IMG/VR virus record: IMGVR_UViG_3300007917_000020
Span: 1 to 37,087 of that record
Length of the DNA: 37,087 nucleotides
Strand: one strand, 5' to 3'
Source: a virus
Both the position numbers and the translations under genes were made by a program. The notes beneath the pieces are model-generated. The model saw only the letters and a list, made by a program, of their open reading frames with translations, made no database searches and had not been told where the DNA came from. Shown here piece after piece: positions 1-37,087 of this stretch (within the stretch, counting starts at the first letter, position 1; each line of letters opens with the position of its first letter).

Positions 1-18
1 GCTTCATAATTATGAAGC
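1..18 (-). terminator. Hairpin after the lysis genes (cut by window edge)
   Basis: Bases 1-18 form a perfect palindrome (GCTTCATAATTATGAAGC) 14 bases past the endolysin stop codon. On the minus strand it would be the stem of the terminator that ends the late operon. Any T-tract lies outside the window, so this is only probable. Confidence 0.5.
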
Positions 19-31
19 CCCGACATATTGA

Positions 32-1126
32 TTATATTTGCTTTATGTATGATGATGACACCCATTGTCCAGATCCGATTCGATACCAGGAACCATACTG
101 CTCATATATCTTAACCTTAGTTCCATATCTAAGAGCACCGACCTTAGCTCCTCCAGGAGACTTTCTAACATTTAAACCAATTATTGCAGTAACAACACCT
201 TCCTTCGTTTTTATAACAACAGGTGCAACAGCCTTCTCATAAGAAATCCAGTCAGCAGAGACAAATCCTGTAGGTGTCTCCCACCAGCCGTCTTTAAGTC
301 CATATAGAACCACAGGATCACCCTTGCGAATCTGTTTCAGGATCGGATGACTTATCCCCCTACCAGCTCTCACATTAAGCACTGAAGCTATTACATAGCC
401 TGTGAGGGATTCTTTCAGGTAGTTCATGCTGCAATATCCTTCCCGGTCTTTATACTTCACCTTCGCCCATATACCCGATACAGAGAAGATGTCTACCTTT
501 GTTCCTTTCGGCATCGTAGTCAAAATTTTAAAGTTCATTCCAGGGCCATATCTGAGATTTAGATTTTCAATGCAGATCTTCTCATCAATTGGTTTCTTTG
601 GTTCTTCCTTAATAGGTCCATCAATCACTTTCTGCAGATCTGATCTGAACATTTCCATAGTATACCCAAATTTACTCCACCAGTGTCTTGGATCCGCATG
701 ATTGGATCCTATCTTCTTCCAATATGCTTCATAGTGACCGATCACATTGTCTACCGGGATGTTAAACTCTTTACACCACTCAGCGACCTTCTTGATAGTA
801 TTGGCCAGGACCTGCCTAAAATACTCTGGATCATGGTCCTTGTCCTCACACATTTCAATCTGCAGTGCATATCCGTTGGCCTTTCCACCAACTCCCCACG
901 CCCACATGTTAAACGGAAGCAGCTGCCAAAACTCCAGATCATCAATGAATCCATGGACTGCCACCATAATTGAAGACTTGTTCCAGCGATCAAACCACTC
1001 CTTGGCAATAACTCCAGGAGTCGCTGTGGAGTGGATAATGATGTGTGTGGGCTTTATGCTAATGTTGTTCTTTTTGTTCCAAAGATAACAAGCATTCTGA
1101 GTAATGAATTTAATGAATTCTTTCAT
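32..1126 (-). CDS. Endolysin: N-acetylmuramoyl-L-alanine amidase with three SH3 repeats
   Basis: Phage endolysin that cuts the amide bond between muramic acid and the stem peptide of peptidoglycan. Residues 25-165 look like an Amidase_2/PGRP domain: IIIHSTAT (H32), AVHGF (H58), GHYEAYW (H131) and NHADPRHWW (H143, D145) are the likely zinc and catalytic positions. A proline and lysine rich linker (about 170-182) leads to three bacterial SH3-type wall-binding repeats at about 184-238, 243-296 and 310-364, with the LNVR or LNLR signatures of SH3_3. There is no signal peptide, so export depends on the holin. The ATG overlaps the holin stop as ATGA, which implies translational coupling. It is the last gene of the late operon. 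The family call is firm; the exact zinc ligands are inferred. Confidence 0.93.
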   Translation of the reverse strand: MKEFIKFITQNACYLWNKKNNISIKPTHIIIHSTATPGVIAKEWFDRWNKSSIMVAVHGFIDDLEFWQLLPFNMWAWGVGGKANGYALQIEMCEDKDHDPEYFRQVLANTIKKVAEWCKEFNIPVDNVIGHYEAYWKKIGSNHADPRHWWSKFGYTMEMFRSDLQKVIDGPIKEEPKKPIDEKICIENLNLRYGPGMNFKILTTMPKGTKVDIFSVSGIWAKVKYKDREGYCSMNYLKESLTGYVIASVLNVRAGRGISHPILKQIRKGDPVVLYGLKDGWWETPTGFVSADWISYEKAVAPVVIKTKEGVVTAIIGLNVRKSPGGAKVGALRYGTKVKIYEQYGSWYRIGSGQWVSSSYIKQI

Positions 1127-1587
1127 TTTTTAACATCCTCCTCAGACTTGATGGTCTCAGTAACAACTGTGGTCTCTACTATGGTAGTAGATTTTTTTCC
1201 ACCATCTTTAATCTGTAGCAATGCATCTTTAATCTTATCCGGAATAGGCACTCCAATACATGCAGCATTCTCTAGTATAGAAATGCCTTCCATGCCGATG
1301 TAGAACCAGATAGCAGCTAACCTAACCACTCCTTGCGCTCCTGTGATGTTATCGATACCTACTGCTACCGCAACAACAACTAGGATCGCAATCTTTTTGA
1401 GAATGCCGTTGATGCCTACAGCGCTTGAAAGGACCTTATCCATGAAAGCCCTTGTGATGCCTGTCAGATAATCCATTGTCATAAAAAGTACAAGCACCTG
1501 TGTAGCCATATCCCATCCTCCAAGCCATTTAGCGATAATAGTTCCAATAATCGAGATACCTAGTGCAATTTTCTTATCTAGTGTCAT
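1123..1587 (-). CDS. Phage holin, TcdE/phage holin 4 family
   Basis: Membrane protein of 154 aa that makes the lesions through which the endolysin reaches the wall. It has hydrophobic segments at about 7-22, 28-44, 64-80 and 88-106, with the family-typical MDYLTGITRA stretch (38-47) between the second and third, and the WFYIGMEGISILENA motif (94-108) of toxin-secretion/phage-lysis holins. The C-terminus is charged and Lys/Glu-rich, as usual. It starts at ATG after a good AAGGAG site and overlaps the endolysin by ATGA. Classical late lysis cassette order: tail genes, holin, endolysin. Confidence 0.92.
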   Translation of the reverse strand: MTLDKKIALGISIIGTIIAKWLGGWDMATQVLVLFMTMDYLTGITRAFMDKVLSSAVGINGILKKIAILVVVAVAVGIDNITGAQGVVRLAAIWFYIGMEGISILENAACIGVPIPDKIKDALLQIKDGGKKSTTIVETTVVTETIKSEEDVKK

Positions 1588-1617
1588 TTTCTCTTCACTC
1601 CTTATTTTTTATAAACT

Positions 1618-1646
1618 AAAGGACCTCCCGCTTTGGAAGATCCTTT
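1618..1646 (-). terminator. Imperfect hairpin between tail genes and holin
   Basis: AAAGGATCTTCC and GGAGGTCCTTT (minus strand) pair around a six-base loop with two mismatches. The trailing run is a poor T-tract (TTTAGTTTAT). It could be a leaky terminator or an RNA processing hairpin that sets the ratio of tail to lysis gene expression. Confidence 0.4.
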
Positions 1647-1788
1647 AATTAAAATTCTTTTAAGTTCGCAATTGCTGTAAATTGTGCAGAGCATAGTTCC
1701 CGTGTTTCTTAACTCTTCAAGATTATGTAATCAATAATATAGGCACAATTGGCGGATATTGCGCAATTATCAGCAGATGTTTTACTAT

Positions 1789-2442
1789 CTATATCTCTTT
1801 CCATCCTTGCGGATAAGCTGATGGAGACCAGGTATTCCCATCAATCAGACTTTCATACACCAGTCCTTCAAAGGTCACCTTATCACCTTTACTATACGCA
1901 TCGTGAGCACCTGCAGGCTGTTTCCATTCCGCTATGACTGATGGTGGTGCTATGGGGTTGTATAGCGCTGGTGTCTGTTCTGGCTGCCAGTCCTCTTGCG
2001 ATTTATGTGCCTGCAGCACTTGGTAAAGCTGACTGTTGTAGTTGAATATGTCTCCTGATACATAAAATGAACCTATACGATACTCTTTAAAATCATCAAT
2101 CAGATCCTTCATCTCTTCTGTGGTTAACTCATCCCACCTGATAAGTCTAGCAAGCTTTTGTCTGGTCTCTTCAGCCTTTACTTCCTGCTTCATCTCTACA
2201 AGATAGTCATCTGAAATCTCTCCATTGAGAACATAGTTCTTCACGTCTTCTATTCCCATGGCTTCTATGTGCTTAATGGTCTCAAGCCTTCTGAGTTGTT
2301 CCTCAATGAGAGCAATGTCTGTAGACATCATTTCCTCTTTGTCCTTATAAGCCTCATCAGAATTGTCATAAAGATGTACGGTCTCTTTAAATGTAATGGT
2401 CTTTTTGAAAGGCTTCCACCCCTCTTCACTTAAATAGAACAT
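1789..2442 (-). CDS. Tail-associated carbohydrate-binding protein
   Basis: 217 aa protein directly downstream of the tail spike gene, separated by 10 bases. The N-terminal half (1-115) is charged and probably helical. The C-terminal half holds two units like the CBM5/12 chitin-binding fold: the first at about 121-165 (YRIGSFYVSGDIF, then LYQVLQAHKSQEDWQP, then PALY), the second at about 172-217 (AEWKQPAGAHDAYSKGDKV, then LVYESLIDGNTWSP, then GWKEI). Such units in phage tails bind cell-wall sugars. A role as accessory receptor-binding or baseplate protein is inferred from the fold pattern and the position. Confidence 0.75.
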   Translation of the reverse strand: MFYLSEEGWKPFKKTITFKETVHLYDNSDEAYKDKEEMMSTDIALIEEQLRRLETIKHIEAMGIEDVKNYVLNGEISDDYLVEMKQEVKAEETRQKLARLIRWDELTTEEMKDLIDDFKEYRIGSFYVSGDIFNYNSQLYQVLQAHKSQEDWQPEQTPALYNPIAPPSVIAEWKQPAGAHDAYSKGDKVTFEGLVYESLIDGNTWSPSAYPQGWKEI

Positions 2443-2452
2443 TGAATTCCTC

Positions 2453-5400
2453 CTATACTTGTTTCGTCACTGTGACCTCGACCTCAATAGCATCCCAGAT
2501 AGCATAGCCAGAAGACCCCTGTACGCCATTATAGAATGTGAGAGTCGCACCAGCCGATGTAAACAAACTGCTCGGTACAGTTGCCCAGCTTGTCCATCCA
2601 CCTCTTGTTGCACCGGTTGAGAATGATGCTGAGTGATTGTACGGTGCTGGCTTAACCGTCAGACTGCTACCATGGGTACTGTTCTTTCTTCTCAGCCTGT
2701 ATCTGATCGAAATATTGGCCCCACCATTGAAGAAGTTGTAAATCGCACTACTTAGTCTTACCCTACCATCTTTCCACCCCATACTAGAATCCCATCGGTT
2801 CTGTGTAGCTGTAGATCCATAGTAGCTATCAACAGAGGTTGTCCCATGAACAAGTGTATCGAAGGTGGCTGAAGTGAAAGTCTGTGTGAATACTTGACTA
2901 GTAACTGGGGGCGGCGAATAGGCTGATTGAACCTCTGTAATGGTGTCAAATTCCTGTATGTATCCTTTGTTTCTTCCCCATCGTCCACTAGTACCCTTAG
3001 GCACGGTTCCTACAGCCTTTATTGAGCCCCCGTATTGAGCTCTTCCAGCCGCAATAGGGCTTCCTATACAGTCTCTCATCAGAATCCAGGAGTCACCGCT
3101 GGATAAAGCCCCATAACTACAATTAACTACATCTACGGAGTTCATATGTACAATACTTCCATAATCGGCTTTGACCCCTGCCGAACCACCATCTCCGTTT
3201 ATGTTCATGTAGTATACGTACACATTCCTAGAATTGTGGACATATATAGGCTCATTGTACTTCTTAACTGTTCCATACGATGAACTGGATCCGTTTAATT
3301 CTACTCTGGCTGTGCAGTTTCTGACCTCTATAGAACCGGTTATTGTTCTTCCGATCATGTTAACTATTAGCTTGCCTCCGTGTATATTACTTATCAGTAT
3401 GTCTTCAGCCAGATTAGAATACACATTAATAACAACATAGTCCTCTATGAATCTTGTACCCGTAGGGAATATCCAATCTAGAGCATCATTAACGCTATTA
3501 AACGAATACCCTGAACCGACATTAACTGTTACAGCTGGTCTCATCTGAACTACTTTTGGACTTGAGAGCACTTCAATATCAGCATTTGGAATTACTGCCC
3601 CGGCTTCTCCAAAGCTTGCTAGCGTGGTGTCTCCATCTCTAACAGACAGCCCATCATGAGCTATTTGAGTGTTTACCTCCGATGTGGATTTTGCAACGTT
3701 TATTCCATTCTGGTCCAGCTTGATGATACCTTTAGTAATTGTTCTTGTATCAGCTTTACTGAACTCGGTTAAGAAAGTGTTAGTTATAGCACTGGGTGTT
3801 ATTTCCTGTTCAACGCTATGCACCCTAGTTTCAATATCCTCGGGTGCAGGTGTCCAGTCAGTGGCGATGTTGCCTTTTTCCAGCTTGATATGATACTCTT
3901 CAGAAACCACTTTATTAATGAGTGCCTCACTTCTAAATGTAATTTCAATTTCCCCATTCGCCCCAGAGTTTATCATTCTGGGCTCACCAACTGCAACGCC
4001 ATTGGATGCAGAAGATGCGGTAAAGGGATAGGTTCCAAACCATAAATCATATGTGGACACATTTGCTTTTGGAATATCTGTTGATAAAAAATAATTTGTG
4101 TTGGGCTCACCCAAATATTTGTAGCTACGAATTGTTGAGCCTTGTTCGTCTGCATAGTGGCCTGTTGACAGAAGATAGTTGACAAGCAAATTCCTCCCGC
4201 CAACCTGAACGTTGTCATAAAGAGGGGACCAGTTATAATCATTCGGGTTCGTACTTTCAGTCGCAGTTGTCTTATTATGGGCTAATCCCAGGAATCTCTT
4301 TCCTGTGGGGCTGTCACTCATCCCTGAACCAGTATCCGTATCGGCATATTTAACCCATGTGTATGTGGGATTTCCTTGTGGACCTGTAGGCCCTTGGATT
4401 CCCTGATCTCCCTGTGCGCCTTTTATGAGGGACCATGTGTAATCAGCATAAGTCGAAGACTCTGTAGCTGTGGTTTTATTGTAGGCAATACCCATATACG
4501 TCTTTCCATCAGGGAAATTGCTCATACCACTTGTAGGTGTATCAGCGTACTTGACCCAAGTATAAAGGGATGATCCAGAGGGTCCTTGTATTCCCTGGGG
4601 TCCTTGAGGTCCTTCGATAAGACTCCAGTTGTAATCCGTCGCAGTATTGCTTTCTGCCGCGGTTGTTTTGTTATATGCGATACCCATGTACTTTTTGCCG
4701 GTGGGGCTGTCTCCCATTTCAGCTCCTACGGCCGTGTCTGCATATTTTATCCAAGTATAAAGCGTCTGACCTTGAGGTCCCTGTGGTCCCTGAATTCCTT
4801 GGTCACCTTTTATAAGAGACCATGAATAGTCGGTAGCAGTGGAACTCTCGGTGGCGGTTGTCATGTTATAAGCTAAACCGATATAGGTTTTCCCTGTAGG
4901 GCTGTCGCTCATTCCTACCCCTGACGCATTGTCCGCGTATTTTACCCATGTGTATAACGTTTGACCCTCGGGACCTTGGGGACCTTGGATTCCTTGAGGA
5001 CCCTGGGGGCCTTCGATAAGGCTCCATGTGTAGTCGGCCTTGTTTGTACTTTCAGTCGGGCTCGTCTTGTTATATGCTATCCCGATATATTTTGCACCTG
5101 TGGGATCGTCCGTGGGGTTCGTTCCGTCTGCGGAGGCTGAATATTTGATCCAGGTATATAGAGTCTGTCCTTGAAGTCCTTGTGGTCCTTCAGGTCCTTG
5201 ATCTCCCTTGATAAGACTCCAACTGTAGTTTGAATAAACATTGCTTTCGGTTGGTGTGGTTTTATTATAAGCAATCCCTATATATGTCTTTCCTGTAGGA
5301 GTGTCACTCATTCCAGTTGTAGGGGTGTCAGCGTATTTGATCCATGTATAAAGTGTAGGACCTGATGGACCTTGGACTCCTTGAGGTCCCTGAGCACCAG

Positions 5401-7372
5401 TATCACCTTTGTCTCCCTTGATGAGTGTCCATGAATATTTGCTAGGATCAGTGGAATCGGAAGCGGTGAAGTCAGTATATTGTCCGATGTAGGTTTTTCC
5501 GGTGCTGATTATGGTGGAGAATCCAGCTGTTCCGGTGGCATTCGTTGCATATGCTATATGGAAATACGATGCCAGTCCATCTGGACCTTGTGGACCCTGT
5601 ATACCCTGTGAACCATCAGCACCCTTGATAAGAGTCCAGTGGTACATTGCTGGGTTTGAACTATCAGTAGAAACTGAGTCTGTATACATACCAATGTAGT
5701 CACGGCTTGAGTCACTAGTTGAGAAATCCTCTGTGCCATCAGCACTGTTTGCATAAGCTATATGTGTGTAGCTTGAAAGTCCATCTGGCCCCATTGGCCC
5801 CTCGATACCTTGATCACCTTTATCACCCTGAAGACCTTGAATACCCTGAGGTCCTTGTGGTCCTTCTAAGCTGGCAAGCCACTCTTGTATCGTACCATTG
5901 AACCCATTGGCTACTGCTGCTTCATATGCTGACTGACCTTCAGGTCCAGGAGTGAGTTCAATATTTTCAATATCTTCCTCAGTTGCTACATTCTTAGCAT
6001 TTATTTTTAGAGATTGAACATTAAGAACAATCTCTCCATCGTCTAAATTCCAATAGGATTGTCCATCTGGTGATTGAATCATCCCAGCTTTCAAAAGAGA
6101 TGCATTAAGAATTCCTGTCTGAATAAACGAAGCATTAAATTTACCATCTAAAGTCCATGCACTTGGAAATGGTCCTTCAATTCCAGTAGAACTGAACCCA
6201 ATACCACCAAGGCTGATTCTTAAAACATTTTGAGCTGTTTCCTTTGGTATATTATCTAAAATCATAATCTCATTTTCATCCTGGTAAACATGCCCAAGCT
6301 TCCCTAACTGATTGATTATGCTACTTTGTTCCTGTATAAGCTTATTCGCTGTAGAACTAGCCTCAATGGCATGATTAATATCTTCTCTAATCGTATTGAA
6401 AATCCGTCTCACATCTCGATTGAAATTACCGTAGACAAGCTTGGTCACACGTTTTTTATTTGCATCATAAACATAACCTTGTACTCTTGTCGGAACTTCA
6501 ATCTGTTTTGTAACTGTATAGACCGTATCCCCAATATCGAGAGTCTGATCTATATCTGCTTGAACTTCGTAATGAATCTCTGGGTACTTATTTTTCTCAA
6601 GATGCTCTTCACCAAGCAATCTCAATCTATTGATTATTTCATCTTCTGTAAGTTCTTCACCTTCATTTGTTTGAATTTCGAAAGATATGGCTTTAGCATA
6701 AACTTCGTCATATTGGACATCTGAATAAAGGTATACTTCAGGCAATGTGACACCATTTGGACCTATGGGGAGAAGTTTTGTACACACATTACCCCAGTTC
6801 TCATAAACCCTAATACCTTGAAGATTCTTCCCATATCTGATTGTTTCTCCACGATCTAATCCTATTGAAGATAACAGCTTGATTTCCCACTTATTAAAAT
6901 CAAAAAAACCTCCTATACGCTCCTGGGCGATTAGAAAGGCTTCCTGTAATGTTTTTCTAATAATCCTTGCTGTTCCAATATTTGAAACATCAGATGCTGT
7001 GGTGAAAGGGCTTTGTCTATCTGTTCTGGTATTGATCCAATCGAGTAATGCTGATCCATTAAGGCTTTGTGGATAAATATCCTGTATGAGGTATCTTGAA
7101 GTATCAAACGCTACATGTATAGCTCTAAACTTAATGTTTCTTTGTGTAATCTCAGGGTTCTGAATTCTAAATGGCTGCTCTCCTCTAGATTTAGTAGGCA
7201 CGACAATGATATTGTCATGAGCTATGAAATCCTTGTACTTCAGATGCACTTCCACATCTACTTCCCATCCACTAAATCCTTCATTCTTAGTCTCAATGCA
7301 CTTTGAAGGCTGGATGGCTATGTTTCCATTTGTTGTGTAGCTCTTATCATTAGAATTAAATATTTTAATCAT
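2453..7372 (-). CDS. Tail spike / Tal-like minor structural protein with collagen-like repeats and beta-helix
   Basis: Host-recognition protein at the tail tip, about 1639 aa. Residues 1-350 resemble the prophage tail endopeptidase (Tal-like) N-terminus that attaches to the Dit ring. Residues about 475-1055 hold Gly-Pro-Gln collagen-like stretches alternating with eight copies of a roughly 50-residue module (consensus YTWIKYADT, GKTYIGIAYNKTT, YSWSLIKG). A jelly-roll-like segment (GGRNLLVN to YHIKLEKGNIATDW) follows, then a right-handed beta-helix-like region (about 1290-1480) and a C-terminal beta-rich tip. The second ATG (7372) is preferred over the first (7378): AAAGGA is nine bases from it but only three from the first, and the second gives an ATGA overlap with dit. 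Confidence 0.88.
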   Translation of the reverse strand: MIKIFNSNDKSYTTNGNIAIQPSKCIETKNEGFSGWEVDVEVHLKYKDFIAHDNIIVVPTKSRGEQPFRIQNPEITQRNIKFRAIHVAFDTSRYLIQDIYPQSLNGSALLDWINTRTDRQSPFTTASDVSNIGTARIIRKTLQEAFLIAQERIGGFFDFNKWEIKLLSSIGLDRGETIRYGKNLQGIRVYENWGNVCTKLLPIGPNGVTLPEVYLYSDVQYDEVYAKAISFEIQTNEGEELTEDEIINRLRLLGEEHLEKNKYPEIHYEVQADIDQTLDIGDTVYTVTKQIEVPTRVQGYVYDANKKRVTKLVYGNFNRDVRRIFNTIREDINHAIEASSTANKLIQEQSSIINQLGKLGHVYQDENEIMILDNIPKETAQNVLRISLGGIGFSSTGIEGPFPSAWTLDGKFNASFIQTGILNASLLKAGMIQSPDGQSYWNLDDGEIVLNVQSLKINAKNVATEEDIENIELTPGPEGQSAYEAAVANGFNGTIQEWLASLEGPQGPQGIQGLQGDKGDQGIEGPMGPDGLSSYTHIAYANSADGTEDFSTSDSSRDYIGMYTDSVSTDSSNPAMYHWTLIKGADGSQGIQGPQGPDGLASYFHIAYATNATGTAGFSTIISTGKTYIGQYTDFTASDSTDPSKYSWTLIKGDKGDTGAQGPQGVQGPSGPTLYTWIKYADTPTTGMSDTPTGKTYIGIAYNKTTPTESNVYSNYSWSLIKGDQGPEGPQGLQGQTLYTWIKYSASADGTNPTDDPTGAKYIGIAYNKTSPTESTNKADYTWSLIEGPQGPQGIQGPQGPEGQTLYTWVKYADNASGVGMSDSPTGKTYIGLAYNMTTATESSTATDYSWSLIKGDQGIQGPQGPQGQTLYTWIKYADTAVGAEMGDSPTGKKYMGIAYNKTTAAESNTATDYNWSLIEGPQGPQGIQGPSGSSLYTWVKYADTPTSGMSNFPDGKTYMGIAYNKTTATESSTYADYTWSLIKGAQGDQGIQGPTGPQGNPTYTWVKYADTDTGSGMSDSPTGKRFLGLAHNKTTATESTNPNDYNWSPLYDNVQVGGRNLLVNYLLSTGHYADEQGSTIRSYKYLGEPNTNYFLSTDIPKANVSTYDLWFGTYPFTASSASNGVAVGEPRMINSGANGEIEITFRSEALINKVVSEEYHIKLEKGNIATDWTPAPEDIETRVHSVEQEITPSAITNTFLTEFSKADTRTITKGIIKLDQNGINVAKSTSEVNTQIAHDGLSVRDGDTTLASFGEAGAVIPNADIEVLSSPKVVQMRPAVTVNVGSGYSFNSVNDALDWIFPTGTRFIEDYVVINVYSNLAEDILISNIHGGKLIVNMIGRTITGSIEVRNCTARVELNGSSSSYGTVKKYNEPIYVHNSRNVYVYYMNINGDGGSAGVKADYGSIVHMNSVDVVNCSYGALSSGDSWILMRDCIGSPIAAGRAQYGGSIKAVGTVPKGTSGRWGRNKGYIQEFDTITEVQSAYSPPPVTSQVFTQTFTSATFDTLVHGTTSVDSYYGSTATQNRWDSSMGWKDGRVRLSSAIYNFFNGGANISIRYRLRRKNSTHGSSLTVKPAPYNHSASFSTGATRGGWTSWATVPSSLFTSAGATLTFYNGVQGSSGYAIWDAIEVEVTVTKQV
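4215..5950 (-). repeat. Eight tandem modules with GPQG collagen-like linkers inside the tail spike gene
   Basis: The coding DNA repeats in units of roughly 160-190 bp. Each unit encodes a Y[TF][WH]-start module ending in W[ST]LI[KE]G and a Gly-X-Y linker such as GPQGPQGIQGPQG. The six downstream copies are much closer to one another than to the first two (SSYTHIAYAN and ASYFHIAYAT types). Such repeats are prone to copy-number change by recombination, which would alter fibre length. Confidence 0.9.
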
Positions 7373-8028
7373 AGCCATCTATCCTTTCTTATCATTTGAA
7401 TCGTGCATGTTCCGCTGTGAATAACAATAGGATTGTCCCCTGGTATCAGATGTGGGTACTCAAGTCCTATTTCGATATTTCTTGATCTTGATAAACCGGC
7501 ATAAGTTTCTTTCATTTTTTCACAATCAATCTCTACATAGGGATCAGTGAACGAGTACTTGAACCTGATCCCATTTATTGACATGTCTACACTTCCTGAT
7601 CCAGTGAGCTTAATTGTAGGTTTTGAATAAATGTTTCCTTCGTTAATCACACTTGTAGTTACTGAAACATAAGAATCATCATCTTTATACCAAAAAGGAT
7701 CTCTGATATAACTGATCTTTGCTCTTTTCAATGTTACAAACCTATTTACGTCAAATCCATCATAGAAATATACTTTAGAAATTCTTCCATTATATTCAAG
7801 TTCGCCTTCTCCATTAAGCCACGAAAGGATTTCATCAACCCTAGTAGCATCGATAATCTGTAAATCCAATTCCTTATGCACCTGCGCATATCCTAGTTGA
7901 ATTAATTCTGTTCTATCGCTACCATCAATGGAAATTCCTTCAAATCTTTGGGTAGCTCTAGCAATAAAATCCTCTTCTCTGACGATAACTTTCATCTGTT
8001 CACTTGAAATCCCTCTAAATTTAAACAT
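7369..8028 (-). CDS. Distal tail protein (Dit, Sipho_tail family)
   Basis: 219 aa protein expected to form the hexameric ring joining the tail tube to the tip. The N-terminus (MFKFRGISSEQM, then the QRFEGISIDGSDR region) and the central DPFWYKDDD stretch match the siphovirus tail component family (Sipho_tail, Dit). It lies between the tape measure and the tail spike, the standard position. It overlaps the spike start by ATGA and abuts the tape measure stop (shared base 8028). Confidence 0.88.
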   Translation of the reverse strand: MFKFRGISSEQMKVIVREEDFIARATQRFEGISIDGSDRTELIQLGYAQVHKELDLQIIDATRVDEILSWLNGEGELEYNGRISKVYFYDGFDVNRFVTLKRAKISYIRDPFWYKDDDSYVSVTTSVINEGNIYSKPTIKLTGSGSVDMSINGIRFKYSFTDPYVEIDCEKMKETYAGLSRSRNIEIGLEYPHLIPGDNPIVIHSGTCTIQMIRKDRWL

Positions 8029-10262
8029 TATGCCATCACCTCTACTAATCTCTTATCAACCATCTTCGCTACACCATCTTCATCTACATACATGGACATA
8101 TTAGCCATTACAGATGCAAATGCTTGTGCCATTTTTCTATAGTCGATAATATCTCCTTGATTATTAGAACCATTAAGCGGTGTAACCCTAGTTCTTCCAC
8201 CCTGTTGGGTCAACAATTCAGCTCCAGCTTCACCAACAATTGCTGCTCCACCATATAAATATCCACCATCAGCAAGCATTGGGATTTTAGGAATATTGAT
8301 ACCAAAGTTCTTTCCACCAAATCCTGGTACCCAACTTGGTATTTTAATATTGATCCGGCTAAGTCCTCCGATGACTGAATTGATCATTCGAATTATCGAG
8401 TTCAATGGAGTTTTCAACACTGTACTCAGACCACCCATAATATTCTTGAATATACTCTTAACTGCTTCCCATGCACCTTTCCAGTTCCCCGTGAAGACAT
8501 TTTTCACGAAATCAATTATTCCCTGGAATATACTTATTACATTGCCAAAAATGGATCCTATCGATGTCAGCAACCCACCTGCAACCCTTAAAATACCTGT
8601 TGCCATTCCACCAAACACATTGGCCACCACATTAAATATCGCTGTGAGAACTGGTCCAAATGTCTTGATGAACCAATCTACTATTGGCTTAATCGAATTC
8701 CATAGCCTTGTCATATTCACAATGATGACTCCAACAAACTTTACCCAGTTATCCCACAAAGGTTTAATCCCCTCTTCCCAAACGCTTATCATAACAGCTT
8801 TCATTGTTTCAAAAATCGGCTTGATTATTGTGGACCAGGCGATGTTGATAGTTTCTTTAATTCCTTCCCATGCTCTAGTTAACACAGATCTAAAAATCTC
8901 ATTATTTTCCCATAACTGCTTAATTGCCACTGCTACAAGAGCAAATATGGCTATAGCCGCTGCGACTGGTGCTAATATTGATGTGAACGCTGTTGATAGT
9001 CCAGTAAGTCCACCTGCTCCACCAGCACCAGACAATTTCGTAACGAGTGCAATAATGTTACTAGCTGAACTGGCCAATGTTCCAAATATTATAAGGAGAG
9101 GCCCGATAGCGGCTATAACACCAATGATTGCAATAATGATGCTTTTTGTCCTTTGATCCAGTCCTGAAAACCATTGAACTAATTCCGTGACTTTCTGTAT
9201 AAGTGGAGTCATTATTGGAAGGAGGACCTGCCCGAGCTCCGTGCCTACCTGCTTTAATGATTCAGTAAGTATTCTCTGTGAATTGGCATATCCATCTGAT
9301 GTTCTTGCAAAGTCTCCAGAAGCATTGTTTGTTTTCTCCATTACATAAGAATATCGAAGTTGTACTTTCTCTGCTTCCGTCATCTCTTTGTATGATTTCT
9401 CCATGCCTTGCTGAAGAGCAAATTGCTCCAGATTTGCTTGAGTCATTACAACTCCTAGCTTCTTCAGAGATTCAGTTTCACCGGTATATACTGCATTCAA
9501 AGCAGTATTGGCAACATCTATCTTAATATTCTTAAATGATGCTAAGTCTGCAGCTCTTTTAGTAAGCTCCATTCCCATTTCAGCCGCTCTCTCCGTTGGT
9601 ATCTCCATGGAAGTACCCATATCACCATAAGTAGACACCATATCTAATGCAGTCTGCTGAGCTAACCCCATACTTTCGATTGATGATTCTGACCAATTAA
9701 TAACAGTCTTCGCGCTCTTATCAAATACCACTTCTGTCTTAGACATCGTTTCCTCAAGATCAGAAGCCATATCTGTTACTTTAAGTCCACCTGCAACCGC
9801 TCCTGCTGTAAAAATTGACATCTTCTTTCCGGCATTGGTACTAGCTTTCCCAATTTTGTCCAGATCCTTTGAGATGTCATCCCAGTTAGCTGTTTTCATT
9901 TTCTTAGTGACTTCGTCTATAGATTTTCCGTACTCTTCCATCTGCCTTTTAGCATTATTGAGTTCGGTTCTCTTTTTCTGAATTGCAGTTTCATTTCTAT
10001 TCTCTGCTGATTCTAAGGCTCTAAGTTCATCCTCAAGAACCTTTACTTTATCACCATAGTTGTCATACGCATCTCGAACAAATTGCAATCTAAGGTTTAA
10101 TTTATCGTATGTGGAGGCATTTTTATCTAATTGAGACTTTTCAAGCTGATAAGCCGATGTCAATTCCTTCATGTCATCAGTGATTGCTTTAATTGTCTTT
10201 CTAAATTCGACTTGCCCATCAGCTGTAAACTCCAGACCTACTCTTTTTAGATCACCAGCCAT
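8028..10262 (-). CDS. Tail tape measure protein
   Basis: 744 aa protein that sets tail length and is ejected with the DNA. Residues 10-135 are coiled coil, residues about 150-330 hold the conserved phage TMP region, and hydrophobic segments occur around 375-435 (IIIAIIGVIAAIGPLLIIF and neighbours). Further on, Trp-rich helices repeat. The C-terminus has the usual LADGGYLYGGAAIVGEAGAE motif. Start: AAGGAGG lies eight bases before the ATG at 10262; an upstream in-frame extension to 10298 has no site and overlaps the frameshift product. The length is short for the class and suggests a tail of roughly 110 nm by the usual 1.5 A per residue rule (inference). Confidence 0.93.
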   Translation of the reverse strand: MAGDLKRVGLEFTADGQVEFRKTIKAITDDMKELTSAYQLEKSQLDKNASTYDKLNLRLQFVRDAYDNYGDKVKVLEDELRALESAENRNETAIQKKRTELNNAKRQMEEYGKSIDEVTKKMKTANWDDISKDLDKIGKASTNAGKKMSIFTAGAVAGGLKVTDMASDLEETMSKTEVVFDKSAKTVINWSESSIESMGLAQQTALDMVSTYGDMGTSMEIPTERAAEMGMELTKRAADLASFKNIKIDVANTALNAVYTGETESLKKLGVVMTQANLEQFALQQGMEKSYKEMTEAEKVQLRYSYVMEKTNNASGDFARTSDGYANSQRILTESLKQVGTELGQVLLPIMTPLIQKVTELVQWFSGLDQRTKSIIIAIIGVIAAIGPLLIIFGTLASSASNIIALVTKLSGAGGAGGLTGLSTAFTSILAPVAAAIAIFALVAVAIKQLWENNEIFRSVLTRAWEGIKETINIAWSTIIKPIFETMKAVMISVWEEGIKPLWDNWVKFVGVIIVNMTRLWNSIKPIVDWFIKTFGPVLTAIFNVVANVFGGMATGILRVAGGLLTSIGSIFGNVISIFQGIIDFVKNVFTGNWKGAWEAVKSIFKNIMGGLSTVLKTPLNSIIRMINSVIGGLSRINIKIPSWVPGFGGKNFGINIPKIPMLADGGYLYGGAAIVGEAGAELLTQQGGRTRVTPLNGSNNQGDIIDYRKMAQAFASVMANMSMYVDEDGVAKMVDKRLVEVMA

Positions 10263-10266
10263 ACTC

Positions 10267-10751
10267 TCAACCTCCTTGGATTTTATTGTATTCCTCAATC
10301 ATCTCAAGAAAATCAAAAGGGTTAATCCACCAGAAATCAGACTCTGTCAGTCCGATCTGATATGCACTAACCCTTAGTTTATTGAAATTTACTTCTTCTT
10401 GGATGAGGGATAAACCTTTTTTTTTGAAACATTCTCTTCTTTCTTCTTCTGTTCTTCAAGTAATTCAACAGAAGCTTTAATCAAATCCTCATTAATGAGA
10501 AAATCAACTTCTTCAATATCACATGGATACCTTGAACCATTAAGAACAGCGCAGATTATTTTACTGAGACTATCAAGATACAATTGAGTATCTTCATCAT
10601 CAAATTGCATTACATCTGAATTGTCTCCATATTTTCCACTGATTTCCTCAAGTTTTTTGACATCACTCTTCAGATTCACCATTTCTTTTGAAGTTTTGAA
10701 TGAATAGAAAAGCTCCACCTTATCTCCATTAGCTAATGTTACTCTTTTCAT
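10267..10751 (-). CDS. Tail assembly chaperone gpGT-like, -1 frameshift product
   Basis: Reading the 120-codon gene at 10389-10751 with a -1 shift at the nine-A run (plus-strand T9, 10417-10425) yields a 161 aa fusion. After ...VSKKK the -1 frame continues GLSLIQEEVNFNKLRV and includes ESDFWWINPFDFLEMI, the 'F W ... P ... I' pattern typical of gpT extensions, and stops at 10267-10269, just before the tape measure start. gpG and gpGT chaperones bind the tape measure and recruit tail tube protein in lambda and its relatives. The frame is open for 49 codons after the slip, and the position is exactly where this frameshift occurs in siphoviruses. Confidence 0.85.
10389..10751 (-). CDS. Tail assembly chaperone gpG-like
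   Basis: 120 aa zero-frame product, between tail tube and tape measure genes. It begins MKRVTLANGDKVELFYSF and ends in a Lys-rich tail encoded after the slippery A run. It is acidic and helical, as gpG-type chaperones are. Most ribosomes should make this form and a minority the gpGT form. Start ATG follows an AGGAG site. Confidence 0.82.
   Translation of the reverse strand: MKRVTLANGDKVELFYSFKTSKEMVNLKSDVKKLEEISGKYGDNSDVMQFDDEDTQLYLDSLSKIICAVLNGSRYPCDIEEVDFLINEDLIKASVELLEEQKKKEENVSKKKVYPSSKKK
10417..10425 (-). promoter_or_regulatory. Slippery A9 sequence for -1 frameshifting
   Basis: Minus strand reads TTTC followed by nine A and GG. In the zero frame the codons are TCA AAA AAA AAG; a -1 slip gives AAA then GGT. 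It contains A AAA AAG, an efficient bacterial -1 heptamer. Confidence 0.82.
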
Positions 10752-10761
10752 TATGCTCCTC

Positions 10762-11370
10762 CTATGGTGTTACTGCTGGCATAGTTCCAGGTGAGTGAAC
10801 AACCTGAGTAAAGAATAGCTCCTCTGTCAGACCTTCAGGAAATGCAGTCATTTCACTGTCTACATACACATTTGTATTACCTGCAGCATCAAATGGTAAT
10901 GCACTGATTGTCAGGGAATCATTCTGTTCCGCTGGTGATGACTCTGATGTTGATGTTTCGTCAGACTTAGTAATCAGCTGACACTTAGGGAACCATTGAT
11001 ATCTGAAATGACCACCTGTCTTAATAACTACTTTTCCAAAAGCGAAGTAAGGCTTTGTCTTTGCTCCACCTGATAAAACAAGTCCGCTTACATCGATGGT
11101 TTCACCCTTCATTTTCGCAACATCATCTGGATCAAATGCTACAACTTCTACTTCAATTTCGTCTGAGGATCTAAGTGTTGGGGTATCATACACTTTTCCT
11201 GAAGCATATATCGGTTCTGATTCTTCATTTTCTGTAGTACTAATGGTTTTTACAACCTCTGATTTTGTAGGTGCACCTGCAAAGGTCATCGCTTCAATAT
11301 CAGTAGCAAAATCATAGTACAATGCACCTACCGTCTGTTTTCTGGCAGGTTTCTTATTTGTAATTGCCAT
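10762..11370 (-). CDS. Major tail (tube) protein, phi13 family
   Basis: 202 aa protein that polymerises into the tail tube. It begins MAITNKKPARKQTVGALYYD, where the VGALYYD stretch is typical of phi13-like major tail proteins, and has the EPIYASGKVYDTP and DDVAKMKGE segments seen in that family. It lies between the HK97 gp10-like protein and the tail chaperone, as expected. ATG after AGGAGG, nine bases away. Confidence 0.88.
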   Translation of the reverse strand: MAITNKKPARKQTVGALYYDFATDIEAMTFAGAPTKSEVVKTISTTENEESEPIYASGKVYDTPTLRSSDEIEVEVVAFDPDDVAKMKGETIDVSGLVLSGGAKTKPYFAFGKVVIKTGGHFRYQWFPKCQLITKSDETSTSESSPAEQNDSLTISALPFDAAGNTNVYVDSEMTAFPEGLTEELFFTQVVHSPGTMPAVTP

Positions 11371-11372
11371 TG

Positions 11373-11777
11373 TTAATTACCTCCTAGTTTCAAGTATTTG
11401 ATCATCTTTTCCTGGTATTTATTTTTATTCCTGTTCCATGTAGGCTTTAAATGAGGCTTTGCTGCCATTTTCGAGGAACCGTGTTCCAAAATCGGACCAT
11501 AGTATTTTTTCCATCCAACTCTAACCTTCGTTCCTGATTTCAGATCATCTTTCCAAGTTGACACCGTATCTAATATATGAGTATATCCGCTTGTGGAGAT
11601 TTGAGAACGTGGCTTTGGTAATCTGCTGATATCCTTTGCCAGCTCTTCTGCTCCTATCTCTAACGTTCTCTCAACTTGATTGTCATCCGTTTCCTTCAAG
11701 ATTTCTGCAAGCTCATCAGCTAAATCATTAACACCACCAAGGAATCCTTTATCCACGCTCACATTGAACCCCCACAT
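11373..11777 (-). CDS. HK97 gp10-like tail completion protein
   Basis: About 134 aa. The LADELAEILKETDD, GAEELAKDISRLPKPRS and VGWKKYYGPILEHGSSKMAAKPHLKPTW segments match the HK97 gp10 / minor capsid family involved in head-tail joining (key features: YGPILEHG and KPHLKP). The start is uncertain: the ATG at 11777 and a GTG at 11762 (GGGGG six bases before) are both possible; an upstream ATG at 11837 would overlap the preceding gene by 89 bases and is unlikely. Confidence 0.78.
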   Translation of the reverse strand: MWGFNVSVDKGFLGGVNDLADELAEILKETDDNQVERTLEIGAEELAKDISRLPKPRSQISTSGYTHILDTVSTWKDDLKSGTKVRVGWKKYYGPILEHGSSKMAAKPHLKPTWNRNKNKYQEKMIKYLKLGGN

Positions 11778-12075
11778 AATAGTGGAATATCCTGTCATTT
11801 TCATTGAATTCCACATATATCTCAGGGTTAAAACCATACTGGATCAGGACATTTTCTAACTCATCCACTTTCGGTTCATCAGGTATCAATGAAAATACAG
11901 ATATCTGGACCATCTCGTCTTTGCTATATGTTATACCAGAAGCCCTAGTCCCACCTCTTACATATCCCCAATATAATGATCTAGGGAAAGTAGCTAGATC
12001 ACTCTCTCTGAAGGACCATTCTCTTAAATTTGGAAATATTGACTTAATAATATTTGATAACTCTTTTTTAGTCAT
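11749..12075 (-). CDS. Head-tail joining / tail terminator-like protein
   Basis: 108 aa protein I do not recognise with certainty. Sequence features: PRSLYWGYVRGGTRASGITYSKDEMVQISVFS and an acidic C-terminal half. It lies between the head-tail stopper and the gp10-like gene, so a role in head-tail connection or tail termination is inferred from order alone. It follows the upstream gene by two bases and overlaps the next by about 29. Confidence 0.6.
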   Translation of the reverse strand: MTKKELSNIIKSIFPNLREWSFRESDLATFPRSLYWGYVRGGTRASGITYSKDEMVQISVFSLIPDEPKVDELENVLIQYGFNPEIYVEFNENDRIFHYYVGVQCERG

Positions 12076-12077
12076 TC

Positions 12078-12443
12078 CTACTCCACCTCCAGAATATAGC
12101 TCTCAGTGTAGTTTGACATTGTTATATCTGTTTCTGTGAACCCAGATGCATTTAAAGCTGTTACGGCATTCTCAACCTTATATGTCTGTTCTGCAATCTT
12201 AATAAATTGATTCTCAGTTATTCTCATCGGTCTTGTCCTGATTTTTCTTGTCACTTCAATGCCTGCAGCTTTGTATGCATTTTTCGTTCCATCAAAGATC
12301 TGAAGTTCTGTATAAGAGATTCCTTCCTTTACTTTTTTCAGCTTAGTTACGGAGTAATCCTCATCTCCATAATTGATCACATAGATACTAAATCTTCCAT
12401 CCAGGTAAACCGGCAGCTTCTTATTCGCTTTCAAAATTCTCAA
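12078..12443 (-). CDS. Head-tail stopper-like protein
   Basis: 121 aa, basic N-terminal part, beta-rich (VYLDGRFSIYVINYGDEDYSVTKL), ending in TESYILEVE. No motif I can name with certainty. The position immediately after the gp6-like connector is that of the head-tail stopper (gp16/SPP1-like) in siphoviruses, and that is the basis for the call. It overlaps the connector gene by 23 bases. Confidence 0.6.
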   Translation of the reverse strand: MRILKANKKLPVYLDGRFSIYVINYGDEDYSVTKLKKVKEGISYTELQIFDGTKNAYKAAGIEVTRKIRTRPMRITENQFIKIAEQTYKVENAVTALNASGFTETDITMSNYTESYILEVE

Positions 12444-12720
12444 TTTGAAGCCCCCTTAGATCTCTCTGGTAATTAACGTAAAACTCGTCTAGAACGCCAT
12501 AAAAGGCATATCTTGCAAAGTTGATTACATATGATCTTGCAGATAAATTTTCGTCGATATCGAATTCTCCAATCTTTGATTTTAAATAAAAAGCACCATT
12601 TTTCAGGTGCCTTTTTAGCCTTGTCATTACTCTTAAATCCTCTTCGTTAGAAGCATCAAGCATCAACTGAAGCTCATCCTCTAACTCTAATTCAAGGTTA
12701 TTTAGTTGCTCTTCAGTCAT
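12421..12720 (-). CDS. Head-tail connector, gp6-like
   Basis: 99 aa helical protein directly after the capsid gene. The features YVINFARYAFYGVLDEFYVNYQRDL and the acidic N-terminal helix fit the phage gp6-like head-tail connector family (DNA packaging adaptor), which forms a ring under the portal. ATG follows an AGGAGG site 10 bases past the capsid stop. Confidence 0.75.
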   Translation of the reverse strand: MTEEQLNNLELELEDELQLMLDASNEEDLRVMTRLKRHLKNGAFYLKSKIGEFDIDENLSARSYVINFARYAFYGVLDEFYVNYQRDLRGLQIENFESE

Positions 12721-12730
12721 GTTAATCCTC

Positions 12731-13882
12731 CTATACTACTTCCTGAGTCTCCACAATTCCTTCAACTGTAACTGGCTGTACAAATGGTGTCAGATTCGTG
12801 ATATCAAATACGATAGACATATTGTCATTCACGATTCTTCCATTTCCATATGCAACTGTTCTGTAGGTTCTCAGGTGGTCAAGGAACTTGAAATCATCGG
12901 AATACTGGATACCAACTTTTGTGAGCCCCATCTGATAGGATTCAGGAAGGAACGCCACCATCTTGTTTGCTGGTACATGAGCACTCTCGATAAGCTCCAC
13001 GTTGATATATGAAAGGATAGACTGATAGGTTCCATTAACAAATACAGTAGATGCTGGAATGACCTTTCCAAGCTTGTCTGCAGGGTTTACAACAAGAAGA
13101 ACCTTGCCCAGTTTTCTCTTTCCGCTGTTAGTTAATGGGATCAGTTTCGGAGCAAACTCTTCAGGTTTAAAAGAGTTCAGAGCTACCGTAGATTTATCAG
13201 GATGAACTCCATCTACTGCACCTGTCAGAGACTTTGTAAGTCCGATAGGTCCAGTAGAACCATCCCCTACTACTCCACCTTCTTCGATTCCGTCTTCGAG
13301 CACTTCAACAAGCACCGTTCTCACATATCTGTCAATCCACTCTGCCCCAAGCTCAAGAATTGCCGTTGGTACATACATGAAACCAGAAAGCTTGTGAGCT
13401 TCCACATCAAACCCTTTGATTGTAGCACTGATTTCGGAAGTGATTGCAGCTGTGAGTTCTCCCCACACTGCTTTACCTGTGTATTCTGATGTAATGAACT
13501 TATTGACACCAGCAGGCACAGTCTTAAAGTACTTCAGAAGATCATGATTTGTTTTGATCTCTTCAAAAACATAGTTTGTAGTAGTTTCAGGGAAGATATT
13601 TACATCTTCGATTGTCATAGCCTGCTGTGTCTTTGGGAATGCCTTCTCATAGAATTTCTTTTCTTCAGCTGTAAGGGTTCTTAACCCCATTTTTACTGCG
13701 TTTTCCTTATTAGCCTGAAGTTCGTTAAAATCAGACTTATACTGATTAACAATTTCAGCTGAGTTTGCTTCAATCAGCTGATGCATGGCTTGTACTATCT
13801 TCTCAGATTTCTCAGATGCTGTTGCTTCCTCAATGTTCTTTACCAGTTCAAGATACTTTTCATTTTTTTCTAAATTTATCAT
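12731..13882 (-). CDS. Major capsid protein, HK97 fold
   Basis: 383 aa. Residues 1-85 form a helical, charged scaffold-like delta domain (KYLELVKNIEEATASEKSEK), followed by the HK97-family body: NYVFEEIKTNHDLLKYFKTV, an E-loop region, VPTAILELGAEWIDRYVRTVLVE and VGDGSTGPIGLTKSLTG (the conserved G-G-T-P-G like turn). The neighbouring ClpP-like protease presumably cleaves the delta domain during maturation. The cleavage site is not evident; the sequence changes character near residues 85-95. Confidence 0.93.
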   Translation of the reverse strand: MINLEKNEKYLELVKNIEEATASEKSEKIVQAMHQLIEANSAEIVNQYKSDFNELQANKENAVKMGLRTLTAEEKKFYEKAFPKTQQAMTIEDVNIFPETTTNYVFEEIKTNHDLLKYFKTVPAGVNKFITSEYTGKAVWGELTAAITSEISATIKGFDVEAHKLSGFMYVPTAILELGAEWIDRYVRTVLVEVLEDGIEEGGVVGDGSTGPIGLTKSLTGAVDGVHPDKSTVALNSFKPEEFAPKLIPLTNSGKRKLGKVLLVVNPADKLGKVIPASTVFVNGTYQSILSYINVELIESAHVPANKMVAFLPESYQMGLTKVGIQYSDDFKFLDHLRTYRTVAYGNGRIVNDNMSIVFDITNLTPFVQPVTVEGIVETQEVV

Positions 13883-13884
13883 TC

Positions 13885-14652
13885 TTACTTACCTCCATAA
13901 TATAAATCCCATTCGGATTTTGCGCTTGGTTCAGTGACATTAGTTGTTCTGAGTTCTTCATTTTCTCTTTCAAGTTGTTTCAGTCTTAGAATCGTTGAGT
14001 GTAAGGTCTTGGCTTCAATTGACTGTTTCACTTTAGGTTCAGCTTTACTTGTTGCTATTCCCCACTCTATTGCTTCATCAGCAGTGATCCAGGTCTCTTT
14101 ATCCATAAGCTCTTTGATCTCTTCATTTTTTAGATTTGATGATTGATTGTATATCTCAATAGATGACTCAGCCATCTTTCTAAGGTCTGATGCTGCTTTT
14201 TCAAGTTCATTAGCATTTCCAGCTGTATGAACCCATGGATTATGCCACATCAGAAGTGATCCTGTATTCATAACCCTGCTCTTTCCAGCCATGAAAATAA
14301 CAGAAGCGATGGAACAGGCAAACCCATCATTGATAGTTGTGACCTCTTTATCGCTCGATTTAAGCATGTTATAAATGGCAAGACCTTCTGCTACTTCTCC
14401 ACCATATGAATTGATATGGACCTCGATTTCAGGTGTTTCCACTGCATCTAATTCACTTTTAAAAGAGTGTGATGAAACATCATTCTCAAACCACCTCCAA
14501 GAAGCGATGTCTCCATATATACTTAACTCTGTTTTCTGATCGTTGACTTTTTTAAACTGGAAATATGGTTTGTCTGATGGTTCCTGTAAAGCACCACTTC
14601 TTATGCTTGATGCATCAAGAGTTGCAATATTCATCATTACTTTTCTATTCAT
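13885..14652 (-). CDS. Prohead maturation protease, ClpP-like (S14 family)
   Basis: About 255 aa. The Clp protease fold runs from the IEVHINSYGGEVAEGLAIYN segment through GFACSIASVIFMAG, where the serine after Cys is the likely nucleophile, and LLMWHNPW, whose His is the likely base. ETWITADEAIEWGIA closes the core. It cuts scaffold and capsid delta domains in the prohead. The ATG at 14652 is preferred to the GTG at 14664: AAAGGGGG lies about 10 bases upstream of the ATG but touches the GTG. The C-terminal coiled part (KQLERENEELR) may act as scaffold. Confidence 0.9.
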   Translation of the reverse strand: MNRKVMMNIATLDASSIRSGALQEPSDKPYFQFKKVNDQKTELSIYGDIASWRWFENDVSSHSFKSELDAVETPEIEVHINSYGGEVAEGLAIYNMLKSSDKEVTTINDGFACSIASVIFMAGKSRVMNTGSLLMWHNPWVHTAGNANELEKAASDLRKMAESSIEIYNQSSNLKNEEIKELMDKETWITADEAIEWGIATSKAEPKVKQSIEAKTLHSTILRLKQLERENEELRTTNVTEPSAKSEWDLYYGGK

Positions 14653-15820
14653 CTTTCTTCTCACCCCCTTTCAATTCTTGCTCAGTAGTATAATTTTTAG
14701 ACCAGTGCCTTTCATCTGCTCCATCGTCTGAAGTTGGAAGCATATTGAATATTTCACGTAGTTCGTTATGGGTAAATCCAATCCCATAGAGCTTTTCAAG
14801 CGCTACAGCACTATCTAAGACATCTCTATGATTGATTTTTGTGGCATCAATGAAAATCTGCTCGCCTCTTAGATATGCCTCCTTACGAATAAGCTTTGCG
14901 TTAAGTTCATCACCAATAAGCTCCAGGAATACTTCTATCCCTGTAGTGATCCAGTCATTCATGGCATTTGATTTCTCTGTCGTTTTTCCAAGGAAAATAT
15001 CAATTGGAATATTCATCCCAATAGCTACCGATTCCATAGTGGCATTTAATGTCTTGAGAATATCTTCAGCATTCTGCCCTGTTGCCTTACCTATTTCTTC
15101 GAGCTCTTCTCCGGATTGAAGTGGTACTATAGCATTGGGACTTGAAAACACCTTCTCAAATAACTTTTCAACATAAAGCTGTGCTTTTGTTTTAATCTCT
15201 GTATTTTCTTCCTCTGTTGGGGCAGCTCCTATTCCAGTTCTTGCTACAGATGTACCTGAATGAAACACCAGTTTCTTACCATTATTCTGTTTAAAGTGAT
15301 TTACCGCTGCATCCATAATGCTACTCATTTCAGAGTAAAAACTCCTCATGGTATCACTAATGGTCATATTCTCAATCGTGAGATAGATCACATCTCCCAT
15401 AAGATATTTTTTTCTAGTGTTAAGATCATTAATCACAACATCGTAAAACTCCCATGGTTTATAAGCATAAATATTTTTCTGAAATGTATCTGCGATGAAT
15501 AGCTCATCCAAATACCCTTGAACTATAAGCACTTCTCCTTCCTGAAACAGCTTCGTAATAGCTTTATTCCAGAAATGAGTGGCATTCATGTTCTGATTGG
15601 GTCTTATATTGAGTGCATAATATAGATCATTCTTAACCTGCTTCTGTTTCTTCCCATCCACCTTCACCCTTTTGAATTCACACTTACTTATGACGTTCGC
15701 ATATAGCGTTATTCCTCTTTGAATCGCAAGTTCATTAAGTTTAAGTTTTACCGCATCCCATGTCAGACTCTGCAGTTCAACGTAATTTGTCTTTCCGTGT
15801 AAAAAATCTAAAATTCCTAT
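14645..15820 (-). CDS. Portal protein, HK97 family, with AUA start codon
   Basis: 391 aa dodecameric portal through which DNA is packaged. Core: DLYYALNIRPNQNMNATHFWNK, EVLIVQGYLDELF, GMNIPIDIFLGKTTEKSNAMNDW and NAKLIRKEAYLRGEQIFIDAT. The usual portal N-terminus is encoded upstream of the first ordinary start (GTG at 15667): GILDFLHGKTNYVELQSL and LAIQRGITLYANVISKCEFK are in frame and family-typical. The frame opens after a TAG at 15821-15823, and the only sensible start is the ATA at 15818-15820, eight bases after AGGAGG. A mutated ATG (ATG to ATA) or a sequencing error is the alternative. It overlaps the protease gene by eight bases. Confidence 0.88.
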   Translation of the reverse strand: MGILDFLHGKTNYVELQSLTWDAVKLKLNELAIQRGITLYANVISKCEFKRVKVDGKKQKQVKNDLYYALNIRPNQNMNATHFWNKAITKLFQEGEVLIVQGYLDELFIADTFQKNIYAYKPWEFYDVVINDLNTRKKYLMGDVIYLTIENMTISDTMRSFYSEMSSIMDAAVNHFKQNNGKKLVFHSGTSVARTGIGAAPTEEENTEIKTKAQLYVEKLFEKVFSSPNAIVPLQSGEELEEIGKATGQNAEDILKTLNATMESVAIGMNIPIDIFLGKTTEKSNAMNDWITTGIEVFLELIGDELNAKLIRKEAYLRGEQIFIDATKINHRDVLDSAVALEKLYGIGFTHNELREIFNMLPTSDDGADERHWSKNYTTEQELKGGEKKDE

Positions 15821-15828
15821 CTAAATCA

Positions 15829-15834
15829 CCTCCT
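15829..15834 (-). promoter_or_regulatory. Ribosome binding site that fixes the portal start
   Basis: AGGAGG (minus strand), followed by TG and overlapping the terL stop. It is eight bases before the ATA codon, the same spacing as between the tape measure AAGGAGG and its ATG. No ATG, GTG or TTG is in frame within reach. Confidence 0.85.
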
Positions 15835-17476
15835 ACAAATAGGGATTGCTATCAGGATTCCACTCTGGAACATCTAATCTAGACCGCTCTGTCATTGCAT
15901 GCACCATAGCCATAAACCCATCGTTCTTTCTTAATTTAGGCTCTATCTTTATGAAAGTCTTATTACCCTTACCATCTCTCTTTACGCCAGTGTTCTGTGT
16001 GTACCAGCGCATACATGGATCATCACCATAGATCATGTGCCCATTCGCATAGATCACATCCATAAGTGGTGCTAGCTCATTATGTGTGTATCCACCAGAT
16101 CTTACATGAACCACTTCTCCATGAGGATTTTCCTTGGATACAACCGTTAACCCTCGTTTCAAAAATCTTTCACTTATGGCTTCCCACCTGAATTTATCCA
16201 TTGCAATAATCTGGACATTAAAATAGACTGCGTTCTCAAAGAACCAGTCTAAAATCTCTTCAGGATCTATTGTTGGTGTTTTTACAATCGTGAGAAGACC
16301 GTTATTTTCCCATTCTGATAATGGTGGTTTTATGGACTTGAAAAAAGGAGAGTTCTTGTTAACCCAAGTATGCTGTTTCCAGCAGTAATCATCCCCATTC
16401 TTCCAAAGAAATCCGGCTGAAGCGAAGTCGTTTAATTCAGCATAATCTATACCAAATATCGCTAATGACCGATTTGATTTTGGTAATGGTCTATTTGTTT
16501 TCATTACCGTTTCCCATGTACAGAAAGCAGCCTCAGCATCTTCTTTTGGAAGGTTCATCCTCTTAGTTATAAAGTCTGGCCTGAGATGTGGCATATCTTG
16601 CATTTTACCGTAATCTTCTTCAATTTCTCTTTTGAGAATTGGCATATATGGTAACGATGGATTAGCCTTCACCCACATCTCCGGATGATCTAGTTCATCT
16701 TCAGAATCAAGCTTATAGATAATCGGAATAAGCTTGGATTTTGGCAGCTCCCCTTTTAATCTCTTTTCTGATAATGCTTTATAATCATCCAAAGGTCCTT
16801 CTCTAACATATCCGTCTGTAGTTATGATTACCACTCTCGGATTCTTGACTTTTCCTTTACCACGCATATGAACGTTAATATTCAAGTAGTCCTCATACTG
16901 ATGTAACTCATTAAATATAATCATTCCTGGTCTTTTACCGTCTTTTGTTTTACTGTTTGATGTATTGAAAGTGATCTTTGAATGAGTTTTCCTGTTTACG
17001 ATTATCTCTATGGTCCACCGAAAGAATCTCTTCATTTTCTCTTTATGATCTTCCATTCTGTTATAAATAATCTCCGTCAGACCACTTGCCTGTTCTTCAC
17101 TATTGGCCACAACATCAATATTGTAGTTCTTTATTCCATGATAATGCGTTGTGAGGAAATCTGCTAACGGTGCCATGAATCCATCTTTCCCATTTCCTCT
17201 ACCTTCCATGATGAAGAATTCATCAAAGGTAGTAAACATCTTGGATTCGTCTTCATAGAAGAAGAATAGTGCATAAATGAACTTCTGAAATGGAAATAGC
17301 TCATAGTAGTATTTTTGAGTGTAATCGAGGCATTTCTGATATGTATCTACATCAAAATACTGGTCTGATTTAAGAAGTGGTTTCACAATATTTTGAATGA
17401 GAAGCTTTATTTCTCGTGATTTAGGTTCCTTGCTTTTTATGTAATCATCAATTTCTTTACAATAAATCATCTTCAT
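15833..17476 (-). CDS. terL: Terminase large subunit
   Basis: 547 aa packaging motor and nuclease of the Terminase_1 type. The ATPase part has a Walker A-like EGRGNGKD (about 91-98) and Walker B-like GMIIFNE (about 185-191), followed by the VVIITTDG coupling strand. The nuclease part has the RNase H-like acidic residues in FGIDYAE (D about 345), AMDKFRW and KNDGFMAMVHA near the end. It starts at ATG 17476 (a TTG at 17479 is adjacent), overlapping terS by 20 bases, without a clear ribosome binding site, so translation is probably coupled. Confidence 0.94.
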   Translation of the reverse strand: MKMIYCKEIDDYIKSKEPKSREIKLLIQNIVKPLLKSDQYFDVDTYQKCLDYTQKYYYELFPFQKFIYALFFFYEDESKMFTTFDEFFIMEGRGNGKDGFMAPLADFLTTHYHGIKNYNIDVVANSEEQASGLTEIIYNRMEDHKEKMKRFFRWTIEIIVNRKTHSKITFNTSNSKTKDGKRPGMIIFNELHQYEDYLNINVHMRGKGKVKNPRVVIITTDGYVREGPLDDYKALSEKRLKGELPKSKLIPIIYKLDSEDELDHPEMWVKANPSLPYMPILKREIEEDYGKMQDMPHLRPDFITKRMNLPKEDAEAAFCTWETVMKTNRPLPKSNRSLAIFGIDYAELNDFASAGFLWKNGDDYCWKQHTWVNKNSPFFKSIKPPLSEWENNGLLTIVKTPTIDPEEILDWFFENAVYFNVQIIAMDKFRWEAISERFLKRGLTVVSKENPHGEVVHVRSGGYTHNELAPLMDVIYANGHMIYGDDPCMRWYTQNTGVKRDGKGNKTFIKIEPKLRKNDGFMAMVHAMTERSRLDVPEWNPDSNPYL

Positions 17477-17801
17477 CAACTACTTTAGGCTTCTTGAGAT
17501 CAAGATCAGCAAGAATCTTAAGCATTTGTGCATTCACTTTCACTAAATTCTGGACTGACTCATTTGGCTTATCAGCCATAATTCCATTTCCAGTCATAAC
17601 CTTGAATCTGATGCCTTTTTTCTCGATATCTTCCTGCAGCTCATTCTTTAATTTTGCAAATTCCAGGTAGTCATCAATAATATCTTCATAAAATCTTCCT
17701 AGCATTCCATTTTCATCTAGTTGATCCAAAAGGTCCTTTTTAATTTCATCCATGATTTCTTGTTTTTCTTTTGAAATCACTCGCTTTCGATACCTCGCCA
17801 T
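17457..17801 (-). CDS. terS: Terminase small subunit, P27 family
   Basis: 114 aa DNA-recognition subunit of the packaging motor. The acidic helical body (EYLEFAKLKNELQEDIEKKG-like region) and the C-terminal KVNAQMLKILADLDLKKP stretch resemble P27/phi105-type small terminases (ILxxLxLxP). It starts at ATG after an AAGGGGG site, is first in the structural operon and overlaps terL. Confidence 0.85.
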   Translation of the reverse strand: MARYRKRVISKEKQEIMDEIKKDLLDQLDENGMLGRFYEDIIDDYLEFAKLKNELQEDIEKKGIRFKVMTGNGIMADKPNESVQNLVKVNAQMLKILADLDLKKPKVVDEDDLL

Positions 17802-17907
17802 ACCACCACCCCCTTACACGCGAGAAAACAGAAAAATCACCACAGTCTTGCCCATACAAAACGCTTGCCCTCCAAAAAGGCAATTTTTGAGAATTGCCCC
17901 GGGGGTG
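17802..17907. other. Candidate cos/packaging region between HNH and terS
   Basis: 106 bp without genes. It holds a terminator hairpin and, next to it, a GC-rich block (GCCCCGGGGGTGC, 17896-17908) that stands out in AT-rich DNA. In HNH-plus-terS cos phages the cohesive-end site normally lies here. No cleavage site can be assigned from sequence alone. Confidence 0.4.
17874..17898 (-). terminator. Rho-independent terminator after the HNH gene
   Basis: Minus strand: GGCAATT, loop CTCAAA, AATTGCC, then TTTTT. A 7-bp perfect stem plus five T right after the HNH stop. It separates the HNH cassette from the terS operon. Confidence 0.75.
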
Positions 17908-18270
17908 CTACCAACGCTCTTCATTGATCATACTCATCTCTTTTTTCTTATATTGTCTGAACTTGAACCAATCTCTACCTTCCACTTCGTTATGGCATCT
18001 ATAACAAAGGCTTACAAGATTCCACATCTCTTTTGCATACTCAGGATACTGTTCAAGTGGATAGATATGATGCACTGTCCTAGCTCTAGTCAGCTTCTTT
18101 GGTCTCACGTTTGGATACTTCTCTGAGTCCCATTTATGAAGGCATCTCTGACACTCATAGTGATCTCTATCTAGAACTGCTAGCCTGATTTCTTCCTGCC
18201 ACTCTGCTCTCCAATAGAACTTATTCTTTTCTCCTGCCTCTACCAGTTCCCTTACGTTTGACTTCTTCAA
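17908..18270 (-). CDS. HNH endonuclease
   Basis: 120 aa HNH nuclease: CQRC (C40, C43), RTVHHIYPLEQYPE (H67, H68), WNLVSLCYRCHNE (N84, C89, C92, H93). The four cysteines bind structural zinc and HH/N/H form the metal site. HNH proteins beside terminase genes stimulate cos cleavage by TerL in HK97-like phages, and this is the likely role here. It probably starts at TTG (18270): AGAGGTG lies seven bases upstream. It overlaps the upstream gene by 50 bases. Confidence 0.88.
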   Translation of the reverse strand: MKKSNVRELVEAGEKNKFYWRAEWQEEIRLAVLDRDHYECQRCLHKWDSEKYPNVRPKKLTRARTVHHIYPLEQYPEYAKEMWNLVSLCYRCHNEVEGRDWFKFRQYKKKEMSMINEERW

Positions 18271-18571
18271 CAGGATTCACCTCTTCCTCAGCATCTATGG
18301 TAGAAGCTTCTGTTATTGTCTCAATCTTAACAGCAACATCTTCAACTCCTTCAGGTATGAGAATATTATGATAGACTTTAAAGCCTTTCACCTCATAATC
18401 CTTAATATACTTCTCAGCAGCTTCTTGTGAGTTAAACGTAATATCCTTGCCCCAAAAGAATTCCTTCTTAGAAAGACCATAAACGCTGCTAGCTCTATGA
18501 TCTGATTCAAGATACATCTGAATAGTTCCATCACTTACTTCATTACCATTGTTACTGCCTACAAAGAACAT
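18221..18571 (-). CDS. Hypothetical phage protein
   Basis: 116 aa, not recognised. The N-terminal half (1-70) is mixed alpha/beta (YGLSKKEFFWGKDITFNSQEAAEKYIKDYEVKG), the C-terminus is acidic then ends in a basic KRKGTGRGRRKE tail, which suggests nucleic acid contact. The start ATG follows GGAG and the stop of a small membrane-protein gene (TGA ATG). It lies in the accessory zone upstream of the terminase genes. Confidence 0.65.
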   Translation of the reverse strand: MFFVGSNNGNEVSDGTIQMYLESDHRASSVYGLSKKEFFWGKDITFNSQEAAEKYIKDYEVKGFKVYHNILIPEGVEDVAVKIETITEASTIDAEEEVNPVEEVKRKGTGRGRRKE

Positions 18572-18694
18572 TCATTTTTCTCCTTTCTCCCGTATTTCTG
18601 CTAATATAATAATAATTACAAACAACATAAAAGGGATTGTAAAGACCATCATCATTACAATCCCTATCTCTATTAACTTATAAATCGCTGTCAC
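18572..18694 (-). CDS. Small single-span membrane protein
   Basis: 40 codons, GTG start at 18694, or possibly one of three ATG codons from codon 14. The translation has one long hydrophobic segment (MVFTIPFMLFVIIIILAEI) followed by REKGEK. The stop TGA directly abuts the ATG of the next gene. No start has a really good ribosome binding site (AAGAAG touches the GTG). Function unknown; coupling and a clean membrane segment support that it is real. Confidence 0.5.
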   Translation of the reverse strand: MTAIYKLIEIGIVMMMVFTIPFMLFVIIIILAEIREKGEK

Positions 18695-18703
18695 CTTCTT
18701 GTT

Positions 18704-18737
18704 AATCAAGGGAACTCAGTCAGGAGTTCCCTTGATT
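18704..18737. terminator. Perfect 14-bp hairpin downstream of the PIN gene
   Basis: AATCAAGGGAACTC, loop AGTCAG, GAGTTCCCTTGATT. The stem is perfect but neither side has a long T-run. It lies 22 bases past the PIN stop codon and probably ends that transcript. Confidence 0.65.
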
Positions 18738-18758
18738 TAATAACTGAAATATCACCTG

Positions 18759-19967
18759 CTACACATTATCTTCAAACAAGTCTTGTTCCAATGATTCTAA
18801 AATCCTGATATTCTTTGCCAGCTTATACTGCATATTAATTATTTTCTCATTTATACTATTAAGTTTACTTTGGTATAAGTTTTTTTCAATTATAGCGTCC
18901 ATTGAATTATTGACTAAATCGTCGTTTACAATAATGTTTAAGAAATGAGCTGTCTCATTTCGAAGTTCTACTAATTCTTCTAAATCCTTTTCAATCTCAC
19001 TAATTTCCTGTTTTAATAGCCTGTATTTCATTCTAGAATTTTTTATACTATAAACATATGAGTCATTGAATTTAATTTTTTCCACTGCATTAGAATGATT
19101 ATCAATATCTTCCTTATCCTTGATGATTTGCTCGTACTCTTTAATCAATAATTTATAATCTAATTTTTCGATATATCTATTATACCCTTTAATCAAACCC
19201 TCAGTACTATATATGTATATCATTTTACCTTCTGATCTTTTATAGAACTCATTTAACAAATCTTCTCTTGGTCCAACCTTCTTACCCTTAATCTGCTTTA
19301 TCCAATCTTCTTTTGCATCTTCTGTAACAAAAATTATGTGTTTATTTTTTTCTTTTGCATATTGAATCATTATTTCCCATGTTATAAAATCATTGTATTT
19401 TTCATTACCTTTTTTCTTGATATCTTTGAACCCAGGTGGAATTTGATTCTCAAACCTATATTCACCTACTTTGTATAACTCTTCAAGCTTCTTTTGGTCA
19501 AAGTTCTCAATTACGTTACTCCCAAAAAGATTAACAATTTTATCAAGAGTTTTATCCCCGTTATCCCCTATTTTCTTCTCTATATTATCTAAATATTTAT
19601 TTAAATCCTCTTCAAACTTCTCGACAATGTTTATAGCTTTTTCATTTTCAAACATACTATTTCTTACAGAATTAATTTTATTTTTTATCTCCTTGAAGTC
19701 GATATCCTGACATAATGACATTTTTATATTTCTGTTTTCGTAATATGTATCCTGTCTGTGCTTGAAAAACTCACTTAGAGATATCTCAGTTATGTAGACT
19801 CTCTCTTTTAGATCTTCTAATAATTTAAATGATTTATCTCTTGAATCAGATGAATATCTATACAAGTCTAACAATATATTAGCATCGATGAAAAAACTTG
19901 CTTCTTTCCATAGCTTAATAAAATCATCTTCACTTGGTGGTATAAATCCCCAAAACTTATTTCTCAT
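18759..19967 (-). CDS. Free-standing PIN-like nuclease (PIN_8 type) with coiled-coil C-terminus
   Basis: 402 aa. The N-terminal 250 residues match the PIN_8 pattern: FFIDANILLDLYRYS (D28, D34), an acidic ISLSEFFKHR (E65), QIPPGFKD (175-181), NDFITWE (D192), IIFVTEDAKEDW (210-221) and GPREDLL (231-237). The conserved acids form the metal site of an RNA or DNA nuclease. Residues about 260-400 are Lys/Glu-rich coiled coil. The gene is markedly AT-rich compared with its neighbours and has its own promoter (19995-20023) and hairpin terminator, so it is a cargo ('moron') gene that can be expressed in the lysogen. A defence or toxin role is inference; the target is unknown and no antitoxin is visible next to it. 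Confidence 0.8.
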   Translation of the reverse strand: MRNKFWGFIPPSEDDFIKLWKEASFFIDANILLDLYRYSSDSRDKSFKLLEDLKERVYITEISLSEFFKHRQDTYYENRNIKMSLCQDIDFKEIKNKINSVRNSMFENEKAINIVEKFEEDLNKYLDNIEKKIGDNGDKTLDKIVNLFGSNVIENFDQKKLEELYKVGEYRFENQIPPGFKDIKKKGNEKYNDFITWEIMIQYAKEKNKHIIFVTEDAKEDWIKQIKGKKVGPREDLLNEFYKRSEGKMIYIYSTEGLIKGYNRYIEKLDYKLLIKEYEQIIKDKEDIDNHSNAVEKIKFNDSYVYSIKNSRMKYRLLKQEISEIEKDLEELVELRNETAHFLNIIVNDDLVNNSMDAIIEKNLYQSKLNSINEKIINMQYKLAKNIRILESLEQDLFEDNV

Positions 19968-19994
19968 ATAAATCTCCCCAATATATTTTCTTAA

Positions 19995-20023
19995 AGTATA
20001 TCAAATATATCAGGATATAACAA
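19995..20023 (-). promoter_or_regulatory. Promoter of the PIN gene
   Basis: Minus strand TTGTTA, 17-base spacer, TATACT, ending 28 bases upstream of the ATG. Good SigA-type match. A TTGGGGAG ribosome site follows. Confidence 0.75.
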
Positions 20024-20248
20024 TTATCGTTTTTGTTTGATTGCCCCTTTTTCTCTTACGTAACTACTATGATTCATGCATTCATCGTAATTCTTATAAG
20101 GGTATTCGAATTCCTTCCCACAATGCATGCAGGCTATATATTTTCTATCTTTCATCGTGTACTCAATTTCTTTACTGTTTCCTGCAGTAACTTTTCCGCA
20201 ACTGGTACAGATATATTTACTATCACACTCTCTATTAATAACACCCAC
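20024..20248 (-). CDS. Small zinc-ribbon protein
   Basis: 74 aa with two Cys pairs, YICTSCGK and IACMHCGKEF, typical of a zinc ribbon. GTG start after GGAGGGGAT. It stands alone between the early-operon terminator and the PIN gene promoter (the promoter overlaps its end). Function unknown. Confidence 0.6.
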   Translation of the reverse strand: MGVINRECDSKYICTSCGKVTAGNSKEIEYTMKDRKYIACMHCGKEFEYPYKNYDECMNHSSYVREKGAIKQKR

Positions 20249-20279
20249 CCCCTATATCCCCTCCCTAATTGGGCATAGT

Positions 20280-20308
20280 AAAAACCCCAGCCATTTAAGC
20301 CAGGGTTT
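20280..20308 (-). terminator. Terminator at the end of the early operon
   Basis: Minus strand ACCCTGGC, loop, GGCTGGGGT then TTTTTAC: an 8-bp stem with two wobble pairs and a T-run. It lies 41 bases downstream of the late-regulator gene, at the boundary between early and late regions. Confidence 0.75.
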
Positions 20309-20348
20309 CTATATCAAGGGGGAATCTATAGAATTACTTGATACCATA

Positions 20349-20801
20349 TTAGCATGAATCTTTCGGGGTAATTCGGGATTGTCTAATCATTTTTAAAAAT
20401 TTATCATGAATCTCTCGTGGTGTTGATTCATCAGTAACACCTATCTTGTAGGCTATCTGCTGCCATGTCAATAAATCATAATATCTATATTCAAATATCG
20501 TCCTCACCTTAACTGGTTCAATGCTGCAGATGAATTCCGCTATTTCAACCGTCTGATCCATCGATTTATTAATCCTTTTTGATAATAACTCCTGGACTCT
20601 ATTTATTGATGACTGCTTTTTTTCACCATCAAATCCTTCAACAAGTATCGTGTGCTCAGTGTATGGAAATCCAATACTTGACCCTTTTACGATATCTGCA
20701 ACAACACCTTGTTTGGTGTCCTTTAGTTTAACAATCCTTGCTTGTAGCCTTTTAATTTCTTTCTGTAATTCACGGTATTCGCAAAGCTGTTCTTTCGTCA
20801 T
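20349..20801 (-). CDS. RinA/ArpU-like late transcription regulator
   Basis: 150 aa. N-terminal coiled coil (EYRELQKEIKRLQARIVKLKD) and C-terminal sigma-70 region 4-like helix-turn-helix: VRTIFEYRYYDLLTWQQIAYKIG with the R-Y-Y ... W-IA pattern of RinA/ArpU phage activators. These proteins turn on the terminase and structural operon. It is the last gene of the early operon, just before its terminator, as usual. Its ATG overlaps the stop of the preceding 39-aa gene (ATGA). The late promoter target is not evident. Confidence 0.78.
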   Translation of the reverse strand: MTKEQLCEYRELQKEIKRLQARIVKLKDTKQGVVADIVKGSSIGFPYTEHTILVEGFDGEKKQSSINRVQELLSKRINKSMDQTVEIAEFICSIEPVKVRTIFEYRYYDLLTWQQIAYKIGVTDESTPREIHDKFLKMIRQSRITPKDSC

Positions 20802-20917
20802 ACAGTCACCTCCACATATAGCCTACCCAATGGTGAATAATTCCACCTGCAAATAATCAACTTTGCTTTCGGTTTCACTGGTTTATAGCGATACTTTTTT
20901 GGAATTTTACGCTTCAT
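20798..20917 (-). CDS. Small basic protein (39 aa)
   Basis: 39 codons from ATG 20917 after a perfect AGGAGG. Sequence begins MKRKIPKKYRYKPVKPKAK and ends GRLYVEVTV; strongly basic at the N-terminus. It overlaps the Hjc-like gene by 11 bases and the late regulator by ATGA. The site and double coupling make it a real gene; the function is unknown. Confidence 0.75.
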   Translation of the reverse strand: MKRKIPKKYRYKPVKPKAKLIICRWNYSPLGRLYVEVTV

Positions 20918-21242
20918 CGATTACCTCCTGGATCTTATATAGCTTCATCCAATCAACTAGGGTCATGGTGACTAACCATTCGCATCGATCCTTCCGATGG
21001 AATATCGTTGGAATCTCACCTTGAAGTGCATCCGCTTTGCTTTGTGCCATCGCATCGTATAGGTTCAGCCTTTCCACTCTCTTGCACTCAATATGTATTC
21101 CTGGTAATCCAACCACATCGGCATCACCATTGGATCCACAATACTGCTGACCTCTTCTACATTCATATCCGAATTCCTTGAGCTTCGAGGAGAGTTCACG
21201 CTCTCCCCTTGCACCTTTTGCTCGGCTGTTAATCTTTGCCAT
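20907..21242 (-). CDS. Hjc-like Holliday junction resolvase / PD-(D/E)XK nuclease
   Basis: 111 aa. GARGERELSSKL (E14), RRGQQYCGSNGDADVVGLPG (D40/D42) and IHIECKRVERLN (E52, K54) give the E...D...EXK layout of Hjc-type phage resolvases. It resolves branched DNA before packaging. Start ATG overlaps the DnaC-like stop (TAATG). Confidence 0.85.
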   Translation of the reverse strand: MAKINSRAKGARGERELSSKLKEFGYECRRGQQYCGSNGDADVVGLPGIHIECKRVERLNLYDAMAQSKADALQGEIPTIFHRKDRCEWLVTMTLVDWMKLYKIQEVIDEA

Positions 21243-22075
21243 TACTTCTCCTCCAATAAATCTCTGAGCAATTTACTTTTATTCTGCTGTTTTTCCATTC
21301 GGAGACTTGATTTGTCATTTAAAATTGGTGTGCACATTTCTAGTATCCTGTCATGGGTTCTATCTCCATACCGCTTCTTGAGATCTGCAATGGTGAAGTT
21401 TGTAGTGATGATCAGTGGTAAGAGATTTCTGTACCTGGAATCAATAATGCTGTACACTCTCGAAATGCTCCATTCAGTCTTTTGCTCAGTCCCTAAGTCA
21501 TCTATGATCACTAGGTCTGCATTTGCAAGATTTCTTAATATAGCATCTTCTCCCTCTTGTCCCCACTTACTGTATGATTCCTTGATTCTGTCGAGCAATG
21601 AGTTGATAGATACGCATACTACAGGAATGGACCTTTCTAGCAAATCATTTGCTATTGCTACAGCAGCATAAGTCTTTCCGTTTCCAGGATTTCCATAAAA
21701 CAGTAATCCAACATTCTCAGTTTTCATCTTCTGGAAATTATCAGCATATTTTCTTGATATGTTGAATATTTTCTCATTTCCTCGAGATCTATCCCATGAC
21801 TCAAAGGTCTTTCTTCTAAAATTCTCATCCATTAGAGAGTTTTTCATTACTCTGTCAAGTCTCATCTGTTTACTAACCTGTTCTACTTTTAGGGTTTCTT
21901 CTTCTATTTCTTTTTTTCTACATGAACAGATCACTTTGACTTTAGTTTCTCTACCGAAGAGAGTGATGATTTTATTCAGTGGTTCTTTACATTTTTCACA
22001 AAACTCAATCTCAGAATCCAATTCCCTCTTCTCTAAGTTTTGCAGCTTCTTCATCGACTCCGCTAGATTTTCCAT
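21242..22075 (-). CDS. DnaC/IstB-type helicase loader
   Basis: 277 aa AAA+ ATPase that loads the replicative helicase. N-terminal zinc-binding module: CEKC (C26, C29) and CSC (C50, C52). Walker A GNPGNGKT (128-135), Walker B LVIIDDLG (188-195), sensor IITTNF, arginine-finger region GDRTHDRI. It overlaps the end of the DnaD-like gene by 65 bases and the Hjc-like gene by TAATG. No dedicated helicase is seen, so it probably loads the host DnaB-type helicase. Confidence 0.93.
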   Translation of the reverse strand: MENLAESMKKLQNLEKRELDSEIEFCEKCKEPLNKIITLFGRETKVKVICSCRKKEIEEETLKVEQVSKQMRLDRVMKNSLMDENFRRKTFESWDRSRGNEKIFNISRKYADNFQKMKTENVGLLFYGNPGNGKTYAAVAIANDLLERSIPVVCVSINSLLDRIKESYSKWGQEGEDAILRNLANADLVIIDDLGTEQKTEWSISRVYSIIDSRYRNLLPLIITTNFTIADLKKRYGDRTHDRILEMCTPILNDKSSLRMEKQQNKSKLLRDLLEEK

Positions 22076-22694
22076 TATTTACCCCCTTTCGCTTACTACC
22101 ATTTCTGACTACGCCTTTTAGATAGTTGACTGTATATTTCGTATTCTCAGCACATATCTTTATTCCGTCTATCACTTTTTCTGTTCCATAGTGAATAACA
22201 AGGTCATCAATTGACGATGCTAACAATGGTGTTATTGGCATACACCATAATTTTTCAAGCTCTGTATATACATACTTATTATGTTGTTCTGTTATTATGT
22301 TATTGTTAGTGTTCAGTTGTTGTTCACTTGTTGTTCGTTTGTTGTTCAGTTGTTGTTCAAAGTGCTGTTCATTTTGCTGATAGCTTTTCCAGTTAAGTAT
22401 TGATATAAGTCTGTTTCGGGGTGTTGTTTGTTGTTCAATCTGTTGTTCGATTTCGAAGGTTTTTAAAATTCTTTGTACCTTCGACTCAGAAACCTTTAAA
22501 TTGGCACTTATTGACTTTCTTCCGGTGATTAGCTGCCCCGGTCTTAGGGTTCTTCTCTCCCCTTCAAAGACGACATCATAATCAGTATGAGTAGCATTGA
22601 GCAACAAATATATCCACACTGCTAAGTGATCATTGTCTTTACAGACAACAGGATTATCTAGTAATTTCCGATGTAAGCTGATCCATCCATCAAT
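22011..22694 (-). CDS. DnaD-domain replication initiator (replisome organizer), probable AUU start
   Basis: About 227 aa origin-binding protein. The N-terminal winged helix begins at DGWISLHRKLLDNPVV, typical of phage replisome organizers (M-x-GWI-x-LHRK), and the C-terminal DnaD-like domain covers about 135-200 (ITPLLASSIDDLVIHYG, TKYTVNYLKGVV). The middle is Gln/Asn-rich because it is encoded by an iteron array. Start: AGGAGG (22703-22708) lies eight bases from ATT (22692-22694). The in-frame GTG at 22701-22703 shares a base with the AGGAGG and cannot use it. An AUU start is therefore likely. Confidence 0.85.
   Translation of the reverse strand: MDGWISLHRKLLDNPVVCKDNDHLAVWIYLLLNATHTDYDVVFEGERRTLRPGQLITGRKSISANLKVSESKVQRILKTFEIEQQIEQQTTPRNRLISILNWKSYQQNEQHFEQQLNNKRTTSEQQLNTNNNIITEQHNKYVYTELEKLWCMPITPLLASSIDDLVIHYGTEKVIDGIKICAENTKYTVNYLKGVVRNGSKRKGVNNGKSSGVDEEAAKLREEGIGF
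22281..22450. repeat. Iteron array: candidate phage replication origin
   Basis: TTGTTGTTC repeats with strict 11-bp period, four in a row at 22317-22360, with degenerate copies on each side (22306-22316, 22361-22371) and further copies at 22281-22289, 22428-22436 and 22440-22448. Eleven is not a multiple of three, so the period cannot come from the protein; it is one helical turn, as in initiator binding sites. Location inside the initiator gene matches lambda O and SPP1-type origins. Confidence 0.75.
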
Positions 22695-22702
22695 CTCAAC
22701 CA

Positions 22703-22708
22703 CCTCCT
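22703..22708 (-). promoter_or_regulatory. Ribosome binding site that decides the initiator start
   Basis: AGGAGG eight bases before ATT at 22694. Same spacing as for the portal and tape measure genes. Confidence 0.7.
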
Positions 22709-22738
22709 ACTTGTAAGAGAGGCTTGTGCCCCTCTCTG

Positions 22739-23143
22739 CTAGAATGGAATATCCCCATCGTCAATTGGTGTCATGTCGTCGTACCCGCCATAGTCATTTC
22801 CAGATGCGTCATTTCCTTCTGTTTTATTTCCCCACTCCAGGAACTGGACTTCTTCAGCGACAACCTCGGTGACATATCTTTTGCCACCTTCTTTGGCTTC
22901 ATAAGATCTTGTCTGAATTCTTCCAGCAACTCCCATGAGCAAACCTTTGCGCATATATTGAGCTGTACTTTCTGCTGATTTGCCCCATATGACTATTGGG
23001 ATGAAGTTAGCTTCTTTCTTCTGGTCCTTTGTGTATCTTCTATCTACAGCTAGAGTTACGGTTGTGACAGCTGTTCCTGCCCCTGGTGTATATTTCAGTT
23101 CTGGATCTTTAGTTAATCTGCCTATTAGTATTACTTTATTCAT
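22739..23143 (-). CDS. ssb: Single-stranded DNA-binding protein
   Basis: 134 aa OB-fold [51 protein letters not shown] and the acidic tip DDGDIPF that binds partner proteins. Start at [17 protein letters not shown] lies upstream, and the ATG overlaps the MBL gene by eight bases. The tip is DDGDIPF, the canonical form in Bacillota. Confidence 0.95.
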
Positions 23144-23876
23144 CCATATCACCTCTTTTAAATTCAAGCTTTAACCCTTTATCTGCTATAAATACAGGTT
23201 TGCCTGTTGATTTTTGTATCTGTTCCTTAAATTCTTTAGCATTGCTGTTACTATCACTCAAATGTATGAGTACTACTGTTTTCAAGCTTTCAGAGTTTTT
23301 CAGCTGTTTGATTGCGCTCTCCAAACTCAAGTGAGATTTGATTATTCGCTGCGCAAGTTTGATGTGTAAATGTCCTTTATTTACTTTGTCCTCAAGTATT
23401 TTGTGACTGTAATTTGCCTCAATAAGATAATGATCAAGTCCCCGGAAATCGTATGGGATGATGTATGTGTCTGTTGCGAATACCAGAGATCCCATTTCGG
23501 GATGATAAATCAGGAACATGCAAGGTTCTGCAGCATCGTGCTTTGATCTATATGCTGTCACGACATATCCGCCTAGCTTTATTGTGCTAACCTCTGGAAC
23601 CATTACACATGATGCCTTATGTGGAAGCTCTAGAGCTTCCCTAGTACCTTTGGTTGAGTAGATAGGTATTCCCATGTTATATAAGTCAATCGCTGATTTA
23701 GAGTGATCTTTGTGCTCATGAGTGACAAGACAGCCTCTTACATTCCGGAAATCAAAACCCAACGCCATTTTGATATCCTTAATGCCTACTCCGGCCTCCA
23801 GGATGAGGATGTCATCCTGAGCCATGAGTAAGTAACAATTGCCTTTAGAGCTGCTACCTAATACTTTTAGAATCAT
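23136..23876 (-). CDS. MBL-fold metallohydrolase (YycJ-like)
   Basis: 246 aa metallo-beta-lactamase fold: [25 protein letters not shown] (HxHxDH at 53-58), a distal LVFATDT Asp and [10 protein letters not shown]. Phage proteins of this type sit between recT and ssb in many Bacillota phages and are thought to act as nucleases in recombination or replication; the substrate here is inferred. ATGA overlap with recT. Confidence 0.85.
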
Positions 23877-24787
23877 TTGAAGGGAGTTCCTTCAAACATG
23901 TCTTCATCTTCTTCAATCATCACCTGTTGCACTGGCTCACTCTTAACCTTTGCATCAACTATGATTTTTTCTGTGGCTTTCACTTCTTCCTGTACTTCAA
24001 ACTCAGCTTCACTAATCATGTCCTTTGCATCATACTTAGGTTCATCTTCAGCATCGGTGCCATTATTGATTGCTTCAATTAGCAGATCACTATCATCTGA
24101 TGTATTCCAGTATGATTTGCAAGCTCTGTTGATTACTGATTTTTTAGACATCTCTTCTGTAAAATTATTATGAGCTGATGATTTGCCTGAAGAATATGCA
24201 GTTCCCTGAGCCCATGCTGCTTTAATTTGAGCCATGGTCATGATTTCAGTGTGAATAGGTCCTTCTTCTCCTAGCACTACTGCAAATGCGCCAACTATCT
24301 TCTTAATGTCGATAGCATCGAATGAAGGACTGTACTTTTTGATTTTCACTGTTGCAGTAGCGTTGTCGTATTCAGTTTCAAAGGTGTCTCCATCGTAAAT
24401 AACATGCGCTTTAACATCCTTGATTCCGGACAAGCGCTTTGTTACTGCAATGGTTCCCATGTAGGACCTCGATAGCTGTAGCTGATTTCCGTAGGGGATA
24501 AAGTAGCACTGCTTTTTAGCTGGGCTTAATCCTTGGATAACCATGTCAAAGAGTGCGTTTTGAATTGAAACTGGTGTGCAAGCCTTTAGTACTGGCTGCT
24601 TATCTCTTGTTTGCGTCTCCTGAAGGAGCAACCATGCACTTTTAAGAGCGTTTTCAGGACTGTAGTTTGAAGGTAGAGCAATCTGGTTTTTCTTGGTTAG
24701 ATCTGCTATCTGCTGTCTAACCTTTTCTGAAATTGCTACCTGTTGAACTGCTGGTGTATTATTTTCTGGTGCTTTTGCTGTTGCCAT
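23873..24787 (-). CDS. recT: RecT single-strand annealing protein
   Basis: 304 aa. RecT-family core from about 20-225: VQQVAISEKVRQQ, ALKSAWLLLQETQ, VSIQNALFDMVIQGLSPAKKQCYFIPYGNQL, LSRSYMGTIAVTKR and the MSKKSVINRACKSYWNTS segment. The C-terminus is acidic ([13 protein letters not shown]), like an SSB-interaction or regulatory tail. It promotes strand annealing during phage recombination. A dedicated RecE-type exonuclease is absent; the SbcC-like ATPase upstream and the MBL protein downstream may supply nuclease activity. Confidence 0.93.
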   Translation of the reverse strand: MATAKAPENNTPAVQQVAISEKVRQQIADLTKKNQIALPSNYSPENALKSAWLLLQETQTRDKQPVLKACTPVSIQNALFDMVIQGLSPAKKQCYFIPYGNQLQLSRSYMGTIAVTKRLSGIKDVKAHVIYDGDTFETEYDNATATVKIKKYSPSFDAIDIKKIVGAFAVVLGEEGPIHTEIMTMAQIKAAWAQGTAYSSGKSSAHNNFTEEMSKKSVINRACKSYWNTSDDSDLLIEAINNGTDAEDEPKYDAKDMISEAEFEVQEEVKATEKIIVDAKVKSEPVQQVMIEEDEDMFEGTPFK

Positions 24788-24790
24788 TTT

Positions 24791-26737
24791 TTATACCTCT
24801 ACTTTCAAAGTTTTTTCATTTTCGTCTACAAACAGGTTTATTACCTGCGATTTAGTCGGGATGATCTTTGTAACTGATTCTCTGTTGTCCAAGAAAACTG
24901 GCGCTGTTACCTGGTAGGTTTCGCTTAGAGTAGTGATGATGTCGAGTCCTGCATTAAGCTGACTTGCTGTGTTAGCGTTGCTGAATGGTACTCCATCGAT
25001 AAGCGCTTCACATGTTTCAGTGAGTCCGCCGTTAACCTGTGTACTGAACATTTTGAATGAAACCTTAGAGAATTTTTGATTAACAGATACCTCTAAAAGT
25101 TCCACTTTCGTCCGAATGAACTCCTCACACAGGAACTCAATCCTTTCTATGTCTGCGTAACGCTGTGAGGTCTCCTGTAGCTGTTCTTCTAGTTCAGAGA
25201 CTCTTTGTTCAAGTGATTCATTCTGTACTTTCTGCGCCATTCTAGAGTTTAATTCTGCCAACCTTGTCTTTAACTGTAGCTCTGTATCCTTGAGCTGTTT
25301 TCTGACTGATTCTCCATCGTCGCCTCTGTAGTCTATTTCAAGTTGTGCAAGGTCGTTCTCTAGTCCCTGGTAATCTTCTGTAGCTGTGAAGTGAGGAGTA
25401 TCTGAATCAAACTCGTCTAGAGTTTCTTTTGACATCTCAATTTCTTTGAGCAAATGATTTATTCCAGCATCAATTTGAGAGATTTCTTCATTGAGATTAT
25501 GGATCTTCTCAATGGTCTGTTCCTTATCTTCCTTGACCGCCTCAGCGTATTTGATGATTCTTTCAATATCCTTGGATTTCTGGAGATTGAAGTTACCTTC
25601 AAGTTCCTGGATTTTGCTCTGGATATCTCCTGAATCAAAAGCTCTTTTGCATGTAGGACATTCGCTGATATGTTCAGGGACGTTCAGGGTTTCCGTGAAT
25701 TTCTTTTTATAATGCTCCTTGGAGAACTCCAGTTTCTTTTCAAAACCCTCGATGTCTCTTGTCAATGTTGTGAGTTCTCTTCGCTTCATCTTCAGTGAGT
25801 TTTCCATTGATGCTTCTTCGTTGGTCATCCTTGATATATTCGACTGCAAGGGCCTTCTCTCAGCTGCAATATTGTTCTTGTAGTTAAACTCGTAGTCACG
25901 CATCTTGTTCTTGATCTCATAGATGTCATCCTTGATCTTGAGCTTTGCAACATCGTTACCAGAGTTTCCACGGATGGCTTCCTGGACCTCTTCGAGTTCC
26001 TTTTCTGTTTTAATCTTTAGAGCTTCAATCTCTTCGAAATCATCTTCTTTGATAGATCTGGATGCTTCATCGATTCGGGTAGGGATCGACTTGATTTCAG
26101 TGTTAAGTTTTGCCTTCGATGCTTTTGTCTGTTTAAGCACCGATTCAATGTCGTCCACATTATCCAGATGCTCTCTAAGTGAAGACAATTCCGGATTGTA
26201 ATCTAAAACTTGTTCTATTGTGAGATCCCCTAATATCTCCAATAGAATTGTCCTGCGCTTCTTCCAGTCGAGTGAGTTACTAAAGAACAAAGGGTTAGTG
26301 ATCAGCTTGAAAAGGTCCGCATCCAGGAAGTCATTGACCTTATTCATATACTCAGTCTTTGATACCGGAACATCATTGATCTCATGAACTGTTTCATGGC
26401 CTGTAAGCTCCTTATTTACGTCACCTCTGCGCTTGGTCCACTTCTCCTTGAAGGTTTTCTTCAGGGTCCAGACTTTGCCATCTATATCGAGGACTCCCGT
26501 TACACTGTGATCAAGTCCATGTAGTGGCTCGTTATTTTCGTCCAGCGTCTTAATATCAAATGTGGTGCGGTCCTTACTGTCCTTATCAAAGAGTAACCAA
26601 GTAAAAGCATCAAAGATCGTTGTCTTTCCAGTTGCATTCTCGCCCCGGATGTTCGTAACCTGGTTGAAGTCGATATCCAAAGCCCGGATACCCTTGAAGT
26701 TCATGAGTTCGATTCTTTTCAATTCAATAGTTCTCAT
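24791..26737 (-). CDS. Rad50/SbcC-like AAA ATPase
   Basis: 648 aa SMC-like ATPase. N-terminal LMNFKGIRALDIDFNQV and Walker A GENATGKTT (about 32-40), long coiled coils, a zinc-hook CPTC at about 360-363, a second coil, then a short C-terminal head with APVFLDNRE in the Walker B position. It is shorter than bacterial SbcC, as is usual in RecT-type phages. No SbcD nuclease is next to it. ATG 26737 follows GGAGG by seven bases; an upstream in-frame TTG lacks a site. Confidence 0.88.
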   Translation of the reverse strand: MRTIELKRIELMNFKGIRALDIDFNQVTNIRGENATGKTTIFDAFTWLLFDKDSKDRTTFDIKTLDENNEPLHGLDHSVTGVLDIDGKVWTLKKTFKEKWTKRRGDVNKELTGHETVHEINDVPVSKTEYMNKVNDFLDADLFKLITNPLFFSNSLDWKKRRTILLEILGDLTIEQVLDYNPELSSLREHLDNVDDIESVLKQTKASKAKLNTEIKSIPTRIDEASRSIKEDDFEEIEALKIKTEKELEEVQEAIRGNSGNDVAKLKIKDDIYEIKNKMRDYEFNYKNNIAAERRPLQSNISRMTNEEASMENSLKMKRRELTTLTRDIEGFEKKLEFSKEHYKKKFTETLNVPEHISECPTCKRAFDSGDIQSKIQELEGNFNLQKSKDIERIIKYAEAVKEDKEQTIEKIHNLNEEISQIDAGINHLLKEIEMSKETLDEFDSDTPHFTATEDYQGLENDLAQLEIDYRGDDGESVRKQLKDTELQLKTRLAELNSRMAQKVQNESLEQRVSELEEQLQETSQRYADIERIEFLCEEFIRTKVELLEVSVNQKFSKVSFKMFSTQVNGGLTETCEALIDGVPFSNANTASQLNAGLDIITTLSETYQVTAPVFLDNRESVTKIIPTKSQVINLFVDENEKTLKVEV

Positions 26738-26739
26738 GT

Positions 26740-26985
26740 CTAACCCTCCCAACTGATTAAAAAGAAGTCACACGCATCTGCGAGTTCTTTGTTGTATTGA
26801 TTCATTTCGGCGGTCTCACCCTCAATAAAGATCCGATATCCATTGTTTGACAAGCTCTTGAAGATGTCTCTTGTCATGTAATCCAGTGTCATGGATGTGT
26901 CGCCTTGGCTCGCCCTCTCTGATATCTGGTTATATAGGCTTGCCTGATTTACGATTTCCCTTGCCTGTTGTGCTGTTAAATTCAT
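26740..26985 (-). CDS. Hypothetical early protein
   Basis: 81 aa, helical (NLTAQQAREIVNQASLYNQISERASQG) with a more structured C-terminus (NNGYRIFIEGETAEMNQY). Not recognised. AGGAGG site; its stop lies inside the ribosome site of the SbcC-like gene, so the two are coupled. Conserved-looking small partner of the ATPase by position only. Confidence 0.65.
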   Translation of the reverse strand: MNLTAQQAREIVNQASLYNQISERASQGDTSMTLDYMTRDIFKSLSNNGYRIFIEGETAEMNQYNKELADACDFFLISWEG

Positions 26986-27000
26986 TTATTCTTCCTCCTG

Positions 27001-27068
27001 TGGTATAATCATCTTGTAAAATTTTTCCTTTACCGCCAAACGAATTCCCGTTCGTATGGTGGTTTTTT
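27001..27068 (+). ncRNA. Possible short plus-strand RNA (extended -10 promoter plus terminator)
   Basis: TGGTATAAT (27001-27009) is a perfect extended -10 box. From 27033 a 13-bp stem with one mismatch (ACCGCCAAACGAA, TTCGTATGGTGGT) ends in TTTTTT at 27063-27068: a strong plus-strand terminator in an operon read from the other strand. A transcript of about 50 nt would result, antisense to the end of the 50-aa gene. Expression is not shown; part of the -10 context overlaps the ribosome site of the 81-aa gene. Confidence 0.4.
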
Positions 27069-27219
27069 AATTCGGATTTTGGCTTGCGTGTCTGGATTTA
27101 TTTGCGAGTGTTCTAGTCTTGCAATAACTTTCGAAAAAGTAACTATCGGCTTCCCTTATTCCTTTCCTGCGTTCTTCATATTTTTTCTTGAGTCTTTCAG
27201 CTGATACTTTGATCTGCAT
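27067..27219 (-). CDS. Small basic protein (50 aa)
   Basis: 50 codons from ATG 27219 after GGAGG. Begins MQIKVSAERLKKKYEERRKG, and continues with a Tyr/Phe-rich middle and Arg/Lys-rich tail. It overlaps the preceding gene by 23 bases. Function unknown, but the ribosome site is one of the best in the operon. Confidence 0.7.
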   Translation of the reverse strand: MQIKVSAERLKKKYEERRKGIREADSYFFESYCKTRTLANKSRHASQNPN

Positions 27220-27355
27220 CTCTTACCTCCTCCCATTCGCCAATCCTAAACATGTGAGTTATTCCGTTAACCTCGAGAATATAGTGATCATCTGTCTTTG
27301 CAATAAATATTCCTACCTGCTTATACCCTGACTGTATGCATTTGAGCGTAATCAT
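27197..27355 (-). CDS. Hypothetical early protein (52 aa)
   Basis: 52 aa from ATG 27355 (MITLKCIQSGYKQVGIFIAK, then HYILEVNGITHMFRIGEWEEV). The ATG overlaps the stop of the upstream 50-aa gene (ATGA). A longer reading to 27397 would start inside that gene without a site. Beta-rich, function unknown. Confidence 0.6.
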   Translation of the reverse strand: MITLKCIQSGYKQVGIFIAKTDDHYILEVNGITHMFRIGEWEEVRDADQSIS

Positions 27356-27504
27356 CTTACACCTGTCAAAGCATACAAGGCAGCGTACAGTAACCATGTT
27401 CCGGCAACGATAACCGGTGCTGAAAGGGTATAAAGAAGCACGATTTTCATGAACTCGGCATTCGTCATATCTTCAGCTTCGAAAAATACTTTGATTAATC
27501 TCAT
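27352..27504 (-). CDS. Small membrane protein (50 aa)
   Basis: 50 codons from ATG 27504 after GGGGGCGAGGTG. MRLIKVFFEAEDMTNAEFMK leads into one hydrophobic segment (about 22-45, IVLLYTLSAPVIVAGTWLLY). Overlaps its neighbours by TGATG and ATGA. Function unknown. Confidence 0.7.
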   Translation of the reverse strand: MRLIKVFFEAEDMTNAEFMKIVLLYTLSAPVIVAGTWLLYAALYALTGVR

Positions 27505-27605
27505 CACCTCGCCCCCAACAGTCTTAGAAAATAAACTAAGATAGCCATGAAACCGCTGAAAAGACTTATTCCAAGCACAAACAACGCATATTTTATTGTT
27601 TTCAT
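27504..27605 (-). CDS. Small membrane protein (33 aa)
   Basis: 33 codons from ATG 27605 after AAGGGAGTGAG. MKTIKYALFVLGISLFSGF followed by MAILVYFLRLLGAR: one membrane segment with basic ends. Coupled to the antirepressor stop (TGATG) and to the next small gene. Confidence 0.65.
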   Translation of the reverse strand: MKTIKYALFVLGISLFSGFMAILVYFLRLLGAR

Positions 27606-28375
27606 CAGCTCACTCCCTTTTTAATGGCCATTTCTTTGACTATGGAAATGTAAATTTCTCTAAGTCTTATGTCGTTCTCGAGCACATCCAGGATATTGAT
27701 ATTCTCAACCTTGCTTGGCTGCATTCCGTTCGCTAATGCTCTTTTCTTAAGGTTATTAATTAGCACTGATGGTTTACATCTCGCTCTATCTTTAAGAGCT
27801 TCATAAGCTTCTTTTCTTGGTATTGAATAATCGCCAAGATTTTTCCCGATTCTGTTTAAGATATTGCCTGTTTCTTTTCTCCATTCTGCTTTAGGGTTGA
27901 TTACGATAGCGTCTCTAATTGCTTGGATCTCTTCTTTTGCTTCCTGCACATCATTCGTGAGCCTAGCCATATTTCTAGCATCGTTGTTCATTTGGATTAC
28001 TATTGCATTCATCAGCTGGAGTTCTGGAGATAGTGAAGATACATCAGGGATATATGCTCCGGTCTTTCTAATCTGTGGGATCACCTCTGAGGTTACCCAT
28101 CTCTTAAACTGCTTTGCATTTTGCAGCTTCGAAGAGAGAATTAATGAATACAGTCCTGATTCATTGATGACAAGCATATTTTGCGTTCCACCAAGGGTGT
28201 CCATTGCGTGGACTACCTTATCTTCCTCATCAACATTTGTTGTTAATGCCTGTCTGTGGTTACCATACCCCAGCGCCTCTGCGATATCTTTGCCGACAAA
28301 CCACGGTTCGCTTTCAATTGTCACTGTCCTGACTTCTCCGAAGTCTGAGTTTTTAAAAATCTGCATTTGATTCAT
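27605..28375 (-). CDS. Phage antirepressor, BRO-N plus ORF6C-like domains
   Basis: 256 aa. BRO-N domain at 1-110: FGEVRTVTIESEPWFVGKDIAEALGY, DEEDKVVHAMDTLGGTQNMLVINESGLYSLILSSK and FKRWVTSEVIPQIRKTGAY. The C-terminal part (about 120-256, INPKAEWRKETGNILNRIGKN, YEALKDRARCK) resembles the ORF6C/KilA-C domain. Such proteins antagonise CI-type repression or control early expression. It lies downstream of the cro-like and excisionase-like genes. Confidence 0.9.
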   Translation of the reverse strand: MNQMQIFKNSDFGEVRTVTIESEPWFVGKDIAEALGYGNHRQALTTNVDEEDKVVHAMDTLGGTQNMLVINESGLYSLILSSKLQNAKQFKRWVTSEVIPQIRKTGAYIPDVSSLSPELQLMNAIVIQMNNDARNMARLTNDVQEAKEEIQAIRDAIVINPKAEWRKETGNILNRIGKNLGDYSIPRKEAYEALKDRARCKPSVLINNLKKRALANGMQPSKVENINILDVLENDIRLREIYISIVKEMAIKKGVS

Positions 28376-28396
28376 TTACATTTCTCCTTTCTTCCC

Positions 28397-28603
28397 TTAG
28401 ATCTGCCGTCTCTCAATACTTATTTTCTTAATGTAGTCTTCAAGCAGCTGTCGATTAATCATTGTCTTCACACCGTTCTTGAAATGAGGAATTTCGTCAC
28501 TTACTACAAGACCTCTTAACTTCAAGATTCCGATATTACTTAATTTGGCGGCTTCTTGGATTGTTAAAGACATCTGACATGACAATTCTTGAATAGTCTT
28601 CAT
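28397..28603 (-). CDS. Excisionase-like DNA-binding protein
   Basis: 68 aa from ATG 28603 after AAAGGAG. SLTIQEAAKLSNIGILKLRGLV and HFKNGVKTMINRQLLEDYIKK match the MerR-like winged helix of excisionases (HTH_17). An upstream in-frame start at 28651 would overlap the Cro-like gene and span the operator at 28624-28640. Xis role inferred from position opposite the integrase. Confidence 0.72.
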   Translation of the reverse strand: MKTIQELSCQMSLTIQEAAKLSNIGILKLRGLVVSDEIPHFKNGVKTMINRQLLEDYIKKISIERRQI

Positions 28604-28623
28604 TGCAATTCTCCTTTCTTTTT

Positions 28624-28640
28624 TGACACAATTAGTGTCA
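28624..28640. promoter_or_regulatory. Operator copy between cro-like and xis-like genes
   Basis: TGACACAATTAGTGTCA, a perfect 6+6 palindrome with a five-base centre. Same arms as the operators in the divergent promoter region, overlapping the end of the cro-like gene. Confidence 0.75.
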
Positions 28641-28841
28641 TTAATCTTCAAAAAAAATGTCTTGAACTGTCTTTTTGTAATATTGGGCTAATTTCAACTT
28701 AATTTCGTCTCTTGGAATACGATTTCCTTGTTCATACATAGCTAACGCAGAGACACTAATTCTTAAATCAGATGCAATCTTATCTCTAGGAACCCCATTT
28801 CTTAAGGATATTAGCCGGAGTCCTATTTTCTTAGAATCCAT
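28641..28841 (-). CDS. Cro-like XRE-family repressor
   Basis: 66 aa helix-turn-helix protein from ATG 28841: IGLRLISLRNGVPRDKIASDLRISVSALAMYEQGNRIPRDEI, ending with YYKKTVQDIFFED. First gene of the minus-strand early operon and divergent from the CI-like gene, as cro is. GAGGTGGTGA lies upstream. A reading from 28868 has no site. Confidence 0.85.
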   Translation of the reverse strand: MDSKKIGLRLISLRNGVPRDKIASDLRISVSALAMYEQGNRIPRDEIKLKLAQYYKKTVQDIFFED

Positions 28842-28861
28842 TATTTCTTCACCACCTCTCT

Positions 28862-28959
28862 GACACATTTCGTGTCTATGGTCTAATATTAATCTACGAC
28901 ACTTATTGTGTCAATACATTTCGTGTAACTAATTATTGATTAACTACACATTTCGTGTG
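28862..28959. promoter_or_regulatory. Divergent switch region with four 15-bp operators
   Basis: Sites with consensus GACACATTTCGTGTC: 28862-28876 (perfect palindromic arms), 28898-28912 (GACACTTATTGTGTC), 28913-28927 (AATACATTTCGTGTA, degenerate, directly abutting) and 28945-28959 (TACACATTTCGTGTG). Each overlaps or flanks one of the two divergent promoters. Likely bound by the CI-like and Cro-like proteins. Confidence 0.85.
28886..28914 (-). promoter_or_regulatory. Early promoter (cro side)
   Basis: Minus strand TTGACA (perfect -35, 28909-28914), 17 bases, TAATAT. The operator 28898-28912 covers the -35 and spacer, and 28862-28876 lies just after the start point. Confidence 0.75.
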
Positions 28960-28964
28960 ATAAT
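28936..28964 (+). promoter_or_regulatory. Promoter of the CI-like repressor
   Basis: TTGATT (28936-28941), 17 bases, GATAAT (28959-28964). The operator 28945-28959 lies in the spacer, so the gene is probably autoregulated. Confidence 0.7.
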
Positions 28965-28994
28965 ATAGAAAACTCACTAAAGGAGATAGTTGAT

Positions 28995-29333
28995 ATGGCT
29001 AGTTTCTCAACAGTATTAAAGCAATTAAGGGAAAGAGAAAACCTTACTCAAGAAGAGTTAGCAAAGAAATTAAATATTTCAAGAAGTAGATTAGCAAGTT
29101 ATGAGCAAGGCCAAAGAGAGCCTGACTTGGAATTACTAGAAGTGATCGCTGACTTTTTTAATGTTGACTTGGACTATCTTCTTGGAAGATCCACTTCAAC
29201 AACGAATATCAATCAGATTACTACGATTGCTGCACATAAAAATAATGCAGATGAAGAATGGTCAGCCGCAGAGCTAAAAGAAATTGAAGCTTTTAAAGAG
29301 TTTGTCAAAATGAAAAGACAGTCCAAAAAATAG
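28995..29333 (+). CDS. CI-like XRE repressor without autocleavage domain
   Basis: 112 aa. HTH at 6-60: LKQLRERENLTQEELAKKLNISRSRLASYEQGQREPDLELLEVIADFF. The remainder is a short acidic helical tail with no LexA/S24 peptidase domain. Induction must therefore depend on another protein, most likely the ImmA-like protease encoded next. AAAGGAG site, seven bases before ATG. Confidence 0.9.
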   Translation: MASFSTVLKQLRERENLTQEELAKKLNISRSRLASYEQGQREPDLELLEVIADFFNVDLDYLLGRSTSTTNINQITTIAAHKNNADEEWSAAELKEIEAFKEFVKMKRQSKK

Positions 29334-29392
29334 GACATCATCTCTTGTATACTTAAATTCACTATACTCACAATACAACAGGTGGTGATTAC

Positions 29393-29842
29393 ATGGGCTA
29401 TGAAGCATTAGCAATTGAGTATGAAGATGAAGTATTGATCTTTGAACGTAAACAGATAAATAACGGATATTATAGTGATGGTGTTATCGGAATAAAAGAT
29501 TCTATTAGAGATTCTGAGAAAAACTGTACCCTTGCTGAAGAACTTGGTCATTACTGTACAACTCATGGAAACATATTAGACCAGACAAAACTAATTAATG
29601 TGAAGAAAGAACTTTTAGCTAGAAGATGGGCTTACAGAAAATTATTACCCATCCAGGTATTTATTGACTCATATGAAAAAAATCGACTGAATAAATATGA
29701 CATGATAGAAGATCTTGATGTAACAGAAGATTTTCTTGAGAATTGCATAATGTATTATAAACAAAAGTATGGCGTTGGCACTAATATTAGTAATTACACG
29801 ATTCTTTTTGAACCTAACTTGCAAATCATCAAGTGGTTCTAA
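29393..29842 (+). CDS. ImmA/IrrE-type metalloprotease
   Basis: 149 aa. The CTLAEELGHYCTTHG motif (45-59) is that of phage ImmA-like anti-repressors that cleave ImmR-type repressors. The usual first zinc His of HExxH is Glu here (E49-E50-L-G-H53), a common variant in this group. Upstream AGGTGGTGA site. It probably inactivates the repressor just upstream and so links prophage induction to DNA damage. Confidence 0.85.
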   Translation: MGYEALAIEYEDEVLIFERKQINNGYYSDGVIGIKDSIRDSEKNCTLAEELGHYCTTHGNILDQTKLINVKKELLARRWAYRKLLPIQVFIDSYEKNRLNKYDMIEDLDVTEDFLENCIMYYKQKYGVGTNISNYTILFEPNLQIIKWF

Positions 29843-29863
29843 TATATTTTTTTGTCTATAAAA

Positions 29864-29875
29864 GAACGTATATTC
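29864..29875. promoter_or_regulatory. Near-match to a LexA (DinR) box before the integrase
   Basis: GAACGTATATTC differs from GAAC-N4-GTTC in one base. It lies within the inverted repeat AAAAGAA/TTCTTTT between immA and int. Only a possible site. Confidence 0.3.
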
Positions 29876-29891
29876 TTTTCGGGAGGGTATT

Positions 29892-31073
29892 ATGGCTAGG
29901 AAAACTAATTTTGAAAGTGGATCTATACAATACTATAGAGTTTCTCTGTTTCTTGGCTACGATAGCCGTGGCAAGAAAAAATATAAATATTTCTATGGTG
30001 ATGGAAAACAGGATGCAGAAAGAAAAAAGGATGAGTACGTTAATGCAAGCAGAAACGGAATTGATATAAATAGAGCAAACCAACCACTGGAAACTGCAAT
30101 GAAATACTGGTTGACAGAAAAAGTGAAAGTATCCGGAATCAAAGATAACACATATGATCGGTATATGAATACTTTTTCGGTGCATATAAAAGGATCGAAG
30201 ATATCATTCATTAAGGTATCAGAATTCAAACCTCATATAATACAAAGTTTTTATAATAAGTCTACTGATAAATCATTCAGTCAGCTTACGATGATCAATA
30301 AACTTCTAAAGCGTTTTTTTAGTTATGCAATCACTAATGATATGATTCTAAAAAACCCTTGCAGTGGTGTAGTAATCCCAAATGAGATTAAAGAGAAGTA
30401 TTACATCGATAAAAAAGAAAATGAGTATGAAATATTTGATGAAGAAGAAAAAATTAGAATTCTTGATGCAGCATCCGAAAAACATCACATGTATGGTGCA
30501 ATTCTATACCTTGCATTCAATTTTGGTATGAGGATAGGAGAAGTTCTCGGTTTAGAAATTAAGAATGTAAATCTTGATGAAGGCGTTATGATTATTGATC
30601 AAAGTCTTGAATATGTTCGGGTTTATGATGATAATAGCGAGTTGTCACACTATGAATTCCAACTGTCAAATACTAAAACTAGATCTTCTGATAGAATACT
30701 GAACTTTAGTGATGAGACTAGAGCAGTGTTTAAAATTGCAGAAGAAGCACGAATCAATTATAAGAAAATGGCCGGATCATCCTTCAGCAATCGCATGAAC
30801 CTAATTTTTACAACATCTTCTGGAGAACCAATCGATGGAAGAAATATTACACACTTCTGGAAAAGGCTTCTCATGAATTTGGATATCCCATATAGAAAAA
30901 TGCATTTTTCCAGGCACACATTTGTTACTGTTTTACATGAGAAAGGCGTAGACGAAATTACAGCTCAAACAATTATCGGACATAGAAAAGGATCTAAAAT
31001 TACAAAGTCAATATACACACATGCAAGGCAGAAAAATATTAAGAATGTGCTGGTAGATATACTTGGAAATTAA
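29892..31073 (+). CDS. int: Tyrosine-family phage integrase
   Basis: 393 aa. N-terminal arm-binding domain (1-60), SAM-like core-binding domain (65-165), catalytic domain from about 180. Catalytic residues: R214 in GMRIGEVLGL, K262 in SNTKTR, H338 and R341 in MHFSRHTF, H364 in IIGHRKG and the nucleophile Y375 in SIYTHA. GGGAGG site before the ATG. It catalyses integration into the tRNA gene whose 3' end lies 120 bp downstream. Confidence 0.96.
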   Translation: MARKTNFESGSIQYYRVSLFLGYDSRGKKKYKYFYGDGKQDAERKKDEYVNASRNGIDINRANQPLETAMKYWLTEKVKVSGIKDNTYDRYMNTFSVHIKGSKISFIKVSEFKPHIIQSFYNKSTDKSFSQLTMINKLLKRFFSYAITNDMILKNPCSGVVIPNEIKEKYYIDKKENEYEIFDEEEKIRILDAASEKHHMYGAILYLAFNFGMRIGEVLGLEIKNVNLDEGVMIIDQSLEYVRVYDDNSELSHYEFQLSNTKTRSSDRILNFSDETRAVFKIAEEARINYKKMAGSSFSNRMNLIFTTSSGEPIDGRNITHFWKRLLMNLDIPYRKMHFSRHTFVTVLHEKGVDEITAQTIIGHRKGSKITKSIYTHARQKNIKNVLVDILGN

Positions 31074-31232
31074 CAGCATAATAACAGCATGGTTTATGCA
31101 TGCCTTGAAAAGTTATGAAAAGATATATTCTAAAAATGCTGAAAATATTAGCTTGTAGCGATTTATGAAAACATACGATTTGCATAAATTCGTCCCGATC
31201 GGTCGGGGGTTCGAATCCCTTTCACTGCACCA
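31074..31232 (+). other. attR: truncated tRNA 3' end with adjacent arm-type repeats
   Basis: Bases about 31189-31232 carry a tRNA T-arm (GGTTCGAATCC) and acceptor end with CCA (TTTCACTGCACCA) but no D- or anticodon-arm, so it is the displaced 3' end of a tRNA gene. AACAGCAT occurs twice in 31074-31090 (possible integrase arm sites), and TTTATG/CATAAA inverted arms flank the core (about 31162-31190). The intact tRNA should be at attL, before position 1. I cannot tell the isotype. Confidence 0.78.
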
Positions 31233-31233
31233 T

Positions 31234-31272
31234 AACCAATGAAATCCTTAGGGTTTCATTGGTTTTTGTTTT
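31234..31272 (+). terminator. Terminator of the tRNA gene
   Basis: AACCAATGAAA and TTTCATTGGTT (11-bp stem) followed by TTTGTTTT directly after the CCA. The original host terminator of the target tRNA. Confidence 0.85.
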
Positions 31273-31298
31273 GTAATAGCAAATTAATAGTAAGATAA

Positions 31299-31322
31299 AA
31301 GGATAGCTTAATCGCTATCCTT
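31299..31322 (-). terminator. Terminator downstream of a small interrupted ORF
   Basis: Minus strand AAGGATAGC, loop GATTAA, GCTATCCTT then TTATCTT. Perfect 9-bp stem. Confidence 0.65.
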
Positions 31323-31510
31323 CATAATTTCCAAGTATAGTAATTACGGAACTGATTATAAGATTTAATAGCCTCTCTCACCTTTGGTCACAGTGAATCA
31401 ATATCCAACTGGACTTTCCCACAGCAATATATAACCTTCATACCCAGTGTACCTTTGATTACTTTAGACACACTTTCTGTTCGACACGTTTTACATTTCA
31501 TTTTCATCAT
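31322..31510 (-). pseudogene. Small Cys-rich protein with an in-frame TGA
   Basis: From ATG 31510 the frame reads MMKMKCKTCRTESVSKVIKG then LGMKVIYCCGKVQLDIDSL, a TGA at 31388-31390, and 21 more plausible codons (begins PKVREAIKSYN) to a TGA at 31322-31324 next to the terminator. Cys pairs C6-C9 and C31-C32 suggest zinc binding. A nonsense mutation in a former ~62-codon gene is the simplest view; a 40-aa product is also possible. Confidence 0.5.
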
Positions 31511-31625
31511 CTCTTCATAAAAAGTTGAGTAGCGTTAGCTGATCTTAGGCCAATTTATACAAAACTATCTGAATAGAACTGTGTGATCTAGCTTTTTACG
31601 GATCTTATTACCGAGGAAAAATATG

Positions 31626-31650
31626 AACCCCACATACGATATGTGGGGTT
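31626..31650 (-). terminator. Terminator after the zinc-ribbon membrane protein gene
   Basis: AACCCCACATA, CGA loop, TATGTGGGGTT: perfect 11-bp stem, followed on the minus strand by CATATTTTT, nine bases after the stop codon. Confidence 0.75.
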
Positions 31651-31658
31651 GTTTATCA

Positions 31659-31904
31659 CTATACTTTCCAAGAATGTCCACATTCCTGACATATAGCCAT
31701 AGTTTTATGGACTGTTTTAATTTTGTATTTCTTAGGTCTAAAGAGCTTATAGATCAACATTGGGATGGTAAGGAATATCCACATTAATGGTTCCCACCAC
31801 CATCCTACGAAGATCCAGTAAAGAGGACTGTGATTTTTTTTAGATATTGTCTCTGATACTACTTGGGTCTGTACTTCATTACTATTACATTTGGGACATT
31901 GCAT
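31659..31904 (-). CDS. Zinc-ribbon membrane protein
   Basis: 81 aa. MQCPKCNSN and CQECGHSW form a split zinc ribbon around a Trp-rich hydrophobic segment (about 28-54, YWIFVGWWWEPLMWIFLTIP). Function unknown. Its leader is nearly the same as that of the 325-aa gene at 32120-33097. AGGAGG site. Confidence 0.75.
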   Translation of the reverse strand: MQCPKCNSNEVQTQVVSETISKKNHSPLYWIFVGWWWEPLMWIFLTIPMLIYKLFRPKKYKIKTVHKTMAICQECGHSWKV

Positions 31905-31976
31905 TGCGTGATGACCTCCTCAAATAATTCAATTTCGAGTATATCAATTTCATAAATCGCTTGCCATTCAAAATAT
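31905..31976 (-). repeat. Leader copy 1 (shared promoter region)
   Basis: About 71 bp also found upstream of the gene at 32120-33097 (copy 2 at 33098-33170): both have the GCGTGATGACCTCCT block, AGTATATCA (a TATACT -10 on the minus strand) and ATTCAAAATATT at matching distances. It implies co-regulation or a duplication. Confidence 0.65.
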
Positions 31977-32119
31977 TAATTTCATACTCTATTTACCAAA
32001 TATTAACTAAGTATATTTATCAAATCCCAATATAAAATATCCGATTCACTAATATCTCACTAATATCTTATGGAGATTAATAAGTAATAATTCATTTTTT
32101 GTTATACAGTTTTATATTT
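31977..32119. other. AT-rich intergenic DNA
   Basis: Between the leader copy and the end of the 325-aa gene. No gene or clear hairpin seen. Confidence 0.6.
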
Positions 32120-33097
32120 CTAATTTGTTGGTGTGAACGTTACACTCTCCATCCCTCGAATATTGACAATATCCTTTTCAGTGATATTAATCGTTACTGA
32201 TTCAACTCCGTATGACCCACCAAGAATTTCATTAACATAATTACTACCCATAACAAAAAAGTTTCCGGACTCTCCACTTCCTGGTGTAACTTCATATCTT
32301 CCCGAAGGAATCTCATCTGCTCCTGACCAATATCCCGCATATAAGGTGAATCCTTCTGATGGAAGTTGTGTTCTTTGAACCGGTACAAAATTCACTTTCA
32401 TCCCACTAATTTCAATTTCAGCTGATTCAGTTATGTATACTCTTATTTTAGATACTCCATAACTACTGCCACCTATTTCATTATACTCAAGTCCTTCGTT
32501 CCCATTAATGAATAAATTACCGGCCCCCGTGAATGATACATCATATACACCTACTGAAATATGATCCGGAGCATAGAAAGTTCCAGCTCCAAGTGTTTTT
32601 GTATTCTCTGCTATAAAGATTTCCCATTGTTCTGCTGCCTCAGCTTCAGCTTTCGCCTTTGCTTCTGCTTCAGCCTTTTCTCTTTCTTCTCTCTTAATTC
32701 TTGCCTGTTCTAATTCATACTCTCTCTTCTCATCTATAAGTCTTGAATAGTTCAAATCATAGATATTTTGATCTTCCTTACTCAATAAGCCCCAATCTTT
32801 TATCATTGTTGTGAAAGTTTTCATCTCATCATCCGTGAAATCAGTATAAGTCTTCTCTAGCAACTGGATTTGTTCATTTGATAAACTTTTATATTCTGGT
32901 TCATTCACTTGTTCAGGTTCTTCAGCAGCTTCTTCAGTTTCTCTCTCTTCTTCCAAATTGTTAGCAACTGCTACAGAATCTGTTCCTTCTGGCTCTTCAC
33001 CATCGAACAAATCACCAATAGCTCCTATAAGCATTAATACGATAAGAGTAACAAACCACCATCTTTTGTAAAAAGGTTTCTTAGTTTTTGATTTCAT
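32120..33097 (-). CDS. Membrane-anchored protein with duplicated beta domain
   Basis: 325 aa. Basic N-terminus, one membrane segment (about 14-27, WFVTLIVLMLIGAIG), an acidic and Ala/Glu/Lys-rich helical stalk (30-160), then two homologous beta units of about 70 residues: about 166-240 and 246-323. They share the layout [GY].GxYxV, GNLFINGN or GNFFVMGS, GSYGV and an ending like NFVP/TFTP. This unit resembles a common extracytoplasmic domain in Bacillota surface proteins; function unknown. AAGGAGG site. Its leader duplicates that of the 81-aa gene. Confidence 0.75.
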   Translation of the reverse strand: MKSKTKKPFYKRWWFVTLIVLMLIGAIGDLFDGEEPEGTDSVAVANNLEEERETEEAAEEPEQVNEPEYKSLSNEQIQLLEKTYTDFTDDEMKTFTTMIKDWGLLSKEDQNIYDLNYSRLIDEKREYELEQARIKREEREKAEAEAKAKAEAEAAEQWEIFIAENTKTLGAGTFYAPDHISVGVYDVSFTGAGNLFINGNEGLEYNEIGGSSYGVSKIRVYITESAEIEISGMKVNFVPVQRTQLPSEGFTLYAGYWSGADEIPSGRYEVTPGSGESGNFFVMGSNYVNEILGGSYGVESVTINITEKDIVNIRGMESVTFTPTN

Positions 33098-33170
33098 CTG
33101 CGTGATGACCTCCTTTTATATAATAATTTAAGTATATCATTCTGTGAAATCGATTACTATTCAAAATATT
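33098..33170 (-). repeat. Leader copy 2 (shared promoter region)
   Basis: Second copy of the leader at 31905-31976: the same GCGTGATGACCTCCT, TATACT and AATATTTTGAAT blocks at nearly the same spacing. Confidence 0.65.
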
Positions 33171-33451
33171 GTGTCTACTTGTAATTCTCTATTTCGTCAC
33201 TTAATATATTAATTAAATTTCTTTCTAATGTATTTACTCAGATATTAACACTTAAAGAATTTCTATCTACATGTACTCCAGCTCTACAGTATATCAACTT
33301 CATACCAATGATCCTTATATCCTAACTGATTCAACTTCTTCCATACTAGTTTTATATTTAATATTAACTATATTCTTATTCATTAATTATGCTATGATAT
33401 ATTAAAGTTCCAAAATGTATTTAAATATTCGTACGGAGGAGCATTTACTAT
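33171..33451. other. Intergenic region between divergent genes
   Basis: About 280 bp AT-rich DNA between the 325-aa gene and the ion channel. A TATGAT (about 33391) with an indifferent -35 might drive the channel gene. No ORF or strong hairpin found. Confidence 0.5.
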
Positions 33452-34195
33452 ATGAACGATTCTAGAATAAAAGTTGTTTATGAAGTAGTATTGTCAATTT
33501 TAGCCATAATAACTGTTTCAATCACTTTATTTGATCTAGCTGGTAAAGTCCCCTCCAATAGTTTCTTACTACAAGTCGATTCTGGGATCCTAGCAATCTT
33601 TGCTGTTGATTACTTTTCCAGACTTATAATGTCTCATTCTAAGAAGGTTTTTTTCAAAAGTAATATATTTGATTTAGTCGCAATTATCCCATTTAGTTCT
33701 CTATTCAGAGCCTTTAGGATTGCAAGGCTAGTACGTATATTTAGAGCTGCAAGAATTTTTAGAATGGCAGTCTTTTTTAGAAAGTTTTATCGATTATCAA
33801 AATCTTTCATTAACACAAATGGCTTAATTTACGTAATCTATGTGACATTAGGATGTATATTACTTGGATCAGTAGCAATTTATTTTGCAGAAAGTGATAA
33901 GACAATCGATACCTTCGCTGATGCAGTATGGTGGTCATTTGTTACTGCAACAACAGTAGGTTATGGTGACATATCCCCGGAAAGCGGTATTGGAAGAATT
34001 ATAGCAGCAATCCTTATGTTAACAGGGATTGGTTTTATCGGTATGCTCACGGGGACTATTGCGACATTCTTTCTTACTCCAAAATCTACAGAACCAATAA
34101 GGGCAGATTCACGAGTAATAGACCTATCAGACCTCTCTGATGAAGATTTCAATTATATACAAACCCTAATTAATCGCTTGAGTGACAATAAGTAA
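33452..34195 (+). CDS. Voltage-gated potassium channel (Kv type, six membrane segments)
   Basis: 247 aa. S1-S3 at about 9-80, S4 with Arg at every third place (86, 89, 92, 95, 98, 101, 104: RAFRIARLVRIFRAARIFR), S5 at 124-146, pore helix and selectivity filter TTVGYGD (167-173), S6 at about 181-208. The short cytosolic tail (210-247) has an acidic helix that may help tetramer assembly. The layout is complete, so a working channel is expected. The start ATG follows GGAGG. It lies outside the prophage. Confidence 0.93.
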   Translation: MNDSRIKVVYEVVLSILAIITVSITLFDLAGKVPSNSFLLQVDSGILAIFAVDYFSRLIMSHSKKVFFKSNIFDLVAIIPFSSLFRAFRIARLVRIFRAARIFRMAVFFRKFYRLSKSFINTNGLIYVIYVTLGCILLGSVAIYFAESDKTIDTFADAVWWSFVTATTVGYGDISPESGIGRIIAAILMLTGIGFIGMLTGTIATFFLTPKSTEPIRADSRVIDLSDLSDEDFNYIQTLINRLSDNK

Positions 34196-34266
34196 ACTCA
34201 GTATTCCATTTTTCCGTATTTTAAAAACTGTGCTACTATGATGCAAAGAGTATTTTGGAGGTAGTT

Positions 34267-34784
34267 ATGAGTAAACAATTTAATGAAGCTATGAAAGAAT
34301 ATATCAACAATTGGGGCTTCCCAGATTGTTTAAGTGATAATGAAGCTTATTACGAGTATAAGTTTAGTCCAGATGGAATACTGAATACAAACGAAACAGA
34401 AGACTATATGTTCGATGATAGGAATTTCAAATTTAGTATATGGGAACCTTCTACTGGACTAGCCCTTTTTACAATGGACTTCTTCAAAACAACATTAAGA
34501 TTTTCTACAGTTAAACCTTTCATAATTTTAGAGCTAATCTATGTACACCAAGCAAAATGGAGAAAAAAGGGAATGGCTTCATATTATATAAAAAATTAAT
34601 ACAGTATGCAATTGAAGAACAAATGGCAAGTATTCAAGTAATACCAAATGTACACGCATTGAATTTCCAGAATAATAGCTTAGATAACGCATTGAACCAA
34701 AGTGAACTAGTTAAGTTTTACAAAAAGTGGGATAATCCTGAAATGCCTTTTATTATTCTAGAGAAAGAATTTTCTGATGATTAA
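34267..34784 (+). pseudogene. GNAT acetyltransferase, frameshifted
   Basis: Frame 1 runs MSKQFNEAMKEYINNWGF to LELIYVHQAKWRKKGMASYYIKN and stops at 34599. Frame 2 supplies YKKLIQYAIEEQMASIQV and VKFYKKWDNPEMPFIILEKE to 34784. The junction is a run of six A at about 34591-34596; one extra A would restore YYIKKLIQYAIEEQ. The two parts fit one GNAT fold: RKKGMAS is the acetyl-CoA loop (R-x-x-G-x-A) and FYKKW the C-terminal motif. Probably a disrupted gene, or a homopolymer sequencing error. GGAGG site before the ATG. Confidence 0.72.
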
Positions 34785-35059
34785 CTCTATGTTCTTCAGG
34801 CTTCAGAGTGGAGCTTTCACGCATAAAATAATCCGGGGTTGACACGGCTAAAGAAGACTTTAAAATTCAGTTTTAAATGTATTACTTATCTTTTGTAAAT
34901 TATTCTATGTATTATTTTGATCGGAAGTGTTTTTTAATTTGTGTTTATACATGACTTAAGATGTTAACTAGAGTTAGAATAGGAACAGGTCATAGATCTG
35001 AGCTGTACTCAGGCAACATGACGACAATCGATTTGTTGATTCTACAATAAGCGCATACC
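34785..35059. other. Intergenic DNA without recognisable genes
   Basis: About 275 bp. I see no credible ORF or RNA gene. Confidence 0.6.
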
Positions 35060-35093
35060 AAATAGACTGTCAACTTCGGTTGAGGGTCTATTT
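35060..35093. terminator. Strong hairpin with TTCG loop
   Basis: AAATAGACTGTCAAC and GTTGAGGGTCTATTT pair over 15 positions with one mismatch and a TTCG tetraloop. It is adjacent to the transposase remnant stop codon (minus strand) and is probably the original terminator of that element. Confidence 0.65.
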
Positions 35094-35336
35094 TTACGGT
35101 TTCAGTCTGTTTTCGAACAGTATCTCCATCTGACTTTCGATTTTATCCCAGTTTCGGACCCGCTGAGTCCATTTGGCCATAGCGTCCATGGTGGCAAGAT
35201 AGAGGATCTTGATGACCGCAGTATCGATAGGTAAAAGCATCTTTGTTTTGGTCACTTTGCGAAGCTGCCTGTGGTAACCATCTATGGCATTGGTTGTATA
35301 GATCAGGGTTCTCAAGGTGAAACTCAACTTATCCAT
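35094..35336 (-). pseudogene. IS256-family transposase, C-terminal remnant
   Basis: About 80 codons matching the C-terminus of IS256/mutator transposases: TLIYTTNAIDGYHRQLRKVTKTK, then LYLATMDAMAKWTQRVRNWDKI and QMEILFENRL. The catalytic N-terminal and middle parts are missing. The fragment begins around 35330. Confidence 0.85.
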
Positions 35337-35584
35337 TCATCCTAAAATCGAGAACATTGAGTTTAAAACTCATTTTGTCAGATGCTTCCGTGAGTTTCAT
35401 GGTGCTTAATTCAGTATGTATATTCCATTCAAAAAATGCATGCTTTCCAGTTAAATAGAGCAGAGCTTCCGGAGAGTGTGCATCATTGAATACTAGACTA
35501 GTGTAGAATCCTTGCCACGGGAGACTGAGATGATGTGGTTAGTCCACTCATCAGAGTTCAGTGGATCAAGATTGCTGTGATTCC
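35337..35584 (-). pseudogene. Degraded coding DNA
   Basis: The minus strand has two overlapping frames that look coding: one ending LDPLNSDEWTN to GKDSTLV with a stop, the next from LVFNDAHSPEALLYL to LNVLDFRMNG, stop overlapping the transposase remnant. They would join with one frameshift. No start codon. Not recognised. Confidence 0.4.
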
Positions 35585-35815
35585 CTACTTCAGGAAATCT
35601 TTAGTAGCCATATCCACAGCTTTGTTCATATCTGCAATTCCGTTATTGTAGAATACTTGAGTCTTGAAAATTATCTCTCTATACACATTGCCTTGTTTTA
35701 TTACGATAAACTTAGGAAGCTGAGAATCTGTTCCTAAAAAGCATTTCCTGTATTTTACTTTGTCTTGATAATGTTCATCTTGTGCTACAATATTTCTTGT
35801 ATATGAGTCATAAAT
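35585..35815 (-). pseudogene. ORF remnant without start codon
   Basis: Open frame of 76 codons ending at TAG 35585. It contains QDKVKYRKCFLGTDSQLPKF, IVIKQGNVYREIIFKTQVFY and ends DMATKDFLK. It looks like real coding sequence but lacks a start, with a stop immediately upstream. Source unknown. Confidence 0.4.
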
Positions 35816-35867
35816 TTATATAAAATTATAGATAAGACAGAATAAGTTAAAGGAACGGTTAAATGCA

Positions 35868-37087
35868 TTGAATAAACTTTGGACAAATGATTTTAAAATT
35901 ATCACCATTGGTTCCGTCATCTCCATGCTCGGAAATTCTGTAGCAGGATTTGCCATCGGACTTCTGGTACTTGATTATACACAGTCAACGCTGCTGTTTT
36001 CACTCTTTATGGTGATCTACAATCTACCTAAGATTATAGCTCCCCTTTTCGCTGGCCCCTATCTGGACCGATTTTCAAGGAAGAAAGTAATCTATACACT
36101 GGACTTTTTCTCATCAGCGGTCTTCTTTGTGATGTTTCTCCTTCTGAGGGCTGAGTGGTTTAATTATCCGGTATTTCTGGCAATCGTTCTTCTGATCGGA
36201 ACCATTGATGGAATCTATAGTGTAGCCTACGAAAGTTTCTACCCGAATCTCGTATCGAAAGGAAACTTCTCAAAAGCCTATTCCATTTCCAGCATGCTTT
36301 ATCCTCTGGCAGCTTTCATGGTGCCAGTAGCTTCCTTCATCTATATTTCTACAGGGTCTGCTGCACCGCTGTTTGCATTCAATGCAGTGACATTCTTCAT
36401 CGCAGCTGTCTTCGAGACAAGAATCAAATATGAAGAAACCCATATGGAAGAAAATCAGAGTGAGAGCAAAGGATTCTCCATGATTTCCTATAAAGCGGAC
36501 TTTAAAGAAGGTATCGCCTATATGAAGCAGGAAAAAGGACTTCTTGTCATCACCGCCTACTTCTTTATCACCATGTTCGCAGGCGGCGGTATACATATCC
36601 TCCATCTTCCCTTCTTCAAAAACAATCCTGAACTCTTCGCCCATATCCCGATCAACGTGGTGACCTTATATACCATCATCAGCAGTTTCGGTGTTCTAGG
36701 ACGACTGACGGGAGGATTCATCCATTATAAGTACAAATATCCCGTAGACAAGAAATTCATCATCGCCATCGTGGTCTATACGACCATCGCTTTACTAGAA
36801 GCTTTCAACCTATACTTCCCGGTTCCACTCATGATGCTGAGCTTTTTTGTCATCGGAATCATGGGCGTCACCTCCTTTAACATCCGGATCTCCGCTACCC
36901 AGTCCTATGTACCGGATCTGAAAAGAGGCCGATTCAATGGAACCTTCCAGATGATCGTCTCCGCAGGAAATATCCTAGGACAGCTTCTGGCAGGAGTCCT
37001 TGGTGAGATCTATCATGAAAGACATATCATCATGATGTTCATGGCCATAAATCTTCTTGCAGTTGTCTTCATCATGTACAACAAACG
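35868..37087 (+). CDS. MFS transporter (3' end outside window)
   Basis: 406 codons visible, the gene continues past the window. Hydrophobic segments occur throughout. The N-terminus MNKLWTNDFKIITIGSVISM leads to LGNSVAGFAIGLLVLDY, and the loop YLDRFSRKKVIYTLD has the GxLxDRxxRRxxl-type MFS signature (here GPYLDRFSRKK). Start: TTG at 35868; AAAGGA is 13 bases upstream, so the start is somewhat uncertain. Codon use is GC-richer than the prophage. Probable drug or metabolite efflux; substrate unknown. Confidence 0.85.
   Translation, partial: MNKLWTNDFKIITIGSVISMLGNSVAGFAIGLLVLDYTQSTLLFSLFMVIYNLPKIIAPLFAGPYLDRFSRKKVIYTLDFFSSAVFFVMFLLLRAEWFNYPVFLAIVLLIGTIDGIYSVAYESFYPNLVSKGNFSKAYSISSMLYPLAAFMVPVASFIYISTGSAAPLFAFNAVTFFIAAVFETRIKYEETHMEENQSESKGFSMISYKADFKEGIAYMKQEKGLLVITAYFFITMFAGGGIHILHLPFFKNNPELFAHIPINVVTLYTIISSFGVLGRLTGGFIHYKYKYPVDKKFIIAIVVYTTIALLEAFNLYFPVPLMMLSFFVIGIMGVTSFNIRISATQSYVPDLKRGRFNGTFQMIVSAGNILGQLLAGVLGEIYHERHIIMMFMAINLLAVVFIMYNK

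Follow-up and report, generated by a model that had tools for sequence, protein, structure and literature searches.

In S. aureus, reporters with the AUA starts of ccpN and citZ yield about 10-30% of what AUG gives; infC likewise starts at AUA, and conserved non-AUG start sites are accompanied by extended Shine-Dalgarno sequences (SDs) (PMC13009471). The virus described here (IMG/VR record IMGVR_UViG_3300007917_000020, positions 1 to 37,087; this whole stretch of 37,087 nucleotides is referred to as the window) very probably uses the same codon, judging from the sequence and its comparisons, as the real start of its portal gene, which in this bacterial virus encodes the ring by which DNA passes into the head. 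Regarding annotated phages, DNA relatives of the window were only distant. The features of the portal region, all on the minus strand, are listed below.

15833..17479 (-), large terminase gene (terL); PF20441, PF03354, PHROG 9
15835-15833 (-), terL stop codon TAG, overlapping the portal SD; stop-to-ATA gap 12 nt
15834-15829 (-), AGGAGG, 8-nt spacer to ATA
15825..15834 (-), extended SD AGGAGGTGAT, 10 nt, its AGGAGG 8 nt before ATA
15829-15827 (-), GTG embedded in the SD, upstream of the in-frame TAG
15823-15821 (-), in-frame TAG immediately 5' of ATA, between ATA and the embedded GTG
15820-15818 (-), putative AUA start codon (ATA); no other candidate start from the in-frame TAG to codon 52
15665..15667 (-), GTG at codon 52, the start chosen by a standard gene finder; no SD; rejected
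14645..15820 (-), HK97-type portal gene, 391 codons from ATA; TIGR01537 (E 2e-35), PF04860 (E 5e-20), PHROG 12
13885..14664 (-), ClpP-type head maturation protease, the gene after the portal; PF00574
12731..13882 (-), major capsid protein, ATG start; PF05065

Anatomy of the portal start

The portal belongs to the HK97 type by its matches to TIGR01537 (residues 28-363, 122.3 bits, cut-off 112) and PF04860 (residues 32-359, 72.5 bits, cut-off 39) and by the gene order terL - portal - protease - major capsid. Elsewhere in the window (2453-7378, minus strand) a 1641-aa protein is encoded in which many collagen-like GPQGPQG blocks alternate with a repeated YTWIKYADT...WSLIKG unit.

Across the terL-portal junction the minus strand reads ...CCC TAT TTG TAG GAG GTG ATT TAG ATA GGA ATT TTA GAT TTT TTA... 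A sequence-only reading had noted an ATA straight after a TAG and eight bases past AGGAGG, and this arrangement was confirmed at 15820-15818. The SD lies at normal spacing and, with 10 nt, is the longest among the 34 window genes examined; the mRNA structure at the portal start was no more stable than that of shuffles (z 0.56). No usable in-frame ATG, GTG or TTG is present: the TAG stands directly 5' of ATA, and the first canonical start of the portal frame is the GTG at 15667 (codon 52), which has no SD. Both portal profiles begin before codon 52 (residue 28 in TIGR01537, residue 32 in PF04860), so that this GTG, lying inside the conserved profile, cannot start a whole portal; the same reading had correctly placed the portal N-terminus upstream of every in-frame ATG, GTG and TTG. 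Entry by frameshift from another frame was considered and rejected, the other frames having no start codon before the conserved N-terminus.

Start codons of related portals

The portal protein of the window is 76-80% identical to those of three relatives, namely L004 (a Eubacteriaceae MAG, 80%), L002 (Alkalibacter mobilis, 77%) and L003 (Alkalibaculum sporogenes, 76%). When the related portals were aligned at the start position, a check proposed by the sequence-only reading, the two closest relatives (L004 and L002) had ATA at the homologous position and the third (L003) had TTG; none had ATG. L004 shows AGGAGG, 8 nt and ATA; in L002 AGGGGG precedes an ATA in the same place, and 6 nt upstream of this ATA an in-frame ATG overlaps the extended SD; in L003 the SD-embedded GTG is out of frame. 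Synonymous sites are near saturation in comparison with the relatives, yet ATA is retained in L004 and L002, and the three ATA loci cluster together beside L003 (quick tree, support 93). Both L004 and L002 carry, in addition to ATA, an in-frame GTG or ATG no more than 9 nt upstream, and the GTG of their SD is in frame and open to ATA (GTG AGA TCA ATA in L004, GTG ATG GTA ATA in L002); because of this GTG the two loci are no proof when taken alone. In the window the TAG cuts the GTG off from ATA, leaving ATA only. When 391 genomes from the class to which L004's genome belongs were searched by pattern, the one ATA portal identified was L004 and the one TTG portal L003; ATA gave one additional match and TTA none.

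IMG/VR was scanned with the pattern GGAGGTG-N4-7-ATA-GG..T.TT.GA, and of the 26 stretches obtained, 16 were portal genes whose start position is occupied by ATA. Ten of the long ORFs from the scan were compared with Pfam: eight matched PF04860, L043 was above the cut-off for a Mu-type portal and L026 was just below it. Loci without an in-frame ATG, GTG or TTG within four codons upstream of ATA were considered unambiguous. This applied to five of the 16 portals (L025, L042, L026, L038 and L043), representing two portal families and four lineages, as L038 and L043 share their N-terminus and were counted as one. The nearest in-frame canonical start of L038 is an ATG 19 codons upstream, and the other four have none back to an in-frame stop. 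In the remaining 11 loci, the SD contains, or is closely followed by, an in-frame GTG or ATG (in L022/L035 a GTG two codons upstream of ATA); taking all 16 as proof was therefore rejected, and only the five were counted.

With TTG in the same pattern, at least 120 stretches and at least 98 portals were found, 96 of the latter unambiguous. GTA, CTA and TTA gave 13 stretches and no portals, ATT, ATC and ACG one portal each, every one with an embedded in-frame GTG, and AAG and AGG gave none; unambiguous portal genes in this pattern were found for none of these eight control codons. If the codon were merely an arbitrary isoleucine codon, the chance of finding ATA in the window and in the four other unambiguous lineages would be 3.3e-4 (ATA versus ATT/ATC, based on each gene's own isoleucine codon usage). 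On the tree of one portal family the ATA state requires at least five changes, ambiguous cases included. Recurrence of ATA at the portals of several distantly related viruses looks like a real trait and not like a sequencing slip. A spacer of 8 nt brings the GTG of GAGGTG into frame; it was found in nine of the 16 ATA portals versus two of the 98 TTG portals; this suggests that part of the ATA portals use that GTG, even though it lies inside the SD. As some of the genes with an 8-nt spacer may start at GTG, the main claim rests on the unambiguous set.

Among several hundred SD-backed starts (574 of them canonical) in portal-centred loci, no non-portal gene with an unambiguous ATA start was found; in the other strict ATA candidates of these loci an ATG follows at once. 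On the minus strand of L197, near 3132-3156, a 231-codon ORF has an ATC separated from AGGAGG by 6 nt, and the closest GTG in frame lies nine codons upstream; this is a possible AUC start of a non-portal gene. For the DnaD-like helicase loader of the window (22011-22703, minus strand; PHROG 2514), the best SD-backed start is an ATT at 22694, which AGGAGGTG precedes by 8 nt; the SD contains an in-frame GTG (22703), and the geometry is that of the portal junction. The portal gene of Listeria phage LP-HM00113468 (L190, 1418-1466) is annotated from an internal ATG; 16 codons before it stands a TTG in the same frame that is backed by an SD (AGGAGGTGATATATTG).

Alternative and preferred explanations

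That the ATA arose through faulty sequencing or assembly, or that a normal start codon was recently mutated in this phage alone, is very unlikely, even though the window is a single virus record and ATG to ATA is one transition: L004 and L002 have ATA in separate assemblies at 77-80% protein identity, and ATA recurs in other lineages with no unambiguous TTA, ACG, AAG, AGG, ATT or ATC equivalents. Random error is disfavoured because the abundant TTG starts would have yielded TTA, which was not seen; since the nearest relatives have ATA or TTG and never ATG, the one-off ATG-to-ATA change or read error that the sequence-only reading had kept as its fallback loses ground. It also appears improbable that the ancestral start was the GTG in the SD (15829-15827), with ATA internal, the TAG at 15823-15821 a nonsense mutation and the portal broken or weakly rescued at ATA. 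Such an origin would agree with the frame being open from that GTG in L004 and L002 and with the over-representation of 8-nt spacers among ATA portals; however, the GTG, being part of the SD, lacks an SD of its own at a workable distance, the two codons that follow it vary (ATT TAG, AGA TCA, ATG GTA), it is out of frame in L003, ATA portals with spacers of 7 and 9 nt have no embedded in-frame GTG, and the remainder of the portal gene is under strong constraint (pN 0.13-0.15, pS 0.75-0.90 against the three relatives).

Codons 2-51 are true coding sequence under purifying selection like that remainder (pN 0.15-0.17, pS 0.76-0.88 against the same relatives). This speaks against a naturally short portal translated from GTG 15667, as do the missing SD and the loss of conserved residues 28-51 from TIGR01537 that such a start would entail, and although this GTG is the first canonical in-frame start, its use is extremely unlikely. 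Readthrough or recoding of the two TAGs as sense codons, which would fuse terL and portal, draws on the frame that both genes share in the window, L004 and L002, and can practically be dismissed, considering that the two frames differ in L003, that no tRNA gene was found in the window and that many other window genes end in TAG.

AUA initiation, as put forward by the sequence-only reading, is well supported by the position of the codon, the SD, the lack of alternatives, the ATA of the two closest relatives and the recurrence in other portal lineages. The explanation preferred here, considered highly likely as a whole, is that the portal gene is intact and would be translated from the AUA at 15820-15818: the extended SD (AGGAGGUGAU) would be exposed at its overlap with the terL stop and hold the 30S subunit, and the initiator tRNA would thereby accept a weak AUA 8 nt downstream. 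The sequences themselves show the anatomy, the selection on coding, the ATA that relatives have at the homologous position and its recurrence elsewhere. Initiation would occur with fMet at AUA, terL termination would be coupled to portal initiation, and the portal yield would be far below that of an AUG start. Where an upstream ORF was within reach, its stop lies 12-17 nt (HK97-type) or 21-36 nt (Mu-type) before ATA in the other ATA portals, and the TTG portals mostly have gaps of 11-15 nt; the terL stop-to-start geometry of the window is like that of the TTG portals and would fit termination-reinitiation, with the SD keeping the subunit at the weak codon.

A reduced portal yield from AUA is likely, and its tuning of portal copies, suggested by the sequence-only reading, is plausible by analogy with published AUA reporters and with the common use of UUG at the portal gene. 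The portal is needed in about 12 copies per head, versus hundreds of capsid subunits, and a lower output would suit a 12-copy ring. More tentatively, weak start codons at Firmicutes phage portals may have been selected to limit portal synthesis, usually as UUG, with AUA plus an extended SD recruited several times independently in at least two portal families; as IF3 discriminates against AUA, synthesis could then follow host physiology. This broader proposal is regarded as possible rather than probable.

Comparison with known weak starts

With its very probable AUA start, the window portal adds a new and recurring case to a known class of weak starts, UUG already being common at the portal gene. 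No report of an AUA portal start was found in the open-access literature searched, which is not proof of absence. Natural AUA initiation, described for a few host genes, would come to include structural genes of phages, and its recurrence at one structural gene would allow a clean test of whether the choice of start codon sets the stoichiometry of a virus part. An AUA start would also explain why a gene finder would shorten the window portal by 51 residues; the usual ATG/GTG/TTG set of gene finders omits AUA, and such portals would be annotated in truncated form.

The window portal resembles S. aureus infC, ccpN and citZ in its putative AUA start and, like infC and ccpN, has an extended SD at normal spacing; the non-canonical start of ccpN is conserved in relatives (PMC13009471), and the two closest relatives of the window portal share ATA but with a GTG or ATG nearby. 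The S. aureus AUA genes are host regulatory or metabolic genes whose starts were demonstrated by ribosome profiling and reporters (PMC13009471), whereas the window portal is a structural gene of a phage, read from its sequence only. In the relatives' genomes, infC has an apparent start at ATC (L260, L261) or ATT (L262), 9 nt after GGAGG, so that host lineage is probably capable of initiation at near-cognate codons. These infC genes have, like the window portal, a near-cognate codon without a canonical start nearby in frame, and differ from it in being host genes with an apparent AUC or AUU start, for which IF3 autoregulation is known from E. coli. The UUG HK97-type portals of Listeria phage B025, Psychrobacillus phage Spoks and Bacillus phage vB_BhaS-171 represent the same gene, located after terL and with an SD followed by a weak start; they differ from the window portal in that UUG is a standard start accepted by gene finders.
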